Assembly (NCBI RefSeq): GCF_005877005.1
Contig: NZ_SSNH01000001.1
Span: forward strand, 310,001 to 374,000
Direction: 5' to 3'
Length of the DNA stretch: 64,000 bases
Source of the DNA: Sinomonas susongensis
GTDB taxonomy: Bacteria; Actinomycetota; Actinomycetes; Actinomycetales; Micrococcaceae
A program made the translations under genes and the position numbers. Below the pieces are notes generated by a model. That model made no database searches, had not been told where the DNA came from, and saw nothing but the letters and a program-made list of their open reading frames with translations. Below are positions 1 through 64,000 of the stretch, piece after piece. Within the stretch, counting starts at the first letter, position 1; the number at the start of each line of letters is the position of its first letter.

Positions 1-1
1 A

Positions 2-1222
2 GCCCGGGGCTCCCGAGGCCGCGGATGGGAGGCGTCCCGTGCTGCGCGCCTCGCGCTCAGCGGAGGGACACTGTTCGTGCTCCTCGTGGGAGCCAACCTC
101 GCGACTCCGCTCTACCCGCTCCTCGCCGCGCGTCTCGGACTTGGCACCTTCGGCATCTCGGTCGCCTTCGCGAGCTACGTCGTGAGCCTCGTCGCCGTCC
201 TGCTGCTCGCGGGTCACTGGTCGGACCACATCGGGCGCCGCGCCGCGCTGACCATTGCCGTGCTCCTCGGCATAACAGGGCTGGCCGTGTTCGCGACGGC
301 GGATTCCCTGCTCCTGCTGTGCCTCGGCCGCGCGCTGCACGGGGCGGCGGTCGCTCTCGCGACGGGTGCAAGCGCGGCCTCGCTCCGCGAGCTGCTGCCC
401 GGACGCCCCGAATGGGCGTCGCGGGCCACACTCCTTTCGAGCTCGGGAGGCGTGGCCCTCGGGCCCGTGCTGGGCGGCCTGCTCGCTGTGGGGAGCCAGC
501 CGACGGCGCTGCCGTTCCTCGTCTGCGCTGCGGCCCTCGCGCTGCTGCTGGCGCCCCTTGTCCTCGTCCGGGCACGGCCGGCCATCCGTCCCGCGCAGGG
601 GGTCTCCCGCTCCCGGCTTCTTGCGCCCCGCGGACTGTCCTTGGGGTTGGGCGGTGCGAGGGGCGAATTCTGGCGGGCTGCAGCGACGGGCTTCCTGAGC
701 TTCGCCGTCTTCGGCTACTGCCTTTCCCTTGCCCCAGGCTACTTCGCCGTGACCCTCCATCTGTCCTCGCTCCCCGCCGTGGGCGCCGTCGCGGGACTCG
801 CGCTCGCGGCGTCGGCCGCGGTCCAGCTCACGGGCCGCAGCCGGCCCGCATCTTCCTCCTCGCTGCCTGCAGCCCCACTGGGCCTCGTGCTCCTCGGCGC
901 CGGGCCGCTTGCCGCCGCCCTTGCCGCCCAGGCTGGCGCCGGCGTCGTCCTCGTCGCGGGGATCGTGGCCGCCGGCGTCGGCCAGGGGATCGCCTTCCGC
1001 GCGCTGTTCGAACGGCTGGCCGCCGCTGTCGAGCCGGAGCAGCATGCCCAGGCGGTGAGCGCTCTCTACGTCGTGACCTATCTCGGGAGCGCCGTTCCGG
1101 TGGTCGGTCTCGGGGCGCTGGCAGGCGCAGTGGGCATCCCCCTCGCCTCCGACGTGTTCACTGCAGCATGCGCCGCCGCAGCGGGGGTCCTTGCCGCGGT
1201 CTGCTGGAGGTCCAGGCCCTGA
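2..1222 (+). CDS. MFS transporter, 5' end outside window
   Basis: Major facilitator superfamily permease, probably an exporter; the substrate is unknown. The reading frame is open from base 2 with no stop upstream, and the first membrane helix is already under way near base 60 (LFVLLVGANLATPLYP), so the true start lies left of the window; GTG at 77 would begin inside that helix. The loop after the second helix reads GHWSDHIGRR, the usual MFS signature between helices 2 and 3. About twelve hydrophobic segments follow, and roughly 400 residues is normal for the family. It ends 21 bp before the convergent Lrp/AsnC gene. Its drug, sugar or amino-acid specificity cannot be told from sequence alone. 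Confidence 0.8.
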   Translation, partial: ARGSRGRGWEASRAARLALSGGTLFVLLVGANLATPLYPLLAARLGLGTFGISVAFASYVVSLVAVLLLAGHWSDHIGRRAALTIAVLLGITGLAVFATADSLLLLCLGRALHGAAVALATGASAASLRELLPGRPEWASRATLLSSSGGVALGPVLGGLLAVGSQPTALPFLVCAAALALLLAPLVLVRARPAIRPAQGVSRSRLLAPRGLSLGLGGARGEFWRAAATGFLSFAVFGYCLSLAPGYFAVTLHLSSLPAVGAVAGLALAASAAVQLTGRSRPASSSSLPAAPLGLVLLGAGPLAAALAAQAGAGVVLVAGIVAAGVGQGIAFRALFERLAAAVEPEQHAQAVSALYVVTYLGSAVPVVGLGALAGAVGIPLASDVFTAACAAAAGVLAAVCWRSRP

Positions 1223-1243
1223 GTGGGCCGCTAGTGCGAAAGG

Positions 1244-1714
1244 TCAGTCCGGAAGCGGGCCGCGGCCCGGGATCTGCTCGAAGACGAGCGTCGTTTCCGT
1301 GTGGCCCACGACGGGATCGGTCGTGAGATTGTCGAGCACCCAGTCGCGGAGTTCCTCCGTGCTCCCCACCGCGATGTGGAGGAGATAGTCGACGGCGCCC
1401 GACGTGTGGAAGGTCGCGAGCACGCCGGGGAGGCTGGGGACCCTCGAGGTGAAGGAATCGATCTGGTCGCGGTCGTGGGCGCGGAGGCTCACCGAGATGA
1501 GGGCTTGGACGCTTCGTCCCACGGCGCTCAGGTTCACCTTGGCCTCGTAGCCGGTGATGATGCCGCGCTCCGACAGGGCGCGCGTGCGCATGAGTGCCGT
1601 CGACGGCGCGATGCCCACGAGTTCGGCGAGCTGCTTGTTCGTCATCCGAGCGTCGTCGACGAGAGCCGCGAGGATCCGGCGGTCGACGTCGTCGAGCGGT
1701 TCGGCCATGGCCAC
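1244..1714 (-). CDS. Lrp/AsnC family transcriptional regulator
   Basis: Small DNA-binding regulator of the leucine-responsive/AsnC type. An N-terminal winged helix-turn-helix (LDDVDRRILAALVDDAR, then NKQLAELVGIAPSTALMRTR) is followed by a Lrp ligand-binding (RAM) domain from about residue 65 to the end. About 156 residues is the normal size. The GTG at 1714 has GGAGG seven bases upstream and is preferred; the ATG at 1708 would lie 13 bases from the same ribosome site. The gene lies just downstream of, and in the same direction as, the MFS gene ending at 1755, so the two are probably co-transcribed, and it may respond to an amino acid handled by that transporter. The effector is not deducible. 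Confidence 0.88.
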   Translation of the reverse strand: MAMAEPLDDVDRRILAALVDDARMTNKQLAELVGIAPSTALMRTRALSERGIITGYEAKVNLSAVGRSVQALISVSLRAHDRDQIDSFTSRVPSLPGVLATFHTSGAVDYLLHIAVGSTEELRDWVLDNLTTDPVVGHTETTLVFEQIPGRGPLPD

Positions 1715-1754
1715 GAGGTTCCCTCCTTGGGCGGCTGACGGCAGCCACCCCATC

Positions 1755-3050
1755 CTAGCGGCCGGTCCGTGGGCCTTCCTGAGAGGAACGGAGGACGGCG
1801 GCTTCCGCGGGATGCACGACGGCGGCGAGGGCCGCGGTGGCGAGGGTGAGGGCGGCGATCCCGAGTGCGAGCCACCCCCAGCCGAGGCCTTGGAAGACGT
1901 AGCCGCCGAGCCAGCCCAGCAGGCTCGAGCCCGTGTAGTAGAAGAGGTTGTAGAGCGATGCGGCCTGGGCCCGGCCAGTGGTCGCCAAAGCGCCGGTCCA
2001 ACCCGAACCGAGGCCGTGCGCGGCGAAGAAGCCGGCGGTCAGCGCGACGAGGCCGACGAGGACCGCTGGGAGCCAGTCCACCGCGGTCAGCAGGACGCCC
2101 GCGGCCATGACCGCCATGCTGGCCACCACGACGAGGCGCCGGCCGAACCGTCCGCTGAGCCGGGCGGCGTAGCCGGAGGAGAACGTGCCCGAAAGGTAGG
2201 CGAGGAACAGGAGGCTCGTGACTGCGACTGGGAGTCCGAACGGCTGCGCCTCGAGGCGGTAGCCGAGGTAGTTGTAGACGGCGACGAAGCCGCCCATGAG
2301 GGTGAACGCCTGCACGTACAGTGCGAGGAGGCGGCGGCTTCGCAGCTGGTGTCCCAGCAGCTGCGCAGCGTGGGCTGCGCTCTCCCGCCGGCCGTGTCCG
2401 GTCGTTCCGGGGCGCCGACGCGCGGGGACGAAGCCGCGCTGGCGGGGCGCGAGGGCTACGAACGCCGCGGCCGCGATGGCTCCCAGGACGGCGACGGCGA
2501 AGATCGCCAGTCGCCAGCCCCATACGTCCGCCAGGGGACCGGCCACGAGCCTGCCGAGCAGACCCCCGATGGTCGTCCCCGCAACGTACGTACCAGCGGC
2601 GAGGGCCGCATGGGCGCGGTGTACTTCTTCGTTGAGGTAGGCGACTGCAAGCGCCGGGACCGCGCCGAGCGCGGCACCCTCGAGGCAGCGGAGCGTGAGC
2701 AGGAGGCCGACCGAGGGCGAGAGCGGCGCGAGCAGGCCGAGCACTGTGGCAGCCGCGACGCCGACGGTCATGGCAGGCACGCGCCCGATGCGGTCCGCCA
2801 CGAACGACCACGGCAGGACGGCCACGGCGAGCCCGAGCGTCGCGAGCGAGACGGTCAGGGCCGACTGGGCGGCATCGATGCGGAGGTCGGCAGAGATCCT
2901 CGGGAGGAGGGCCTGAGTCGCGTAGAGCTGCGCGAAAGTCGCCACGCCCGCGAACGCAAGGGCGGCGAGGAGCCGGCGGTACCCCCGGCTTCCCTTGGCG
3001 TGGCCAGTCCAAGCGGGGGCGATCGAGGGGGAGGACGGTACCGAGGTCAC
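1755..3050 (-). CDS. MFS transporter, YnfM/arabinose-efflux-like
   Basis: Twelve-helix major facilitator of 431 residues, close in pattern to the YnfM type of putative efflux permeases. The loop after helix 2 reads SFVADRIGR, and the second half contains the matching ARLSGRFGRR loop. The start is GTG at 3050. Six bases further upstream on this strand is TACCGT (plus-strand 3057-3062), a good -10 element, so the mRNA is probably leaderless and the start is well placed. It is divergent from the LysR gene at 3107 and co-directional with the Lrp/AsnC gene, either of which could regulate it. Substrate unknown. Confidence 0.85.
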   Translation of the reverse strand: MTSVPSSPSIAPAWTGHAKGSRGYRRLLAALAFAGVATFAQLYATQALLPRISADLRIDAAQSALTVSLATLGLAVAVLPWSFVADRIGRVPAMTVGVAAATVLGLLAPLSPSVGLLLTLRCLEGAALGAVPALAVAYLNEEVHRAHAALAAGTYVAGTTIGGLLGRLVAGPLADVWGWRLAIFAVAVLGAIAAAAFVALAPRQRGFVPARRRPGTTGHGRRESAAHAAQLLGHQLRSRRLLALYVQAFTLMGGFVAVYNYLGYRLEAQPFGLPVAVTSLLFLAYLSGTFSSGYAARLSGRFGRRLVVVASMAVMAAGVLLTAVDWLPAVLVGLVALTAGFFAAHGLGSGWTGALATTGRAQAASLYNLFYYTGSSLLGWLGGYVFQGLGWGWLALGIAALTLATAALAAVVHPAEAAVLRSSQEGPRTGR

Positions 3051-3106
3051 CCTTCCACGGTAGAAAGGTCGTTCTCATGCGTCCAATACATTATGATCTG
3101 GAACAT

Positions 3107-4072
3107 ATGACTGAATCGCATGAATTGCCGCTCCACGGCGAGCTCGCGCGACTGCTCCCACTCCTGCCCGTCCTCGATGCGGTGGGTCAGACCCGCCACG
3201 TGACTGCGGCCGCCGAGCTCCTCGGCGTGCCCCAGCCCACAGTGAGCCGGGCTCTCGCGCGGGCCGCGGCCGTCGTCGGCACCGAGCTCGTGCGGAAGGA
3301 GGGCCGGGGAATTCGCCTGACCCCCGCCGCGGAGCAGCTCCTCCCCGCGGTGCGGAGTGCCCTCGAGCTGCTGCACGCGGGCCTCGACGAACTGCACGAG
3401 CGCCGCCAGGAGGCGCGCGGCGTCGTGCGTCTGAGCTTTCAGATGACATTCGGCGAGGCCGCGGTTCCGGCCCTCATCCGGGGGTTCCGGCCCGCGCATC
3501 CAGACGTGCGGTTCGAACTCGTGCAGGGGTCGCGACAGCGCTGCCTCGACGCGCTCAGCGCGGGAGAGGTCGACCTTTCGATCGTCTCGCCGGTCCCACG
3601 GCCCGGGCGGCAGTTCGATTCCGACACGCTGTGCGTCCAGCCGCTCCGGCTGGCGGTCCCCGCGGGGCATCGGCTCGCTCGGCGCGCTCGCGTCCGGTTC
3701 GAGGAAGCTGCCCGCGAGCCGTTCGTCGTGCTCGAGCGCGGCTACGGGATGCGCAGCATCATGGACCGGCTGTTCCGGGAGGCTGGAGTGCGGCCGGACA
3801 TCGCCTTCCAGGGCCAGGACTCGCGGACGCTCCTCGGCCTCGTGAGCGCCGGACTCGGCGTGGCGCTGGTCCCGCCTTCGCGGGCTGCGCACTCCGCGGT
3901 GCACACGCCGGATCTCGGCTGGGTCGAGGTTGAGCTCGAGGACGCGGATGCCGTGCGCGAGATCGGGCTCGTCTGGCCGAGGATCGTCGGGGAGCCCCTC
4001 CAGGTCCGGCTGTTCCGGGAGCACGTCCTCGGGGAGGAGCCCGGAGCCCTGCTCGACGCGTTCGGGATCTGA
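3107..4072 (+). CDS. LysR family transcriptional regulator
   Basis: LysR-type regulator of 321 residues. The N-terminal helix-turn-helix contains TAAAELLGVPQPTVSRALA and is followed by a LysR substrate-binding domain from about residue 90. A longer start at 3077 is possible, but a strong TATGAT -10 element lies at 3092-3097, inside that extension and 9 bases before the ATG at 3107, so 3107 is chosen and the mRNA may be nearly leaderless. The usual target of such genes is the divergent neighbour, here the MFS exporter starting at 3050; only 56 bp separate the two starts. The effector is unknown. Confidence 0.88.
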   Translation: MTESHELPLHGELARLLPLLPVLDAVGQTRHVTAAAELLGVPQPTVSRALARAAAVVGTELVRKEGRGIRLTPAAEQLLPAVRSALELLHAGLDELHERRQEARGVVRLSFQMTFGEAAVPALIRGFRPAHPDVRFELVQGSRQRCLDALSAGEVDLSIVSPVPRPGRQFDSDTLCVQPLRLAVPAGHRLARRARVRFEEAAREPFVVLERGYGMRSIMDRLFREAGVRPDIAFQGQDSRTLLGLVSAGLGVALVPPSRAAHSAVHTPDLGWVEVELEDADAVREIGLVWPRIVGEPLQVRLFREHVLGEEPGALLDAFGI

Positions 4073-4088
4073 CGGCTCGTCTCGCCGG

Positions 4089-5105
4089 TCAGACGGCGAA
4101 ACGGGCTACGACATCCGCCGCGGGCTCCTCGCGGGCCTCCCTCCACCCGGTCCCAGCCCAGAGGTTCGTCCCGTGCGCGTCGCCAGCGGCTACCGCCGCT
4201 GCCCGGAGGGGAGCCGTGAGGTAGTGCAGCGTGGGGTAGCCGGACGGGGCGTCGGCGAAGTCGCGCATGAACGCGTTCTCGAGTCCCCGCGCCGTCTTGC
4301 CGGAGAACGCGCGGGTCTGGGCGGTCCGATCGAAGGCAGGATCGGCGAGGGCCGCCCTGTGGACCGGATTCGTCCCCGCCTCGGGCGTGCGGAGGAAGGC
4401 CGTGCCGAGCTGGACAGCGGAGGCACCGGCGGACCGCGCCGCGCGGGCATCCTGCGGAGTTCCGATGCCGCCCGCGGCGAGCACCGGGATCCGGACGGCG
4501 GCGCACACCGCCGAGACGAGCTCGTGAAGCTGCCCGGCGAACGCAGGCCCCGGCAGGAAGGAGCCGAAGTGGCCGCCGGCCGCCGCGTGCTGGACGACGA
4601 CGCCGTCCACGCCGAGCTCCTCCGCAGCCCGGGCCTCCTGCGCGCTCGTCACGGTCTGGAAGACGAGGGCACCCGCGGTCCGCAGGCTCGCGACGTCGCC
4701 CGCGGGCGGCAGGGCGAACGTGAACGAGACGGCGGCCGGCACATTTTCGAGGAGGTGCGCGAGCTTCGCCGGGTACTCGTCGTCGTCCGCCCACCTCGGC
4801 TCCGGGAGGTCGACGCCGAGCCGATCGGCGAGGGGCCTGAGCCGCTCCCGGTACGCGAGGATTGCTTCGCGGTCCACGGGCTCGTTCGCGGGCACGAAGA
4901 GGTTGACGCCGAAGGGAAGGCCGGTCGCGGACAGCTCGCCCACGTCCCCGGCGAGCGCCTCGGCCGACTTGTAGCCGCCGGCCAGGAAGCCGAGTGCGCC
5001 AGCTCGGCTCACCGCCTCGGCTAGCGCCGGGCGGCTCGGGCCGCCGGCCATGGGGGCGCCCACGACGCCCGCTCCGAACAGTTCTTCGGGCAGCTCTCGA
5101 TCCAT
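4089..5105 (-). CDS. Nitronate monooxygenase (NMO/2-nitropropane dioxygenase family)
   Basis: FMN-dependent TIM-barrel oxidoreductase of 338 residues, family of nitronate monooxygenases, which oxidise alkyl nitronates such as propionate 3-nitronate with O2. An N-terminal GAPMAGG motif binds the flavin region, and GGH near residues 177-179 holds the histidine that is the catalytic base in characterised members. GIGTPQDARAA and GTAFLRTPEA are the usual phosphate-binding and C-terminal barrel motifs. The frame is open well upstream, but the ATG at 5105 gives the expected N-terminus and is preceded at 7 bases by TAGAGT, a -10 element shared back-to-back with the divergent kinase gene. Some family members have other flavin-linked roles, so the substrate is tentative. 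Confidence 0.85.
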   Translation of the reverse strand: MDRELPEELFGAGVVGAPMAGGPSRPALAEAVSRAGALGFLAGGYKSAEALAGDVGELSATGLPFGVNLFVPANEPVDREAILAYRERLRPLADRLGVDLPEPRWADDDEYPAKLAHLLENVPAAVSFTFALPPAGDVASLRTAGALVFQTVTSAQEARAAEELGVDGVVVQHAAAGGHFGSFLPGPAFAGQLHELVSAVCAAVRIPVLAAGGIGTPQDARAARSAGASAVQLGTAFLRTPEAGTNPVHRAALADPAFDRTAQTRAFSGKTARGLENAFMRDFADAPSGYPTLHYLTAPLRAAAVAAGDAHGTNLWAGTGWREAREEPAADVVARFAV

Positions 5106-5123
5106 GCTCAGTACTCTAGGCGG
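5106..5123. promoter_or_regulatory. Shared bidirectional -10 element between two leaderless genes
   Basis: The 18-bp gap between divergent start codons contains TACTCT (5112-5117) reading right, 6 bases before the GTG at 5124, and TAGAGT (5113-5118) reading left, 7 bases before the ATG at 5105. The two hexamers overlap in the near-symmetric string TACTCTA. Each fits TANNNT and the spacing expected for transcription starting at the first base of the start codon. No room exists for leaders or ribosome sites in either direction. Confidence 0.6.
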
Positions 5124-6026
5124 GTGAGTACAGCGACAGGCCCGGCGGGGGCCATGATCGGCCTCGACATCGGTGGCACGAAGACGCGCGGCATCAAGGT
5201 GGTCGACGGCGAGGTCGTGGACGACCGCGAGGCAGGGAGCGCGAACGTCCAGAACGTGACCCGTGACGAGGCGGCGGCCAACCTCGCCGCCCTGTTCTCC
5301 GGGCTCGACGCCGCGGATGCCACGCGCGTCTTCGCCGGATCGGGTGGGATCGACACCGAAGCCGACGCCGAAGCGCTCACCGCGCTCATCCGGCCCCTCG
5401 CGCCGAAGGCAGCGATCACAGTCGTGCACGATTCGAGACTCCTGCTCGCGGCCGGGCACGCCCGCACGGGCATCGCGGTCATCGCGGGCACCGGGTCCGC
5501 GGCGTGGGGAACCAACGACGACGGCGAGGAGGCGCGCGCTGGCGGTTGGGGCTACCTCCTCGGCGACGAGGGCAGCGGCTACTGGCTTGTGCGAGAGTCC
5601 GTCCGCTACAGCCTGCACCGCATGAACCTGGGCCTCGAGCCCGACGCGCTCACGCAAGCGCTCCTCGACAGCACAGGGCTCACCGGACCCGAGCAGCTCA
5701 TCGCCCGCTTCCACGACGCCGGGACCGGCAGACGCTACTGGGCGCAGCGCGCGGGCCTCGTGGTCGAGGCAGCCGACGCCGGGCACGCGGGGGCCGGTTT
5801 CATGCTCGACCAGGCCGCCCACGACCTAGCCCGGATGGCCGCGCAGGTGGCAAGGCAGCTCGGGATCGAAGGTCCGGTCATCCTGGGGAGCGGCCTCGGG
5901 ATGAACGTCCGGAGGCTTCAGGCCGGATTCCGGACGGCGCTCGAGGAGCAGGGGATCGAGGATGTGCGGGTCCTCGACCGTGATCCGGTCTTCGGGACCA
6001 TCGATCTTGCGGCCCGTCAAGCCTGA
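5124..6026 (+). CDS. N-acetylglucosamine kinase-like protein (BadF/BadG/BcrA/BcrD ATPase family)
   Basis: ASKHA-fold sugar kinase of 300 residues. The N-terminal phosphate-1 motif reads GLDIGGTKTRG (about residues 12-22); the phosphate-2 motif VIAGTGSAAWG and the following GGWGYLLGDEGSGYW are typical of the N-acetylglucosamine kinase branch of the BadF/BadG family. A C-terminal VILGSGLGMN forms the adenosine motif. It would phosphorylate an amino sugar or glucosamine-like substrate in the cytosol. The GTG start follows TACTCT by 6 bases, consistent with a leaderless mRNA. It is divergent from the flavin oxidoreductase, with which no obvious pathway link exists. Exact sugar not provable here. 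Confidence 0.78.
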   Translation: MSTATGPAGAMIGLDIGGTKTRGIKVVDGEVVDDREAGSANVQNVTRDEAAANLAALFSGLDAADATRVFAGSGGIDTEADAEALTALIRPLAPKAAITVVHDSRLLLAAGHARTGIAVIAGTGSAAWGTNDDGEEARAGGWGYLLGDEGSGYWLVRESVRYSLHRMNLGLEPDALTQALLDSTGLTGPEQLIARFHDAGTGRRYWAQRAGLVVEAADAGHAGAGFMLDQAAHDLARMAAQVARQLGIEGPVILGSGLGMNVRRLQAGFRTALEEQGIEDVRVLDRDPVFGTIDLAARQA

Positions 6027-6135
6027 GCCGGCGGCCTCGGCACCGGCGCTTGCGCCCGTGAACGCTGGTAGGCTCGGCTCAGCCAGAGCGGTTCAAGCCA
6101 TCCAGCGCAGTACAGGCCTTCGAGCGAGGACCAGC

Positions 6136-7277
<1,142 letters not shown>

Positions 7278-7278
<1 letters not shown>

Positions 7279-7967
7279 TGGAATGGGCCGCCGCGAACGC
7301 GGGGCGCATCCTCTCGCTCGCCGGGCAGCACCTCGTCCTGGCGATCGTGCCGCTCCTGCTCGGTCTCGTCATCAGCCTCCCTCTCGCACAACTCGTGCGC
7401 AGGCACCCGGCGTGGCGGACGGCGCTCCTGACCCTGAGCTCCGTGCTGTACACGGTGCCCTCGCTCGCGCTGTTCATCATCCTGCCGGTGGTCCTCGGCA
7501 CGAGGATCCTCGACCCCGTCAACGTCATCGTCGCGCTCACGGTGTACGCGGTCGCCCTCCTCATGCGCTCTGCGCTCGACTCCCTCGACTCGGTGGACGG
7601 AGAGCTGAGCCTCGCCGCGCGGGCACTCGGCCACACAGCGGTCAGCCGGTACTTCCAGGTCGACCTCCCACTCTCGCTCCCGGTGCTCATCGCCGGGCTC
7701 CGCGCCATCTCGGTGAGCAACATCTCGCTTGTCAGCGTTGCAGCCCTCGTCGGGATGCCGAACCTCGGCATCCTGTTCACCGAGGGGCTCCAGCGAGACT
7801 TCGTGACCGAGATCGTCGTCGGCCTCGTCGCGATCCTCGTGCTCGCCCTCATCATGGACCTCCTGCTCGTGGTGCTCGGCCGCGTGCTCTCCCCTTGGGC
7901 GCGCTTCGCGTCCGGTGCAGCGCCCCGGAAGCCGGTGACTCCTGCGCGGAGGGCGGTGCGCGGGTGA
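7278..7967 (+). CDS. opuCB: Osmolyte ABC transporter permease (OpuCB/ProW type)
   Basis: Membrane permease of 229 residues with about six hydrophobic segments and the binding-protein-dependent permease (EAA) loop around LAARALGHTAVSRYFQVDLP, the coupling site for the ATPase. The start ATG overlaps the OpuCA stop by one base (TGATG), so translation is coupled; a longer upstream frame exists but lies inside OpuCA. It pairs with the second permease that begins four bases before its stop (GTGA overlap). Its size and the presence of two separate permeases match the OpuC arrangement rather than the single-permease ProU one. Confidence 0.88.
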
Positions 7968-8668
7968 GCCTCTTCGAGCAGACCTGGGCCTGGCTCACGG
8001 ACCCTCTCCAATGGTCCGGATACTCGAGCATCCCCACGCGGCTGGGCGAGCACATCTTCTACACGCTCCTGACCGTCGCCATCGCGAGCGCTATCGCCCT
8101 GCCGATCGGGGCCTACGTAGGCCATACCGGCCGCGGCCGGGTCGTCGTCGTCGCGATCGCCGGAGCGCTGAGGGCCGTGCCGACCCTCGGGCTGCTCGTG
8201 CTCTTCGTGCTCCTGTCCGGGATCGGGCTCATGCCGCCCATCTGGGCACTCGTGATCCTCACCGTCCCGCCCATCCTCGCGGGAACGTATTCGGGCATCG
8301 CAGCCGTGGACCCAGTGGTGGTCGACGCCGCCCGTGCGCAGGGAATGCGCGAGTTCCAGATCCTGTTCGGCGTCGAACTCCCCAACGCCGCGCCGGTCAT
8401 CTTCGGTGGGATCCGCGCCGCCGTCCTGCAGGTCATCGCGACCGCAACCGTGGTCGCCTACACGAGCCTCGGCGGTCTCGGCCGGTACATCTTCGACGGC
8501 CTCGCTCTCTCCGACTACCCCCAGATGCTCGGCGGCTCCGTCCTCGTGGCGGCGCTCGCCGTCGTCGCCGACCTCGTCCTGGGCGTGCTTCTTCGCCGCC
8601 TGGGTCCTCACTCGGTCTCCAAGCGGGAGCTTCCGGCCCCGGAGGTCCTAAAGGAAGGAATGCCATGA
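7964..8668 (+). CDS. opuCD: Osmolyte ABC transporter permease (OpuCD type)
   Basis: Second permease of the osmolyte importer, 234 residues, starting with GTG that overlaps the previous stop (GTGA). The N-terminus (IPTRLGEHIFYTLLTVAIAS) and the coupling loop (VVVDAARAQGMREFQILFGV) are typical of OpuCD. Near the C-terminus LGGLGRYIFDGL matches the conserved end of this family. The gene overlaps the following binding-protein gene by four bases (ATGA), which makes all four genes of the operon translationally coupled. The membrane topology suggests six helices. Confidence 0.88.
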   Translation: MSLFEQTWAWLTDPLQWSGYSSIPTRLGEHIFYTLLTVAIASAIALPIGAYVGHTGRGRVVVVAIAGALRAVPTLGLLVLFVLLSGIGLMPPIWALVILTVPPILAGTYSGIAAVDPVVVDAARAQGMREFQILFGVELPNAAPVIFGGIRAAVLQVIATATVVAYTSLGGLGRYIFDGLALSDYPQMLGGSVLVAALAVVADLVLGVLLRRLGPHSVSKRELPAPEVLKEGMP

Positions 8669-9624
8669 CCAGTCACCTGCCCTCCATTCCCCGCCGCCGG
8701 GCGGTCGCCGCACTGGCCGCGGGCCTCGGGCTGAGCCTCGCGCTCAGCGCATGCGGAGGCTCGTCCAATCCATTGAGCTCCGGCGGCGCGTCGAGTTCGG
8801 CGTCCGGCGGGAGCAAGACGCTCGTCGTCGGGTCCGCGGACTTCCCTGAGAGCCAGATCGTGGCCGAGCTCTACGCCGGCGCCCTGAACGCGGCGGGGAT
8901 CCCGGCGACGACGAAGCCCAATATCGGCGCGCGCGAGGTCTACTACAAGGCCGTCCAGGACGACTCGATCGATGTCGTGCCCGACTACACCGGCAACCTG
9001 CTGCTCTACTTGGACCCCAAGGCCACCCAGGTCTCGGCGTCCGACATCGCCTCGGCCCTTCCGAACAAGCTGCCGAAGGGCCTCTCGGTCCTCGATCCGG
9101 CGCAGGCTGAGGACAAGGACGCCATGGTCGTCACGAAGGCCACGGCGACGAAGTACTCCCTCCAGAGCATTGCCGACATGTCGAAGGTCTGCAGCGACCT
9201 GGTGATCGGTGCTCCCGCGACCTTCGAACAGCGCGCCTACGGCCTGCCCGGCCTCAAGGACAAGTACAACTGCGTGCCGAAGCAGTTCCAGCCGTTCAAC
9301 GACGGCGGGGGGCCCGTCACGCTCAAGGCCCTCCTCTCGAACGACATCCAGGTCGCCGACATCTTCACGACGACCCCGTCGATCCCGGACAACGACCTCG
9401 TGGTCCTGGCCGACCCGAAGAACAACTTCATCGCCCAGCAGGTCATCCCGCTCGTGAACACGGCGAACCTGACCGATGCGGCGAAGAAGGTGCTCAACTC
9501 GGTTTCCGGGAAGCTCACCACGACGGACCTCATCAACCTGAACCGTGCCGTGAGCGGCAACCAGAAGCAGAGCCCGGCGGACGCAGCGAAGGCCTGGCTC
9601 AAGGACAAGGGCCTCGCCTCGTAG
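8665..9624 (+). CDS. opuCC: Osmolyte ABC transporter substrate-binding lipoprotein (OpuCC type)
   Basis: Extracellular binding lipoprotein of 319 residues that delivers betaine-like osmolytes to the OpuCB/CD permeases. A twin-basic signal (PRRRAVAAL) and hydrophobic core end in the lipobox LSAC, followed by a Ser/Gly-rich linker to about residue 50. The mature part has the OpuAC fold motifs VGSADFPESQIVAELYA and VVPDYTGNLLLYLDP typical of QAT-family binding proteins. It starts at ATG 8665, overlapping OpuCD by four bases, with AAGGAAGG upstream. A perfect 13-bp inverted repeat follows 22 bases after the stop and may end the operon. Confidence 0.88.
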   Translation: MTSHLPSIPRRRAVAALAAGLGLSLALSACGGSSNPLSSGGASSSASGGSKTLVVGSADFPESQIVAELYAGALNAAGIPATTKPNIGAREVYYKAVQDDSIDVVPDYTGNLLLYLDPKATQVSASDIASALPNKLPKGLSVLDPAQAEDKDAMVVTKATATKYSLQSIADMSKVCSDLVIGAPATFEQRAYGLPGLKDKYNCVPKQFQPFNDGGGPVTLKALLSNDIQVADIFTTTPSIPDNDLVVLADPKNNFIAQQVIPLVNTANLTDAAKKVLNSVSGKLTTTDLINLNRAVSGNQKQSPADAAKAWLKDKGLAS

Positions 9625-9646
9625 TCCCTCCCTCCGCGGAAAGCGC

Positions 9647-9695
9647 GCCACAGGGTGTGAACTGAATCTCGAAAGGGAGGCCCACACCCTGTGGC
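9647..9695. repeat. Perfect 13-bp inverted repeat (terminator or operator)
   Basis: GCCACAGGGTGTG at 9647-9659 is exactly complementary to CACACCCTGTGGC at 9683-9695, with a 23-base loop. No T-run follows, so a classical terminator is doubtful. The right arm reaches the CATTCT hexamer (9695-9700) that is the best -10 for the next gene, so it could equally be an operator for the aminotransferase gene. Confidence 0.6.
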
Positions 9696-9706
9696 ATTCT
9701 TAGGGA

Positions 9707-10927
9707 ATGGTCGAGTTCAAGCAGTCTTCCAAGCTCCACAACGTCCTCTACGACATCCGGGGACCGATTCTGGAAGCTGCCCAGCAGATGGAGGCCGAGG
9801 GCCACAAGATCCTCAAGCTGAACATCGGCAACCCGGCCCCGTTCGGTTTCGAGGCGCCCGACGCGATCCTGGTCGACATGATCCGGCACCTCCCGCATGC
9901 GCAGGGCTACAGCGACTCGCGCGGCATCTTCTCCGCGCGCACCGCGGTCTCGCAGTACTACCAGACCCGTGGGATCCAGAACATCGGCGTCGACGACATC
10001 TACCTCGGAAACGGGGTGAGCGAGCTCATCACCCTCTCGCTCATGGCGCTGCTCGAGCAGGGCGACGAGATCCTCGTCCCCAGCCCTGACTACCCGCTCT
10101 GGACGGCGTCGGTCTCGCTCGCCGGCGGTCAGGCCGTGCACTACGAGTGCGTCGAGGAGGCGGACTGGGAGCCGGACCTCGACGACCTCGAGGCGAAGAT
10201 CTCGCCGCGCACCAAGGGCATCGTGGTGATCAACCCGAACAACCCCACGGGGGCGGTCTACTCGGACTCGACCTTGCGGCGCATCGCGGCCCTTGCAGAG
10301 CAGCACGGGCTGATCGTCTTCGCCGACGAGATCTACGAGAAGATCCTCTACGACGGGAACACCCACACGAACATGGCCGCGTTCACGGACGAAGAGGTGC
10401 TGTGCCTCACGTTCAGCGGCCTGTCCAAGGCCTACCGCGTGTGCGGCTACCGGGCGGGGTGGATGGCGATCTCGGGGCCGAAGAAGCTGGCCGCGGACTA
10501 CCTCGAGGGCATCAACCTGCTGGCCAACATGCGCCTGTGTGCGAATGTCCCAGCGCAGCACGCGATCCAGACCGCTCTCGGCGGATACCAGAGCATCAAT
10601 GACCTGATCCTCCCCGGGGGGCGTCTGCTCGAGCAGCGCAACAAGGCGTACGAGATGCTCAACGCGATCCCGGGGGTGTCCACGCGCCAGGCCAAGGGGG
10701 CGCTGTACCTCTTCCCGCGCCTCGACCCCGAGGTCTACCCGATCCGGGACGACGAACGGTTCGTCCTGGACCTCCTGCGCGAGCAGAAGATCCTCGTCTC
10801 CCATGGCCGCGCCTTCAACTGGCACGCGCCCGACCACTTCCGGATGGTGACCCTCCCCGCCGTCGCGGACATCGAGGAAGCCATTGGCCGCATGGCCGAC
10901 TTCCTCAGCAGGTACGAAGGGAACTGA
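9707..10927 (+). CDS. alaA: Pyridoxal-phosphate aminotransferase, alanine-transaminase (AlaA) type
   Basis: Fold-type I aminotransferase of 406 residues, of the class that interconverts pyruvate/glutamate and alanine/2-oxoglutarate. NPNNPTG at 176-182, FADEIYEK with the pyridine-nitrogen Asp207, and SGLSK with the Schiff-base Lys241 are present; Arg249 in YRAGW lies in the conserved strand. The N-terminus (SSKLHNVLYDIRGP) is characteristic of AlaA-type enzymes in actinobacteria and enterobacteria. There is no good ribosome site: AGGG abuts the ATG, while CATTCT sits 6 bases upstream, so the message may be leaderless. The PPK2 gene follows 17 bp downstream and may be co-transcribed. Confidence 0.85.
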   Translation: MVEFKQSSKLHNVLYDIRGPILEAAQQMEAEGHKILKLNIGNPAPFGFEAPDAILVDMIRHLPHAQGYSDSRGIFSARTAVSQYYQTRGIQNIGVDDIYLGNGVSELITLSLMALLEQGDEILVPSPDYPLWTASVSLAGGQAVHYECVEEADWEPDLDDLEAKISPRTKGIVVINPNNPTGAVYSDSTLRRIAALAEQHGLIVFADEIYEKILYDGNTHTNMAAFTDEEVLCLTFSGLSKAYRVCGYRAGWMAISGPKKLAADYLEGINLLANMRLCANVPAQHAIQTALGGYQSINDLILPGGRLLEQRNKAYEMLNAIPGVSTRQAKGALYLFPRLDPEVYPIRDDERFVLDLLREQKILVSHGRAFNWHAPDHFRMVTLPAVADIEEAIGRMADFLSRYEGN

Positions 10928-10944
10928 CCCACCGGAGGCGGGCC

Positions 10945-11808
10945 ATGACGCAACGCGAGGTCGACACGGTCTTCGAGGACAGCCCGGAACGCCTGTTCGG
11001 CGTAGGGCCCGGCTTCTCGCTTGCGGCGGTTGATCCTGCTTCGACCCGCGGGTTCGGGGGCCGGAAGTCGGACGGCAAGGAGGTGCTCTCCGCGAGGAGC
11101 CCGCGCCTGGCCGAGCTCCAGGAGCGCCTGTTCGCGGAGGGGCGCGCCGGTAGGCGTCGTTCGCTCCTCCTCGTCCTCGAGGGCATGGACACGTCCGGCA
11201 AGGGCGGGATCGTGCGGCACGTCGTGAGCGCCGTCGGCATCCAGGGGGTCCAGCTCGCGTCCTTCGGGCCACCGACGGCGGCCGAGGAACGCCACGACTT
11301 CCTGTGGCGCGTGGAACGCCAGCTCCCGCGTCCCGGCATGATCGGGTGCTTCGACCGGTCCCATTACGAGGACGTCCTCATCCACCGGGTGCACGGCTGG
11401 GCGGACGAGCGGGAGCTTGAGAGGCGCTATTCGGCGATCCAGGACTTCGAGTCACGCCTGCACGAGAACGGGACGCAGGTCGTCAAGGTCATGCTGCACA
11501 TCAGCAAAGCCGAGCAGCTCCGTCGCCTTTCGGCCCGGTTGGACGATCCCACCAAGCACTGGAAGTACGATCCTGGCGACGTCGACGAGCGGCGGCGCTG
11601 GGACGACTACATGGCTGCCTACGAGGCCGCGCTCGTCAGGACGAGCGCTGCCTATGCCCCCTGGTACGTCGTACCGGCGGACAGCAAGTGGTATTCGCGC
11701 CTCGTCGTGCAGCACCTCATGCTGGACGCCCTCGAGCGGATGGACCCCCAGTGGCCACCGGCGTCGTTCGACGTCGAAGCCGAGAAGCGGCGGCTCGCGG
11801 AGAGCTGA
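10945..11808 (+). CDS. ppk2: Polyphosphate kinase 2 family protein
   Basis: PPK2-family nucleotide kinase of 287 residues, using polyphosphate to phosphorylate nucleoside mono- or diphosphates. Walker A EGMDTSGKGG (79-88), the Walker B-like GCFDRSHYEDVL (134-145) with Asp137, and a lid region with paired arginines are all intact. Length matches single-domain PPK2 enzymes. Its start has GGAGG about 6 bases upstream and it lies 17 bp after the aminotransferase gene. Subclass (AMP versus ADP use) depends on residues in the lid that I cannot assign safely. Convergent with the exonuclease VII genes; only 7 bp separate the stops. Confidence 0.87.
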   Translation: MTQREVDTVFEDSPERLFGVGPGFSLAAVDPASTRGFGGRKSDGKEVLSARSPRLAELQERLFAEGRAGRRRSLLLVLEGMDTSGKGGIVRHVVSAVGIQGVQLASFGPPTAAEERHDFLWRVERQLPRPGMIGCFDRSHYEDVLIHRVHGWADERELERRYSAIQDFESRLHENGTQVVKVMLHISKAEQLRRLSARLDDPTKHWKYDPGDVDERRRWDDYMAAYEAALVRTSAAYAPWYVVPADSKWYSRLVVQHLMLDALERMDPQWPPASFDVEAEKRRLAES

Positions 11809-11815
11809 GCCCCCG

Positions 11816-12055
11816 CTATTCGCCTGAGCCGGGAGCGCCGGCCTCGGGCTGGCGGCGGGCGGCGTCGAGCCGGCGTCGTGCCCCCTCGAGCCATTCCTCG
11901 CAGCGCTGGGCGAGTGCCTCGCCCCGCTCCCAGAGCGCAAGCGAGTCCTCGAGGCTTACGCCCCCGGCCTCGAGCTTCGCGACGACCGCGACGAGCTGCT
12001 CCCGGGCCTCCTCGTAGCTCAACTCCGCGAAGGCGTCCTGCTGGGCTTCAGTCAT
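11816..12055 (-). CDS. xseB: Exodeoxyribonuclease VII small subunit
   Basis: 79-residue small subunit of exonuclease VII, which with XseA degrades single-stranded DNA in both directions. The family motif is seen as [20 protein letters not shown] followed by [20 protein letters not shown], predicted to form two helices of a coiled coil that binds XseA. The start overlaps the end of xseA by 8 bp, so the two are translationally coupled, as in most genomes. The C-terminal tail (about 15 residues rich in Pro, Gly and Glu) is probably disordered. Confidence 0.93.
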
Positions 12056-13439
12056 CGTGGGTTCCTCCGTCTGGCTCGGATGAGGCTGGCTGGTGGGCGG
12101 TGCTTCCGACGGACGGCGCGAGTTCGCCTTCCGACGTCGCGACGATTGCCCCCCGGGAGAGCCGCACGCGGAGGGCGGTCCCCTCGGGGGCGTCTTCGGG
12201 CGCCCGGATGACGGCGGCTGCAGGCCCGTCGAGCAGCTGGACTACGGAATAGCCGCGGTCGAGGGTCTGCTGCGGCGAGAGCGCCCTGACCTGGGCCCGA
12301 AGGTGGCGGACTGCATCGTGCCCGCGGACGACGGCGCCGCTCACCGCGTTGTGGGCACGGCTCAGGAGCCGCTCGAGGTCCTCGTGGCGGACGTCGAGCA
12401 TCTGCTCTGGGCGTGCGAGGACGGGGCGGCTGCGCAGGAGCGTGAGCTGCTGGTCCTCGCGGGCAACGTGCAGGGCGATCTGGCGTTCGAGGCGTTCGCG
12501 GCACTGCCGGACGCGGGCGAGTTCCTCGGAGACCTCGGGGACGATGCGCTTCGCGGCGTCCGTGGGGGTGGAGGCGCGGAGATCGGCGACGTCGTCGAGG
12601 ATGGGCCTGTCTGCCTCATGGCCGATCGCGCTCACGACTGGGGTCTGGGCGTTCGCGACAGCGCGGACCAGGCGCTCGTCACTGAACGGCAGGAGGTCCT
12701 CGAGGGAGCCTCCGCCTCGGGCGACGACGATGACGTCGACCTCCGGCATGGCGTCCAGCTCGCGCAGCGCTGAGATGACCTCCGTTACCGCACTGGCGCC
12801 TTGGACGGCGACCTCGCGCATCTCGAAATGGACGGCCGGCCAGCGCAGAGCGGCGTTGCGGAGCACGTCCTTCTTCGCGTCCGAGTCGCGTCCCGTGACG
12901 AGGCCGATGCGGTGGGGGAGTAGGGGCAGGCGGCGCTTGCGAGACTCCGCGAAAAGGCCTTCCGCGCCGAGGGACTGCCGGAGCCGTTCGATGCGGGCGA
13001 GGAGGTCGCCGAGGCCGACGGGCCGGATGTCGCGCACCTGCATATTGAGCCGCCCCGTCTTGAGCCACATCTCCGGCTTGACGAGCGCCACGACGCGCGA
13101 GCCGCGCTCGAGCGGTTCCTTGAGCCGGGCCATGACCTGCCCCCACGCGGAGGCGGAGAGCGAGATCTCGGCTTCGACGTCGCGCAGCGTGAGGAACGCG
13201 TTGGTCCCGCGCCTGCTGAGCTCGATCACCTGTCCCTCGACCCAGACCTGGGGCGACCGGTCGATGTGCTCCTTGAGCTTGCGGGAGAGCAGCGCGAGGG
13301 GCCAGGGATTGTCGGGACTTGTATCGGCGGCCCGTTCCGGGAGGCTCTTCGCGGCCTCTTCGGGCTGCGCCTCATCTCCCTCGGAACTGTCAGTCATTCC
13401 GAAGGCCACTGCGTCCAGCGGCGCGGACGGCTCAGGCAT
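12048..13439 (-). CDS. xseA: Exodeoxyribonuclease VII large subunit
   Basis: Catalytic subunit of exonuclease VII, 463 residues from the preferred start. After about 40 non-conserved residues an OB-fold domain begins ([15 protein letters not shown], then [13 protein letters not shown]), followed by the catalytic core with [34 protein letters not shown] and [11 protein letters not shown], the conserved blocks of the family, and a helical C-terminal half that meets XseB. A longer frame upstream to 13484 is possible; the ATG at 13439 has a G-rich GGGGGAGG ribosome site directly upstream. Divergent from the membrane protein at 13576 with 136 bp between. Confidence 0.93.
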
Positions 13440-13575
13440 GTCCTCCCCCTCTCCGGAGCGCGCATCTTGTCCCACATGTATCACGGGCCGCTGACAGTCT
13501 TGTGCGGCCTGTCGCGCCCGAAGCGGTCAGCTTCTCCCTCTACGATAGGTGCGTTGACGCCGACCCCGGGAAGCC

Positions 13576-14418
13576 ATGCGTACCGTTCTCTCCGCACTCT
13601 CAGTGCTGCTCGCCGTCGTCCTCACTGCCGTGGCGGTCCCCGCCCTGTGGCTCGAGCGGAACGTCGTCGACGAATCGGGATTCGTTCAACTGCTCTCGCC
13701 GATGAGCACGGACAAGCAGCTCCAGTCGACCCTCATCTCGAATCTCGACAACGCGGTCACCTCCGACTCGAGCATTCCGTCGGTGCTCCGCCCGGTCGCG
13801 CAGCAGGCCGTCCAAGGCCTCGCGGCGAGCCTCGTGTCCGATGCGAACTTCGGCCAAGCATGGAACGACACGCTCAAGGCCAGCCACCAGATCAACTTCA
13901 GCCCGGACAAGGCCTCGGCGAACGCCTTCGAACTCGAGCTCCGGCCCATGGCTGACCTGATGGCAAAGCGGGTCGCGAGTTCGCTGAACGTGAACATCCC
14001 GGGTCCCGCTACGCTCCAAGTCCAAGTTGGCACGGCCCAGCAGCGGTCGTGGCTCACGGGCGCGCAGAACCTCGCCGCCCTCTCCCTGCCGTTGACCCTC
14101 GGTGCGATCCTCGCCTTCGCATTGGGGCTGCTCTGCGCACGACGTCGGGGGGTCGCCCTAGCCTGGGCGGGCATCGGGCTGCTCCTGATTGCCGCGCTGT
14201 ACCAAGGAGTTGTCGGCCTCGCACCTTCACTCGCATCGGCCCAGGGGAGCGCCGGCTCGATGTCGTCGGCGTTCGGCACCCGCGCCGCAGAGCTCGTGGC
14301 GGCGAACTTCGAAGGGTGGATCATCCCCCTCGCCATCGGCGGAGCCGTGCTGCTCGTGCTCGGCGCGGTGTTCGGCGCGGTCCAGCGCAGGCGGAGGGCT
14401 CGGACAAGGCTGCGTTGA
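13576..14418 (+). CDS. Membrane protein of unknown function
   Basis: I do not recognise a named family. The 280-residue protein has an N-terminal hydrophobic helix (about 5-25), then an extracytoplasmic domain to residue 170 with a polar, Ser/Asn/Gln-rich composition, and three further hydrophobic segments (about 172-192, 197-218, 250-270), ending in a very basic tail (QRRRRARTRLR). This looks like a membrane-anchored protein with one external domain. A TACGAT -10 candidate lies at 13541-13546. It sits between xseA (divergent) and ispH (co-directional, 20 bp downstream), a place where actinobacteria often keep a conserved hypothetical. No catalytic motif is visible. Confidence 0.75.
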   Translation: MRTVLSALSVLLAVVLTAVAVPALWLERNVVDESGFVQLLSPMSTDKQLQSTLISNLDNAVTSDSSIPSVLRPVAQQAVQGLAASLVSDANFGQAWNDTLKASHQINFSPDKASANAFELELRPMADLMAKRVASSLNVNIPGPATLQVQVGTAQQRSWLTGAQNLAALSLPLTLGAILAFALGLLCARRRGVALAWAGIGLLLIAALYQGVVGLAPSLASAQGSAGSMSSAFGTRAAELVAANFEGWIIPLAIGGAVLLVLGAVFGAVQRRRRARTRLR

Positions 14419-14438
14419 TGACTCGCTAGCATTGAATC

Positions 14439-15524
14439 ATGACGTCTGCGCCCGTTTCCCTGTCCATGCCGATGGTTCCGCGCCGCCGCCGGACGCCTGA
14501 GGACGTGGCCGCTGCCGTTCCGGTCGCGGGGGAGAAGCGCGTCCTGCTCGCGGCTCCGCGCGGGTACTGCGCCGGTGTCGACCGTGCCGTCATCGCAGTC
14601 GAGAAGGCGCTCGAGCACTACGGTCCGCCCGTCTACGTGCGCAAGCAGATCGTCCACAACCGGCACGTCGTCGAGACGCTCGAGGAACGTGGCGCGATCT
14701 TCGTCGACGAGACGGACGAGGTCCCGGAAGGTTCCCTCGTGGTCTTCTCGGCACACGGGGTGAGCCCCGCCGTCGTGCGTTCGGCGGAGGAGCGCGGCCT
14801 GCGGACGATCGACGCCACCTGTCCTCTCGTGACCAAGGTCCACCGTGAGGCCGTTCGGTTCGCGAAGGGCGATTACGAGATCCTCCTGATCGGCCACGAG
14901 GGACACGAAGAGGTCGAGGGCACGTACGGTGAGGCCCCGGAGCACACCCAGATCGTGAATTCTCCCGAGGAGGCGGACACCATCGAGGTCCGCGATCCTG
15001 ACCGTCTCATCTGGCTCTCCCAGACCACCCTTTCGGTGGACGAGACGATGGAGACCGTCCGGCGCCTGCGCGAACGCTTCCCGAATCTCCAGGATCCGCC
15101 GAGCGACGACATCTGCTACGCGACCTCGAACCGTCAGGCGGCCATCAAGAAGATCGCCCCCCAAGCGGACCTCGTGATTGTGGTCGGCTCCGCCAATTCG
15201 TCGAATTCGGTTCGGCTTGTCGAGGTTGCGCTCGAATACGGCGCCAAGAAGGCCTACCGGGTCGACTTCGCCAATGAGGTCGACGAGTCCTGGTTCGAGG
15301 GAGTGCAGACTGTCGGCGTGACCTCCGGTGCGTCAGTGCCTGAGGTGCTGGTACAGGACGTCCTTCGGCTCGCCGCGGAGTACGGCTACGGGACGGTCGA
15401 GGAAGTCGTGACGGCGGAAGAGGACATCCTGTTCTCGCTCCCGAAGGAGCTGCGCGCGACGCTCAAGGAAGTCGGCGACGGCAGCCGCGGCCTCGGCGGT
15501 CGCGGCCAGCGCCCCACGAGCTAG
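14439..15524 (+). CDS. ispH: 4-hydroxy-3-methylbut-2-enyl diphosphate reductase
   Basis: Last enzyme of the MEP isoprenoid pathway, converting HMBPP to IPP and DMAPP. The three iron-sulfur cysteines are visible: Cys44 in GYCAGV, Cys128 in DATCPLV and Cys226 in [10 protein letters not shown]; the HEGHEEV and SANSSNS motifs bind substrate. The 361 residues include about 30 extra N-terminal residues, common in actinobacteria. TAGCAT at 14427-14432 lies exactly 6 bases before the ATG, so the mRNA is probably leaderless and the start is supported despite the absence of a ribosome site. The stop overlaps that of rmuC by 4 bp on the opposite strand (shared CTAG). Confidence 0.96.
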
Positions 15525-16732
15525 CCCGCCTGCGAGAGCTCGTCGAGCAGTTCGGTCGCGCTCAGGACCCTGGGAGTGCTGCCGAGGGGAGCGAGCTCAG
15601 GCAGCGTCTCCGGAGCGCCCGGGTCGAGGGCGCTGATCCGTCGGGCTGTGGGGAGAACACGCGACTCCAGGGCGCCGACGAAGGCGTTGTAGCGTTCCAC
15701 CGAAGACTTGAGCGACGTCCCGAGCTTCGCGACGTGGCCCCCCATCGTGCCCAGCCGGCTGTACAGCTGCTGGGAGAGCTCGAAGAGTTCGCGCGCGTTC
15801 TCGGTCAGCAGCTCCTGCCGCCAGCCGAAGGCGACACCCTTCAGGAGGGCAAGGAGCGTCGCGGGCGATGCGAGAGCGACGTTCCGCGAGAACGCGTAGT
15901 CGAGGAGCCCGGGGTCCTCGATGAGAGCCTCGGCGAGGAAAGACTCGGCCGGAAGGAAGCAGACGACGAGCTCGGGGCTCGACCCGACGGATTCCCAGTA
16001 CTTCTTGCTGCCCAGCGCATCCACATGCGCCCGCAGCGCCTTGGCGTGATCCGCGAGATGTCGCTTCCGCGTCTCCGCCGCGGGCATGCTGGCATTGTCC
16101 GCGAGTCCCTGAGCCTTCAGGTAGGCCGCGAGAGGGACCTTCGCGTCGACGATGATGTGCTTCATGCCCGGCAGGTGCACGACGAGGTCCGGCCGATATG
16201 CGCCTGCCTCTCCTGCAGCAGTGACCTGTTCGCTGAAGTCCACTCGCTCGAGCATGCCAGCAGCTTCCACGACCCTTCGCAGCTGGACCTCGCCCCACGT
16301 GCCCCGCGAGGCGTTGTTGGCGAGCGCGGCGTTCAGCGCATGGGTGGTCTGCAGGAGAGCGGCGTCCGATTCCCGAGCCGACTGGAGCTGTTGTGCGAGC
16401 TGGCCATACTGTTCCACCCGGTCGCGTTCGAGCAGCGCGACCTGGCGCTGCACCGCCCCAAGCTTCTCGGCAACCGGCGCGAGCGCCCGGAGGACGCTGT
16501 TCTCCTGTTCATCGAGTGTCGTGAGCGCCGCGTTCTGGCGGGCGAGCAGGTCGCGCTCCGCTGTCGCGCCAGCGAGCTGTGCCTCGAGGTGCGCGAGGTG
16601 AGCCTGGAGCGCTGGCGAGGCGCCGCCGTCGTGCGCCGCTCGGCGACGGGCCAACGAATAGCCGCCCAGCGCGCCGAGGATGAGGGCTAGCAGCGCCACG
16701 AGGAGCGTCACGAGAGTCTGGGTTGCTTCCAT
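15521..16732 (-). CDS. rmuC: DNA recombination protein RmuC
   Basis: RmuC-family protein of 403 residues, thought to limit inversions between short inverted repeats. An N-terminal membrane anchor (about residues 7-28) is followed by a coiled coil rich in Gln and Ala (about 40-125) and the RmuC nuclease-like domain, recognisable by [20 protein letters not shown] and [21 protein letters not shown]. Family length is 400-500, so it is complete. No clear ribosome site or -10 was found. It is divergent from ychF with a 77-bp gap. Confidence 0.92.
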
Positions 16733-16795
16733 GGATTCACCATGACATGGGGCTCCGACAAATCTGGGCCGACATTTTCGAAACGGCGCCCCCGG

Positions 16796-16801
16796 TATGA
16801 T
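16796..16801 (+). promoter_or_regulatory. -10 element of ychF
   Basis: TATGAT lies 8 bases before the GTG at 16810 and only 2 bases before the ATG at 16804. A promoter here would start transcription at or just before 16810, so the ATG would fall outside the mRNA. No convincing -35 box is seen. Confidence 0.5.
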
Positions 16802-16809
16802 GGATGACC

Positions 16810-17895
16810 GTGGCTCTCACTATCGGCATCGTCGGTCTCCCCAACGTCGGAAAGTCGACGCTCTTCAATGCGCTGACGCGCAACCAGGTCCTCGCGGCGA
16901 ACTATCCGTTCGCGACGATCGAACCGAATGTGGGGGTGGTGAGCCTTCCCGACCCCCGGCTCGGGCAGCTTGCCGAGATCTTCAAGTCGGAGCGGATCCT
17001 CCCCGCAACGGTCTCGTTCGTCGACATCGCCGGCATCGTCAAGGGGGCGTCCGAGGGAGAAGGCCTCGGAAACCAGTTCCTCGCGAACATCCGCGAGGCG
17101 CAGGCGATCGCGCAGGTCGTCCGCGTCTTCGACGATCCCGATGTCGTGCATGTCGAGGGCCGCGTCCATCCCCAGTCGGACATCGAGATCATCCACACGG
17201 AACTCATCCTCGCCGACCTCCAGACCGTCGAGAAGGCCCTCCCGCGCGTCGAGAAGGAAGTCAAGAACAAGAAGCGCGACGCCGCGGAGCTCGCCGCGCT
17301 CCAGGCCGCCCAGAAGGTCCTCGAGCGGGGCGATACGATCATCTCCGCCGTGCAGACCGACAAGCTCGACATGGACGCGCTCAAGGAACTCAACCTCCTC
17401 ACCGCCAAGCCCTTCATCTACGTTTTCAACGCGGACGAGGGCGTGCTGGGAAGCCCGGAGAAGCAGGCCGAGCTCCGCGCCCTCGTCGCACCCGCGGACT
17501 GTGTCTTCCTCGACGCCAAGCTCGAGGCCGACCTCGTCGAGCTCTCCGAGGAGGAGGCCCGCGAGATGCTCGAGATGAACGGGCAGGACGAATCCGGCCT
17601 CGACCAGCTCGCGCGGGTCGGCTTCCACACGCTCGGCCTCCAGACCTACCTCACGGCGGGGCCGAAGGAAGCGCGCGCGTGGACGATCCACCGCGGCGAC
17701 ACCGCACCGCAGGCCGCCGGCGTCATCCACACCGACTTCCAGCGCGGCTTCATCAAGGCCGAGATCGTCCACTTCCAGGACCTCATCGAAGCTGGCTCGA
17801 TGAACGAGGCCAAGGCCCGAGGCAAGGTTCGCATCGAAGGCAAGGACTACGTCATGGCCGACGGCGACGTGGTGGAGTTCCGCTTCAACGTGTGA
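16810..17895 (+). CDS. ychF: Redox-regulated ATPase YchF (Obg family)
   Basis: Universally conserved Obg-related P-loop ATPase that binds the ribosome and favours ATP over GTP. G1 GLPNVGKST near the N-terminus, the Obg-type G2/G3 region [19 protein letters not shown], then a coiled-coil region (about 130-190) and a C-terminal TGS domain with [14 protein letters not shown] are present. The usual NKxD specificity motif is replaced by the family's NADE, seen here as FNADE. The ATG at 16804 is possible, but GTG at 16810 gives the standard [11 protein letters not shown] start and fits the TATGAT element. 361 residues, complete. Confidence 0.95.
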
Positions 17896-18193
17896 TCCGG
17901 GCCGTCTGGCCGATGGATTGGCGGGGTCAGCCTCGCCGAGTCCGCACAGAGTCCGCAGGGGGCTCCGTACTTCGGTGGGTCAGCTCGACGGCACGGAGGT
18001 GCTCGTAGACCAAGGTCTCGTGCAGGCCTGAACGGCCGCTGGATGCGAGCTTCCTCCCGGACCCGGGTGCTCAACGAGTCCCGGGAGCTTAGCCTGTCTC
18101 CCCATGGATACGCTGCGGCAGGGCGTCTAGCATGTCCGCATGCGTCTGGGTGCTGGACCGGCGCGGCAGGCTGGCGGCGAGGAGGCAACGGCC
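17896..18193. other. Intergenic stretch after ychF
   Basis: About 300 bases without a supported gene. Open frames on the minus strand here are Arg/Pro-rich and lack a start context. I see no strong hairpin, tRNA or clear promoter; a GAGGAGG ribosome site at the right end belongs to the next gene. Confidence 0.5.
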
Positions 18194-18682
18194 ATGGGCG
18201 GAACGTCAAGGGCGAGGCAGTGGTGGACTCCGGAGGAGGCCCGCGCCGACGTGGACCGGCGGGACCCTGATGCGCTGCCCGCGTTCGACGCGTTCGTCGC
18301 GGCGGCACAGCAGGCAGGGCTCGACATCGACTCCCGGCAGACCATGGACCCGAAGCTGGCCCTCGTGGTGACGGATGCCCGAGTGGGCAAGCTCGGGGAC
18401 GTGGCGGTGGTCTCCTACCAGCCCAACGGCGCGGTGCAGCTGGAGCTGGACTTCGCCTCCGCGGGGGCGGAATCGAAGGGGAGCGCTCGGGGGCGGGTCG
18501 AGGCCCTGCTGGGGCAGATCGGCGCCATCGACGACCGCCTCGGTTCGATGGCGGCCCAGATCCGAGAGGCCGGGCTCGACAGGACCCACCCCAACACCCC
18601 GCTCCGGGAGCGATCACCGGAATCGGTCAGTGCGCTCGTGGAGCTGGTCGCTCGCTTCAACGCCGGGACAACAGGGAACTGA
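18194..18682 (+). CDS. Hypothetical protein
   Basis: No recognised family. The 162-residue protein begins at ATG 18194, which has GGAGG 8 bases upstream; a longer frame from 18140 exists but its extra residues are low-complexity. It is soluble, acidic and Ala-rich, with an N-terminal RQWWTPEEARADVDRRD segment, a central domain with alternating strands (LALVVTD, VAVVSYQPNGAVQLELDF), and a predicted C-terminal helix with EALLGQIGAIDDRLGSMAAQ that could form a coiled coil. It stands alone between ychF and a convergent TetR gene. The codon use looks like its neighbours, so it is probably a true gene. Confidence 0.65.
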   Translation: MGGTSRARQWWTPEEARADVDRRDPDALPAFDAFVAAAQQAGLDIDSRQTMDPKLALVVTDARVGKLGDVAVVSYQPNGAVQLELDFASAGAESKGSARGRVEALLGQIGAIDDRLGSMAAQIREAGLDRTHPNTPLRERSPESVSALVELVARFNAGTTGN

Positions 18683-18787
18683 GCGTTCATCATGAACCCG
18701 CCCGCTGGATGAGGATCCGATCGTTGCCACGACGAGCTTCTCTGAGAGCGAATCCGGCGGCGTCTTCCTTAAGGGCGCGCGTGTGGG

Positions 18788-19351
18788 CTAGCGCGTGGGA
18801 AGCGCCCCGTAGCGCAGCCCGTCGAGCAGCAACCGGACCATCCGGGGTGCGCGCGATGTGTCGCTGCTGCCGGGCGCCGGCGCGCACAGGTTCGCGATCG
18901 CGCCGATCAGCTCGATCGGGTCGACTCCGTCTCTGATGACGCCGGCCTGCGCGGCATCGTCGAGCAGGCGCCGCAACGCGGGGCCCGCGTTGCCCTCGAA
19001 GTACTCGCGAAGGCCGCTGTAGGCGGGCTCGCCGGAGCGCAGGGCGGCGCCGAGGCCGTGCTTGGTCGCCACGAACTCGGTGTACCGCTGAGCCCACAGC
19101 TCGAGGGCCTCGCCGGGCTCGTGGGTCTCCGCCAAGCGCGCGGCCTCCGCGGTCACGTCGTCGATCTCGCGTCGGAAGACCGCGGCGATCAGGTCTGAAC
19201 GCAGGGGGAAGTGACGGTAGAGCGTTGCCGTGCCCACGCCGGCGCGAGCGGCGATGGCCCGGACGCCGACGTCGACGCCGTGCGCCGCGAATTCCTCTTT
19301 CGCGGCGGCCAGAAGGGCGTCGAGATTGCGCTGGGCGTCGGCACGCGGCAT
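18788..19351 (-). CDS. TetR family transcriptional regulator
   Basis: TetR repressor of 187 residues. The N-terminal helix-turn-helix is clear (VRAIAARAGVGTATLYRHFP), followed by an all-helical ligand-binding domain. It has a GGGAG ribosome site upstream. The divergent gene is an aldo/keto reductase, and the 116 bp between them hold two copies of a GGNACNNNGTNCC operator arranged around a strong -10, so this protein very likely represses the reductase and itself. The inducer is probably a small aldehyde or ketone, which is inference only. Confidence 0.88.
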   Translation of the reverse strand: MPRADAQRNLDALLAAAKEEFAAHGVDVGVRAIAARAGVGTATLYRHFPLRSDLIAAVFRREIDDVTAEAARLAETHEPGEALELWAQRYTEFVATKHGLGAALRSGEPAYSGLREYFEGNAGPALRRLLDDAAQAGVIRDGVDPIELIGAIANLCAPAPGSSDTSRAPRMVRLLLDGLRYGALPTR

Positions 19352-19370
19352 CCGGTTTCTCCCTGAGTCG

Positions 19371-19423
19371 TTGATAAACGGAACAGCGTCCCATATAGTC
19401 GGAAATGGGACAATGTTCCGTTT
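19371..19423 (+). promoter_or_regulatory. Promoter with paired TetR operators for the aldo/keto reductase
   Basis: TTGATA (19371-19376), a 17-bp spacer and TATAGT (19394-19399) form a near-consensus promoter reading right. Two operator copies, GGAACAGCGTCCC (19380-19392) and GGGACAATGTTCC (19407-19419), both fit GGNACNNNGTNCC. Together they make 18-bp arms of an inverted repeat (19376-19393 and 19406-19423) that match at 16 of 18 positions. One copy sits in the spacer and the other over the start point. Confidence 0.75.
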
Positions 19424-19467
19424 TGATCATCTCACGGCATCCATAGGGGTGCCAGCAGGGAGTAGCC

Positions 19468-20493
19468 ATGCAATACCGCACCCTCGGTCGCACCGGAATC
19501 AAGGTGACCCCGTACGCTCTTGGCGCGATGATGCTCGGGTCTCTCGGGAACCCGGACCGGCAGGAAGGCATCCGCATCATTCATCGCGCGCTCGACGCGG
19601 GGATCAACTTCGTCGACACCGCCGACCGTTACGGCGATTCGGAGGAGGTCGTGGGGGAGGCGCTCAAGGGGCGCCGCGAGGACGTCGTGCTCGCGACGAA
19701 GTTCTGGGGGCCGGTCGACGAAGACCTCAACCACCGTGGCGCGTCGCGGCGCTGGATCGTCCAGGCGGTCGAGCGCTCGCTGCGTCGGCTTCAGACCGAT
19801 CACATCGACCTCTACCAGCTGCACCGGCCGGACCCCGAGACGGACATCGATGAGACCCTCTCGGCGCTCACGGACCTCGTGCGGCAGGGCAAGGTGCGGG
19901 CGATCGGTTCATCGTCCATGCGCGGCTCCGAGATCGTCGAGGCGCAGTGGGTCGCCGATCGCCGCGGATTCGAGCGCTTCCGCACAGAGCAGCCGAACTA
20001 CTCGATGCTCGACCGCGAGATCGAGCGCGAGATCCTGCCGGTCGCCCAGCGCTATGGCATGGGCACACTCGTATACAGCCCGCTCGCCGGCGGAATGCTG
20101 ACCGGCCGCTACCGCGCCGGGCAGGAGAACGACAACTTCCGCTCGACGCGCACTGGCATGCGGCACTTCCGTGACGAGCGGCGGCTCGCCGCGGTCGAGC
20201 AGCTCGTCGCGCTGTCCGAGGAGGTCGGCGTCAAGCTGACCCACCTTGCGATGGCGTTCGTCATCGCCCACCCGGGGGTCACGTCAGCGATTGTTGGCCC
20301 CCGCACCATGGAGCAGCTCGAAGACACCCTGGCCGGGGCCGACGTGGCGCTCTCCGATGACATCCTTGATCGAATCGACGAGATCGTTGCGCCTGGGGAG
20401 AGCATCGGCGCGATGGACATGGTCTACCGGGGACCCGAGGTTGGTGACCCGGGCATGCGACGCCGCGGGCTTGGTGATCGCTCAGCCGAATAA
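19468..20493 (+). CDS. Aldo/keto reductase
   Basis: NADPH-dependent aldo/keto reductase of 341 residues, (beta/alpha)8 barrel. The catalytic tetrad is visible: Asp and Tyr in FVDTADRYGDSE, Lys in VVLATKF and His in DLYQLHRPD. The C-terminal cofactor motif reads TSAIVGPRTMEQLEDTL. Length and the ending (GAMDMVYRG) suit the AKR groups that include YhdN- and L-glyceraldehyde-3-phosphate-reductase-like enzymes. AGGGAG lies about 6 bases before the ATG. The promoter contains two TetR operators, so it is inducible. The natural substrate cannot be assigned. Confidence 0.9.
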   Translation: MQYRTLGRTGIKVTPYALGAMMLGSLGNPDRQEGIRIIHRALDAGINFVDTADRYGDSEEVVGEALKGRREDVVLATKFWGPVDEDLNHRGASRRWIVQAVERSLRRLQTDHIDLYQLHRPDPETDIDETLSALTDLVRQGKVRAIGSSSMRGSEIVEAQWVADRRGFERFRTEQPNYSMLDREIEREILPVAQRYGMGTLVYSPLAGGMLTGRYRAGQENDNFRSTRTGMRHFRDERRLAAVEQLVALSEEVGVKLTHLAMAFVIAHPGVTSAIVGPRTMEQLEDTLAGADVALSDDILDRIDEIVAPGESIGAMDMVYRGPEVGDPGMRRRGLGDRSAE

Positions 20494-20503
20494 GCCACGA
20501 ATC

Positions 20504-20857
20504 GGGGCAGGTCTGACCCGGCTCGACCTGAGCAGCAGTTATGCGGCGGATGTGCTTCCTCCGCTCATGGTTCCCGGATTCGCAAGGGGTTCGATCATGC
20601 CCGCCCCAATGCAGACGGCGACCTTGGGCATCGACCGACATTTCGCCGGCGTCGCCTCGGCCATGGTGAATACAAGTCAGCAAGTTGGAGGATCGATCGG
20701 CACGGCGCTTCTGAACGCGCTCGCTGCGACTGCCTTCACCGACTACGTCCAGGCCCGTTGCGGGCAATTGCGTCGGCCGGAAAGTGCCTCCTCTGCCGCG
20801 TTCGAGATGCCGGGGCATGATCGAGTCAGCACAGAACCCAAAATCTCCGGGCCATGA
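20504..20857 (+). pseudogene. C-terminal remnant of a DHA2 (EmrB/QacA) drug transporter
   Basis: Translating from 20504 gives about 82 residues that match the end of 14-helix DHA2 exporters: a helix with VLPPLMVPGFARGSIMPAP, then FAGVASAMVNTSQQVGGSIG and TALLNALAATAF. This AGVASA-VNTSQQVGGS-G-ALL motif is diagnostic of the family. There is no N-terminal part, no start codon with a ribosome site, and the frame overlaps the end of the reductase gene, so it is a broken leftover. The tail after residue 82 is not family-like. It may be the scar of an old deletion that joined the reductase to a former transporter partner. Confidence 0.75.
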
Positions 20858-20924
20858 ACCGCATAGGGTTAGATTTGTGCTGGATCGCGTTGGGATCAGG
20901 ACGGGTTGAAAGAGGGGTGCGGGT

Positions 20925-21980
20925 TTGCCAAGGGCTACGAGAAGCTCGGCGGTCAGCGCAGCCCGCAAGCCCAGCATCAACGATGTGGCCCGGGAAGCCG
21001 GCGTCTCCTACCAGACCGTCTCAAGGGTCATCAACAACGCCCGGGACGTAAGCCCCGCGACCCGCGAACGAGTCCTCCAGGTCATCAAGGATGTGGGGTA
21101 CCGCCGGAACAGGACGGCCACGACGCTGGTTACGAGCCGTTCCACCATCCTTGGGATCCTGACCGACGGCTCACCTCGCTTCGGTCCGATGGGCACGTTG
21201 ATCGCGCTCGAAAACGTTGCCCGCCAGAACGGCTACGGCACCACCGTGGTGACCGTCGAGGAACCGCACGGCGATGCGGTGCAGAATGCCCTGGACGGCC
21301 TCGACGACGTCGGTGTCGATGGCATCATCGTCATCGCGACGCGTCTATCGATGGCGGCAGCGGTCTGGAGCGCATCGGTCCGGGTGCCCGTGGAGATGAT
21401 CGCGGCAGAAACGTCCTCAACCCCGAATGTCTTCACCTACTCGGAGAATCAGGAGCTGGGCGCGCGGATGGCCACCCAGCACCTGATCGACCTCGGCCAC
21501 ACGGACATCGCCCATCTGGCGGGGTCGATGGAGTGGTTCGATGGCCGCGCGCGCAAACGCGGCTGGGAGGCGGCCCTGCGCGACGCGGGGCTCGAACCCG
21601 GCCTGTGCCTGGAGGGCGACTGGAGCCCGAAGTGGGCCTACGAGACGGGGCTTCGGCTTGTGGGGGAGAGCAAGGTCCCCCAGGCCATCTTCGCGGCCAG
21701 CGACCATACTGCCCTCGGGCTCATCCGGGCCTTCGCCGAGAACGGGATCCGGGTGCCGGAGGACGTGAGCATCGTCGGGTTCGACGACGTCGAGGGCTCG
21801 GACTACTTCCTCCCGCCACTCACTACGGTCCGCCAGGACTTCCCGGCGCTCGCCCGCATGAGCATCGACGTGCTCATCGGGGCCATCGAAGGGCGCGAAG
21901 TAGACAGTACGCCGAACACTCCCACGCTCGTCGTCCGCAGGAGCGCTATCCCTGCGAGGGCCGCGCACGACGGCGCCTAG
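20925..21980 (+). CDS. LacI family transcriptional regulator of the downstream sugar operon
   Basis: LacI-type repressor of 351 residues. The N-terminal helix-turn-helix (INDVAREAGVSYQTVSRVIN) and hinge helix are typical, followed by a periplasmic-binding-protein-like sugar domain with FAASDHTALGLIRAFAENGI and VGFDDVEGSDYFLPPLTTV. It starts at TTG 20925 with GAGGGG about 9 bases upstream. The operon beginning at 22488 lies downstream in the same direction, and two perfect palindromes at 22096-22134 are its probable operators. The ligand is presumably the imported sugar or its product. Confidence 0.9.
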   Translation: MPRATRSSAVSAARKPSINDVAREAGVSYQTVSRVINNARDVSPATRERVLQVIKDVGYRRNRTATTLVTSRSTILGILTDGSPRFGPMGTLIALENVARQNGYGTTVVTVEEPHGDAVQNALDGLDDVGVDGIIVIATRLSMAAAVWSASVRVPVEMIAAETSSTPNVFTYSENQELGARMATQHLIDLGHTDIAHLAGSMEWFDGRARKRGWEAALRDAGLEPGLCLEGDWSPKWAYETGLRLVGESKVPQAIFAASDHTALGLIRAFAENGIRVPEDVSIVGFDDVEGSDYFLPPLTTVRQDFPALARMSIDVLIGAIEGREVDSTPNTPTLVVRRSAIPARAAHDGA

Positions 21981-22081
21981 CCCGCCTTGCGCCCAAGGGC
22001 GGCGTCCTTTCCGGCCTTTGAGCGCCTACGGGCCCTAGGTCGCCCCTGATTCTTGGACCTTCCTCTCGTTTCGAGTGACGC

Positions 22082-22134
22082 TTGACACAGTGGACCGTGA
22101 ACGTTCACGATAGTACGACCGTGAACGTTCACGG
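22082..22134 (+). promoter_or_regulatory. Promoter with two LacI operators of the CUT2 sugar operon
   Basis: TTGACA (22082-22087) is a consensus -35; the -10 is weak (CACGAT at 22106-22111, 18-bp spacer). Two perfect palindromes, CGTGAACGTTCACG (22096-22109) and CCGTGAACGTTCACGG (22119-22134), have centres 24 bp apart. The central CG and TGAACGTTCA core are typical of LacI-family operators; the first covers the spacer and -10. Confidence 0.8.
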
Positions 22135-22165
22135 AGTACCGCTCAAAGGAGAGGGGAGACCCAGC

Positions 22166-22363
22166 GTGGCAGAAATGAAGAACCCAGCGGCCGTGTCCCA
22201 GCCGGCACCTCTGCCGTCGTGGGCCTCTTCGATCGCGGCGCCCTGTGGCCGAGCCTCGTCGTCACCGTCGACCCAGCCCACTTGGTCACGGCGACGTCCA
22301 CTTCGGGCGGAACTCACATTGGACTCCAGAGCCGGATGGCAGCGGTGGCAGCCGACGGCCTGA
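22166..22363 (+). CDS. Doubtful small ORF or decayed gene in the operon leader
   Basis: A GTG at 22166 has a good AAAGGAGAGGGGAG ribosome site seven bases upstream and opens a 65-codon frame with no recognisable family and a Ser/Pro/Trp/Arg-rich composition. A second frame one base over carries a more protein-like stretch (GALWPSLVVTVDPAHLVTAT). The pair may be a frameshifted remnant, a leader peptide, or chance. It fills most of the otherwise empty 350 bases between the operators and the binding-protein gene. Confidence 0.25.
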   Translation: MAEMKNPAAVSQPAPLPSWASSIAAPCGRASSSPSTQPTWSRRRPLRAELTLDSRAGWQRWQPTA

Positions 22364-22487
22364 CCTGGGTTCCTTCCACCACGGCTCCTGCTCCTAGGCC
22401 CTCCCGTCGACGGGCGGCCCTACGCGGAAGTCAATTCCTTATCCCTACCGTCCTCCCCACCCATCCCGACAGGACTGGAGACAACTC

Positions 22488-23642
22488 ATGATCCGCAGGA
22501 CAACCCTCCTTGCAGCGGCCGCGGTCATCGCGCTCGCCGCAGCCGGGTGCAGCTCATCGGCGGGCACTACCGCCGGCCAGGACTCTGCAGTGTCGCAGAA
22601 GGCCGAGACGGCCCTGAAGCAGGTCACCGGACAGGTCCTGAGCAAGGGTCCGAACGGCGAGACCCCCTCGCCCGCCTCGGCAACCACCCTCACTCCCGAG
22701 GAGATCGCCAAGGTCAAGGCCATGGGCGCCACCGCGGCTATCGTCATGCACTACGGCGGCAACGACTGGGCGACGGCGCAGATCGCCGGGCTCAAGAGCG
22801 AGTTCGAGAAGCTCGGCATCAAGGTCATCGCCACGACCGACGCCGACTTCAAGCCGGACAAGCAGGTCTCCGACCTCGAGACCGTCATGACCCAGAAGCC
22901 GAGCATCATCGTCTCGATCCCCACGGATCCCGTTGCGACCGCGACGGCATACCGGAAGGCGGCACAGGCCGGCTCCAAGCTGGTCTTCATGGACAACGTC
23001 CCGCAGGGCTTCGTTGCGGGCAAGGACTACGTCTCGGACGTGTCGGCGGACAACTACGGCAACGGCGTCGTCTCCGCCCATGAGATGGCAAAGTCCTTGG
23101 GCGGCAAGGGGAAGATCGGGGTGATCTTCCACCAGGCCGACTTCTTCGTGACCCAGCAGCGCTACCAGGGCTTCAAGGACACCATCGCGAAGGACTACCC
23201 CGACATCCAGATCGTGGAGGAGAAGGGCATCGCAGGTCCCGACTTCGCCGGCGACGCGCAGGCTGCGGCCAACGCGATGCTCAGCAAGCACGCCGACCTC
23301 GCGGGCATCTGGGCCGTGTGGGACGTTCCCGCGGAAGGCGTCCTGGCCGCGGCGCGTGCTGCAGGCCGCCAGGACCTCAAGATCGCCACTGAGGACCTGG
23401 GCAAGAACGTGGCCATCGCGCTTGCGAAGAACGAACTCGTGGTCGGCCTCGGCGCCCAGGTTCCGTTCGACCAGGGTGTGACCGAGGCCCAGATCGGGGC
23501 CGGGTCCCTGCTCGGCAAGACTGAGCCCGCATACGTGGCCCTGAGCGCGTTGCCGGTGGACCACTCGAACGTCCTCGACGCGTGGAAGCAGGTCTATCAC
23601 GCCGACGCCCCAGCGGACCTCCAGAGCTCGTACAAGAAGTAA
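22488..23642 (+). CDS. CUT2 sugar ABC transporter substrate-binding lipoprotein
   Basis: RbsB-like (periplasmic-binding-protein type I) sugar-binding lipoprotein of 384 residues. The signal MIRRTTLLAAAAVIALAAAG ends at lipobox Cys21. After a linker, the domain includes PSIIVSIPTDPVATATAYRK and a hinge with DLAGIWAVWDVPAEGVL. It is the first gene of an operon with the RbsA-like ATPase, RbsC-like permease, TIM-barrel isomerase and Gfo/Idh dehydrogenase. A strong GC hairpin directly after the stop probably keeps its transcript level above the rest. The likely ligand is an anhydrosugar or related monosaccharide, inferred from the last operon gene. Confidence 0.87.
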   Translation: MIRRTTLLAAAAVIALAAAGCSSSAGTTAGQDSAVSQKAETALKQVTGQVLSKGPNGETPSPASATTLTPEEIAKVKAMGATAAIVMHYGGNDWATAQIAGLKSEFEKLGIKVIATTDADFKPDKQVSDLETVMTQKPSIIVSIPTDPVATATAYRKAAQAGSKLVFMDNVPQGFVAGKDYVSDVSADNYGNGVVSAHEMAKSLGGKGKIGVIFHQADFFVTQQRYQGFKDTIAKDYPDIQIVEEKGIAGPDFAGDAQAAANAMLSKHADLAGIWAVWDVPAEGVLAAARAAGRQDLKIATEDLGKNVAIALAKNELVVGLGAQVPFDQGVTEAQIGAGSLLGKTEPAYVALSALPVDHSNVLDAWKQVYHADAPADLQSSYKK

Positions 23643-23664
23643 CGGGCCGAAGCAGAAGCAGGCG

Positions 23665-23688
23665 GGCGGGGGCCGAGGCCCCCGCCCG
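23665..23688 (+). terminator. Intercistronic hairpin after the binding-protein gene
   Basis: GGGCGGGGGCC (23665-23675) and GGCCCCCGCCC (23678-23688) form an 11-bp perfect stem with almost no loop, between the binding-protein stop and the ATPase ribosome site GGGAGGG. There is no T-run, so it is more likely a partial terminator or RNA-processing/stability barrier than a full stop. Confidence 0.6.
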
Positions 23689-23700
23689 GGAGGGACAACC

Positions 23701-25206
23701 ATGAACACGCCAGACAACGCTGTCGAGATGCGGTCCATCTCCAAGGGCTTCAACGGAATCCCAGTCCTCAATGAAGTTGACTTCGAGGTCCGCAGAGGTG
23801 AGGTCCACGCGCTGGCAGGGGGCAACGGAGCTGGCAAATCCACCCTTATGAAGATCCTGCAGGGCGTCTACCAGGCAGACACCGGGAAGATACTCATCGA
23901 CGGGAAGCCGGTCGCTATCGGTTCCATCCAGGATGCGAAATCCGCCGGGATCGGAATGGTCTTCCAGGAATTCAGCCTCGTGCCGAGCCTGACGGTCGCA
24001 CAGAACATCTTCCTGGCCTCCGAGCCACTTGCACGCGGCCTCATCAACGACCGCGAGGCCGTGCGCCGGGCCAAGAAGCTGTTCGACGAGATGGAGGTCC
24101 GTGTCGACCCCAAGGCCGAGGTCTCGCGTCTCGGCACGGCCTACTGGCAGCTGACGGAGATCGCCAAGGCACTCTCGCAGAACGCGAGGGTGCTGATCAT
24201 GGACGAGCCGACGGCAAGCCTCGCAAAGCATGAGACCGAGGCCCTCTTCGAGCTCATCGAACGGCTCAAGGCGCGCGGCATCTCGATCATCTACATCTCA
24301 CACCGCATGGACGAGGTGTACCGGATCGCGGACCGGATCACGATCCTCCGCGACGGCCGGCGGCTGCTCACGGAACGGCTGTCGGATGTGGCGCCCGAAC
24401 AGATCGTCGAGGGCATCGTGGGCAGGAAGATCGAAGGCCAGCTCGCCTACCGCGCCCGGGCCGATCTGGCGGGCGGGGGAGTACCGCTCCTGGAGGTGCG
24501 GGGGCTGACCTCGGGCCCCAGAGTCCGGGATGTCTCCTTCGCACTGCGGCCCGGAGAGATCCTGGGCGTGGCCGGCCTCATGGGCAGCGGGCGCACCGAA
24601 CTGGCCCGCACGCTGTTCGGCATCGACAAGGCCACGAGCGGCGACATCCTCATCAAGGGCAAGAAGGTCGCGATCGGCTCCCCCCAACAGGCGATCGAGG
24701 CTGGGCTTGCGCTGATCCCGGAGGACCGGCGTGCCCAGGGACTCGTCCTCGAGCACTCCGTGCGGGACAACCTCCTCCTCCCGCTTCTCGGCAAGATCAG
24801 CCGCGGCCCTCTTCTGGACCTCGGTGAGGGCAGGAAGCTCTCGTCGTCGCTCATCGAGAAGCTGGCGGTGAAGGTCGCCCACCCGAACCGGCCTGTCCGG
24901 CTTCTCTCGGGCGGCAACCAGCAGAAGGTGGTCATCGCCAAGTGGATGGGCACCGACCCCGAGGTGCTCATCCTCGACGAGCCGACGGCCGGCGTCGACA
25001 TCGGCACGAAGAGCGAAATCCTCGACATGATCCGGGACTTGGCAGGCACCGGCAAAGCGGTGATCGTCATCTCCTCGGAATACCCGGAACTCCTTGCGGT
25101 CAGCGACCGCGTCCTCGTCCTCAAGGAAGGTTCCGTCATCCAAGACCTGCCTCGCGGCGACATCGCCGACGAGGAATCCCTCCAGCTCGCAGTCCAGGGA
25201 GTCTGA
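23701..25206 (+). CDS. CUT2 sugar ABC transporter ATP-binding protein (RbsA-like)
   Basis: Double ATPase of 501 residues for monosaccharide import. The first domain has Walker A GGNGAGKST and Walker B VLIMDEPTASL; its signature is modified (RLGTAYWQLTEIAKALSQ in the usual LSGGQ position), as is common in one half of RbsA proteins. The second half has the degenerate P-loop GLMGSGRTEL, signature LSGGNQQKV and Walker B LILDEPTAGVD. This asymmetry is normal in the CUT2 family. It lies between the binding-protein and permease genes, three bases before the latter. Confidence 0.93.
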   Translation: MNTPDNAVEMRSISKGFNGIPVLNEVDFEVRRGEVHALAGGNGAGKSTLMKILQGVYQADTGKILIDGKPVAIGSIQDAKSAGIGMVFQEFSLVPSLTVAQNIFLASEPLARGLINDREAVRRAKKLFDEMEVRVDPKAEVSRLGTAYWQLTEIAKALSQNARVLIMDEPTASLAKHETEALFELIERLKARGISIIYISHRMDEVYRIADRITILRDGRRLLTERLSDVAPEQIVEGIVGRKIEGQLAYRARADLAGGGVPLLEVRGLTSGPRVRDVSFALRPGEILGVAGLMGSGRTELARTLFGIDKATSGDILIKGKKVAIGSPQQAIEAGLALIPEDRRAQGLVLEHSVRDNLLLPLLGKISRGPLLDLGEGRKLSSSLIEKLAVKVAHPNRPVRLLSGGNQQKVVIAKWMGTDPEVLILDEPTAGVDIGTKSEILDMIRDLAGTGKAVIVISSEYPELLAVSDRVLVLKEGSVIQDLPRGDIADEESLQLAVQGV

Positions 25207-25209
25207 AAA

Positions 25210-26196
25210 ATGAGCAAGACAGCCCCCCAGCCCGTCCTCGAGACGTCGGCGTCGCCGAACTTCGGAGAGATGCTCAAGAGGCTCGACTGGCGCCGCTACG
25301 TGATCTACATCGGCTTCGTCGTCGTCTTCGTCTTCTTCGCGATCCTCCTCCACGACCAGGGCTTCCTGTCCGCGGTCAACCTGCTGAACATCTTCCGGCA
25401 GACGGCGACCATCACCGTGATCGCGGTCGGGATGACGTACGTCATCGCCTGTGCAGAGATCGATCTGAGCGTCGGCTCCACTGCGGGCCTCTCTAGCGTC
25501 GTCACCGCCATGGCCATCGCCCAGTGGGGCCTTGTTCCCGGAATTCTCGCGGGCCTGGCGACGGGGGTCGCCGTCGGCGCGGTCAACGGCGGCCTCGTGA
25601 GCCTGCTCGGCATCCCATCGTTCCTCGTGACGCTCGGAATGATGGGCATCGCAGTCGGAGCGGCCCAGTGGGTCACGGCCTCGGCGCCGCAGCCCATCCT
25701 CGACGACACCTTCAACACGGTCTTCGGCTCCGGCAATATCGGCCCCGTGCCCGGCCTGGTCCTGTGGTCCGCGCTCTTCGTGGCGGCAGGCGCCGTCGTG
25801 CTCTCCCGGACGAAGTTCGGCCGTCAGGTCCTGGCCACGGGCGGCAACCGCACTGCGGCGGACTTCACAGGCATCAACACCAAGCGGATCAAGTTCCAGG
25901 TGCTGCTCATCTCCGGCGTGGTCGCGAGCGTCGCCGGCATGCTCTACGCGGGGCGACTCCAATCGGGCCGCTTCCAGTGGGGCACCGGCGACGAGCTCTC
26001 TGCCATCGCAGCCGTGATCCTCGGCGGTACGAGCCTCTTCGGCGGCTCGGGCACTGTGATCGGCACGCTCTTCGGCTCCCTTCTCATCGGCCTGATCAAC
26101 AACGGGCTCATCCTCGCCGGCCTCGACAGCAGCCAGCAGCAGGTAGTCCGCGGAGCCATCATCATCCTGGCCGTCGCCCTCGCCAGGAAGAAGTAG
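25210..26196 (+). CDS. CUT2 sugar ABC transporter permease (RbsC-like)
   Basis: Permease of 328 residues with eight to ten hydrophobic segments. The RbsC family motifs are visible: ACAEIDLSVGSTAGL in the first half, NGGLVSLLGIPSFLVTLGMM in the middle and AAVILGGTSLFGGSGTVIGT near the C-terminus. It is separated from the ATPase by three bases and from the isomerase by 62 bp. The N-terminus has about 30 polar residues before the first helix. Confidence 0.92.
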   Translation: MSKTAPQPVLETSASPNFGEMLKRLDWRRYVIYIGFVVVFVFFAILLHDQGFLSAVNLLNIFRQTATITVIAVGMTYVIACAEIDLSVGSTAGLSSVVTAMAIAQWGLVPGILAGLATGVAVGAVNGGLVSLLGIPSFLVTLGMMGIAVGAAQWVTASAPQPILDDTFNTVFGSGNIGPVPGLVLWSALFVAAGAVVLSRTKFGRQVLATGGNRTAADFTGINTKRIKFQVLLISGVVASVAGMLYAGRLQSGRFQWGTGDELSAIAAVILGGTSLFGGSGTVIGTLFGSLLIGLINNGLILAGLDSSQQQVVRGAIIILAVALARKK

Positions 26197-26258
26197 AGGG
26201 TACGACCTGCCGGCCATCCGCCCGCTGCTTCCCACTTCCATCTGAAAGGGCCTCAACC

Positions 26259-27077
26259 ATGAAACTCGGATACTGCACGATCACCTGGGGCGGCGTCGTC
26301 GGCCACCCGGTAGGGGTGACGAGCGTCAAGGACCTCTTCTACCTGACCCACGGCCCGATGGACCGGGCGGTCAAGGATATCGCCTCCGCAGGGTACGAGG
26401 GCGTCGAGGTGTTCGACGGGAACCTCGTCGAATACGCCGACAGGCCGGACGAACTGCGCGGGATCCTCGACGAGGCCGGCGTCCAGCTGGTCAGCGTCTA
26501 CTCGGGAGCCAACTTCGTCTACGCGGACATCCTCCCCGACGAGCTCCACCGGATCCGCCGGTCAGCGGAGCTCGCAGCGGAGTTCGGGGCCGAGCGCCTC
26601 GTCGTCGGCGGCGGGGCGCGTCGCGCCGCCGGGACCACGGACCAGGACTACGGCCGCCTCGGCGCTGCCCTCGACCAGGTCGCCGAGATCGCCGAGGGCT
26701 TCGGGCTCGAGGCCAGCTACCACCCGCACCTGTCGACGATCGTCGAGGGCGAGGAGGAGCTTGAGCGGCTCATGGGCCTCACCCGGATCGGGTTCTGCCC
26801 GGACACCGCCCATCTCGCCGCTGCCGGCGCCGATCCTGCGGCACTGATCCGCAAGTACCCGGACCGCCTCCGCCACGTCCACCTCAAGGACCTCAGCAAG
26901 GAGCCGTTCTCCTTCCTACCGCTGGGCGAGGGCGAGCTCGACTTCCCCGACATCATCCAGGCCATCAAGGAGAGCGGCTACGAGAGCTGGCTCATGGTCG
27001 AGCTCGACGAGTACGACGGGGATCCGCGCGCCGCCGCCGAGATCAGCCGGAAGTACCTCGAGAAGCTCCTCCCGTAA
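26259..27077 (+). CDS. Sugar phosphate isomerase/epimerase (xylose-isomerase-like TIM barrel), putative 3-keto-sugar lyase
   Basis: AP-endonuclease-2/xylose-isomerase-like TIM barrel of 272 residues. Metal-binding acidic and histidine residues lie in YEGVEVFDGN, ASYHPHLSTIVE, GFCPDTAHLAAAG, LRHVHLKD and WLMVELDEYD. Members of this family next to Gfo/Idh dehydrogenases act on 3-keto sugars, for instance as inosose dehydratases (IolE) or, in levoglucosan degraders, as enzymes that eliminate and hydrate the 1,6-anhydro bond (LgdB types). The ATG at 26259 gives the expected N-terminus; a much longer upstream frame overlaps the permease and is rejected. Assignment to an LgdB-like step is inference. 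Confidence 0.8.
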   Translation: MKLGYCTITWGGVVGHPVGVTSVKDLFYLTHGPMDRAVKDIASAGYEGVEVFDGNLVEYADRPDELRGILDEAGVQLVSVYSGANFVYADILPDELHRIRRSAELAAEFGAERLVVGGGARRAAGTTDQDYGRLGAALDQVAEIAEGFGLEASYHPHLSTIVEGEEELERLMGLTRIGFCPDTAHLAAAGADPAALIRKYPDRLRHVHLKDLSKEPFSFLPLGEGELDFPDIIQAIKESGYESWLMVELDEYDGDPRAAAEISRKYLEKLLP

Positions 27078-27113
27078 GCGACTCCCCACCAGACCGAAAA
27101 GGAACGATCCTCT

Positions 27114-28298
27114 ATGAAGAACCTCAACGTCGGCCTCATCGGAGGCGGCTTCATGGGCAAGGCCCACTCCCTCGCATACTCGGCCATGCCCATGTTCTTC
27201 TGGCCGGCCCCGGCCATCCCCGTCCGCCACACCATCGCCGAGGCCAACGACCAGCTCGCCGCCGAGGCCGCCCGCCGCTTCGGCTTCGAAAACTCGACCT
27301 CTGACTGGCGCCGGATCGTCGAGGACCCTCGCATCGACGTCGTCGACATCGCAACGCCGAACCACCTCCACGCCGAGATCGCCATCGCCGCCGCCCAGGC
27401 AGGCAAGCACATCATCTGCGAGAAGCCCTTGGCCCGCACCGGGGAGGAGTCCAAGGCCATGTACGACGCGGTGAAGGACGCCGGGATCGTGCACATGGTC
27501 GCATTCAACTATCGACGCACTCCTGCCATCGCCCTGGCGAAGAAGTACATCGAGGAAGGAGCGATCGGGCGCATCCTCAACTTCCGCGGCACGTACCTCC
27601 AGGACTGGAGCGCCGACCCGAACTCGCCGCTGTCCTGGCGCTTCCAGAAGTCCATCGCCGGCTCGGGCGCCCTCGGCGACATCGCGACCCACGTCATTGA
27701 CATTGCCCGCTACCTCGTGGGCGAGTTCAACTCGGTCAACTCGATCCTCTCCACGTGGATCCCGGACCGGCCGATCCAGTCCGGAGGCGCGGACGCGCTC
27801 GGCAACGTCCGAGGCGGCGACGACGTCCCCCGTGGCGAGGTCGACGTCGACGACGAGGTCATGACGATGGTCCGCTTCGCGAACGGCGCCGTCGGCTCGA
27901 TCGAGGCAACCCGCAACGGCTGGGGCCGCAACAACTTCATCACCTTCGAGATCCACGGCACCGAGGGCAGCATCGTCTTCAACTACGAGCGGCGCGACGA
28001 GCTCCAAGTCTGCTTCGCGGGCGACGCCGACGACCGCCGGGGCTTCCGGACGATCTACACCGGCCCGGCCCACCCCTACGGAGACGGCCTGTGGCCCATC
28101 CCCGCGCTGGGTGTCGGCTACGGGGAGACGAAGATCATCGAGGCGCACGACTTCTTCCAGGCCATCGCCGAGGGAACCAGCGTGAGCCCGAACTTCGCCG
28201 ACGGCTACCAGACCGCCCTCATCGACGACGCGATCGTCGCGTCGGCAGAGAAGGACGCTTGGGTGGACGTTCCCCGCGTAGCCGAGCTCGCGGACTAG
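27114..28298 (+). CDS. lgdA: Gfo/Idh/MocA dehydrogenase, probable levoglucosan dehydrogenase
   Basis: NAD(P)-dependent sugar dehydrogenase of 394 residues. GLIGGGFMGKAH is the Rossmann dinucleotide motif, EKP at 103-105 carries the conserved Lys, and SGALGDIATHVID provides Asp189 and His193 of the catalytic set. From memory, long stretches (for example AMPMFFWPAPA, RRFGFENSTSDW, RGTYLQDWSADP) match the NAD-dependent levoglucosan dehydrogenase characterised in Pseudarthrobacter, which oxidises C3 of levoglucosan. The operon partners (importer and TIM-barrel enzyme) fit that pathway. If wrong, a myo-inositol or other 3-keto-sugar dehydrogenase is the next best guess. A strong terminator follows. 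Confidence 0.75.
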   Translation: MKNLNVGLIGGGFMGKAHSLAYSAMPMFFWPAPAIPVRHTIAEANDQLAAEAARRFGFENSTSDWRRIVEDPRIDVVDIATPNHLHAEIAIAAAQAGKHIICEKPLARTGEESKAMYDAVKDAGIVHMVAFNYRRTPAIALAKKYIEEGAIGRILNFRGTYLQDWSADPNSPLSWRFQKSIAGSGALGDIATHVIDIARYLVGEFNSVNSILSTWIPDRPIQSGGADALGNVRGGDDVPRGEVDVDDEVMTMVRFANGAVGSIEATRNGWGRNNFITFEIHGTEGSIVFNYERRDELQVCFAGDADDRRGFRTIYTGPAHPYGDGLWPIPALGVGYGETKIIEAHDFFQAIAEGTSVSPNFADGYQTALIDDAIVASAEKDAWVDVPRVAELAD

Positions 28299-28305
28299 CA
28301 CGAAC

Positions 28306-28351
28306 AAGGAGGGTGCGGTGCGCGGGGCGCACCGCACCCTCCTTTCTTTTC
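28306..28351 (+). terminator. Rho-independent terminator of the CUT2 sugar operon
   Basis: A 16-bp perfect stem (28307-28322 with 28328-28343; the pair A28306-T28344 extends it to 17) closes a 5-base loop CGGGG and is followed by TTCTTTTC. It begins 7 bases after the dehydrogenase stop and ends before the ribosome site of the next gene. Confidence 0.92.
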
Positions 28352-28375
28352 ATCAGGCCTTTATCAGGAGGAAAC

Positions 28376-28696
28376 ATGTCCAGCAACCCCGAGCACGCGG
28401 CAGACCAACAGCCCCAGGAAGTCTGGCTCATGCCCGTCTTCACGCCCGAACCGGGCCGCGAGGCCGAGCTCCGTGGAGCTCTCCTCGATCTCCAGCGGAC
28501 GAGCCGGCTGGATCACGGCTGTATCGAATACAGCGTGTATGCCGTTGACGGACGGTTCGTCCTGATCGAGGGCTGGGACAGCCGAACCGACCTTCAGAAG
28601 CACAACGAGCAGGGCCACGTCCGAGATTTCGTTGCACTGTGCTCAGACTTGCTCGCCGAGCCGTTCACGGTAACCCCGATGACGCCGCTGGTCTGA
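28376..28696 (+). CDS. Antibiotic biosynthesis monooxygenase (ABM)-domain protein
   Basis: Small dimeric ferredoxin-like ABM-domain protein of 106 residues; the family includes quinol monooxygenases (YgiN) and heme-degrading enzymes. The domain is seen as VWLMPVFTPEPGREAELRGA, SRLDHGCIEYSVY and RFVLIEGWDSRTDLQKHNEQ, the last being the usual E-x-W and H region. An ideal AGGAGG lies 6 bases before the ATG, just after the terminator of the sugar operon, so any expression needs read-through or its own weak promoter. Possibly it helps detoxify quinones; there is no direct link to the sugar genes. Confidence 0.8.
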   Translation: MSSNPEHAADQQPQEVWLMPVFTPEPGREAELRGALLDLQRTSRLDHGCIEYSVYAVDGRFVLIEGWDSRTDLQKHNEQGHVRDFVALCSDLLAEPFTVTPMTPLV

Positions 28697-28811
28697 CAGC
28701 GACCAAGGCGCTGAATGGCCGTCGGCGTCCTGCTTGGTCTCGCCTCCCTTGGGTGGTGCCCTGACAGCGGCGAGTGGGGGCGAGCCGAGAGGAGAGCAGG
28801 GGGTCGCGCCT

Positions 28812-29432
28812 TCAGAGACCCCGTTCAAGGAGGGCGAAGGCGTCCTGTCCCTGCTTCCGCACCACGGGGCCGATCTGGCGGCCGCTGCGTCCCTCCGCCG
28901 CGAGCCGCTGGGCGAGGCGGGTCATCGCGCGGTTTACCCCCATCAGAGCGTTGGCGATCACCCACGGGCCGAGGCCGGATGGGGCCGACGGGTCATGCTC
29001 GATGAGTTCGGCAAGGGCGTCAGTTGCCTGGTCGACGATGCGCTGCTCGCGGGCCTTGAGCGCCTCGCTCCCGGCGATGATGCGCGCGGTGCGGGCGACG
29101 ACGGCGATCGCCCCGCCGTCGTCCGCCGCCAGGGCGCCGCGCGGCTCGAGGACGAAATCCCGGAAGGCGGCGACGGCCCCCGTTCCGTCTGGGCGTGAGG
29201 CGACGGCGGCGATGAGCTGGCCCTCGTAGGCCTGCATTCCGCCGTAGACGAGGTCCTCTTTGCTGGGGAAGTAGTTGAAGACGGTCGCTTCGGAGACGTT
29301 CGCGGCGCTTGCGACCTCTGCAACGGGTACCCGGTCGAAGCCGCGTTGGTCGAAGAGGCCCAGCGCTGCATCGATGATGCGCTGCCTCGTCTCGAGCTTC
29401 TTCCGCTCCCGAAGCCCCAGCTGCTCACCCAT
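28812..29432 (-). CDS. TetR family transcriptional regulator of the adjacent exporter
   Basis: TetR repressor of 206 residues with helix-turn-helix VAEVASAANVSEATVFNYFP and an all-helical effector domain whose C-terminal part resembles the MftR/TetR_C_17 groups. Its ATG is preceded at exactly 6 bases by TACAGT (plus-strand 29439-29444), so its mRNA is probably leaderless. It is divergent from the DHA2 exporter gene, and a perfect 23-bp palindrome lies over that gene's -10, the classical arrangement for a drug-responsive repressor. The inducing compound is unknown. Confidence 0.9.
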   Translation of the reverse strand: MGEQLGLRERKKLETRQRIIDAALGLFDQRGFDRVPVAEVASAANVSEATVFNYFPSKEDLVYGGMQAYEGQLIAAVASRPDGTGAVAAFRDFVLEPRGALAADDGGAIAVVARTARIIAGSEALKAREQRIVDQATDALAELIEHDPSAPSGLGPWVIANALMGVNRAMTRLAQRLAAEGRSGRQIGPVVRKQGQDAFALLERGL

Positions 29433-29449
29433 GGAGACACTGTAACCCC

Positions 29450-29490
29450 TTGACCTAGGGTGACCCGATCTTTAGAGTAACTCTAAAGAT
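29450..29490 (+). promoter_or_regulatory. Exporter promoter overlapped by a TetR palindrome
   Basis: TTGACC (29450-29455), a 17-bp spacer and TAGAGT (29473-29478) form the promoter of the DHA2 gene. ATCTTTAGAG (29468-29477) and CTCTAAAGAT (29481-29490) are perfect inverted arms around TAA, covering the -10 and start point, so the repressor would block polymerase directly. Confidence 0.85.
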
Positions 29491-29523
29491 GGAGCAACTA
29501 TAGGAATCCCAAGGGAGGCTGGC

Positions 29524-30942
29524 ATGTCTTCGTCCCAGCACTTCGCCAGTCAGACCGTCTCGGCGCCAGGCCGCCTCGGGCGCGAGCTCGGCGGGATCAT
29601 CGCAATCGTGGTCGGGGGAGCGCTCGTCACGGTCCTGGACGCGACCGTGGTGAGCATCGCCGTCGACACGCTCGCGGCGCGCTTCCACGCGCCGCTCGCA
29701 GAGATCCAATGGGTGATCACGGCCTATCTCGTGGCCATGACCGCCGTCATTCCGCTCACCGGCTATGCGGCCGATCGCTTCGGCGGACGTCGCGTCTGGA
29801 TGGCCGCGGTGGCGCTCTTCGTCTTGGGGTCCGCCCTCGCGAGCCTTGCGTGGTCCGCCGAGAGCCTGATCGCGTTCCGCGCCGTCCAAGGCCTCGGCGG
29901 AGGAATGGTCGTTCCCGTCGGAATGTCCCTCGTTGCGCAGTCGGCGGGGCGGGAGCGGATGGGTCGCGCTATGAGCATGGTCAGCATCCCCATGATGCTT
30001 GGACCTGTCCTCGGGCCCGTGCTCGGTGGCCTGCTCGTCTCGGCAGCGGATTGGCGCTGGATCTTCCTCATCAACATCCCGATCGGCCTCGCCGTGCTCG
30101 CGTTCTCACCTCGGATCCTTCCGAAGAGTGAGGCGCGGCCCGGCCAGAGGCTCGACGCGATCGGCCTGGCTCTGCTCTCGCCCGGCCTCACCGCGCTCGT
30201 CTACGGTCTGAGCACCGTCACGGAGTCCGCGGGAATTGCGGCGGCGTGGGCCGGGGCGGGTGCCGTGCTCATTGCCGCATTCGTGTGGCGCGCGCTCGGG
30301 AGGTCGGAGCCGCTCCTCGAGCTCCGCCACTTCGCGTCGCGCACGTTCGCCGTCGCATCGCTCATCCAGTTCCTCTTGGGCGGCGTGCTCATCGGCTCGA
30401 TGCTCCTGCTCCCGCTCTACTACCAGCAGGCCAGGGGGCTGACGGCCGGCCTGACCGGGCTGCTCCTCATCCCGCAGGGCCTCGGCGCGGCGCTCGCGCT
30501 GTATGCCACCGGCCCGCTCGTCGACCGCGGCCGGGGCCGCGCCGTCGTCCTCACAGGGGCGGTGCTGCTCTCGGCGGGCCTTGCGGTGTACGCGCTTGCA
30601 CCCGCCGAACCACCGTTCGCCGTGCTCGTGGGCGCGCTCCTCGTCGCGGGCCTCGGAACCGGGTGCACCATGACGCCCCTCAACACTGCGGCCTACTCCG
30701 TCATCGAGCGCGTGGCCATTCCGCGGGCGACGGCGACACTCAGCATCGTGCAGCGCGTCGGCGGCGCGCTCGGGACGGCGACGTTCGCGGTCGTGCTCAG
30801 CAGCCTGCTCGCGGGCGCGCACTCGGCCGCAGGGGTGGCCAGCGCGTTCGGTGCGGTCTTCTGGCTGCCCGTGACCGCCGTCGTCCTCGTGGTGCCGCTC
30901 GCCGCGCTCCTCCCCGCCCCAGACTCCTCGCCATCCCACTGA
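29524..30942 (+). CDS. DHA2 family MFS exporter (EmrB/QacA type)
   Basis: Drug:proton antiporter of 472 residues with 14 predicted helices. Motif C-like VLDATVVSIAVDTLAARF in helix 1, ADRFGGRR in the helix 2-3 loop and MLGPVLGPVLGGLLV in helix 5 are the family signatures. The upstream TetR gene and palindrome show that it is inducible. Ribosome site AAGGGAGG precedes the ATG. It is followed at 24 bp by an NTF2-like gene. The exported compound cannot be inferred. Confidence 0.9.
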   Translation: MSSSQHFASQTVSAPGRLGRELGGIIAIVVGGALVTVLDATVVSIAVDTLAARFHAPLAEIQWVITAYLVAMTAVIPLTGYAADRFGGRRVWMAAVALFVLGSALASLAWSAESLIAFRAVQGLGGGMVVPVGMSLVAQSAGRERMGRAMSMVSIPMMLGPVLGPVLGGLLVSAADWRWIFLINIPIGLAVLAFSPRILPKSEARPGQRLDAIGLALLSPGLTALVYGLSTVTESAGIAAAWAGAGAVLIAAFVWRALGRSEPLLELRHFASRTFAVASLIQFLLGGVLIGSMLLLPLYYQQARGLTAGLTGLLLIPQGLGAALALYATGPLVDRGRGRAVVLTGAVLLSAGLAVYALAPAEPPFAVLVGALLVAGLGTGCTMTPLNTAAYSVIERVAIPRATATLSIVQRVGGALGTATFAVVLSSLLAGAHSAAGVASAFGAVFWLPVTAVVLVVPLAALLPAPDSSPSH

Positions 30943-30966
30943 AAGCCCCGTGAAAGGAGCGCCACC

Positions 30967-31359
30967 ATGGAAACCACCGCCACCGAAGAGGTCCTGGGTC
31001 TTGTCAACCGCTGGGCTGCCGCTGAACTTGCGGGCGACGTCGCGGCCTACGAGACCCTGCTCGCCACCGACTTCCAGGGCATCGGGCCCGTCGGCTTTGT
31101 CCTCGACAGGACCCAGTGGGCCGGGCGGCACCTGGGCGGCGATGTGGTCAACGAGCAGTTCGAGATCCTCGAGCCGCACGTCCGCCACTACCGTGACACC
31201 GCGCTCGTCGAGGCGGTCCAGCGCCAGAAGACGGTGGCCCGCGGTCACGACGCGAGCGGCTCCTTCCGCGTGCTGCTCGTGCTGGTGCGGGATGGCGAGG
31301 CGTGGGTCATCGCGCACATCCAGCTGAGCGGTCCGCTCCTCACGCCGGGAGACCGCTAG
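30967..31359 (+). CDS. NTF2-like/DUF4440 domain protein
   Basis: Small alpha+beta cone-fold protein of 130 residues. The N-terminal helix (EVLGLVNRWAAAELAGDVAAYETLLATDFQ split over two segments) and the C-terminal strand pair (SFRVLLVLVRDGEAWVIAHI) are characteristic of SnoaL/DUF4440 proteins, a fold used for ligand binding or simple catalysis. It is 24 bp downstream of the exporter with a good AAGGAG, so it is part of the TetR-controlled unit and could bind or modify the exported compound. No catalytic residues can be pinned down. Confidence 0.8.
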   Translation: METTATEEVLGLVNRWAAAELAGDVAAYETLLATDFQGIGPVGFVLDRTQWAGRHLGGDVVNEQFEILEPHVRHYRDTALVEAVQRQKTVARGHDASGSFRVLLVLVRDGEAWVIAHIQLSGPLLTPGDR

Positions 31360-31531
31360 CGGCATGAGGAATGGCTGATGGCTGTAGTCGCCCCGGCTGC
31401 ACTCGAACCCGACTGGCTGCCCCAGACCGTCTTAGGCGTCCATTAGGCTCCCGTTCACCTCCAATCCACAGCGCAGGGTTAGCGTCTGTCAAGGCCCAGA
31501 GCTTGGGACCTGACACCATCGGGAGAACATC

Positions 31532-31774
31532 TTGAACGCGCTTGCCCAACCACTGCCCCCCGGTCCGATCCGCATCTGCTTCGAAGGGATCGGAACGATC
31601 ACCCTGCCGTCCTGGGAAACGCTCTCGTTCCTCGGCGGAGCCGCCGTCCTGGCCTTCCTGGGCTTGGTCGAATGGCCCGCTGCGGTCCTGTTGGCCTTGA
31701 CGCGGCTGCTCTCCTCGGCACGTCGGGGCTCGGGCCTGCGCGGGCTGGGGGAGGCCCTGACGCTGGTCCGCTAG
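31532..31774 (+). CDS. Small membrane protein, EWP-core family, subtype B
   Basis: Unknown 80-residue protein starting at TTG with GGGAG about 7 bases upstream. It has a short N-terminal strand region (IRICFEGIGTITLP) and one hydrophobic block, LSFLGGAAVLAFLGLVEWPA then VLLALTRLL, interrupted by Glu-Trp-Pro, and a basic tail ending in LGEALTLVR. The same order occurs in the minus-strand gene at 32399-32689, whose ITINFEGIGSVKLP and LGGMGVLAAAGILEWPV align without gaps, and more loosely in the two subtype A proteins here. The paralogy, not the weak start codon, is the evidence that the gene is real. Confidence 0.7.
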   Translation: MNALAQPLPPGPIRICFEGIGTITLPSWETLSFLGGAAVLAFLGLVEWPAAVLLALTRLLSSARRGSGLRGLGEALTLVR

Positions 31775-32023
31775 CAGGACCGGGCTCAGAAGGCGGACAG
31801 CCTGACGAGGCGACACTGATTGGGCAGAGCGGGATCTGCCTGCGCTTGAGCGGAGCCTTTGCAGCGGGACAAAAAGTTCAACTTCGGATTGCTCCTTACC
31901 CCTGCCGGTTAAGGAAATGCGGCCGTACGCTTAACGACACGGAAACTGGCGCCAACGGCATCGAATCAGCCGCCGCATTCTCTCAATCCGTCCGTGCAAT
32001 CCAGCAAAGCGTAGGAGCAGGCA

Positions 32024-32314
32024 ATGGCCGCCAACCAGCAGGAGAAGCAAACCACCCCCCAGACTGACCAGCCCGGAGAGATGGACCGCGACACGTCCCC
32101 AGCTCGGCAGGGATCGGCCGGGACCACCATCACCATCCCCTCCATTCAGGGTCTGCCCGGAATGGGCGAGGCATTGGAACCGAAGCATCTGCTGTGGTTC
32201 GGAGGCCTGGCCGTCGCAGGGGCAATAGGCGTCCTGGAATGGCCCGTGGTCGCCGCCGTCGGGGTGGGAAGCTACGTCGCCGAGCGCTTCGCCAAGTCGA
32301 GGAACACAAGGTAG
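32024..32314 (+). CDS. Small membrane protein, EWP-core family, subtype A
   Basis: Unknown 96-residue protein with GGAG about 7 bases before ATG. The first 32 residues are polar, Gln/Thr/Asp-rich and probably disordered; then ITIPSIQGLPGMGEALEPK leads into a hydrophobic block LLWFGGLAVAGAIGVLEWP followed by VVAAVGVGSYVAERFA. The copy at 37223-37513 on the other strand is nearly identical from EPK onward. The block is long enough for a helical hairpin kinked at EWP or a single long helix. It is followed by a strong hairpin terminator shared with the convergent subtype B gene. Confidence 0.8.
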   Translation: MAANQQEKQTTPQTDQPGEMDRDTSPARQGSAGTTITIPSIQGLPGMGEALEPKHLLWFGGLAVAGAIGVLEWPVVAAVGVGSYVAERFAKSRNTR

Positions 32315-32333
32315 TCGCTAGTACCCGATTGAG

Positions 32334-32372
32334 GGCTTCCATCAGTCCGCCCACTGCGGGCTGATGGAAGCC
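32334..32372. terminator. Hairpin terminator between convergent small genes
   Basis: GGCTTCCATCAG (32334-32345) pairs with CTGATGGAAGCC (32361-32372); inside it, a T-G pair and CCGC/GCGG extend the stem to about 17 pairs with a 5-base loop. TATTTGCT follows on the plus strand. It ends the subtype A transcript and could act in both directions. Confidence 0.8.
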
Positions 32373-32398
32373 TATTTGCTGCCTGGAGCCGCTCGGTC

Positions 32399-32689
32399 TC
32401 AGGCTTCCTCGAGGGCTTCCCCGAACGCTTTGATCGTGCTGTTCCTCGAAGAGCGCGTCAGCAGGTGCGCCGCGGCCAGGATCCCGGCGACCGGCCACTC
32501 CAGGATCCCCGCGGCGGCGAGCACTCCCATGCCCCCGAGGAACGCCAGATCTTCGGTAGGCGGGAGCTTGACCGAGCCGATTCCTTCGAAGTTGATCGTG
32601 ATCGAGCGGCGGTCTCTCGCCTTGTCTGCCGCCGCGGAGTAGCGGCCGCGGGGGGTGCTGGCGCCGTCATCGGTCTGGGCTTGGCTCAT
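32399..32689 (-). CDS. Small membrane protein, EWP-core family, subtype B
   Basis: Unknown 96-residue protein, last gene of a minus-strand operon with the giant P-type ATPase (38 bp upstream). A polar N-terminus (about 28 residues) is followed by SITINFEGIGSVKLPPTEDL, then FLGGMGVLAAAGILEWPV, AGILAAAHLLTRSSR and a C-terminal KAFGEALEEA. It shares with the 31532-31774 protein the FEGIG strand, the LGG...EWP block and the GEAL tail. The ATG at 32689 is chosen because a longer frame upstream runs into the ATPase. Role inferred only from linkage: a partner or regulator of the ATPase. Confidence 0.8.
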   Translation of the reverse strand: MSQAQTDDGASTPRGRYSAAADKARDRRSITINFEGIGSVKLPPTEDLAFLGGMGVLAAAGILEWPVAGILAAAHLLTRSSRNSTIKAFGEALEEA

Positions 32690-32727
32690 GGTTGCCTCCA
32701 GAGTTGTGAATGGGTCTGCCCCGCCCA

Positions 32728-35700
32728 TCAGGCGACGGCCGATGCGCGCTGTGGGCCCGTCGTGGGGACTGCCAGCGGCTGCCGCGGCATGCCCAAGGTG
32801 CCCGCGTCCCGTTCGCGCATGGTCCCCACCATGACGACGGCGAGGCTCGCGGCTGCCGCGATGCCCCACCCGAGGGGCCCGAGGGGCACAGAACCGAAGA
32901 AGGCGCTCAGGGCAGGGGTCTGGACCACGGCCGCGAGGGCTGCCAGGGAAGCTCCTCCGCTGACGACGACGGTCCGGGTGGGACCGCCGGCAGTCAGGGT
33001 CTGGCCTAGCTGGGTCGCGACGAGCGAGACGAGCGCAACCGTGGGAGCAGCCGGCCCGAGTCCAAGGGCCAGGGCCGCCGCCCAACCGGCTGCGGCTCCT
33101 GCCGTGGTCAGCGCTGCACGCAGCCCGACCTCCCGGTTCAGGGCCGCCCCGAGCGATGCCTCAGGGCCTTCCGCGAGCAGCGCAGCAGTCGAGGAGCCGT
33201 GCGGGGGCCGCAGGGCCACCGCAAGCGCCGGGGCGAGGTCGGTCAGGAGGTTCACGAGCAGCAGCTGGCGTGCCTTCAGCGGCGAGAGCCCCGTAATGAA
33301 TGCCCCCAGCACGGTGAAGGCGATCTCACCGAGGTTGCCTCCCACGAGGATTCCGAGTGCCTCGCGAACGGATCCCCACATCGCCCGCCCCTCGACGAGG
33401 GCCGCAATGATCGTCTCGAGCCGGTCGTCGGTGACGACGAGGTCTCCGGCGGCGCGTGCAGCAGGGGTTCCGCGGCGGCCCAAGGCGATGCCGACGTCGG
33501 CGAGCCGGATCGCCGGAGCATCATTGGCGCCGTCGCCGGTCATCGCCACGGTCTTCCCAAGGCTCTGGAGCGCTTGGACAACTCGGACCTTGTGGGCCGG
33601 GGTGCTTCGCGCGACGACGGCCACGCCGGGGAGGATGCGGGCCAGAGCCTTGTCGTCGAGGCCGTCCAGCTCCTTCCCTGTGATCACGCGGGCCCCGCTC
33701 CGGAGGAGGTCGAGGCGGCGGGCGATCGCAGCCGCCGTGCCCGGGTGGTCGCCGGTGATCATGAGGATCTGCACCCCGGCTGAGCGCAGTGCATCAATCG
33801 AGGCAGCAGCGGCAGGCCGTACCGGGTCGGTGAGGGCGAGGAAGCCGATGAAGGTCAGATCGGCGACATCGTCGTCGCGGAGCCGCCCATCCGAACCATC
33901 GAGCTGCCGTTCGGCGACGGCGAGCACCCTGTACCCCTCGGACGCGAGACGTTCGACGTGACGCACGAGCCTATTGCGCCCGGTCTGGTCCAAGCCCCTG
34001 TCCCGCTTGCTGCCCGCGATTCTGGTGCAGCAGGCGAGGACGGTCTCTGGGGCACCCTTCACGCTCAGCAGGGCCCCTTCGGAAGTGGAGCCAAGGGTCG
34101 CGTGGTAGGCGCGGGTCGGTTCGAACGGCAGCGAGGCCGTTCTCTTCCACCCGGTAACGTCCCAGTCTCGTCCGATGCCCATCTGCAGCGCGCCGGATAC
34201 CACCGCTCGATCGGTCATGTGCTCGAGAGGACGCTGGCGGACCGGCTGGGGCGTGGCCCGGAGGCCTGCGGCAAGAACCCTGCGGGTCTGCTGTCCCGCC
34301 GACTCCTCCAGTCCCACGAGTTTCCCGTCCGGCCCTGCAGCAGCGGCCAGGGCAATACGGCCCTCGGTCAGGGTCCCGGTCTTGTCGAAGCCCAGCACGT
34401 CCACCCGTCCCAGCGCCTCGATCGTGCGCGGGTTGCGCACCAGCGTTCCCCGGGCGGAGAGGCGCCTGGCCGAGGCCAGCTGAGCGGCGCTGACGAGGAA
34501 AGGAAGGCCCTCGGGCACGGCGGCGACGGCCAGGCTGACCCCCGAGCCCGCGGTTTCCCTGAAGGGACGCCCTCGGAGGAGCCCGGCCGCGACGACGGCG
34601 GCGGCCGCGGCGAGAGTGATCGGTAGGGTGACGTCGGTGATCCTGGCGAGACGGGCCTCGACTCCGCCGGTCGCGGAGCCGGCCCGGGTGGCAGCCATGC
34701 CGCGCCCGGCCTCGGTGGACGAACCGGTCGCGACCACCACTGCGAGGCATCGTCCCGCCGCGACCGTGGTGCCCTCGTAGAGCATCGAGGACCGCTCGGC
34801 CACAGCCTCCGCTACGACTGGCGCGGGCGACTTGTGGACGGGGAACGGTTCCCCGGTGAGGGAGGATTCGTCGACCTGGAGGCCGGAGGCGTCCAAGATC
34901 CGGCAGTCGGCCGGGACGACCTCTCCCCCTCCCGCCAGCACGATGTCGCCGGGCACGAGCTGTTCCGCACCGATCTCGGCTTCCCTGCCGTCGCGCAGGG
35001 CCCGAGCGGTCAGAGCGCTCTGCGCCAGGAGCTCCTCGAGGGCCTTGTCCGTCCGGACGCGCTGGAAGCCGCCGATGACGGCGCTGAGCAGGGTGACTCC
35101 GGCGACCAGGCCGGCGTCGATGACGGCGCCGATCGCGGCGGAGAGTGCAGCTCCGGCCCCGAGGATGGGGGTCAGCGGGTTGTTCAGCTCCTCGGCCACC
35201 GCGCCCGGGTAGCCCAGATGTGCCAACTGCTCCTGCTGCGCTCTGCCCTGGCGCCTTCGGCGGGCCTCGTCCGAGCTGAGCCCCTCCTTCGTACTCGAGA
35301 GGGAGGACAGGACTGCCTCGGGCGGCATCGCATGCCACGGTACCCGCGAGACGGGAGGGCTGAGTGGCGCCCGGATCAAGCGTGCGCTGGACCACGCTCC
35401 CAGAGCGAGGGCGAGTGCTGCGGCAATGTTGACGGCGAGCAGGGAACGAGGCGCGGCGGCGGTGCCTGCAGCGGCGGACGTGGCAGAGATGCCGCCCAGC
35501 GCGGTGCCTGCCTCGGCGAGCATCACGCTGTGCCGGCTGACCTCTGCCGCCGCGGGGCATGCGTCCACCATGAGCGCGGCCAAGGCATAGTCCTGCCCGA
35601 CGAGCACATGGGCGCCCCAGGGCGGCGGAGCGCCACCGTTTCCGAATACCCCGACACCGATGTCGGCCGCGGCCAACGCCTCCCCGCGCGCCGAGACCAA

Positions 35701-37209
35701 GAGCACGACGGCGCCGTCGGCTTGGAGGGACCGCACTGTTCCCGCCAGGCGGTTGCCGCCCGGCAGGACTTCGTCGGCGGCAAGGGAAAGGTTCTGGGCC
35801 GGGTGCCCGGCGATGACCAGGCGGCTGCCGGAACGGTGGCCCGCCGCGGCGAGTGCCTCGAGCGACTCGTGAGGCTCGTCCACGACCGCGGCCACGGCCA
35901 TCAGCCGCTTTCCCTGGGCCAGTCCGAGCACTCCCTTGGCCTCGCGCTCCAGTTTGGCCCGCTCCCGCACCCCGCGCCGACCAGCGAGCTCGAGGTCTTC
36001 GAGGGGGGCCAGCGTCCAGCCGTCCTCCGAGCGGGGCACCCAGGCAGCCTCGGGTTTGAACAGCGCGTGCAGCATCTCTGCGACCGATGTGGGGTCTGCA
36101 CCGGGAAGTGGGATCGCGCGCCCCAGGAGATGCCTTCCTGTCGTGAGGACCTCGGCGTCCAGGACTACGGCTGTGACCCTGTCGAGGCGCCTCAGGGCTC
36201 GGGGTTCGAGGACGAGGGCACCCCGTCGGCCCAGATGGCGCCCCAGGCACGACGAGAACGCTTCCCGGCCGCTACGGCCGGCCTTGGGCAGGGAGGCCAA
36301 CGCGAAGCCCACCGCCTGCCGGGGCTGGCCCGTCGCGGTCACGGCCAGCCCGAATGCGGCCACGCCCAATGCGCCAGCTCTGTCCGCCCACTGCTCCACA
36401 GGGCCGGGCGGGAGCGCTCTGGGCCGCTCGACCACCACCGGTACAGCTCCGGCCTTCTCGGGGGTGGCGAGCAGCTCCCCGGCGCGCGCCCTCCAGGCCG
36501 ACGACTCGGCCTTCGCCTCGGCCAATGCCAGAGCGCGCTGGGCCGCATCCACCCCCAGCCCTATGGCCCCTCGGGCCATGGCCTGAGCGGCAGCGTTCGA
36601 GAGTGCCAGGGCGAGGTCCGTCTGGCCCTGGCCGAGTTGGGTCTCCAATGCATTCCGCAGCCGGGGAGTGCTGTCCACGACCGAGACGGCCGCGGCCACC
36701 TCCTGGGGGAGTGGGGAAAGCCCGAGGTAGCGTGCGGCTGCGACCCCGACCAGGCCCAAGACGTCAGCGACCAGCTCGATCCCGACCCTCTCCGTCGAGA
36801 CGCCGTCGACCGGACCCTCAGGGACGGCGCCAGCAGGCTGGGTGAGGGTGCGCTCAATGCGGTCCACGATGGGTACGAGCTCCTCGAGGAGGCCGCGCGC
36901 CCGGGGATCTCCATCCGTGGCTTCCTCGTCGAAGGAGACGATCACGCGGCTCAGGGGGGCGTTTACCCTGGCCCACTCCACGGCGGGGTGCGCCTCGAGA
37001 GCGGCTTGCAGCTCCTCGATATAGCCGCCGCTGTCAGGCCTTCCCACTCCCCGGGCTTCGATCGCGGCCCTGCCTCCGGTGGCCCACGCCCGTCGCCCCG
37101 CCACGCGGTCCGGCACAACTGCGTCGAGGAGCCGCTGCGGAAGCGAGGGCACCCCCAATTGCCGCGCGGGCTCGACCAGCGCTTCCAGCAGGGAGGAGAA
37201 GATCGGCAC
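32728..37209 (-). CDS. Giant cation-transporting P-type ATPase (CtpI-like) with a fused degenerate ATPase half
   Basis: 1493 residues from GTG 37209. Residues about 60-125 form an HMA-like domain (GYIEELQAALEAHPAVEWAR). The C-terminal half is a complete P-type ATPase: actuator TGE at 785-787, PEGL in helix 4 (899-902), phosphorylation site DKTGTLT with Asp942, KGAPE at 1051-1055, TGD at 1152-1154, hinge MTGDGANDAP at 1223-1232 and the P2-type helix 6 motif NLLTD (1320-1324). Helix 4 has no CPC, so it is not a heavy-metal P1B pump. Residues about 340-610 repeat this order in degenerate form: LDRVTAVVLDAEVLTTGR matches the phosphorylation region with KTGT lost, and VSARGEALAAADIGVGV matches the hinge. 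Mycobacterial CtpI proteins are similarly large. Ion unknown. Follows the subtype A gene by 13 bp. Confidence 0.88.
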   Translation of the reverse strand: MPIFSSLLEALVEPARQLGVPSLPQRLLDAVVPDRVAGRRAWATGGRAAIEARGVGRPDSGGYIEELQAALEAHPAVEWARVNAPLSRVIVSFDEEATDGDPRARGLLEELVPIVDRIERTLTQPAGAVPEGPVDGVSTERVGIELVADVLGLVGVAAARYLGLSPLPQEVAAAVSVVDSTPRLRNALETQLGQGQTDLALALSNAAAQAMARGAIGLGVDAAQRALALAEAKAESSAWRARAGELLATPEKAGAVPVVVERPRALPPGPVEQWADRAGALGVAAFGLAVTATGQPRQAVGFALASLPKAGRSGREAFSSCLGRHLGRRGALVLEPRALRRLDRVTAVVLDAEVLTTGRHLLGRAIPLPGADPTSVAEMLHALFKPEAAWVPRSEDGWTLAPLEDLELAGRRGVRERAKLEREAKGVLGLAQGKRLMAVAAVVDEPHESLEALAAAGHRSGSRLVIAGHPAQNLSLAADEVLPGGNRLAGTVRSLQADGAVVLLVSARGEALAAADIGVGVFGNGGAPPPWGAHVLVGQDYALAALMVDACPAAAEVSRHSVMLAEAGTALGGISATSAAAGTAAAPRSLLAVNIAAALALALGAWSSARLIRAPLSPPVSRVPWHAMPPEAVLSSLSSTKEGLSSDEARRRRQGRAQQEQLAHLGYPGAVAEELNNPLTPILGAGAALSAAIGAVIDAGLVAGVTLLSAVIGGFQRVRTDKALEELLAQSALTARALRDGREAEIGAEQLVPGDIVLAGGGEVVPADCRILDASGLQVDESSLTGEPFPVHKSPAPVVAEAVAERSSMLYEGTTVAAGRCLAVVVATGSSTEAGRGMAATRAGSATGGVEARLARITDVTLPITLAAAAAVVAAGLLRGRPFRETAGSGVSLAVAAVPEGLPFLVSAAQLASARRLSARGTLVRNPRTIEALGRVDVLGFDKTGTLTEGRIALAAAAGPDGKLVGLEESAGQQTRRVLAAGLRATPQPVRQRPLEHMTDRAVVSGALQMGIGRDWDVTGWKRTASLPFEPTRAYHATLGSTSEGALLSVKGAPETVLACCTRIAGSKRDRGLDQTGRNRLVRHVERLASEGYRVLAVAERQLDGSDGRLRDDDVADLTFIGFLALTDPVRPAAAASIDALRSAGVQILMITGDHPGTAAAIARRLDLLRSGARVITGKELDGLDDKALARILPGVAVVARSTPAHKVRVVQALQSLGKTVAMTGDGANDAPAIRLADVGIALGRRGTPAARAAGDLVVTDDRLETIIAALVEGRAMWGSVREALGILVGGNLGEIAFTVLGAFITGLSPLKARQLLLVNLLTDLAPALAVALRPPHGSSTAALLAEGPEASLGAALNREVGLRAALTTAGAAAGWAAALALGLGPAAPTVALVSLVATQLGQTLTAGGPTRTVVVSGGASLAALAAVVQTPALSAFFGSVPLGPLGWGIAAAASLAVVMVGTMRERDAGTLGMPRQPLAVPTTGPQRASAVA

Positions 37210-37222
37210 TCTCGGCCTGTGC

Positions 37223-37513
37223 CTACTGCTCGGACCGCCGGCGGTTGGATTCCGCGAAGCGTTCCGCCACGTAGCTGCCGATCCCCACGGCGGCGACGAC
37301 GGGCCACTCCAAAACTCCGACGACGCCGGCAGCGGCAAGACCGCCGAACCAGAGCAGGCGCTTCGGCTCCATCAGCTCCGCGACGGCCGGGATCTGGGGC
37401 ACGGTGAAGGTGATCTCCTGACCGCCGATGCCCCCGCGCTGGGACGATGCGGCCGATTGCTCCTTCTCGTTGGCGGGTGCTGTTTCCCTCTCGTTGGCCA
37501 TGTCCGAAGCCAT
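37223..37513 (-). CDS. Small membrane protein, EWP-core family, subtype A
   Basis: Unknown 96-residue protein heading the minus-strand operon with the P-type ATPase. AGGAGG lies about 6 bases before the ATG. The first 30 residues are polar, Glu/Ala/Ser-rich; EITFTVPQIPAVAELMEPK then leads to LLWFGGLAAAGVVGVLEWP and VVAAVGIGSYVAERFAES, nearly identical to the plus-strand gene at 32024. Its stop is 13 bases before the ATPase GTG, so the two are translationally linked. The ATPase has no good ribosome site of its own, so coupling is likely. Confidence 0.82.
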   Translation of the reverse strand: MASDMANERETAPANEKEQSAASSQRGGIGGQEITFTVPQIPAVAELMEPKRLLWFGGLAAAGVVGVLEWPVVAAVGIGSYVAERFAESNRRRSEQ

Positions 37514-37600
37514 CTCATCCTCCTGGAATCAGCAACGTCCGGATATCGGAGACCCATAAGTAAACACTCCCCATGCGGGAAAGGGAAGGCCTCGCAGAGG

Positions 37601-38524
37601 TCATCGTTCCGTTCGGGAGGCGCCACGCGGCCCTTGTGCGGCGCGATGATAGGCGCGGTCGTAGGCGCGCATGACGGCGAGCTCGGCCGCCGTCGGCTCC
37701 CGCGCCGCCGAGCGCGCGAGCTGCAGGCGCCACTCGAGGGCTGTAGGCACGGTCCACAATCCCGATGCGGGGTGGCGATCCAGAACCGAGGCGGCGACGA
37801 ACGCGACTCCGAAGTTCCTCTGGACGAGCTCGACGGCGGTCTGGAATCCGACAACTTCGGCCTGGACGGTGCGCTCGGCGCCCGCTGCCTCGAAGGCTGC
37901 ATCGACCGCCATCCGGTTGCCCCAGCCTTCGGGGAAGTCGATGAAGCTCTCGCCGGCGAGGTCCGCGGGGGAGACAGCGGTGCTGCCTGCAAGGCGATGC
38001 CGTTCCGAGCAGATGAAGACGAGGGGCTCCGTGTGCAGGGGCTGGAGGATGACGCCCGGGACCCTTGCCGTCGGAGAGGCCACGATGGCGAGGTCGAGGA
38101 CTCCAGCGCGCACATCCTCGAGGCTTGAGCGCGTTCCTTGAGTCGTCTGTCGGAGTTTGACGACGACGCCGGGGTCCTCCGCGTGCAGGTCGCCGAGGAC
38201 ATCTGCCGTGTCGATCGGACCGACGTGCGTGAGCGTGCCGAGGACGACCGTGCCACGGACGACGCCGCGCACGCCGTCGACGGCGTCCTTCGCGGCCGCA
38301 ACCCCGGCGAGGACCGCGCGTGCATGCGGAACGAGCGCCTCCCCGGCGGGCGTGAGGCGGATGCGGCGGCCGAGGCGGACGAAGAGGTCCGTGCCCAGCT
38401 CCCGTTCAAGCTGCCGCACCCCGGAGGACACGGCGGATTGGACCACGTGAAGGCTGCGCGCGCCACCCGTGAAGCTCATGCCTTCGGCGACCGCGAGGAA
38501 GTACTCGAGCTGATGCAGCTGCAT
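37601..38524 (-). CDS. LysR family transcriptional regulator
   Basis: LysR regulator of 307 residues with helix-turn-helix SFTGGARSLHVVQSAVSSGV and a standard co-inducer domain. The frame stays open far upstream, overlapping the MFS gene, but ATG 38524 gives the canonical MQLHQLEYFLAVAE start. A -10-like CATACT lies 7 bases upstream on this strand. The divergent MFS gene at 38618 is the expected target; a perfect 15-bp palindrome of the T-N11-A form lies between them at 38546-38560. Confidence 0.9.
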   Translation of the reverse strand: MQLHQLEYFLAVAEGMSFTGGARSLHVVQSAVSSGVRQLERELGTDLFVRLGRRIRLTPAGEALVPHARAVLAGVAAAKDAVDGVRGVVRGTVVLGTLTHVGPIDTADVLGDLHAEDPGVVVKLRQTTQGTRSSLEDVRAGVLDLAIVASPTARVPGVILQPLHTEPLVFICSERHRLAGSTAVSPADLAGESFIDFPEGWGNRMAVDAAFEAAGAERTVQAEVVGFQTAVELVQRNFGVAFVAASVLDRHPASGLWTVPTALEWRLQLARSAAREPTAAELAVMRAYDRAYHRAAQGPRGASRTER

Positions 38525-38545
38525 GTCACCGAGTATGCGGGAAGT

Positions 38546-38560
38546 ATCTCCATAGGAGAT
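38546..38560. promoter_or_regulatory. LysR-type operator
   Basis: ATCTCC-ATA-GGAGAT is a perfect inverted repeat with the T-N11-A spacing (T38547, A38559) of LysR boxes. It lies 22 bases upstream of the regulator's ATG and 57 bases before the MFS start, so it can serve both genes. Confidence 0.7.
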
Positions 38561-38617
38561 GGGATTGAGCACAAATAAGTGTTGGACGCGATCGTTCGAC
38601 CCTCGGAGACTTGGAGC

Positions 38618-39871
38618 ATGAACAGAAAACCTCTCCTCCTCGAACGGCCGAAGGCCGGCCTGAAAGCGGATCTGTCTTCCGCACGCCGCGGTCACGGCCT
38701 CGGATTCTGGACAGTGACCGGCGTGTTCACCGCGACGATGGCCTTCGCCACGGTCCCGACGCCCTTGTACGCGGTCTATCAGCGTGACCTCGGCTTCGGG
38801 CCGTTCGTGGTCACGCTCGTGTTCGCGGCCTTTGCGCTCGGAGTCGTGACGAGCCTGTTCCTCGCGGGGCACCTCTCGGACCAGTTCGGCCGACGCCGTG
38901 TGATAGCGCCCGCCGTCGCACTCAACGTGCTCTCGGCTCTCGTGTTCATGGTGTGGCCCGCCGTTCCCGGACTGTTCATGGCGCGGTTCCTCAGCGGAAT
39001 CGGCGTCGGGATGATCACGGCGACGGCGACCGCGCACCTGACGGAGCTCAACAGCGCTGCCCGGCCGGGCACGGGGCACCGACGGGCCGAGGTCGTGGCC
39101 ACAGCGGCGAACATCGGCGGCCTCGGCCTCGGACCGCTCGTGAGCGGCCTGCTCGCTGATCTTGCGCCCGCCCCGCTCTTCACGCCCTACGTCATCTTCG
39201 CGTTCGTCCTCGTCGTCGGCCTCCTGCTGATCGTGACGGTTCCCGAGACCGCCACCGGGTCGGACCAGTGGGCGTACCGTCCGCAGAAGATTGCCGTCCC
39301 CCGTGCCGGGCGGAGCCGATTCCTGGCCGCCTCGCTCCTGGCCCTCGTCGGATTCGCGATGTTCGCCTTCTTCACCTCGCTCGCGCCTCAGTTCATCTCG
39401 GGCCAGCTCGGGATCCACTCCTTCGCGGCCTCGGGATCAATCGCGTTCGCAGTATTCGCGGCGTCCGCCCTCGCCCAGATGGTCTCTGCCCGCCTGAGGC
39501 CCAGGACCCAGCAGACCACGGGGCTCGCGCTGCTGGCCGTCGGGCTGGTGCTCGTGACTGCCGCCATCGTGTCGGCATCCCTGCCGTTCCTCGTGGTGGG
39601 CGGCGTAGTCGCAGGGGCAGGCGCTGGCGTGGCCTTCAAGCTCGCCGTCGCATCTGTCGTACGCCTGGCTCCCGAGGAGACCCGGGGCGAAGCACTGGCC
39701 GGCCTCTTCCTCAGCGCGTACATCGGCATGTCGCTGCCCGTGATCCTGCTCGGGATCGTCCTCCAGATCATGCCGCCCGCCCCTTCGGCCCTGCTCTTCG
39801 GATGCCTCATGCTCCTCCTGCTCGCGCTGGCCGCCGTCACCGCGGTCCGCGCGCGGCTCACCGAAGCCTGA
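38618..39871 (+). CDS. MFS transporter
   Basis: Major facilitator of 417 residues with twelve predicted helices. [14 protein letters not shown] in helix 1 and the loop [12 protein letters not shown] are typical of the efflux-type permeases found beside LysR genes. The ATG at 38618 is preferred to one at 38579 because GGAG lies about 9 bases upstream and the longer N-terminus is unlike the family. Regulated by the divergent LysR through the operator at 38546. Substrate unknown. Confidence 0.87.
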
Positions 39872-39983
39872 TTCGCGGCGGGTCTTGGCGACGAGGCGAA
39901 GCGCACATAGGCTTTCGACGGGGACAGCGCGAGACCTCTGCCGCGAAGTGCGGCCTCGGCGTGTCCCAGGGAAAGGCAGCACC

Positions 39984-40187
39984 ATGGCTACAGGCACCGT
40001 GAAGTGGTTCAACAGCGAAAAGGGCTACGGCTTCATCGCTCCCGACGACGGGTCCGAGGACGTGTTCGCGCACTACTCGGAGATCGACGCACGAGGCTTC
40101 CGCAGCCTCGACGAGGGACAGAAGGTCGAGTACGAGGTGGGCCAGGGCCAGAAGGGCCCGCAGGCACAGCAGATCCGCCCGCTCTGA
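39984..40187 (+). CDS. cspA: Cold-shock protein, CspA family
   Basis: 67-residue single cold-shock domain that binds single-stranded RNA and DNA. RNP1 appears as [10 protein letters not shown] and RNP2 as VFAHYSEI, with the N-terminal GTVKWFN typical of the family. AGGGAAAGG precedes the ATG. The 3' end is part of a 16-bp tandem duplication that repeats the last codons and the stop. It is a stand-alone gene; which of several Csp paralogues it is cannot be told here. Confidence 0.95.
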
Positions 40188-40211
40188 GCTCGAGCCGCTC
40201 TGAGCTCGAGC
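40181..40211 (+). repeat. 16-bp tandem duplication across the csp stop codon
   Basis: GCTCTGAGCTCGAGCC (40181-40196) is followed at once by a second copy lacking only the last base (40197-40211). Each copy has the TGA and the palindrome GAGCTC/CTCGAG, so the stop is duplicated downstream. Confidence 0.85.
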
Positions 40212-40215
40212 GAGG

Positions 40216-40842
40216 TCAGGCGGGGTCGGCCGCAGCTGTCATCGGGTTCGGACTGCTGTGGCGCTCGATGAGGTCGGCGGCGAGTTCCTTCGCCCTTGCC
40301 GCGGCCCTCGCATCTCCCTCCACGGCGGCGACCATCGATCCCTTCAGGAGGATGTGCACTGACCATGCAAAGTCCTCTGGGTCCCGCAGCCCTGTCGTCC
40401 TCGCGAGCGCGGCGATCTGGGTGCGCGTGTCCTGCAGGTAGGACAGGCTCGCCCGCCCGAGAGGGTGGTCGACCCCCATCTCCATGAGGACGTGCAGGAA
40501 GCTGCTCACCTGTGCCGCCCCCTCTTGGAACCAGTCGTCGAAGACGTCGAAGATCGCCAGTACGGCGTCGCCGTCCTTGTTCCCGTACCGGTCCACGGCG
40601 CTCTCGATCGCGGCGGTCCGAGCCTCGTACCAGCGCTTCAGGTAGGCGAGGACGACATCGTCCTTGCTTCGGAAGTGCCTGTAGAAGGTGGCCTTGGCCA
40701 CCCCCGACCTCTCGATCAGCTCATCGACGCCGGTGGCCCTGATGCCCTGGCGCGCAAGGAGGTCGTAGGCGGCCGTGACGATGCGTTCCCGTGCATCGAC
40801 GCGTTCTGCTGTGCGGTCCTCGCCTGAGGCGTCCGGCTCCAT
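40216..40842 (-). CDS. TetR/AcrR family transcriptional regulator
   Basis: TetR regulator of 208 residues with helix-turn-helix VDELIERSGVAKATFYRHFR. The ATG at 40842 is preceded at exactly 6 bases by TAGCAT (plus-strand 40849-40854), so the mRNA is probably leaderless. It converges on the cold-shock gene. No obvious target lies upstream: the 267 bases to the next gene hold no clear operator, so it may act elsewhere or only on itself. Effector unknown. Confidence 0.88.
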   Translation of the reverse strand: MEPDASGEDRTAERVDARERIVTAAYDLLARQGIRATGVDELIERSGVAKATFYRHFRSKDDVVLAYLKRWYEARTAAIESAVDRYGNKDGDAVLAIFDVFDDWFQEGAAQVSSFLHVLMEMGVDHPLGRASLSYLQDTRTQIAALARTTGLRDPEDFAWSVHILLKGSMVAAVEGDARAAARAKELAADLIERHSSPNPMTAAADPA

Positions 40843-41109
40843 GGACTCATGCTACGGCAGGCGGCGATCGAGGCAGGGGCACCCAGCGGTGGCCCGCGGC
40901 GGGCTCCCGTCCTGTGAAGTCACGCCATGAACGGCTCTGATGCCGTTACCTCCGCAAGGGAGGCTTGTGATGAGGCCGGCTTGGGAACCCCTGGAAAGGC
41001 CATGAGTCGACGTGACGGGCCCGGTGCTCCCTCACGACACCGAACTGGTCGTGGGCCGGACCCGCCACTCCTGCTGGCCTACCCGCGGGCACGCTTCCAA
41101 AACCCACTC

Positions 41110-41979
41110 CTAGCTTCCGTGGGGCTTCTGGGAGGCCGCAGCGTTCGGGTCGAGATCCGAGAGCTGGAGCTGGATCGCGGGCCGGTCCGGGAAGGGGCGG
41201 GTCGCTGTCGGGCGGAGGTCGGGGCCCACATGGAGCAGTTCGCCGGGCTCCATGAGGCGCCACCGCACGTCGTCGTCCATCGGCTGGGTGGCGACGAGGA
41301 CATGGTCCGGGATGTCGTGGCTCCGGACGCTGATCCTCGGGCTCGTTGTCTCGAGTCGGCGAGGGGCGGCGGCTGGCCCGGCATGGTCCTCGCGGACGTA
41401 GAGCTCGTGGGACTCGGGGTAGCGCAGGGCCCAGAGATCGGTGGCCGTGGTGATGATGAAGTTGAGGCTGAAGACCGGGAGATTGCCGGCTATCCATGTC
41501 ACTGCTCTGACGATGCCTTCTTCGAGGTTCCCGTCGGCATGGCGGGTTTCGGCAGTGATGAGGGCGAACATGCGCTCGCTGTCGGTCTCGCCGTGCACGA
41601 GACCTGCCGCACCGACGTCCTCCAGCCGCCGTTCGAGCCTGTCCAGTCCGGCGAAGGCCCCATTGTGGGCGAAGAGCCTCCCGGACTGCTCGAACGGGTG
41701 GGTGTTGACATACGTGTGCGCTCCAGTGCTCGCGTAGCGAACGTGGGCTATGAAGGTCGTGCTCTCGAGGTCCCTTGCCTCCCGTGCGAAAGCACGGTCC
41801 TGCCAGGCCGCCACGGATTGCTTCTCCACGTGCGGGCGTCCCTCGGGGGTGAAGACTCCCACACCCGTTCCATCCGGTTCTCGCCGGCTCTGTTCCGACA
41901 GGCTCTCCGGCGCGTCCAGCAGCCAGAAGGTCGCCTTGGCCCGAGTTCTACCCGAATGCAGTCCGAACAGGCGACACAT
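41110..41979 (-). CDS. Class II glutamine amidotransferase (Ntn-hydrolase)
   Basis: 289-residue Ntn hydrolase of the YafJ/EgtC-like class. After Met removal the nucleophile would be Cys2 (MCRLFGLHSG); HVRYASTGAH and AHNGAFAG are the arginine and oxyanion/asparagine motifs of class II amidotransferases, and HGETDSERMFALI completes the active site. There is no synthase partner domain. GGGAGGG lies upstream of the start. Relatives include EgtC of ergothioneine synthesis, but no egt genes are nearby, so the substrate is open. Downstream of an unknown gene on the same strand (33 bp). Confidence 0.85.
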   Translation of the reverse strand: MCRLFGLHSGRTRAKATFWLLDAPESLSEQSRREPDGTGVGVFTPEGRPHVEKQSVAAWQDRAFAREARDLESTTFIAHVRYASTGAHTYVNTHPFEQSGRLFAHNGAFAGLDRLERRLEDVGAAGLVHGETDSERMFALITAETRHADGNLEEGIVRAVTWIAGNLPVFSLNFIITTATDLWALRYPESHELYVREDHAGPAAAPRRLETTSPRISVRSHDIPDHVLVATQPMDDDVRWRLMEPGELLHVGPDLRPTATRPFPDRPAIQLQLSDLDPNAAASQKPHGS

Positions 41980-42012
41980 GGGCCCTCCCAGGCTCTTCTG
42001 ACGGCGCTGGCC

Positions 42013-42765
42013 TCACTCTACCGGCCCGAGTTCCGGACGCAGCGCGTCCGGGTCGAACGTCCTGTGCTCTCGCACCGCGTCAGCCCATCGTCCCGGATCA
42101 TTCAGGTGCTCGCGGGCGAAAGACGAGACTGGGTCGGCAGGTTCGTGCATGCATGTCCATCCGAGGTAGGGAACATTGCTTTCGTAGGCCAGGACAAAGG
42201 TCATCAGGAAGGCCCCTGCCCGTTTCCGCACTTCGGTGTCCGCTGCGAGGTAGTCGATCTGCGGGAGGGATGCGAGGGCGAACGCCTCGGTGTCCTCCCT
42301 GGCGTCCCGGGGCGGCTGCGGGACCTCCCCGGTTTCGAAAACCTTGAGCGCGACGGGCAGCGCTGTGTCCCTGAGATCCTCGTCGCCGTCCCCGCAGATG
42401 CCATCGAGCACTTCGCGGTACGCGAGCGTGTTGGCGACATTCGCCGACATGATGCCGCAGGCCGCACCGAGGGCCATGGTTCCTTCCCGTTGGGCGCTTC
42501 CATGGTTCTCGATACTGTCCGCGACGGTACTGGCGAGCATCCCGACCGCTTCGCAGATCTGGCGCCTCGCCGGGGGCGTCGCCTCGGGGAAGTCGTCGGC
42601 GAGCGTCCGGAGGGTGCGGGGCGGGAGGAGCGCGAGCGCCGTTCGGGCGGTGGGCTCGTCGGTCGGCCAGAGGCGGCCATCGAAGCCCATGAGGATTCCG
42701 GTCTCGGGGTCGGCGAGCGGGCAGAGCATGGACAGGACACTGTGTGCTTCGTCTGCATGGGTCAT
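42013..42765 (-). CDS. Hypothetical protein
   Basis: No recognised family. 250 residues from ATG 42765; a longer frame to 42900 would overlap the divergent reductase start and is rich in Arg/Pro/Cys, so it is rejected. The protein is acidic, mostly helical by composition, with several isolated cysteines (LCPLADP, ICEAVGM, ACGIMSAN, GICGDGDED, GWTCMHEPAD) that do not form a clear metal motif. It sits 33 bp upstream of the class II amidotransferase on the same strand, so the two may be co-transcribed and work together. Confidence 0.65.
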   Translation of the reverse strand: MTHADEAHSVLSMLCPLADPETGILMGFDGRLWPTDEPTARTALALLPPRTLRTLADDFPEATPPARRQICEAVGMLASTVADSIENHGSAQREGTMALGAACGIMSANVANTLAYREVLDGICGDGDEDLRDTALPVALKVFETGEVPQPPRDAREDTEAFALASLPQIDYLAADTEVRKRAGAFLMTFVLAYESNVPYLGWTCMHEPADPVSSFAREHLNDPGRWADAVREHRTFDPDALRPELGPVE

Positions 42766-42898
42766 CTGGATTGTCTTCCCGCTCAAGCGGGGCTCAACAC
42801 ATCGCCTTGGCAGGGAGCAGGGGAAGAGACGATTATCGAGGGACGGCGTGCGGGCGACCGGGCGGAAGAGCCGCCCCCCGCAGGGCAGGAGACATGGC

Positions 42899-43831
42899 AT
42901 GAGGATTCTGATCGCGGGTGCCGGTGCGACTGGCGGATATTTCGGGGCCAGACTCGTCCAGGCGGGGCGGGATGTGACGTTCCTGGTGCGGCAGCGCCGC
43001 GCGGATCAGCTGGCTCGCGGACTGCGGCTCGTCAGCCCGGGGAGCGAGGAGACCATTCCCGTTCGGGCGCTCACTGCCGAGCAGCTCGACGGCGACGGCC
43101 CCTACGATCTCGTGCTGCTGGCGCTGAAGGCAGGCGCGCTGGAATCCGTCCTCGGGCAGATCGGCCCCGCCATCGGACCCGAGACCCTCATCCTCCCGTT
43201 CCTGAACGGCATGCGTCACCTCGAGCTTCTGAACGAGCGGTTTGGCGAGGAACGGGTGCTGGGTGGCTCGGTACGGGTCGTCACCCTCGTTGAAGGCGAC
43301 GGCGCGATCCGGCAGGTCCTGCCGTTGGCGGAAATCGTACTGGGGGCGCAACCCGGAGGGCCCGCCGAGCGGGCGGCCGCCGTCGGGCGCGAGCTTTCCG
43401 TGCCGGGCTACGACCTGCAGGTCACGGAGCAGGTGCTGGCTGCGATGTGGCACAAGTGGGGATTCATCGTCGCCGCGGGCGTGGGATCGATCCTGATGCG
43501 GGCGAACTTTGGCGAAATCGCGTCCCTGCCGGAAGGCGTCGAGTTCATCGCTGCGGTGCTCTCCGAGACGGAAGCCGTCTTGGCCGCCTACGGCTACCCC
43601 ATCTCCGACTCGTCGCATCAGGCGAGCCTCGGGATGCTCGCCCAGCCAGGCCTGCCCTTCATTCCTTCCCTCTACCGAGACTTCACCGGGGGAGGGGAAC
43701 ACGAGGGGGAGCACCTGCTGGGCGACTTCACCGCAAGAGCGGGGAAGGCCGGCGTCGAGACCCCGATGACCGACCTGGCGCTCCTGCAGGTTCGCGTCCA
43801 CGACTTCGCAAGGGAAGCCGGGCAGCGGTAG
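42899..43831 (+). CDS. panE: Ketopantoate reductase family protein (PanE/ApbA)
   Basis: NADPH-dependent 2-dehydropantoate 2-reductase-like enzyme, 310 residues. The Rossmann motif GAGATGGYFG starts at residue 7; FLNGMRHLELL is the substrate-loop region with the conserved Asn, and the C-terminal helical domain has MWHKWGF with the catalytic Lys and GEHEGEHLLGDF near the usual Glu. It would reduce ketopantoate to pantoate in vitamin B5/CoA synthesis, though many paralogues act on other 2-keto acids. AGGAG lies 8 bases before ATG. Confidence 0.85.
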   Translation: MRILIAGAGATGGYFGARLVQAGRDVTFLVRQRRADQLARGLRLVSPGSEETIPVRALTAEQLDGDGPYDLVLLALKAGALESVLGQIGPAIGPETLILPFLNGMRHLELLNERFGEERVLGGSVRVVTLVEGDGAIRQVLPLAEIVLGAQPGGPAERAAAVGRELSVPGYDLQVTEQVLAAMWHKWGFIVAAGVGSILMRANFGEIASLPEGVEFIAAVLSETEAVLAAYGYPISDSSHQASLGMLAQPGLPFIPSLYRDFTGGGEHEGEHLLGDFTARAGKAGVETPMTDLALLQVRVHDFAREAGQR

Positions 43832-43866
43832 GGCAGCCTGCCCGGCGGCCAGCTTAGGATGGCGCC

Positions 43867-44871
43867 GTGACCCAGAACGCAGAAGTCCGTGCCCCAGGCG
43901 TCCGAGAAGTCGCCGCGGCCGCGGGCGTGTCGCGCCAGACGGTGTCGCGGGTGCTGAACGATTCGCCGCGGATCAGGCCGGAGACGCGTGAGCGGGTGCT
44001 AGCCGCCATGGCCGAGCTCCAGTTCCGGCCCAACAGGGCGGCGCGGATGCTCACGACGGCGCGCTCGCGGACGATCGGGGTCCTCGCTTCGTCGGCGTCA
44101 TCGCTGTACGGCCCGGCGTCGAGCCTCGACGCCGTGGAGAACGCGGCACGCGAGGCGGGCTATTTCGTCACGGTGGCCCACGCGCCGTCGCCGGCGGAGG
44201 AGGATCTGCTGGCGGCGCTGGGCCATCTCGTGGACCAGTCGGTCGACGGGATGGTCGTCATTGCGCCGCAGCAGCGCGTGCAGGAGGCCATGGCGTCGGT
44301 GTCCTTCGGCGTCCCGACGGTCGAGCTCCACGGAGCCGGCACCGGGGACGAGGCAGGGCTCTTCGTGGACCAGGTCGAGGGCGCGCGGCTCGCGGTCCGG
44401 CACCTCGTCCGGAAGGGGCATCGGAAGATCCTGCACGTGTGCGGCCCGCTCGACTGGGCTGAGGCGCGCGCGCGCCGCGAGGGGTTCCTGCTGGAGACGG
44501 AGGCGTCCGACGCCGAGGGGGTCGTCTCGCGCGAAGGCGACTGGACGGCGGCTTCCGGGGCCGAGATCGCCGCGGAGGTTCTCATGGACCCGAGTATCAC
44601 CGCCGTCTTCTCCTCCAACGACCAGATGGCCCTCGGCGTCCTGCACGCCGCCCGCCTCGCCGGACGCAGGGTCCCGGACGACCTCGCCGTGGTGGGTTTC
44701 GACGACGTCCCCGAGGCCGCCTTCTTCGCGCCTCCGCTGACGACCGTGCGCCAGGACTTCGCCGAACTCGGCAGGCGATGCGTCACCCGTCTCGTTGCGC
44801 TCATCGAGGGCGCCGAGGTCGCATTCGACGATCCGGTGGCGCCCGAACTCGTCCCCCGCTCGTCCACCTAG
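43867..44871 (+). CDS. LacI family regulator of the arabinose operon (AraR-like)
   Basis: LacI-type repressor of 334 residues with helix-turn-helix VREVAAAAGVSRQTVSRVLN and a sugar-binding domain ending in VGFDDVPEAAFFAPPLTTV. The GTG start is preceded at exactly 6 bases by TAGGAT (43855-43860), so its mRNA is probably leaderless. The araB gene begins 97 bp downstream in the same direction, with a palindrome TGTGACCGGTCACA at 44940-44953. Corynebacterium glutamicum ATCC 31831 has a LacI-type AraR beside araBDA, a close precedent. L-arabinose is the probable inducer. Confidence 0.87.
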   Translation: MTQNAEVRAPGVREVAAAAGVSRQTVSRVLNDSPRIRPETRERVLAAMAELQFRPNRAARMLTTARSRTIGVLASSASSLYGPASSLDAVENAAREAGYFVTVAHAPSPAEEDLLAALGHLVDQSVDGMVVIAPQQRVQEAMASVSFGVPTVELHGAGTGDEAGLFVDQVEGARLAVRHLVRKGHRKILHVCGPLDWAEARARREGFLLETEASDAEGVVSREGDWTAASGAEIAAEVLMDPSITAVFSSNDQMALGVLHAARLAGRRVPDDLAVVGFDDVPEAAFFAPPLTTVRQDFAELGRRCVTRLVALIEGAEVAFDDPVAPELVPRSST

Positions 44872-44893
44872 TCCCGGCGAGGCGCATCGAGGC

Positions 44894-44953
44894 TTGACAT
44901 TGCCCCTGAGCCTCGGCCTATGCTCGTTTCACATCACCATGTGACCGGTCACA
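44894..44953 (+). promoter_or_regulatory. araB promoter and LacI operator
   Basis: TTGACA (44894-44899) and TATGCT (44919-44924, 19-bp spacer) form a probable promoter. TGTGACCGGTCACA (44940-44953) is a perfect 14-bp palindrome in the early transcribed region with the central CG of LacI operators. A copy with one mismatch stands upstream of the GH51 gene at 55696-55709. Confidence 0.75.
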
Positions 44954-44968
44954 AGAAGGGCGGCGACA

Positions 44969-46594
44969 ATGACGTCAAGGCGGACGGGCCCTCCCGGGCA
45001 CGACGCGATCGTCGGGGGCCGCACCGCACTCGGCATCGAGCTCGGATCGACTCGGATCAAGGCGTGCCTGATCGCCGCCGACGATCCCTCCATCGTCCTC
45101 GCGGTGGGCAGCCATGAGTGGGAGAACGAGTTCTCCGACGGCATGTGGACGTACTCCCTCGAAAGTGTCTGGCGCGGCCTCCAGGCTGCGTACGCGGACC
45201 TCGTGGAAGATGCCGAGCGCCGCCACGGCGTCCGCCCGGAGGCCTTCGGCGCCATTGGCGTCTCGGCCATGATGCACGGCTATCTCGCGTTCGACGCCCA
45301 AGACGAGCTCCTCGTCCCGTTCCGCACCTGGCGCAATACGACGACGGGGCCCGCCGCAGCCGAGCTCACCGCCCTGTTCGGGGTGAACATCCCGCTGCGC
45401 TGGTCCATCGCCCATCTGCATCAGGCGGTCATCGACGCCGAGCCCCACGTACCCGAAATCCGCTTCTGCACGACCCTGGCCGGCTACGTCCACTGGCGCC
45501 TCACCGGCCAGAAGGTGCTGGGCATCGGTGACGCCTCGGGCATGTTCCCGATCGACCCGACCACGAATGGCTACGACGCCGCACTCGTCGCCCGCTACGA
45601 CGGCCTCGCCGACGGACGGTTGCCCAAGCTCCTCGAGCTGCTGCCCGACGTCGTCGTCGCGGGCCAGCCCGCGGGGCGCCTCACCTCGGAAGGCGCGCGG
45701 CTGTTGGACCCGACGGGCGTGCTCGAGCCGGGCACCCCGCTGTGCCCGCCGGAGGGCGACGCCGGCACCGGGATGGTGGCGACCAATTCGGTCGCGCCGC
45801 GCACCGGCAACGTCTCCGCCGGCACGAGCATCTTCGCGATGGTCGTGCTCGAACGCCCACTCTCGGCCGTGCACCACGAGCTGGACCTGGTGACCACCCC
45901 GGCGGGCGACCCGGTGGCCATGGTGCACTGCAACAACGGTGCGAGCGAGCTCGCGGCCTGGGCGGCGCTCTTCCATCGCTTCGCCGCCATCGCCGGCGCG
46001 CCCGTCGAAACCGACGCGGTGTATGAGGCGCTGTTCCGCGAGGCCATCCACGGAGAGCCCGATGGGGGCGGAGTCCTTGCCTACAACTATCTCGCCGGGG
46101 AACCCATCACGGGCTTGGAGCACGGACGTCCACTCGTTCTGAGGACGCCTGAGAGCCGCTTCACGCTGGCGAACTTCGTCCGAGCCCAGCTCTATGGCGT
46201 CTTCGGCACCCTCGCTCTGGGCATGAGGGTGCTCGCACACGAGGGCGTCGGATTGGACCAGATGTTCGCGCACGGAGGCATGTTCCGCACCGCGGGGATC
46301 GCGCAGCGGTTCCTGGCCGGCGCGCTCGGAGCACCCGTGTCCGTCGCCCAGACCGCCTCGGAGGGCGGGGCCTGGGGTATCGCGGTGCTCGCCGCCTACC
46401 TCTCGGCCGGGGAGAGCGCCGACCTCGGCGCCTACCTGTCCGAGCGGGCCTTCGGCGGCTTCCGGTTCGAGACGACCGACCCAGACCCCGACGACGTCGC
46501 GGGCTTCGCGGCGTACCTCGAGCAGTATCGCGCCGGCCTCGCGGTCGAGGAGGCCGCCGTCCGGGCGATTGCCCTGAAAGGAGCCACTGCATGA
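44969..46594 (+). CDS. araB: L-ribulokinase (FGGY family)
   Basis: FGGY carbohydrate kinase of 541 residues that phosphorylates L-ribulose to L-ribulose 5-phosphate. The N-terminal phosphate motif is ALGIELGSTRIKACLI, AVGSHEWENEFSDGMWTY follows, and the C-terminal family signature region is MFAHGGMFRTAGIAQRFLAG. Xylulokinase is the alternative by sequence, but the operon with araD and araA decides for L-ribulose. The first 15 residues are variable. The gene overlaps araD by four bases (ATGA). Confidence 0.9.
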   Translation: MTSRRTGPPGHDAIVGGRTALGIELGSTRIKACLIAADDPSIVLAVGSHEWENEFSDGMWTYSLESVWRGLQAAYADLVEDAERRHGVRPEAFGAIGVSAMMHGYLAFDAQDELLVPFRTWRNTTTGPAAAELTALFGVNIPLRWSIAHLHQAVIDAEPHVPEIRFCTTLAGYVHWRLTGQKVLGIGDASGMFPIDPTTNGYDAALVARYDGLADGRLPKLLELLPDVVVAGQPAGRLTSEGARLLDPTGVLEPGTPLCPPEGDAGTGMVATNSVAPRTGNVSAGTSIFAMVVLERPLSAVHHELDLVTTPAGDPVAMVHCNNGASELAAWAALFHRFAAIAGAPVETDAVYEALFREAIHGEPDGGGVLAYNYLAGEPITGLEHGRPLVLRTPESRFTLANFVRAQLYGVFGTLALGMRVLAHEGVGLDQMFAHGGMFRTAGIAQRFLAGALGAPVSVAQTASEGGAWGIAVLAAYLSAGESADLGAYLSERAFGGFRFETTDPDPDDVAGFAAYLEQYRAGLAVEEAAVRAIALKGATA

Positions 46595-47292
46595 GCAGAT
46601 CCGAGACCCCGGCCGTGCGGGGCACCCGCGAACGGGTGGCAGCGCTGCACGCAGAGCTGGTCCGCTATGGCCTTGTCGTGTGGACTGGCGGCAACGTGTC
46701 GGGCCGCGTCCCCGGCGAGGACCTGTTCGTCATCAAGCCGAGCGGCGTGGACTACGCCGAGCTCGCGCCGGAGAACATGATCGTCTGCACCCTCGACGGC
46801 GAGGTCGTCCCCGGCTCCCTCGGATCGGAGCGCTCGCCGTCGTCGGACACTGCCGCGCACGCCTATGTGTACAGGCACATGCCCGACGTCGGGGGAGTCG
46901 TGCACACGCACTCGACGTATGCGACGGCCTGGGCCGCGCGCGCGGAACCGATCCCGTGCGTGATCACCGCGATGGCGGACGAGTTCGGGGGCGAGATCCC
47001 CGTGGGCCCGTTCGCCATCATCGGTGACGACTCGATCGGGCGAGGCGTTGTGGCGACACTGTCGGGGCACCGCAGCCGGGCCGTGCTCATGCAGAACCAC
47101 GGCGTGTTCACCATCGGCCGGGATGCTCGCGACGCCGTCAAGGCCGCCGTCATGGCCGAGGACGTCGCCCGCACCGTGCACATCGCGCGCCAGGGCGGCC
47201 CCCTCGTCGCCATCCCGGAGAAGGCGATCGACAGCCTCTTCGACCGCTACCAGAACGTCTACGGACAGAACCCGGAAGGATCCCTCGCCTGA
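46591..47292 (+). CDS. araD: L-ribulose-5-phosphate 4-epimerase
   Basis: Class II aldolase/epimerase of 233 residues converting L-ribulose 5-phosphate to D-xylulose 5-phosphate. Zinc ligands appear in [12 protein letters not shown] (HxH) and [19 protein letters not shown] and [10 protein letters not shown] bind phosphate. It starts within the last bases of araB (ATGA) and its stop overlaps the araA start (TGATG). Length is normal for AraD. Confidence 0.94.
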
Positions 47293-48809
47293 TGCCGAAG
47301 CTCACCACCACCCTCGATGCCTACGAGGTCTGGTTCCTCACCGGCAGCCAGCACCTCTACGGTCCCGAGACCCTGGCGCAGGTCGCAGAGCAGTCCCGAC
47401 GGATCGCCGAGGAGCTCGCGGCGGCCAAGGCCGTGCCCGTGAAAGTGGTCTGGAAGCCAGTGCTGACCGATGCGGACGCGATCCGCCGGATCGCGCTCGA
47501 GGCCAATGCGGACGACCGGGCGATCGGCCTCATCGCGTGGATGCACACGTTCTCCCCGGCCAAGATGTGGATCGCGGGCCTGTCCGCCCTGCAGAAGCCG
47601 CTCCTCCACTTCCACACCCAGGCCAACGTCGAACTCCCATGGGGCGAGATCGACTTCGACTTCATGAACCTGAACCAGGCCGCGCACGGCGACCGCGAGT
47701 TCGGGTACATCCAGTCCCGGCTCGGCGTGCCGCGGAAGACCGTCGTCGGGCATGTGTCCGATCCCCGCGTGGCCGAGCGCATCGGCACGTGGGCGCGCGC
47801 GGCGGCAGGCTGGGCTGCGACCCGGTCCCTCAAGCTCGCCCGCTTCGGCGACAACATGCGCTTCGTGGCCGTCACCGAGGGGGACAAGACCGAGGCCGAG
47901 GCCCGCTTCGGCGTCCAGGTCAACACCTGGAGCGTCAACGAGCTTGCCCAGGCCGTCGAGTCCGCGGAGCCTGGTGCCGTCGACGCGCTCGTGGCCGAGT
48001 ACGAGGACCTCTACGACGTTGCCCCCGAGCTCCGCCGCGGCGGGGACCGGCACGGGTCCCTCCGCGACGGAGCCGCAATCGAGCTCGGCCTGCGCTCCTT
48101 CCTCGAAGGCGGCGGCTTCGGCGCCTTCACGACGAGCTTCGAGGACCTCGGATCGCTCAAGCAGCTGCCGGGGCTGGCCGTCCAGCGGCTCATGGCTGAG
48201 GGGTACGGCTTCGGCGCCGAGGGCGACTGGAAGACGGCGGTCCTGGTGCGCGCCGCGAACGTCATGGGCGCAGGGCTGCCCGGCGGGGCCTCCCTCATGG
48301 AGGACTACACCTACGACCTCACCCCCGGCGCCGAGCGCATCCTCGGCGCCCACATGCTCGAGGTCAGCCCCTCGCTCACCACCGCCCGTCCCTCCCTCGA
48401 GGTCCACCCGCTCGGCATCGGCGGCAAGGACGACCCCGTCCGCCTCGTCTTCACCGCGGACCCCGGGCCCGCCGTCGTCGTCGCCCTCTCCGACATGCGG
48501 GATCGTTTCCGCATCGTCGCCAACGCCGTCGAAGTCGTCGAGCCATCGGCCCCGCTGCCGAAGCTCCCCGTCGGCCGCGCCGTGTGGAAGCCCGCACCGG
48601 ACTTCCACACGTCGGCTACCGCGTGGCTCGAGGCGGGCGCCGCCCACCACACTGTCATGAGCACCGCAGTCGGGGTCGAGGCGTTCGAGGACTACGCCCG
48701 CATCGCCCGGACGGAGCTCCTCGTCATCGACGAGGACACCACTGTTCGCGGCTTCGCCCGTGAACTCCAGTGGAACGCGGCGTACTACCGCCTCGCCCAG
48801 GGCATCTGA
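47292..48809 (+). CDS. araA: L-arabinose isomerase
   Basis: L-arabinose isomerase of 505 residues, which converts L-arabinose to L-ribulose. The N-terminus [17 protein letters not shown] and the motif [15 protein letters not shown] are diagnostic; the metal-site glutamates lie in [10 protein letters not shown] and [10 protein letters not shown] and a histidine in [16 protein letters not shown]. It overlaps araD by one base (TGATG) and ends immediately before the GTG of the GH127 gene, so the whole operon is translationally coupled. Full length. Confidence 0.96.
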
Positions 48810-50726
48810 GTGGCCGCCGCGACGCGCACTCTAGGAGGGCCCGTACGCCCGCGGCAGTCCAGGCTCCGGCCCCTCGGACCTCACGAGGTTCGGATCGCCG
48901 GCGGCTTCTGGGGCGAGAAGCAGGCACTCAACGCCAGCTCGATCCTCGGGCACTGCCTCCATTGGATGGAACGCATCGGCTGGGTGGAGAACTTCGACCG
49001 CGTCGCCGACGGGACCATCGGGGCGCAGCGCCACGGCGTCGAATTCGTCGACTCCGAGGTCTACAAGCTCCTCGAGGCCATGGCGTGGGAGCTCGGACGC
49101 AACCCGACGCCGGAGCTCGAGCGCCGGTATGAGGACTTGGTCCGACGGGTCGCCGGCGCCCAGGACCCGGACGGCTACCTCCATACTGCGTTCGGCCACG
49201 AGGGGCAGCGCGGACGGTACTCGAACCTCGAATGGGGCCACGAGCTGTACTGCGCCGGTCACCTCATCCAGGCCGCCGTCGCGCGGCTCCGCACGGGCCA
49301 CGACGACCTCCTCGTCGACGTCGCCCGGCGCCTCGCCGACCACATCTGCCGCGAGTTCGGCCCGCGGGGCCGCGAGGCGGTCTGCGGCCACCCTGAGATC
49401 GAGCCGGCGCTCGCCGAGTTCGGCCGGGCGACGGGCGAGGAACGCTACGGCGAGATGGCGGCGCTGTTCATCCGGCGCCGCGGCCACCGCACCCTCAGGA
49501 GCACCCTCTTCCAGGGTCCCGACTACTTCCAGGACGACGTGCCGGTCCGCGACGCGGAAGTCCTGCGCGGCCACGCGGTGCGCGCGCTCTACCTCTCGTC
49601 GGGTGCGGTCGACGTCGCGTCCGACACCGGCGACGCCGCGCTGCTGGCCGCCGTCGAACGCCAGTGGGAGCGCACGGTCTCCCGCCGCACCTACATCACG
49701 GGCGGGATGGGTTCCCGTCACGAGAACGAGCAGTTCGGAGAGGACTACGAGCTGCCGCCGGACCGCGCCTATTCCGAGACGTGCGCGGGCATCGCGTCGG
49801 TCATGCTCAGCTGGCGACTGCTGCTCGAGACGGGCGAGGCCAAATACGCGGACCTCATCGAGCGCACTCTCTTCAACAACGTCCTCGCCTCGCCTCGTGG
49901 GGACGGCCGTGCCTTCTTCTACAGCAACACCCTGCATCAGAGGGCGCTGGGTGTGGAGCTGGCCCAGGACGAGCTCAGCGAGCGGGCGGAGGCCTCCCTG
50001 CGCGCTCCCTGGTTCGAGGTCTCGTGCTGCCCGACCAACGTCGCGCGCACGCTCGCGAGCGTGGGCTCCTACTTTGCCACCGCGGACGACGGCGGTGTGC
50101 AGCTTCACCAGTTCGGCGACCTCGACATCGCGACCCAGACCGGCGAGGGCCAGACCGTGCGCCTCCGCGTGCGGACGCGGTACCCCGAGGACGGACTCGT
50201 GACCATCGTGGTGGACGAGGAGGCCGAGTTCACCCTGGCCATCCGCATCCCCCCGTGGGCCCGCGGGCTCGCCTCTGCCGAGCACGACGGCGAGGCCCTC
50301 GCGGTCGCGGGGGACTACCTCACGCTGCGACGCCGCTTCGGGGCCGGGAGCACCGTCCGCCTTTCCCTGCCGATGGCCGCGCGACTTGTGTGGCCCTCGC
50401 CTCGGATCGACGCGACCCGCGGCACGGTCGCCGTCGAACGCGGTCCCCGGGTCCTGTGCCTCGAGTCGGTCGACTTCCCCGACGGCGTCCCATTCGAGGA
50501 CCTCGAGATCGATCCCGGCCAGCCGCTCCGGTCGGAGGGCAGCGACACCGCCGTTTCCCTCCGCGTCCGGCAGCTCGACGAGCCCGACGGACTGCCGTAC
50601 GGGCGCAGGCCGGAGGTGCGCAGCGACGGAAGCCTCGACGCCCGGCTCACACCCTACGCGGACTGGGCCAACCGGGGCCCCAGCAGGATGAGGGTCTGGA
50701 TCCCGGCGGTCATCCGCACGGCCTGA
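48810..50726 (+). CDS. GH127 beta-L-arabinofuranosidase
   Basis: Glycoside hydrolase family 127 enzyme of 638 residues, releasing L-arabinose from beta-L-arabinofuranosides such as those on hydroxyproline-rich plant proteins. The zinc-thiolate site of HypBA1-type enzymes is intact: Glu323 and Cys325 in SETCAGIAS, and Cys406-Cys407 in SCCPTN, one of which is the nucleophile. No signal peptide is present, so it acts in the cytosol on imported oligosaccharides. The GTG start follows the araA stop with no gap. Four tandem repeats and a terminator lie downstream. Confidence 0.9.
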   Translation: MAAATRTLGGPVRPRQSRLRPLGPHEVRIAGGFWGEKQALNASSILGHCLHWMERIGWVENFDRVADGTIGAQRHGVEFVDSEVYKLLEAMAWELGRNPTPELERRYEDLVRRVAGAQDPDGYLHTAFGHEGQRGRYSNLEWGHELYCAGHLIQAAVARLRTGHDDLLVDVARRLADHICREFGPRGREAVCGHPEIEPALAEFGRATGEERYGEMAALFIRRRGHRTLRSTLFQGPDYFQDDVPVRDAEVLRGHAVRALYLSSGAVDVASDTGDAALLAAVERQWERTVSRRTYITGGMGSRHENEQFGEDYELPPDRAYSETCAGIASVMLSWRLLLETGEAKYADLIERTLFNNVLASPRGDGRAFFYSNTLHQRALGVELAQDELSERAEASLRAPWFEVSCCPTNVARTLASVGSYFATADDGGVQLHQFGDLDIATQTGEGQTVRLRVRTRYPEDGLVTIVVDEEAEFTLAIRIPPWARGLASAEHDGEALAVAGDYLTLRRRFGAGSTVRLSLPMAARLVWPSPRIDATRGTVAVERGPRVLCLESVDFPDGVPFEDLEIDPGQPLRSEGSDTAVSLRVRQLDEPDGLPYGRRPEVRSDGSLDARLTPYADWANRGPSRMRVWIPAVIRTA

Positions 50727-50734
50727 CTCTCGAT

Positions 50735-50798
50735 CAGCCCAAAACGGCGCCAGCCCAAAACGGCGCCAGCCCAAAACGGCGCCAGCCCAAAACGGCGC
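50735..50798 (+). repeat. Four perfect tandem copies of a 16-bp unit
   Basis: CAGCCCAAAACGGCGC is repeated four times without error at 50735, 50751, 50767 and 50783. Each junction makes the palindrome GGCGCC. The last copy supplies the left arm of the terminator hairpin that follows. There are no unique spacers, so it is not a CRISPR array. Confidence 0.95.
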
Positions 50799-50835
50799 GG
50801 CGTGCCTCCCCCCAGAGAAGGCGCGCCGCGCCGTT
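50791..50835. terminator. Bidirectional terminator between the two arabinoside operons
   Basis: AACGGCGCGGCG (50791-50802) pairs with CGCCGCGCCGTT (50824-50835), extended inward through a G-T pair and GCCT/AGGC pairs to about 17 pairs. The AAAA before the left arm gives TTTT on the minus strand, so it best stops leftward transcription of the permease operon; rightward it has only a short TTGT. Confidence 0.8.
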
Positions 50836-50852
50836 GTGCCCAGTGGGCTCCC

Positions 50853-51758
50853 CTACCCCTTGAGCCCGCTTCCTGCGACGCCCTCGACGATGCGGCGCTG
50901 GAGGAAGAAGTAGATGATCACGAGCGGCAGGGCACCGAGGATCGCCGACGCCTGGATGTCGGCCAGCCGCTGCCCGTACGAGCCCTGGACCGTGGCGAGA
51001 CCGACCGGAATCGTCATGAGCTTGGGGTTCGAGAGCGTGAACAGCGGAAGGATGAGGTTGTTCCAGACGGTCACGAAGGTCAGGATGCCCACCGCGGAGA
51101 CCACGGGCCGCGAGAGCGGCATGATGACCGACCAGTAGATGCGCCAGTAGCTCGCGCCGTCGACCCTCGCCGCCTCCTCGAGCTCCCGCGGGATCCCGTC
51201 GAAGAACTGCTTGAAGATGAAGACTGCGACGACGGCCGGCACCTGCGGGAGGATGACCGACCAGTAGGTGTTGAGCAGCCCCAACCCCGCCAGCTCCCGG
51301 AACACGGGGACGACGAGGACCTGGGTCGGGACCATGATGCCGGCGACGACGAGCAGGAAGACGAGCTTCCGCCCGCGGAACTGCATCCGGGACAGGGGGT
51401 AGGCCGCCATCGACGCGAACGCGACCGTGAGGATGACCGTCAGCGCCGAAGTGATCGCACTCGAGAGGTACCAGTTCCAGAGGTCGCCCGAGCCGAGCAG
51501 CGCGGTGTACGAATGCCCGGTCAGCTGGGTGTCGGAGAGGATGGCGGGCGCCCCGAGCGATGCGGTTGCGTTCGACGAGAGCGACGTCTTGATCGCCCAG
51601 AGCGTCGGGAGGAGCCAGAGCACCGCGAGCAGTGCGAGCACGACGGCGGCGGCAGCCCGGAACCCGCGCGCCCCCTTTCCGTTGAGGGCCGTGTTGGAGG
51701 CCGGGGCGGCGGCCGAAGTGATGGAGCGGCGGCTTCGGGCTGTCTGGATGGTCGCCAT
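50853..51758 (-). CDS. CUT1 sugar ABC transporter permease (MalG type)
   Basis: Permease of 301 residues with six helices, last gene of the minus-strand arabinoside operon. The coupling loop is EEAARVDGASYWRIYWSVIMP, of which EEAARVDGAS is the classic EAA motif; MAAYPLSRMQFRGRK lies after helix 3. Its ATG is separated by one base from the stop of the first permease. It ends in GSGLKG, a usual CUT1 C-terminus. No ATPase is encoded nearby, so a shared MsiK-like ATPase elsewhere in the genome is expected. Confidence 0.92.
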   Translation of the reverse strand: MATIQTARSRRSITSAAAPASNTALNGKGARGFRAAAAVVLALLAVLWLLPTLWAIKTSLSSNATASLGAPAILSDTQLTGHSYTALLGSGDLWNWYLSSAITSALTVILTVAFASMAAYPLSRMQFRGRKLVFLLVVAGIMVPTQVLVVPVFRELAGLGLLNTYWSVILPQVPAVVAVFIFKQFFDGIPRELEEAARVDGASYWRIYWSVIMPLSRPVVSAVGILTFVTVWNNLILPLFTLSNPKLMTIPVGLATVQGSYGQRLADIQASAILGALPLVIIYFFLQRRIVEGVAGSGLKG

Positions 51759-51759
51759 G

Positions 51760-52701
51760 TCAGGCCCTCGCTTCCTGTGCTCGGGTGATGAGCTGTCGCA
51801 CGGCGGCGATCAGCAGGATCACGATGAAGAGGAGGACTGACGCGGCCGAGGCGGCTCCGACGCGGTCGCTCGTGAACGCCGTATTGGCGATGAACGTGAG
51901 CGCCACGTCCGTGGACTGCCCGGGGCCGCCGCTCGTCATGAGGTAGATCTGGTCGAAGATCTTGAGGCTCGCGATGATCTGGAGCAGGACCACGAGCGTC
52001 GTCGTCCTGCCGAGCAGCGGGATGGTGATGAAGCGGATCTGCTGCCACGGGGTCGCACCGTCGACCGCGGCCGCCTCGTAGAGTTCGCGCGGGATCTCCT
52101 GCAGGGCCGCGAGGTAGAGGATGAAGTTGAACCCGATGGTCCACCACACGGTCGCTGCAGCGACCCCGGCCATTGCCCAAGCCGGGTCCGCGAGGACGGG
52201 CGTCGGGGTGAGGCCCAGGAACGACTGCAGTTCGTTGAGCAGGCCCGTGTTCGGCGTGAAGATGAACGACCAGATGAGCGCTATAGAGGCCGACGGCAGG
52301 ATGAAGGGGACGAAGAAGGCCAGGCGGAAGAACCACTGGCCGCGCCCCACCCGGTTCGTGAGCACGGCCATCACGAAGCCGAGCACGACGAGGGGCGGGG
52401 TCGTGTAGAGGGTGAACTGGACGGTATGCCACATGGCCGACCAGAAGTCCGGACGCGTGAGCATCTCGGCGTAGTTGCCCAGTCCGGCGAAGCTGCCGAA
52501 GCCGGACTGGACCAGGCTCGTGTTGAAGACGCTGGCGACGAGCATGTACAGCGTTGGGCCGATGAGGAAGGCGAGGTAGACGATCGCGAACGGTGCGATG
52601 AAGAGCCACGCAGGGCGGCTCTGACGGGGCTTCTGGCGGGCGGTCGCGCTCGTCGTCGAGCCCGTTCTCGGGATTCTGAGGCCAGGGGTGATAGTTGTCA
52701 T
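51760..52701 (-). CDS. CUT1 sugar ABC transporter permease (MalF type)
   Basis: Permease of 313 residues pairing with the downstream MalG-type protein. A 30-residue basic N-terminus precedes six helices; the coupling loop REIPRELYEAAAVDGATPWQ carries the EAA motif, and LTNRVGRGQWFFR lies between helices 2 and 3. It starts 28 bp after the binding-protein gene. Together these genes import arabino-oligosaccharides, inferred from the linked GH51 and araBDA genes. Confidence 0.92.
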   Translation of the reverse strand: MTTITPGLRIPRTGSTTSATARQKPRQSRPAWLFIAPFAIVYLAFLIGPTLYMLVASVFNTSLVQSGFGSFAGLGNYAEMLTRPDFWSAMWHTVQFTLYTTPPLVVLGFVMAVLTNRVGRGQWFFRLAFFVPFILPSASIALIWSFIFTPNTGLLNELQSFLGLTPTPVLADPAWAMAGVAAATVWWTIGFNFILYLAALQEIPRELYEAAAVDGATPWQQIRFITIPLLGRTTTLVVLLQIIASLKIFDQIYLMTSGGPGQSTDVALTFIANTAFTSDRVGAASAASVLLFIVILLIAAVRQLITRAQEARA

Positions 52702-52729
52702 GGGAGATCTCCGCTCTTGATCCCGCTCG

Positions 52730-54082
52730 TCAGAGGGGATTCGCTGCGTGCAGATACGGGGACAGCTGTGAATTGATGTTCGCGAGCCCCGCGTCCGGAG
52801 AGGCGAGGCGCTGCTGGACGAGCGCGATCTGCGCCCCGACGATGTTCTCGAAGACGGATCCTGAGCCCGAGTACCACGCGAGCGAGTCGTAGTGCGTGTA
52901 CTGCGCGACCTCGGAATAGCTCGCCTGCGGCTCGAGCTTCTGGTACTCGCTGCTGTTGAGCGTGGGCAGGTAGGCCGGGATGTGGCCGCCTTGGGCCCAG
53001 GTCATGCTCTGTTTGAGCATGGCCGCGATGAAGCCCATCGCGCGCTGGGTCTCTTCCGGAGTGCGGTCCTTCTTCGGGAGGACGAACGTGTGGGAGTCCG
53101 CCTGGGCGGCCTTCCTGTCGAAGAGCTGGGGGAACGGCGCCATGCCGAACTTGAGGCCCTTGACGGCCTGTGCCGTCGTCAGCTCCCATTCGCCTTCGAG
53201 GTAGAACGCCGCCTTTCCGGTGAACATGAGCTCCTCGGCACCGGCATAGTCGGCGGTCGGAGCGAGCCAGCCCTGGGTGCTCATCCGCTGGATGTAGGCA
53301 AGCGTCTTCCGCGCGAGGTCTTGGTTGACCGTGATGCTGCGCCCGCTGTCTCCGAGGAATGGCGTACTGCCGTCCATCTGGGAGTAGAGCGTCTGGAAGA
53401 AGCGCCACGGCGTCGCGTAGTCGCCCACGCTCGCGGAAGCCACCGCATGGGCACCGGTTGCCTTCTTCGCGGCGTCGAGTGCCGCCTCCCACTGGTCCAC
53501 GCCGCGGATGGGCTTGAGCTGGCCGTTCCCGTCGAGCAGCCCCGCCTTCTCGCACACGTCGACGTTGTAGAACAGCACGAAGGGGTGCGTGTCGAGCGGA
53601 ATGGCGAAGTTCTGACCGGCTCGCTTCTGGTTTGCCCACGCGTTCTGGTTGAAGTCCGACGCCGCGAGGCCCGCGCTCGCGAGCATGCCGTCGGTGATCG
53701 GGGTGAGCAGGTCCGCCTCGGCAAGGTTCTGCATGCGGGTCAGGTGCGAGACCGCGACGTCCGGGGGCTGGCCGCCCACGGTCGCCAGCGTCAGCTTCGT
53801 GTAGTAGGGGTCGCCCCACGCGAAGGTCGCTGCCGTGAGGGAATTCGCGCCGTTCTGCGCGGTGTAGCTGTTGAGCATGGTCTGGAGCCGCGCCCCGTCG
53901 CCGCCCCCGAAGAGGTTCCAGAATGCAACGGTCGAGGTGTCGAGCTGCGTGTGGACCAAGCCCGCCGCAATCGGCGAGTCGCATCCCGAGAGCAGCGGTG
54001 CTGCCCCGAGGGCCGCTGCGCCGGCGAAGAGGCCGCGGAGGAGAGTGCGACGGCGGACGCCGCCTTCCGGGAGCGCGCTCAT
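52730..54082 (-). CDS. CUT1 sugar ABC transporter substrate-binding lipoprotein, Tat-type signal
   Basis: Extracellular binding lipoprotein of 450 residues. The signal contains RRRTLLRG, a twin-arginine motif, and ends at lipobox LSGC, so export may be by Tat before lipidation. The mature protein shows the family-1 features VAFWNLFGGGDGARLQ and MFTGKAAFYLEGEWEL. The start codon overlaps the GH51 stop (ATGA), placing it second in the operon. Ligand probably arabinan- or arabinogalactan-derived oligosaccharides. Confidence 0.9.
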   Translation of the reverse strand: MSALPEGGVRRRTLLRGLFAGAAALGAAPLLSGCDSPIAAGLVHTQLDTSTVAFWNLFGGGDGARLQTMLNSYTAQNGANSLTAATFAWGDPYYTKLTLATVGGQPPDVAVSHLTRMQNLAEADLLTPITDGMLASAGLAASDFNQNAWANQKRAGQNFAIPLDTHPFVLFYNVDVCEKAGLLDGNGQLKPIRGVDQWEAALDAAKKATGAHAVASASVGDYATPWRFFQTLYSQMDGSTPFLGDSGRSITVNQDLARKTLAYIQRMSTQGWLAPTADYAGAEELMFTGKAAFYLEGEWELTTAQAVKGLKFGMAPFPQLFDRKAAQADSHTFVLPKKDRTPEETQRAMGFIAAMLKQSMTWAQGGHIPAYLPTLNSSEYQKLEPQASYSEVAQYTHYDSLAWYSGSGSVFENIVGAQIALVQQRLASPDAGLANINSQLSPYLHAANPL

Positions 54083-55599
54083 TGCTCTCGGCCCAACTCG
54101 ACCACCGTCCAGGACACGGGCGGCAGCGTCACGTGGAGGAGGCTGTCCTCCTCCTTCGCGAGGCCATCGCGAGGCACGACGGCGCCAGGGTCCTCTGCGC
54201 TGTTGCGCCGGTACGGGTCGTCGTCGGTCAGGACGCTGACCTTGCGGACGCGGGCTTCGTGGAGGGAGGCGAGGTCGATTTCAACTTCGATCGTGGTGTC
54301 CGGGGTCCTGTTGACGAGGAAGACCGCGCCCGAGTTCGCTTCCTCGTCCCACGTCGCGATTCCGTCGACACTCGACACCGTCCCATGCCCCGCGGTCTCG
54401 TGGGTCGGGGCGTCGAGGTGCAGGGGGACTGCGACTCCTCGAGCCAGCCGCGCCGCTTGGGCGAACGGATGGAAGATGGTCTGCCGCCAGGCCGGGCCGC
54501 CCGGTTCGGCCATGATCGGGGCGATCACGTTGACCAGCTGGGCCTGGCACGCCGCGGTGACGCGATCGCAGTGCTTGAGGAGCGAGATGATGAGCCCCCC
54601 GACCACGACGGCGTCTGCGACGTTGTACTTGTCTTCGAGGAGCGCCGGGCCGACCGGCCAGTCGTCTCCCGTCGGGACCTTGGATTCGTCGCGGGACTGG
54701 TACCAGACGTTCCACTCGTCGACGGAGATCGAGATCTTCTTGCTGCTGCGCCGCTTGGCGCCGACGTGGTCCGCGGTCGCGATGATGGCCTCGATGAAGT
54801 GGTCGAGGTCGACTCCGGACGCAAGGAAGCTCGCGAGATCGCCGTCCTTCTCCTCGTAGTAGCGGTGCAGGGAGATGTAGTCGACCTCGTCGTAGCAGGC
54901 CTCGAGCACCGTGCGCTCCCAGTCGCCGAAGGTCGGCATGAAGGGGCCCGAGCTTCCGCACGCGACGAGTTCGAGGTCGGGGTCGGCCATGCGCATGGCC
55001 CGCGCCGCGCCGAGGGCTGCAGTGGCATAGGCCTCCGCATCCATGTGGCCGATCTGCCACGGCCCATCCATCTCGTTCCCGAGGCACCACATGCGCACCC
55101 CGTAGGGATCCTCGTGGCCGTTCGTCCGCCGGAGGTCCGCCATGGCGGTCGGCGCCGTGCCGTTGACGTAGTCGAGCAGGTCGACGGCGTCGAGGATTCC
55201 TCCCGTGCCGAGGTTCACCGCCCACATCGGTTCGACGCCGGCTTTGCGGCACCAGCTGAGGAATTCGTCGGTGCCGACCTTGTTGGGCTCGAGGCTGTGC
55301 CACGCGAGGTCCAGCCGCGCCGGCCGCTCCTCGACCGGACCGATGCCATCGCGCCAGCGGTATCCGGAGACGAAGTTGCCGCCGGGGTACCGGACGATGG
55401 TGGCGCCGAGCTCCCGGACGAGTTCGAGGACGTCGGTGCGGAAGCCCTCCTCGTCTGCGGTGGGATGCTCCGGTTCGAAGATGCCGGTGTAGACGCAGCG
55501 CCCGAGGTGCTCCACGAACGAGCCGAAGATGCGGCGGGAGACGGGAGCGAGTGCCTGGCGCGGATCGAGCACGCCACGGGCTGTGGTGGGGGACGACAT
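54079..55599 (-). CDS. abfA: GH51 alpha-L-arabinofuranosidase
   Basis: Intracellular arabinofuranosidase of 506 residues. The acid/base Glu176 sits in LGNEMDGPWQ and the nucleophile Glu295 in ISVDEWNVWY; the N-terminal IFGSFVEHLGRCVYTGIFEP is highly conserved in GH51. A C-terminal beta-sandwich follows the barrel. No signal peptide. ATG 55599 is chosen over one at 55644 because GGAG is just upstream and the extra residues are not conserved. First gene of the operon; its promoter carries two different palindromes. Confidence 0.94.
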   Translation of the reverse strand: MSSPTTARGVLDPRQALAPVSRRIFGSFVEHLGRCVYTGIFEPEHPTADEEGFRTDVLELVRELGATIVRYPGGNFVSGYRWRDGIGPVEERPARLDLAWHSLEPNKVGTDEFLSWCRKAGVEPMWAVNLGTGGILDAVDLLDYVNGTAPTAMADLRRTNGHEDPYGVRMWCLGNEMDGPWQIGHMDAEAYATAALGAARAMRMADPDLELVACGSSGPFMPTFGDWERTVLEACYDEVDYISLHRYYEEKDGDLASFLASGVDLDHFIEAIIATADHVGAKRRSSKKISISVDEWNVWYQSRDESKVPTGDDWPVGPALLEDKYNVADAVVVGGLIISLLKHCDRVTAACQAQLVNVIAPIMAEPGGPAWRQTIFHPFAQAARLARGVAVPLHLDAPTHETAGHGTVSSVDGIATWDEEANSGAVFLVNRTPDTTIEVEIDLASLHEARVRKVSVLTDDDPYRRNSAEDPGAVVPRDGLAKEEDSLLHVTLPPVSWTVVELGREQ

Positions 55600-55659
55600 A
55601 GGACTCCAATCAGTTGCGGCGCCCGCTGGGCGAGACCACTTCAATGTGATCTGCGTCTC

Positions 55660-55709
55660 ACGTTACATCGTTGTAATCGAGGCGGCAAGAGATTTTGTGA
55701 CCGGTCCCA
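55660..55709 (-). promoter_or_regulatory. GH51 operon promoter with two operator types
   Basis: Reading left, TTGCCG (plus-strand 55683-55688), a 17-bp spacer and TAACGT (55660-55665) form the promoter. An inverted repeat TTACA-N4-TGTAA (55663-55676) overlaps the -10, suited to the adjacent LacI protein. Upstream, TGTGACCGGTCCCA (55696-55709) matches the araB operator at 13 of 14 bases. Confidence 0.75.
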
Positions 55710-55724
55710 TGTTCGGGCACGCCG

Positions 55725-56723
55725 TCAGCCCGTGCTGGCGCGGCGCTGGATGGAGAAGGGGACTGTGACCGCCCGCGGAGCGCGGCCCCGGTTCCCGATC
55801 TGCTCGAGGAGCAGCCGAACGGCTTCCTCGGCCATCGCGCGGCGGCTGAAGCTGACGCTCGTCAGGGAAGGAACCACATAGGGGCTCATGTCGAGATCGT
55901 CGAACCCTGACACTGAGACGTCGTCGGGCACCGAGAGGCCCGCAGAAGCCAGGACTGAGAGCGCCCCGTAGGCCAGGCTGTCCGTGAAGCAGAAGAGGGC
56001 GTCCGGGGGATCGTGCCGAGCCAGAAACGCGGAGAGCGCCCCGGCCCCGCCTGCGGAGTGCCAGTCCTCGCACACGATCTCGAGCTCCGGGTCCCACGGC
56101 AGCCCCAGCTCGGCGAGCGCCTCGCGGTAGCCGCGCGTGCGGGTTTCGGCCGTCGCGGCGGCGCCGGGGCGCCGCGCACCTAGGACGGCAATGCGTCGTC
56201 GTCCGCCCTCGGCGAGCATCCTCGTCACTGCTCGTGCTGCGCCTACGCTGTCCACGCCCACCGCGTCGACGATGTTCTGCTGCACCTCGCCCAGGATCAC
56301 GGCGGGCGGCAGGACGATTCCCGGCGTGACGGCGCTCTGGTCGAGCACGAGGGGGTTGAGGATTAGGCCGTCGACGAGGTTGGCGCGCGCCTTGGTGAGG
56401 AGCTGCAGCTCGCGCTCAGGGTCGTAGCCGGTCTCCTCGAGCTGGATGGCAAGCCGATGACGGTGGGCGGCCTCGACGACTTCGTGGACGAGCTCGGCCG
56501 AAAACGGCGTGCTCAGATCGGGCAGGGCGAGGGCGATCAGGCCCGAACGTCCGTTGCGCAGCCCGCGGGCCGAAAGATTGGGGACGTAGTCGAGGGTCGC
56601 CATGGCGGCTTCGACCCGGTCCCGGGTATCGGGGTTGACCCGAACCGTCCCGTTGACGACGTTGGAGACGGTCTTGGGCGACACGCCGGCAAGACGCGCG
56701 ACGTCTCTGACCGTGGCCCTCAT
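55725..56723 (-). CDS. LacI family regulator of the arabinoside import/GH51 operon
   Basis: LacI-type repressor of 332 residues. Helix-turn-helix VRDVARLAGVSPKTVSNVVN, hinge YVPNLSARGLRNGRSG and a C-terminal sugar domain with FCFTDSLAYGALSVLASAG. ATG 56723 has GGGAGG about 7 bases upstream and is preferred to a start 27 bases earlier. It lies directly upstream of the GH51 gene on the same strand with a 125-bp gap that holds the operon promoter. It is a different protein from the araBDA regulator (about one third similar by eye). Confidence 0.9.
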   Translation of the reverse strand: MRATVRDVARLAGVSPKTVSNVVNGTVRVNPDTRDRVEAAMATLDYVPNLSARGLRNGRSGLIALALPDLSTPFSAELVHEVVEAAHRHRLAIQLEETGYDPERELQLLTKARANLVDGLILNPLVLDQSAVTPGIVLPPAVILGEVQQNIVDAVGVDSVGAARAVTRMLAEGGRRRIAVLGARRPGAAATAETRTRGYREALAELGLPWDPELEIVCEDWHSAGGAGALSAFLARHDPPDALFCFTDSLAYGALSVLASAGLSVPDDVSVSGFDDLDMSPYVVPSLTSVSFSRRAMAEEAVRLLLEQIGNRGRAPRAVTVPFSIQRRASTG

Positions 56724-56861
56724 CCGCGCCTCCCATGTTGAGCATGGCACTCGCCATGGCTCTCGATTCTTTCACGTCTTCCGGACGGGCAGATGGGGGT
56801 GCTGCTGCCTGAAACGCCCGCATGGGGGTATGCACCGGGGGAGGGAGACAGGGAGGAAGCA

Positions 56862-58283
56862 ATGGCGGTGCATGACGACGGTGCGTGGCGAGACCGCACG
56901 GTCGAAGAACCCGGTGGCTCCGTTCCTGTCGGGAGCGAACACGAGGACACAGGCGGCAGCCGCGAGCCGGAGGACTCGGGGGACGGGCGGCCGAAGCTGC
57001 GGCGCGCGCTCGCGGCCCTGGGCCCCGGCCTCATCACGGGCGCCGCCGACAACGACCCTTCGGGTGTCGCGACCTACGCCCAGGCCGGCGCCATGTTCGG
57101 CAACGCGAGCCTGTGGGCAGTGCCGGTCACCCTCCCGCTCATGCTCGCCGTCCAGGAGACCGCGGACCGCACCGCGCTTGCGACGGGACAGAGCCTCGGC
57201 GCGCTTGCCCGCAGGAAGTTCGGCCGTGGTGCCCGGACCGTACTTGCCGTGCTCCTCGTGGTTCTTCTCGTCTCGAACGTGCTCCAACTGAGCGCGGATC
57301 TCATGGCCGTGGGCTCCGGGATGGAGATGCTGCATGGCGGGCCGGCGCAGCTCTGGAGCGCGGTCGCAGGAACCGGGATCCTCGTGGCGATGCTCACGGG
57401 CTCGTTCGAGTTCGTCGCGCGGCTCATCAAATGGCTCTGCCTCTCGCTGCTCGCGTATTTCGGCGTGCTCGTCGTGACGGGAGTCGACTGGGCGGACGTC
57501 GGCTCAGGGCTCCTCGGCACCCAGTTCGAATGGAACTCGGACTATCTCGGCATCATGGTCGCCGTGCTCGGCACCACCATCTCGCCGTACCTCTTCTTCT
57601 GGCAGAGCTCCAACCGGATCGAGCAATTGCGGAGCGAGGTAGGTGGCGACGAGAGGCCTTCGCAGGTGCGGCTCACCGCGAGGAATCCGCGCGCGGCGCG
57701 CCGCAAGTGGGTCGATGCGCGAGTCGACGTCTTCACGGGGATGGTGTTCTCGCAGCTCGTGATGTTCGCCGTCATCACGGCCACGGGTGCCACGCTCGGC
57801 ACGCACCACCTCGAGATCAGGACGGCGGCCGACGCCGCGAATGCGCTCGCTCCCATTGCGGGCCCCGCGGCGGCCGCCCTCTTCGCGGTCGGCTTCATCG
57901 GTTCGGGCGTCCTCGGGGTGCCTGTCCTCGCGGCGTCGGCGTCGGCGGGCATCGCAAGCCTCACTGGCAGGAGCTGGGGCCTGGACCGCACGCCCCGGCA
58001 GTCTCCTCTCTTCTATCTCCTCGTGGCCCTCGGCACTCTCGCTGCGATCGGTCTGAGCCTCGTCTACCGGGACCCGATCGGCCTCCTGGTCTTCAGCTCG
58101 GTCGTCCAGGGGATCGCGGCGGGCCCGTTCCTCGTCGTCCTCATGCTTGTCTCGTCCGACCGGAAGCTCATGGGGGAGCACCGCAACCGGACACTCTCGA
58201 CTGTCTTCGGCTGGGCGGCGACGCTGCTCATGTCGATCGCGGGCATCGTCGGAATCTGGCATACAGTGACGAGCGGCCCCTGA
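56862..58283 (+). CDS. Nramp-family divalent metal transporter, non-canonical site
   Basis: Eleven-helix Nramp (SLC11-like) transporter of 473 residues with a 45-residue acidic N-terminus. Helix 1 reads GLITGAADNDPSGVATYAQA, so the usual DPGN metal motif is DPSG (65-68), and helix 6 has SPY (241-243) where MPH normally stands. Both changes fall on metal ligands, so the ion may not be manganese or iron; related Nramp-like groups carry other ions. GGGAGG lies 6 bases before ATG; longer starts are possible but lack a ribosome site. Confidence 0.8.
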   Translation: MAVHDDGAWRDRTVEEPGGSVPVGSEHEDTGGSREPEDSGDGRPKLRRALAALGPGLITGAADNDPSGVATYAQAGAMFGNASLWAVPVTLPLMLAVQETADRTALATGQSLGALARRKFGRGARTVLAVLLVVLLVSNVLQLSADLMAVGSGMEMLHGGPAQLWSAVAGTGILVAMLTGSFEFVARLIKWLCLSLLAYFGVLVVTGVDWADVGSGLLGTQFEWNSDYLGIMVAVLGTTISPYLFFWQSSNRIEQLRSEVGGDERPSQVRLTARNPRAARRKWVDARVDVFTGMVFSQLVMFAVITATGATLGTHHLEIRTAADAANALAPIAGPAAAALFAVGFIGSGVLGVPVLAASASAGIASLTGRSWGLDRTPRQSPLFYLLVALGTLAAIGLSLVYRDPIGLLVFSSVVQGIAAGPFLVVLMLVSSDRKLMGEHRNRTLSTVFGWAATLLMSIAGIVGIWHTVTSGP

Positions 58284-58586
58284 CGTCGGTGCTCGGGCAA
58301 AGCGGAGCGATTGGTCCCTCAGCGCCTGCGAGGGGCGGGCCCCGGAGTCGCGCGGGCCGACTGATTGGGATTTCCCAATCGGCTCCGTTCGAGGGTCGCC
58401 CCTGAGGGAACTCTGAAAGATATGTTGCAGCTCGATAACAACCACAATCTGAAACGTCGCTTTCGTAGCCAGTGAGCCGTTACTGTGCGTAGGCTGTGGG
58501 GCATGTGAGGCGCGCCACGTCCCTGTGTCGTGGGGGCCGTCCGCCGGAATCATCCGGCACAGAATTCACCGAACATAGGAGGCGGA
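58284..58586. other. Intergenic region with an 18-bp palindrome
   Basis: No gene is supported. The main feature is GATTGGGATTTCCCAATC (58363-58380), a perfect palindrome (8-bp arms, 2-bp centre), about 80 bases after the transporter gene and 207 before the binding-protein start. It could be an operator for the peptide/sugar importer or part of a terminator. The right end carries the AGGAGG of the next gene. Confidence 0.6.
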
Positions 58587-60371
58587 ATGCGTTTCAGGCG
58601 TATTTCGAAGGCGGTTGGGGTTGCAGCTGCGGCTGTCCTGGCCCTCAGCGCCTGCGCGACCCAAGGCGGATCGTCGACTGCTTCTTCATCGAGCAGCTCG
58701 TCCGCGAAGCAGGGTGGAAGCGCCACGGTCGTCGAAGTGAACGCGTTCAACACGTTCAACGCGAACACCGCGAACGGCAACACGGACATCAACTCGAAGA
58801 TCAGCTACGCGACCCACATGGGCTTCTACTACGTGGACAACAAGCTGAAGGTCGTCCACAACGACAAGTTCGGTTCGTACCAGAAGACCTCGGACAACCC
58901 GCTGACCGTCAAGTACACGATCAATGACGGCGTCAAGTGGTCCGACGGCACTCCCGTGACGGCCTACGACGTCGCCCTCAACTGGGCGGCGAACTCGGCG
59001 TGGTTCGATGACGCGAGCGCCGACGGCAAGACCGGCACGAGCTACTTCTCCACTGCGGGCTCGACTCAGGGCCTGAACAACACGAACTTCCCGGACGTCT
59101 CCTCGGACGGCAAGACGTTCACGCTCACGTACACGACGCCGTACGCCGACTGGGAGACCGCGATCGGCGGCAACAACGGCACGATCGACATCCCGGCGCA
59201 CGTCGTCGCCAAGCACACGGGCCTCGCGGACGCCAAGGCGCTCTACGACCTCATGAAGGGCATCAAGAAGGGCGACCCGGCGAGCCCGCAGCCGGTCAAC
59301 GAGACCCTCAAGAAGGCCGCTGACTTCTACAACACGGGCTTCGACACCAAGACGATCCCGAGTGACACGAGCCTGTTCCTCTCGAACGGCCCGTACATCG
59401 TGAAGGACATGGTCTCCGACCAGTCCATGACCCTCGTCCGCAACAAGGACTACAACTGGGGTCCCGCGGCTCACCTCGACCAGATCGTGGTGCGCTACAT
59501 CGGCTCGGCGCCGGCTCAGATCCAGGCCCTCAAGAACGGCGAGGCTGACATCATCGCCCCGCAGGCCTCCTCGGACACGATCCAGCAGCTCAAGGCGATC
59601 CAGGGCGTGACGGTCGACCAGGGCAACCAGCTCGCGTACGACCACCTCGACCTGAACTTCAACGGCGTCTTCGCCGACCAGAATGTCCGCACGGCCTTCA
59701 TGCTCACGGTCCCGCGCCAGGACATCCTGAACAAGCTGATCAGCCAGATGGATCCGAACGCGAAGCCCCTCGACTCGCAGATCTTCGTGCCGCAGCAGGC
59801 CGGCTACGCCGACTCGGTCAAGAACAACGGCTCGTCGGCCTACGATTCGGTCAACATCGACAAGGCCAAGCAGCTCCTTGCCGGCAAGACCCCGACGGTC
59901 CGCATCATGTACAACAAGGACAACCCGAACCGCGTTGACGCCTACACGCTGATCGCGGCCAACGCCGCCAAGGCCGGCTTCAACGTCGTCGACGGCGGAC
60001 TCGGCAAGTCCGACTGGGGCAAGGCGCTCGGCAACGGCACCTACGACGCCTCGATCTTCGGCTGGATCAACCCGGGTGTCGGTGTCTCCGGCGTTCCGCA
60101 GATCTTCCAGTCGGGCAGCGGCTCGAACTTCAACAAGTTCTCGGACCCGCAGGCGGACTCGCTCATGAAGCAGCTCGTCCAGACCACGGACCAGTCCAAG
60201 CAGGTGAGCCTCGAGCAGCAGATCGACCAGCGCATCTGGGCCTCGTCCTACGGCCTGCCGCTCTTCCAGTCGGTCGGCGTGGACGCGTACAGCAACCGCG
60301 TGACCGGAGTCCAGTACATGCCGAACAGCAGCGGTGTGTGGTGGAACTACTGGGACTGGGCAACCACGTAA
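58587..60371 (+). CDS. Family-5 ABC transporter substrate-binding lipoprotein (DppA/OppA-like)
   Basis: Large binding lipoprotein of 594 residues. The signal RFRRISKAVGVAAAAVLALS ends at lipobox Cys (LSAC), followed by a Ser-rich linker. The SBP_bac_5 signature KYTINDGVKWSDGTPVTAYD is clear, and the domain runs to the end. The sequence is rich in Asn, Asp and Lys compared with its neighbours, as is common in secreted proteins. AGGAGG lies 6 bases before ATG. Ligand may be a peptide or an oligosaccharide; both occur in this family. A strong hairpin follows the stop. Confidence 0.9.
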   Translation: MRFRRISKAVGVAAAAVLALSACATQGGSSTASSSSSSSAKQGGSATVVEVNAFNTFNANTANGNTDINSKISYATHMGFYYVDNKLKVVHNDKFGSYQKTSDNPLTVKYTINDGVKWSDGTPVTAYDVALNWAANSAWFDDASADGKTGTSYFSTAGSTQGLNNTNFPDVSSDGKTFTLTYTTPYADWETAIGGNNGTIDIPAHVVAKHTGLADAKALYDLMKGIKKGDPASPQPVNETLKKAADFYNTGFDTKTIPSDTSLFLSNGPYIVKDMVSDQSMTLVRNKDYNWGPAAHLDQIVVRYIGSAPAQIQALKNGEADIIAPQASSDTIQQLKAIQGVTVDQGNQLAYDHLDLNFNGVFADQNVRTAFMLTVPRQDILNKLISQMDPNAKPLDSQIFVPQQAGYADSVKNNGSSAYDSVNIDKAKQLLAGKTPTVRIMYNKDNPNRVDAYTLIAANAAKAGFNVVDGGLGKSDWGKALGNGTYDASIFGWINPGVGVSGVPQIFQSGSGSNFNKFSDPQADSLMKQLVQTTDQSKQVSLEQQIDQRIWASSYGLPLFQSVGVDAYSNRVTGVQYMPNSSGVWWNYWDWATT

Positions 60372-60393
60372 GCACCTGAGTTCTGATGCTGCG

Positions 60394-60430
60394 GAAGCGC
60401 CGGGACCGAGCTCCATGGTCCCGGCGCTTC
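60394..60430 (+). terminator. Intercistronic hairpin after the family-5 binding protein
   Basis: GAAGCGCCGGGACC (60394-60407) and GGTCCCGGCGCTTC (60417-60430) form a 14-bp perfect stem with a 9-base loop, 22 bases after the stop. No T-run follows. It probably causes partial termination or protects the upstream mRNA, so that binding protein outnumbers permease. Confidence 0.75.
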
Positions 60431-60554
60431 TCAGCGCCACCCGGCATACCAGCCACCGCCGTCGGGTCCCCGCCGACCGCGGGGCATCGCCCCAGGCCCC
60501 CAACGTGCTGCCCCCCACCTATCGGGCAGCCGACTTCCAGAGGTACAAACAATC

Positions 60555-62084
60555 ATGGTGACTTACGTCGTCCGGCGCCTCATCACCGCAGCCTTGATTC
60601 TCCTCGGCGCATCGTTCTTGGTGTACAACCTGACTGCGCTCTCCGGAGATCCCCTCGCTGATCTGCGCGCCAGCAACGCTCCCAACGCCGCCCAGCTCAT
60701 GCAGGCGCGGTCCCAGCTTCTCGACCTGAGCACCCCCGCCCCCATCCGCTATTTCAAGTGGCTCGGAGGGGCCGCGGGCTGCGTCGTCGGAAACTGCAAC
60801 CTCGGGATGAACCTCGTCGGCCAGCCCGTGACCCAGGCATTGGGGCAGGCCCTCGTGCAGACGATCACCCTCGTGACCGGCGCGACCGTGCTCGCGATCC
60901 TCATCGGCGTCGCCCTCGGCATCGTCACCGCGCTCCGCCAGTACAGCGCCCTCGACTACGGCGTGACGTTCATGGCCTTCCTCTTCTTCTCGCTTCCGAT
61001 CTTCTGGGTCGCCGTCCTGCTCAAGGAATTCGGCGCAATCGACTTCAACAACTTCCTCGCGGACCCGACGATCCCGCTGCCTGTCTCCCTCGGCATCGGC
61101 ATCGTCCTGGGCATCATCGCGGCGGTCGTCTCCTCGGGCGCCCTACGACGGCGGGCCATCAACGGGGCGATCGTGTTCGCCTTCGTCACGCTCGTGTGCA
61201 TCGTCGCGAGCATCACCCGCTGGTTCAGCACCCCCGGCCTGGGGCTCGGCGTCATCCTGATCGTGGGCGTCGGCTTGGCCTTCGGGATCACGGTGCTCGC
61301 TGCCGGCCTCCAGAACCGACGCGCCCTCTACGCCGGTCTCACGACCGTGCTCATCGGCGCGATCGCCTACTTCCCCGTCCAGCCTCTGCTCGACGAGGCG
61401 ACGGGGCTCATGATCTTCATCCTCGCGGTCGTCACCGTTCTCGTGGGCGTTGCGGTCGGCTGGTTCTGGGGCGGCTATGACCGCGGCCAGGGGATGCGGG
61501 TCGGCGGGATCACGGCGTTCCTCGTCGGAGCCCTCGTGGTGCTCGACCGCTTCATGCAGGCGTGGCCCGGCTACTACAACAACCGGAGCATCCGCGGCCG
61601 CCCCATCGCCACGATCGGCGGCTCCACCCCCAACCTCCAGGGCGACTTCTGGCAGCACGGCCTCGACAGCTTCACCCACCTCATCCTGCCGACCATCGCC
61701 CTCGTCCTCATCTCCCTCGCGAGCTACACGCGCTACACACGCTCGTCGATGCTCGAGGTCATGAACACGGACTACATCCGCACCGCCAGGGCGAAGGGCG
61801 CGAGCGAGCGGTCCGTCGTCATGCGCCACGCGTTCCGCAACGCGCTCATCCCGATCTCGACCGTCGTCGCACTCGACATCGGCCAGCTGATCGGCGGCGC
61901 GGTCATCACGGAGACCGTCTTCTCGGTGCCCGGCATGGGCTACATGTTCCTGCAGGGGATCTCGCACGTCGATCCGAACCCGGTGATGGGCGTCTTCGCG
62001 TGCGTCGCGATCACGGCCCTGGCGTTCAACCTCATCGCGGACCTCGTGTACTCCGCGCTCGATCCTCGCGTTAGGGTGAAGTGA
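60555..62084 (+). CDS. Family-5 ABC transporter permease (DppB type) with extra membrane block
   Basis: DppB-like permease of 509 residues, about 180 longer than usual. The N-terminal RRLITAALILLGASFLVYNL, the segment YSALDYGVTFMAFLFFSLPI and the coupling loop DYIRTARAKGASERSVVMRH are normal. Between about residues 165 and 340 lies an insertion with some six hydrophobic segments separated by short loops, placed before the helix HLILPTIALVLISLASYTRY. GAGG lies about 10 bases before ATG. It ends one base before the DppC gene. The insertion is in frame and of normal composition, so not an assembly artefact. Confidence 0.88.
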   Translation: MVTYVVRRLITAALILLGASFLVYNLTALSGDPLADLRASNAPNAAQLMQARSQLLDLSTPAPIRYFKWLGGAAGCVVGNCNLGMNLVGQPVTQALGQALVQTITLVTGATVLAILIGVALGIVTALRQYSALDYGVTFMAFLFFSLPIFWVAVLLKEFGAIDFNNFLADPTIPLPVSLGIGIVLGIIAAVVSSGALRRRAINGAIVFAFVTLVCIVASITRWFSTPGLGLGVILIVGVGLAFGITVLAAGLQNRRALYAGLTTVLIGAIAYFPVQPLLDEATGLMIFILAVVTVLVGVAVGWFWGGYDRGQGMRVGGITAFLVGALVVLDRFMQAWPGYYNNRSIRGRPIATIGGSTPNLQGDFWQHGLDSFTHLILPTIALVLISLASYTRYTRSSMLEVMNTDYIRTARAKGASERSVVMRHAFRNALIPISTVVALDIGQLIGGAVITETVFSVPGMGYMFLQGISHVDPNPVMGVFACVAITALAFNLIADLVYSALDPRVRVK

Positions 62085-62085
62085 C

Positions 62086-63354
62086 ATGAGCCAGCAGTCT
62101 CAGCAGGAAGACCTCACGGCCAGCGCCCGGGGCGAATCCGGGGCAACAGCACAGCCCGCCGCCGGCATCGAGCCGACCGTCGAGGCGAAGGGCCTCAGCC
62201 TCGGGCAGATCGTCCGGAAGCGCTTCTTCGGCCACTCGGGGGCTCTCGCGGGCCTCGTCGTCTTCGCAGCGATCTTCATTCTGGCCTTCTCGGCCGAGGG
62301 GTGGGGCCCCTTCCCCGGCTGGTGGAAGTACAAGTTCGACCAGGTCACGCCCCTGGTCAACTTCGGGCAGCCGACGTGGAGCTTCGCGCCCTTCAGCTTC
62401 GGCGACCACCCGTTCGGTCAGGACCGGATCGGCCGCGACCTCTTCGCCATGACCATGCGCGGGGCCCAGCAGTCGATCACCATCATGATCATCATCGGCG
62501 TCGTCGCGGGCATCATCGGCGTCGTCGTCGGGGCACTCTCCGGCTACTTCCGCGGATGGGTCGAGACGATCCTGATGCGCATCACCGACATCATCATCAT
62601 CATTCCAGTGCTGCTCCTCGCGGCCGTCATGTCGCAGACCGCCGGACGCCGCGATTCCGGAACCTGGTTCGCGCAGTTCGCAGCGAGCAACGGCGTGGTG
62701 GTGCTCGGCATCTTCCTCGGGTTCGTCGCATGGGTTTCCCTCGCACGGCTCGTGCGCGGCGAGTTCCTCTCGCTGCGCGAGCGGGAGTTCGTCGACGCCG
62801 CGCGCATCTCGGGCGCGTCCAACATGCGGATCATCTTCAAGCACATCCTGCCGAACGCCGTCGGCGTGGTGATCGTCAACGGCACGCTGCTCATGTCCTC
62901 GGCCATCCTCCTCGAGACGGCGCTCAGCTATCTCGGCGTCGGCGTCAAGGCTCCGGACACCTCGCTCGGCCTGCTCATCTCCCAGAACCAGGAGGCGTTC
63001 TCGACGCGCCCGTGGCTGTTCTGGTGGCCGGGCCTCTTCATCGTGCTCATCTGCCTCAGCATCAACTTCATCGGCGACGGGCTCCGGGACGCCTTCGACC
63101 CGCGGCAGAGGAAGTTCAACGCGAAGAAGGCGAAGTCCCGCGGAGTCCATGGAAGCTCCGTCGCGGCTGCGCCCGTGGCCGCAGGAGCGGGAGCTGGCCC
63201 AGTCCGCGCTTCAGGAGCCGACGTCGCGGGCGGGCAGTCCGAGGATCGAGAGACGACGCTGGGCGTCGGCGGGACGGTCAACCCGGCGAGGGGCGTCGTT
63301 CCCGACCCGGAGGCGCACGGCGGAGCGCCCGACTCCGAGCGCAAGGCCCCCTGA
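62086..63354 (+). CDS. Family-5 ABC transporter permease (DppC type)
   Basis: DppC-like permease of 422 residues. An N-terminal cytoplasmic stretch of about 45 residues precedes the first helix; HPFGQDRIGRDLFAMTMRGA is the family hallmark, and the coupling loop reads EFVDAARISGASNMRIIFKH. After the last helix and DPRQRKFNAKKAK there is an 80-residue Ala/Gly/Pro-rich tail that is probably disordered and unusual for the family. No ATP-binding subunits follow, so they must be encoded elsewhere. Confidence 0.9.
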   Translation: MSQQSQQEDLTASARGESGATAQPAAGIEPTVEAKGLSLGQIVRKRFFGHSGALAGLVVFAAIFILAFSAEGWGPFPGWWKYKFDQVTPLVNFGQPTWSFAPFSFGDHPFGQDRIGRDLFAMTMRGAQQSITIMIIIGVVAGIIGVVVGALSGYFRGWVETILMRITDIIIIIPVLLLAAVMSQTAGRRDSGTWFAQFAASNGVVVLGIFLGFVAWVSLARLVRGEFLSLREREFVDAARISGASNMRIIFKHILPNAVGVVIVNGTLLMSSAILLETALSYLGVGVKAPDTSLGLLISQNQEAFSTRPWLFWWPGLFIVLICLSINFIGDGLRDAFDPRQRKFNAKKAKSRGVHGSSVAAAPVAAGAGAGPVRASGADVAGGQSEDRETTLGVGGTVNPARGVVPDPEAHGGAPDSERKAP

Positions 63355-63397
63355 CGTGAGCGCCTTTGCGGGGACGCCTGCCGCGGCAGAGCCTCAG

Positions 63398-63988
63398 TCA
63401 GCCGAGGGTGGCAAGGGTCGCTCCCGCCAGCACGACGGCAACCGCGAGGATCCACCACGTCGCTCGGCGCGTCACGGACGTCTCGTCGACCCGGCCTCCC
63501 TCGACCAGGCCGCGCTCCACGAGGTCCGCCCACCGGCGGCGCACGAGGAGTGCCGCCTGGCCCGAGACGGTGTGGCTCAGGTCGCCCGGCCGGACCGACT
63601 GGCCGGGGCCGTAGCTGCTCGCGGGGAGGCCGATGAGGTTGTCGGGACGCGCGTGGCGCGTACCCATGACGCCCGGGGCGGGGGCCGCCCAGGCGGAGTA
63701 ACGGCCCGCCCCGGTGATGAGGGTCAGCGCGTACTTCGTGTCGACGAAGGCGAGAGCCTCCCACGGCACACCGATCTGGCGCAGGGGGTTGACGAGTTCC
63801 ACCCCGGCGTCGCTCACGACGACGGCTGGTCGCCAGAACAGGGCCCAGCCGCCGAACGCCATGAACGCGAGGGGCGCCACGAAGCGCAGGCCCCCGATGC
63901 CCGACTGGGCGAGCGTCACGACCAGCCCGAACGCCGCGAGCGCCCACAGCACAACGGCAAGGATCTTGTTGCTGCGGGCTTTGAACAC
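63398..63988 (-). CDS. PH-domain-like membrane protein, start uncertain
   Basis: 196-residue protein with two N-terminal hydrophobic segments (about 8-28 and 33-50) followed by a bacterial PH-like domain (VVVSDAGVELVNPLRQIGVP, then WEALAFVDTKYALTLIT) and a C-terminal helix. The GTG at 63988 is the last start candidate inside the window, but the frame is open to the right edge, so the true start may lie outside. Such PH-like proteins are common and uncharacterised in actinobacteria. It converges on the permease operon with a 43-bp gap. Confidence 0.7.
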   Translation of the reverse strand: MFKARSNKILAVVLWALAAFGLVVTLAQSGIGGLRFVAPLAFMAFGGWALFWRPAVVVSDAGVELVNPLRQIGVPWEALAFVDTKYALTLITGAGRYSAWAAPAPGVMGTRHARPDNLIGLPASSYGPGQSVRPGDLSHTVSGQAALLVRRRWADLVERGLVEGGRVDETSVTRRATWWILAVAVVLAGATLATLG

Positions 63989-64000
63989 GTCGACGGGGCC

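Follow-up and report, generated by a model that had tools for sequence, protein, structure and literature searches.

Small E-W-P-core membrane proteins encoded beside a giant CtpH-type P-type ATPase in Actinomycetota are candidate pump subunits

KdpF and phospholamban/sarcolipin are single-helix small subunits of P-type ATPases. In Mycobacterium tuberculosis the PacL1, PacL2 and PacL3 proteins (DUF1490) accompany CtpC, CtpG and CtpV; like the proteins described here, they are small one-helix actinobacterial membrane proteins that are encoded in an ATPase operon and carry a glycine motif in the helix, and in the published case PacL is needed for the level of the pump and for foci, according to the available parts of the reports (PMC9374683, PMC13043812). 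The CtpH and CtpI pumps (FUPA24; TC 3.A.3.24 as cited in PMC3573892) are of double length with the pump motifs in the C-terminal half, as is the ATPase of the present locus. CtpH is Rv0425c (PMC4119724), and the motif variants PEGM and DKTGTLS are reported for it (PMC3573892). The available part of the latter source gives no non-catalytic beta subunit in MTBC proteomes, and small proteins of the present kind are not mentioned there. A 2023 review describes CtpH and CtpI as uncharacterised and as possibly a unique family (PMC10654040, available in part). Here we describe a family of tiny membrane proteins, nameless in the databases consulted, that accompanies such a double-length pump across many soil and mycobacterial relatives.

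The locus lies in a 64,000-nucleotide stretch of Sinomonas susongensis DNA (the window). A sequence-only reading had picked out four small open reading frames around a P-type ATPase gene, and all four are present. On the plus strand, 31532..31774 encodes a subtype B protein of 80 residues from a TTG start, in a form (B1) marked by an MNxLA start and an LRGLGxAL tail and with relatives in loci L028, L029 and L032, and 32024..32314 encodes a subtype A protein of 96 residues with relatives in loci L028 and L029. On the minus strand, a second subtype A gene (37223..37513, 96 residues) precedes the giant ATPase gene (32728..37209; 1493 residues from a GTG at 37209, the longest frame running from 37338 with 1536 residues), which is followed by a subtype B gene of the B2 form (32399..32689; 96 residues from an ATG, upstream of which the listed frame extends further). 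The minus-strand gaps of 13 bp (A to ATPase) and 38 bp given in that reading hold if the ATPase starts at GTG 37209. Between the convergent gene sets, at about 32334..32372 and assigned to neither strand, is a hairpin with a 12-bp outer stem (z -3.55 for an 81-base stretch); as a terminator scan did not flag it, it is only a possible two-way terminator. A sigma-70 promoter scan returned none, and Rfam gave no match. Elsewhere the same genome carries a fifth intact B copy (locus L034) and a broken A copy (locus L112), and its intact small genes number five against one giant ATPase.

The core that had been seen in the four proteins is confirmed on inspection of their sequences. In it a short beta-like strand is followed by GG and by a hydrophobic run that E-W-P interrupts, and we call them EWP proteins after this motif. 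The division into subtypes A (32024, 37223) and B (31532, 32399) is real and recurs in other species of the genus, and the two subtypes are homologous (profile match 97%). The acidic position varies, D-W-P being common in mycobacterial B proteins, with G-W-P in the B protein of locus L028 and D-W-E in one protein of locus L107. In each protein a hydrophobic helix, broken or kinked at the conserved Glu/Asp-Trp-Pro, is predicted to come after a short beta-hairpin. A fold search with a structure model of moderate confidence gave no match below E 3.4. Scans against Pfam and NCBIfam gave weak, scattered matches only; for 48 B and 7 A members at E 0.05 the sole Pfam match was a weak one to TetR_N (0.037), and the four window proteins had no match in PHROGs. 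The earlier statement that the core belongs to no named family thus stands for Pfam, NCBIfam, PHROGs and PDB sequences. Plasmid searches with the window A protein (37223) and a B protein from genome G308 found no match. In mainly open-access literature, partly available, on CtpH/CtpI, FUPA24, Rv0424c-Rv0426c, tandem and pseudo-ATPases and PacL, neither an EWP family as a pump partner nor experiments on such proteins appeared among the matches listed.

Searching named genomes through the small protein alone yielded 74 loci. With distances measured from open-frame ends, and with a query carrying a fused EWP domain and an antisense-frame query left out of the adjacency count, a matching ATPase frame lay nearby at 48 of these, within 600 bp at 47 and at 750 bp at one. 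The adjoining ATPase had at least 1300 residues at 40 of the 74 loci; seven of the eight shorter linked ATPases are cut by contig ends, and at locus L192 the nearest is an ordinary 957-residue ATPase with a giant one 3.4 kb off. The two genes share a strand at 46 of the 48 linked loci, and at 39 a B gene lies downstream of the ATPase on the same strand, in the position of the 32399 gene. The full order A, ATPase, B on one strand occurs at 15 or more of the 48, a lower bound since outside Sinomonas the A profile is weak. A similar picture came from an EWP-first search of 396 genomes of the phylum, with at least 14 loci outside the window's genome, 11 of the 14 beside or within a giant ATPase; for most genomes only 12 and 13 (EWP) and 3 (ATPase) first-look candidates were scored, which makes these counts lower bounds. 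Matches in genomes G030 and G323 were judged to be chance. The one fusion, in genome G453, places an EWP domain at residues 1559-1638 of a 1784-residue ATPase frame; it is a single case, from a draft assembly in about 110 contigs, and a missed stop is possible.

The linked state also clusters on a tree of the ATPases, with 7 changes where shuffling gives a mean of 22.4; this tree, a quick search with long branches, was used only for label clustering. Rows shorter than 1350 residues or below 300 bits were left out beforehand, and 82 of 84 rows were used, L147 and L149 being duplicates of L029 and L030. The frequent company of the giant pump, together with the fusion, suggests that the EWP proteins are probably the pump's missing subunits. 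The adjacency test proposed with the sequence-only reading came out mostly in its favour, and its suggestion that the small proteins are operon partners of the pump is well supported at the level of genes by co-inheritance, conserved order and the fusion.

Within the genus the two components are inherited together. The giant ATPase is found in 4 of 15 Sinomonas genomes, the window's own included, and strong EWP matches occur in the same four; neither occurs in the remaining 11, except for weak partial EWP matches in two (E 0.001-0.002), which contain a stop and were judged to be chance. The three other Sinomonas genomes with the ATPase, and mycobacterial relatives, keep the order A, ATPase, B, which argues that the layout is more than chance. 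Five genes flanking the module in the window gave only weak, distant matches at the other three Sinomonas loci, so the EWP-ATPase block may move as a unit. These unshared flanks are what might be expected if the linkage reflected chance or the shared descent of a gene block with no functional tie, but such an origin is very improbable given that the linkage lasts across ATPases whose N-terminal halves have only 29-40% identity to that of the window outside the genus, and spans several Actinomycetota families with the EWP gene upstream, downstream, divergent or fused.

The pairing is universal in neither direction. No ATPase was found in the examined flanks of 26 of the 74 EWP loci, 17 of which have flanks of 5.5 kb or more on each side, and an EWP gene stands beside the giant ATPase at only 13 of 38 ATPase loci (25 being without one), so the pump as a class can do without EWP. 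Both A and B are present at 12 of the 26 ATPase-free loci, mostly in Nocardia and mycobacteria, and lone B genes occur in Nonomuraea and Sphaerisporangium, where the giant ATPases are accompanied by a separate EWP gene. Together with the extra copies in the window's genome, these cases would suit a general pair of small membrane proteins with its own job, for example as a membrane-stress or lipid-microdomain factor, that often sits in the pump operon. We consider this unlikely: the only fusion seen is to the ATPase, no common alternative neighbour was seen by eye at four unlinked loci, and a giant ATPase was present elsewhere in all eight genomes tested of the 26 with unlinked copies (six of the eight have one that lacks an adjacent EWP gene) against at least 37 of the 396 phylum genomes, a rough comparison between sets that differ in make-up. 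Nor did anything in the data point to the lipid-organising role or the stress-membrane module once offered for the locus; the neighbours that were scanned comprise genes for sugar uptake and for oxidoreductase, MFS and SnoaL-like proteins, along with regulators.

The giant ATPase consists, by its motifs and fold, of a dead P1B-type half joined to an intact P2 half. The C-terminal half (32815..35337, minus strand) contains TGE, PEGL, DKTGT, TGD, GDGxND, NxGE in M5 and NxxTD in M6. Across the 82 aligned pumps the P2 half keeps DKTGT, TGE and GDGxND in 82, 81 and 82, and the P2A ion ligands of M4 (E), M5 (N, E) and M6 (N, T, D) in 82, 82 and 81. The roles assigned to these ligand residues are those in SERCA, and calcium or a similar divalent ion is our best guess for the cargo, as the live half keeps SERCA-type ligands. 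Against NCBIfam the window ATPase passed the cut-off only of the general P-type model TIGR01494 (247.6 against 62.3), the best P2A equivalog, TIGR01522, scoring 396.6 under a cut-off of 798.3. In the N-terminal half (35347..37209, minus strand) an HMA-like domain precedes a degenerate P1B-type ATPase; the catalytic DKTGT and GDGxND are each absent there from all 82 pumps. Its HMA and P-domain match CopA, with P1B fold and domain order, and the first 11 Foldseek matches of its model are P1B pumps (best E 4.5e-13), with TM-scores by query length of only 0.30-0.41. With its pump motifs in the C-terminal half, behind an N-terminal segment of unusual length, the ATPase agrees with FUPA24.

We consider it probable that this CtpH-type (FUPA24) giant ATPase has A and B as dedicated small membrane subunits. 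Their genes flank that of the pump (A, then ATPase, then B), and the pump is a single polypeptide in which a P1B-like half, catalytically dead and bearing the HMA-like domain, is joined to a live P2 half. Under this proposal an A-B pair would most likely insert beside the C-terminal membrane domain, where the pump may require it for its assembly or stability, or for the regulation of transport, as is the case for CtpC with PacL1. A role in regulation only, as peptides of the phospholamban or KdpF kind with no part in assembly, might be read from the presence of a small membrane helix with a kink next to a P2-type pump that keeps SERCA-type ligands. We think it rather improbable, as two subtypes, a predicted beta-hairpin and the fusion would fit a standing subunit better than an inhibitor; Pfam and NCBIfam scans gave no match to KdpF or phospholamban/sarcolipin.

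A more ambitious form of the subunit proposal would make the CtpH-type pumps a multi-subunit P-type class, with dead P1B half, live P2 half and A-B helices in one machine and with a basic-tailed A and an acidic-tailed B pairing by charge, or inserting oppositely, to clamp the C-terminal membrane domain. The tails are basic in A (mean net charge +2.53, n=34) and acidic in B (-1.30, n=96) on average, but individual tails have a net charge of the opposite sign in 2 of the 34 A and 25 of the 96 B proteins. As the 20 residues preceding the core have a positive mean charge in A (+1.09) and in B (+0.51) alike, this form of the proposal is less likely, and we regard it as improbable. Should pumps of this type need small subunits, assays that use only the ATPase might not work. 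For CtpH-type pumps the A-B pair offers a concrete handle, and the joining of a dead P1B half to a live P2 half raises a question of its own.

The likeness to PacL raises the idea that the EWP proteins are diverged metallochaperone or scaffold proteins of the DUF1490 family. They share a similar size, a hydrophobic helix with a glycine-rich stretch, an actinobacterial range and the habit of lying in an operon beside a P-type ATPase (by gene order, within 750 bp at 48 of the 74 loci), and in PacL a GXXG motif is needed for clustering, according to the available parts of PMC9374683 and PMC13043812. Membership is largely refuted and we hold it to be extremely unlikely: hhalign gave a probability of 0.4, with only 5 DUF1490 rows, and at E 0.05 none of the 48 B or 7 A members matched the Pfam family. 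On reading the four window proteins, neither the Glu/Ala repeats of PacL nor its C-terminal histidine-rich, metal-binding motif was seen. The E/D-W-P break, the predicted beta-hairpin and the two subtypes set the EWP proteins apart from PacL, with no sequence relation detected, and whereas the partner of PacL is a P1B pump, EWP proteins accompany a P2 pump whose P1B half is dead.

As to CtpH and CtpI, PEGM together with DKTGTLS occurs in 7 of the 82 aligned pumps, including L099, L101 and L102, and all seven have adjoining EWP genes; most EWP-linked pumps have PEGL, unlike CtpH. The long pumps with PEGL and DKTGTLT at L142-L144 and L264 (1617-1630 residues) are without an EWP gene, and by motif and length they fit CtpI. 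The link of the giant pumps to CtpH and CtpI rests on the published motif variants (PMC3573892, available in part). By gene number the neighbours of ctpH are Rv0424c and Rv0426c, which like EWP are small membrane proteins: in the available part of PMC2396618 the former has 10 kDa and one predicted transmembrane segment and was in the membrane fraction on expression, and the latter has 13.9 kDa and two predicted segments and was not cloned. From position, Rv0424c would correspond to subtype B and Rv0426c to subtype A.

The module in the window (31532-37513) comprises four small open reading frames and one giant P-type ATPase (32728-37209, minus strand; 1493 residues). All four small proteins have a Glu-Trp-Pro (E-W-P) core, and they fall into two subtypes, A (genes at 32024 and 37223) and B (31532 and 32399), each found again in three other Sinomonas species. 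The two subtypes are homologous (hhalign 97%, E 4.6e-11). Scans of these four EWP proteins against Pfam and NCBIfam returned a weak HHH match as the sole hit (E 0.16), and 48 aligned B-type proteins gave only three matches at E 0.05, all weak (one in Pfam, two in NCBIfam). No match was found in a Pfam scan of seven A-type proteins (the NCBIfam scan of this subtype covered the two from the window), or in sequence searches of PHROGs and the PDB. PacL was considered as the family of the EWP proteins and rejected on profile comparison. A broken copy of an A-type gene, its reading frame interrupted, lies on contig C31 of the same genome (L112:8671-9159, plus strand), and in Sinomonas humi (G156) an A-type core fragment, apparently a decayed copy, adjoins a B1 gene (L032:5642-6721, minus strand).

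Within the genus, the giant ATPase (bit score > 1500) is present in 4 of 15 genomes, our own included, and strong EWP matches occur in the same four; two other genomes contain weak partial matches with an internal stop (E 0.001-0.002). Three of the four (S. susongensis, G156 and G158) have the arrangement A-ATPase-B on one strand with form B2, and in the fourth, G157, B1 takes the place of B2. Extra A1 and B1 copies vary in position among the four. Five genes flanking the window module have no close counterpart adjoining the other module loci of the genus, which suggests an accessory unit of scattered occurrence. An order-level search (149 genomes, first four-row profile) matched only our own genome and, weakly, one other (G030, E 2.3e-4). 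Elsewhere in the window are a 788-residue open reading frame without a Pfam match at E 0.001 (40927-43293, plus strand) and sugar-uptake-like ABC genes for a periplasmic binding protein, ATPase and permease, followed by a GFO/IDH/MocA oxidoreductase (22488-28298, plus strand).

Profile searches with A and B across 396 genomes of the phylum found matches in at least 13 besides our own. These carry 14 EWP loci, 11 of them beside or inside a giant ATPase; the remaining three are G529:C127, G537:C26 and G323, the last probably a chance match. A pattern scan of an 84,980-species collection with a further alignment (A5) gave 74 EWP loci, in Mycobacterium, Mycolicibacterium, Rhodococcus, Nocardia, Streptomyces, Pseudonocardia, Nonomuraea, Acidimicrobiaceae and others. 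All are Actinomycetota by title, which is no proof of the range of the family, the query rows being all actinobacterial and the patterns narrow; E-W conservation among the 74 is likewise partly due to selection, as the patterns contain E-W. An ATPase frame matches within 750 bp at 48 of the 74 loci (47 within 600 bp), and at 40 it is at least 1300 residues long. Seven of the eight shorter frames are cut by contig ends. At the eighth locus, L192, the nearest ATPase is an ordinary P-type enzyme of 957 residues (L192:8605-11475, minus strand), which sits between the EWP gene and a giant ATPase 3.4 kb off. The proposal of the sequence-only reading that the small proteins are partners of the pump is borne out in the main; its further suggestions, a lipid-organising role or a stress-membrane module, found no support in this analysis.

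No ATPase was seen at the other 26 loci, 17 of which have at least 5.5 kb of flank on each side. A and B matches lie together at 12 of the 26, showing that the pair can travel alone. Eight of the 26 genomes with unlinked EWP genes were tested and all eight encode a giant ATPase elsewhere; since six of them have at least one giant ATPase without an adjoining EWP gene, the unlinked pair may serve that ATPase in trans. The remaining two, Nonomuraea and Sphaerisporangium, carry an EWP gene beside the ATPase and a lone B in addition.

Starting instead from the ATPase, an N-half profile matched in at least 37 of the same 396 genomes. We examined 38 loci (37 from 33 genomes, plus our own; G489, G515, G545 and some second fragments were left out), among which several ATPases are partial and the ATPase frame of L241 and L245 was unrecognised by BLAST. 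An EWP gene is present at 13 of the 38, as a fusion in G453, and at 11 of the 18 loci within the class of the window. It is missing from a long CtpI-like mycobacterial branch and from three families of the phylum (f32, f63 and f34). In f34, the EWP-less giant ATPases are preceded on the 5' side by a gene for another small conserved protein, rich in Ala and Glu and containing a hydrophobic segment (L238:8740-9081, minus strand; related genes in L237 and L239), which may represent a separate partner family. Mapped on a tree of 82 ATPases, linkage to an EWP gene required 7 changes versus 22.4 in shuffles; the 56 linked rows come mostly from the EWP-first search, and their share is not a frequency.

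The C-half of these 82 pumps retains DKTGT, GDGxND, PEG[LM] and NxGE in all 82, and TGE and NxxTD in 81, which we take, from work on SERCA, to be the catalytic motifs and calcium ligands. In the N-half, an HMA-like domain and a P-domain give profile matches to CopA, and the AlphaFold2 model of this half (mean pLDDT 82.6) best matches P1B pumps (E 4.5e-13), albeit at TM-scores no higher than 0.3-0.4. All 82 have lost DKTGT and GDGxND in this half, the first Asp being retained in 77. The pump is thus an intact P2 ATPase with a fused P1B-like half, which, judged by its motifs, should be catalytically dead. Seven pumps with PEGM and DKTGTLS (L099, L101 and L102 among them) all have EWP genes, and PEGL/DKTGTLT pumps of 1617-1630 residues, fitting CtpI, are without them. 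Most linked pumps have PEGL, so the PEGM/DKTGTLS pair, reported as motif variants of CtpH (PMC3573892), covers just some of them.

The model of a window B protein (48 rows) is of moderate confidence (pTM 0.38; pLDDT 69.9 overall, rising to about 80 within the core) and predicts a beta-hairpin (31-43) and two helices (46-60 and 66-81) separated by a break at E-W-P. In the 55 rows checked, there is at most one charge within 14 residues either side of the core. The C-terminus of P2 pumps is cytosolic, and since the fused B domain follows it, the N-terminus of B should be inside, with which the acidic mean charge of the B tail agrees. The A tail is basic on average, and A could be inserted opposite to B; this is weak because a positive mean charge (+1.09) is also seen in the residues preceding the A core, and pairing of the A and B tails by charge is the safer inference.

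A and B are most likely standing subunits that assemble with the C-terminal membrane domain of the pump and stabilise or regulate it, a role reported for PacL1 towards CtpC (PMC9374683, PMC13043812).
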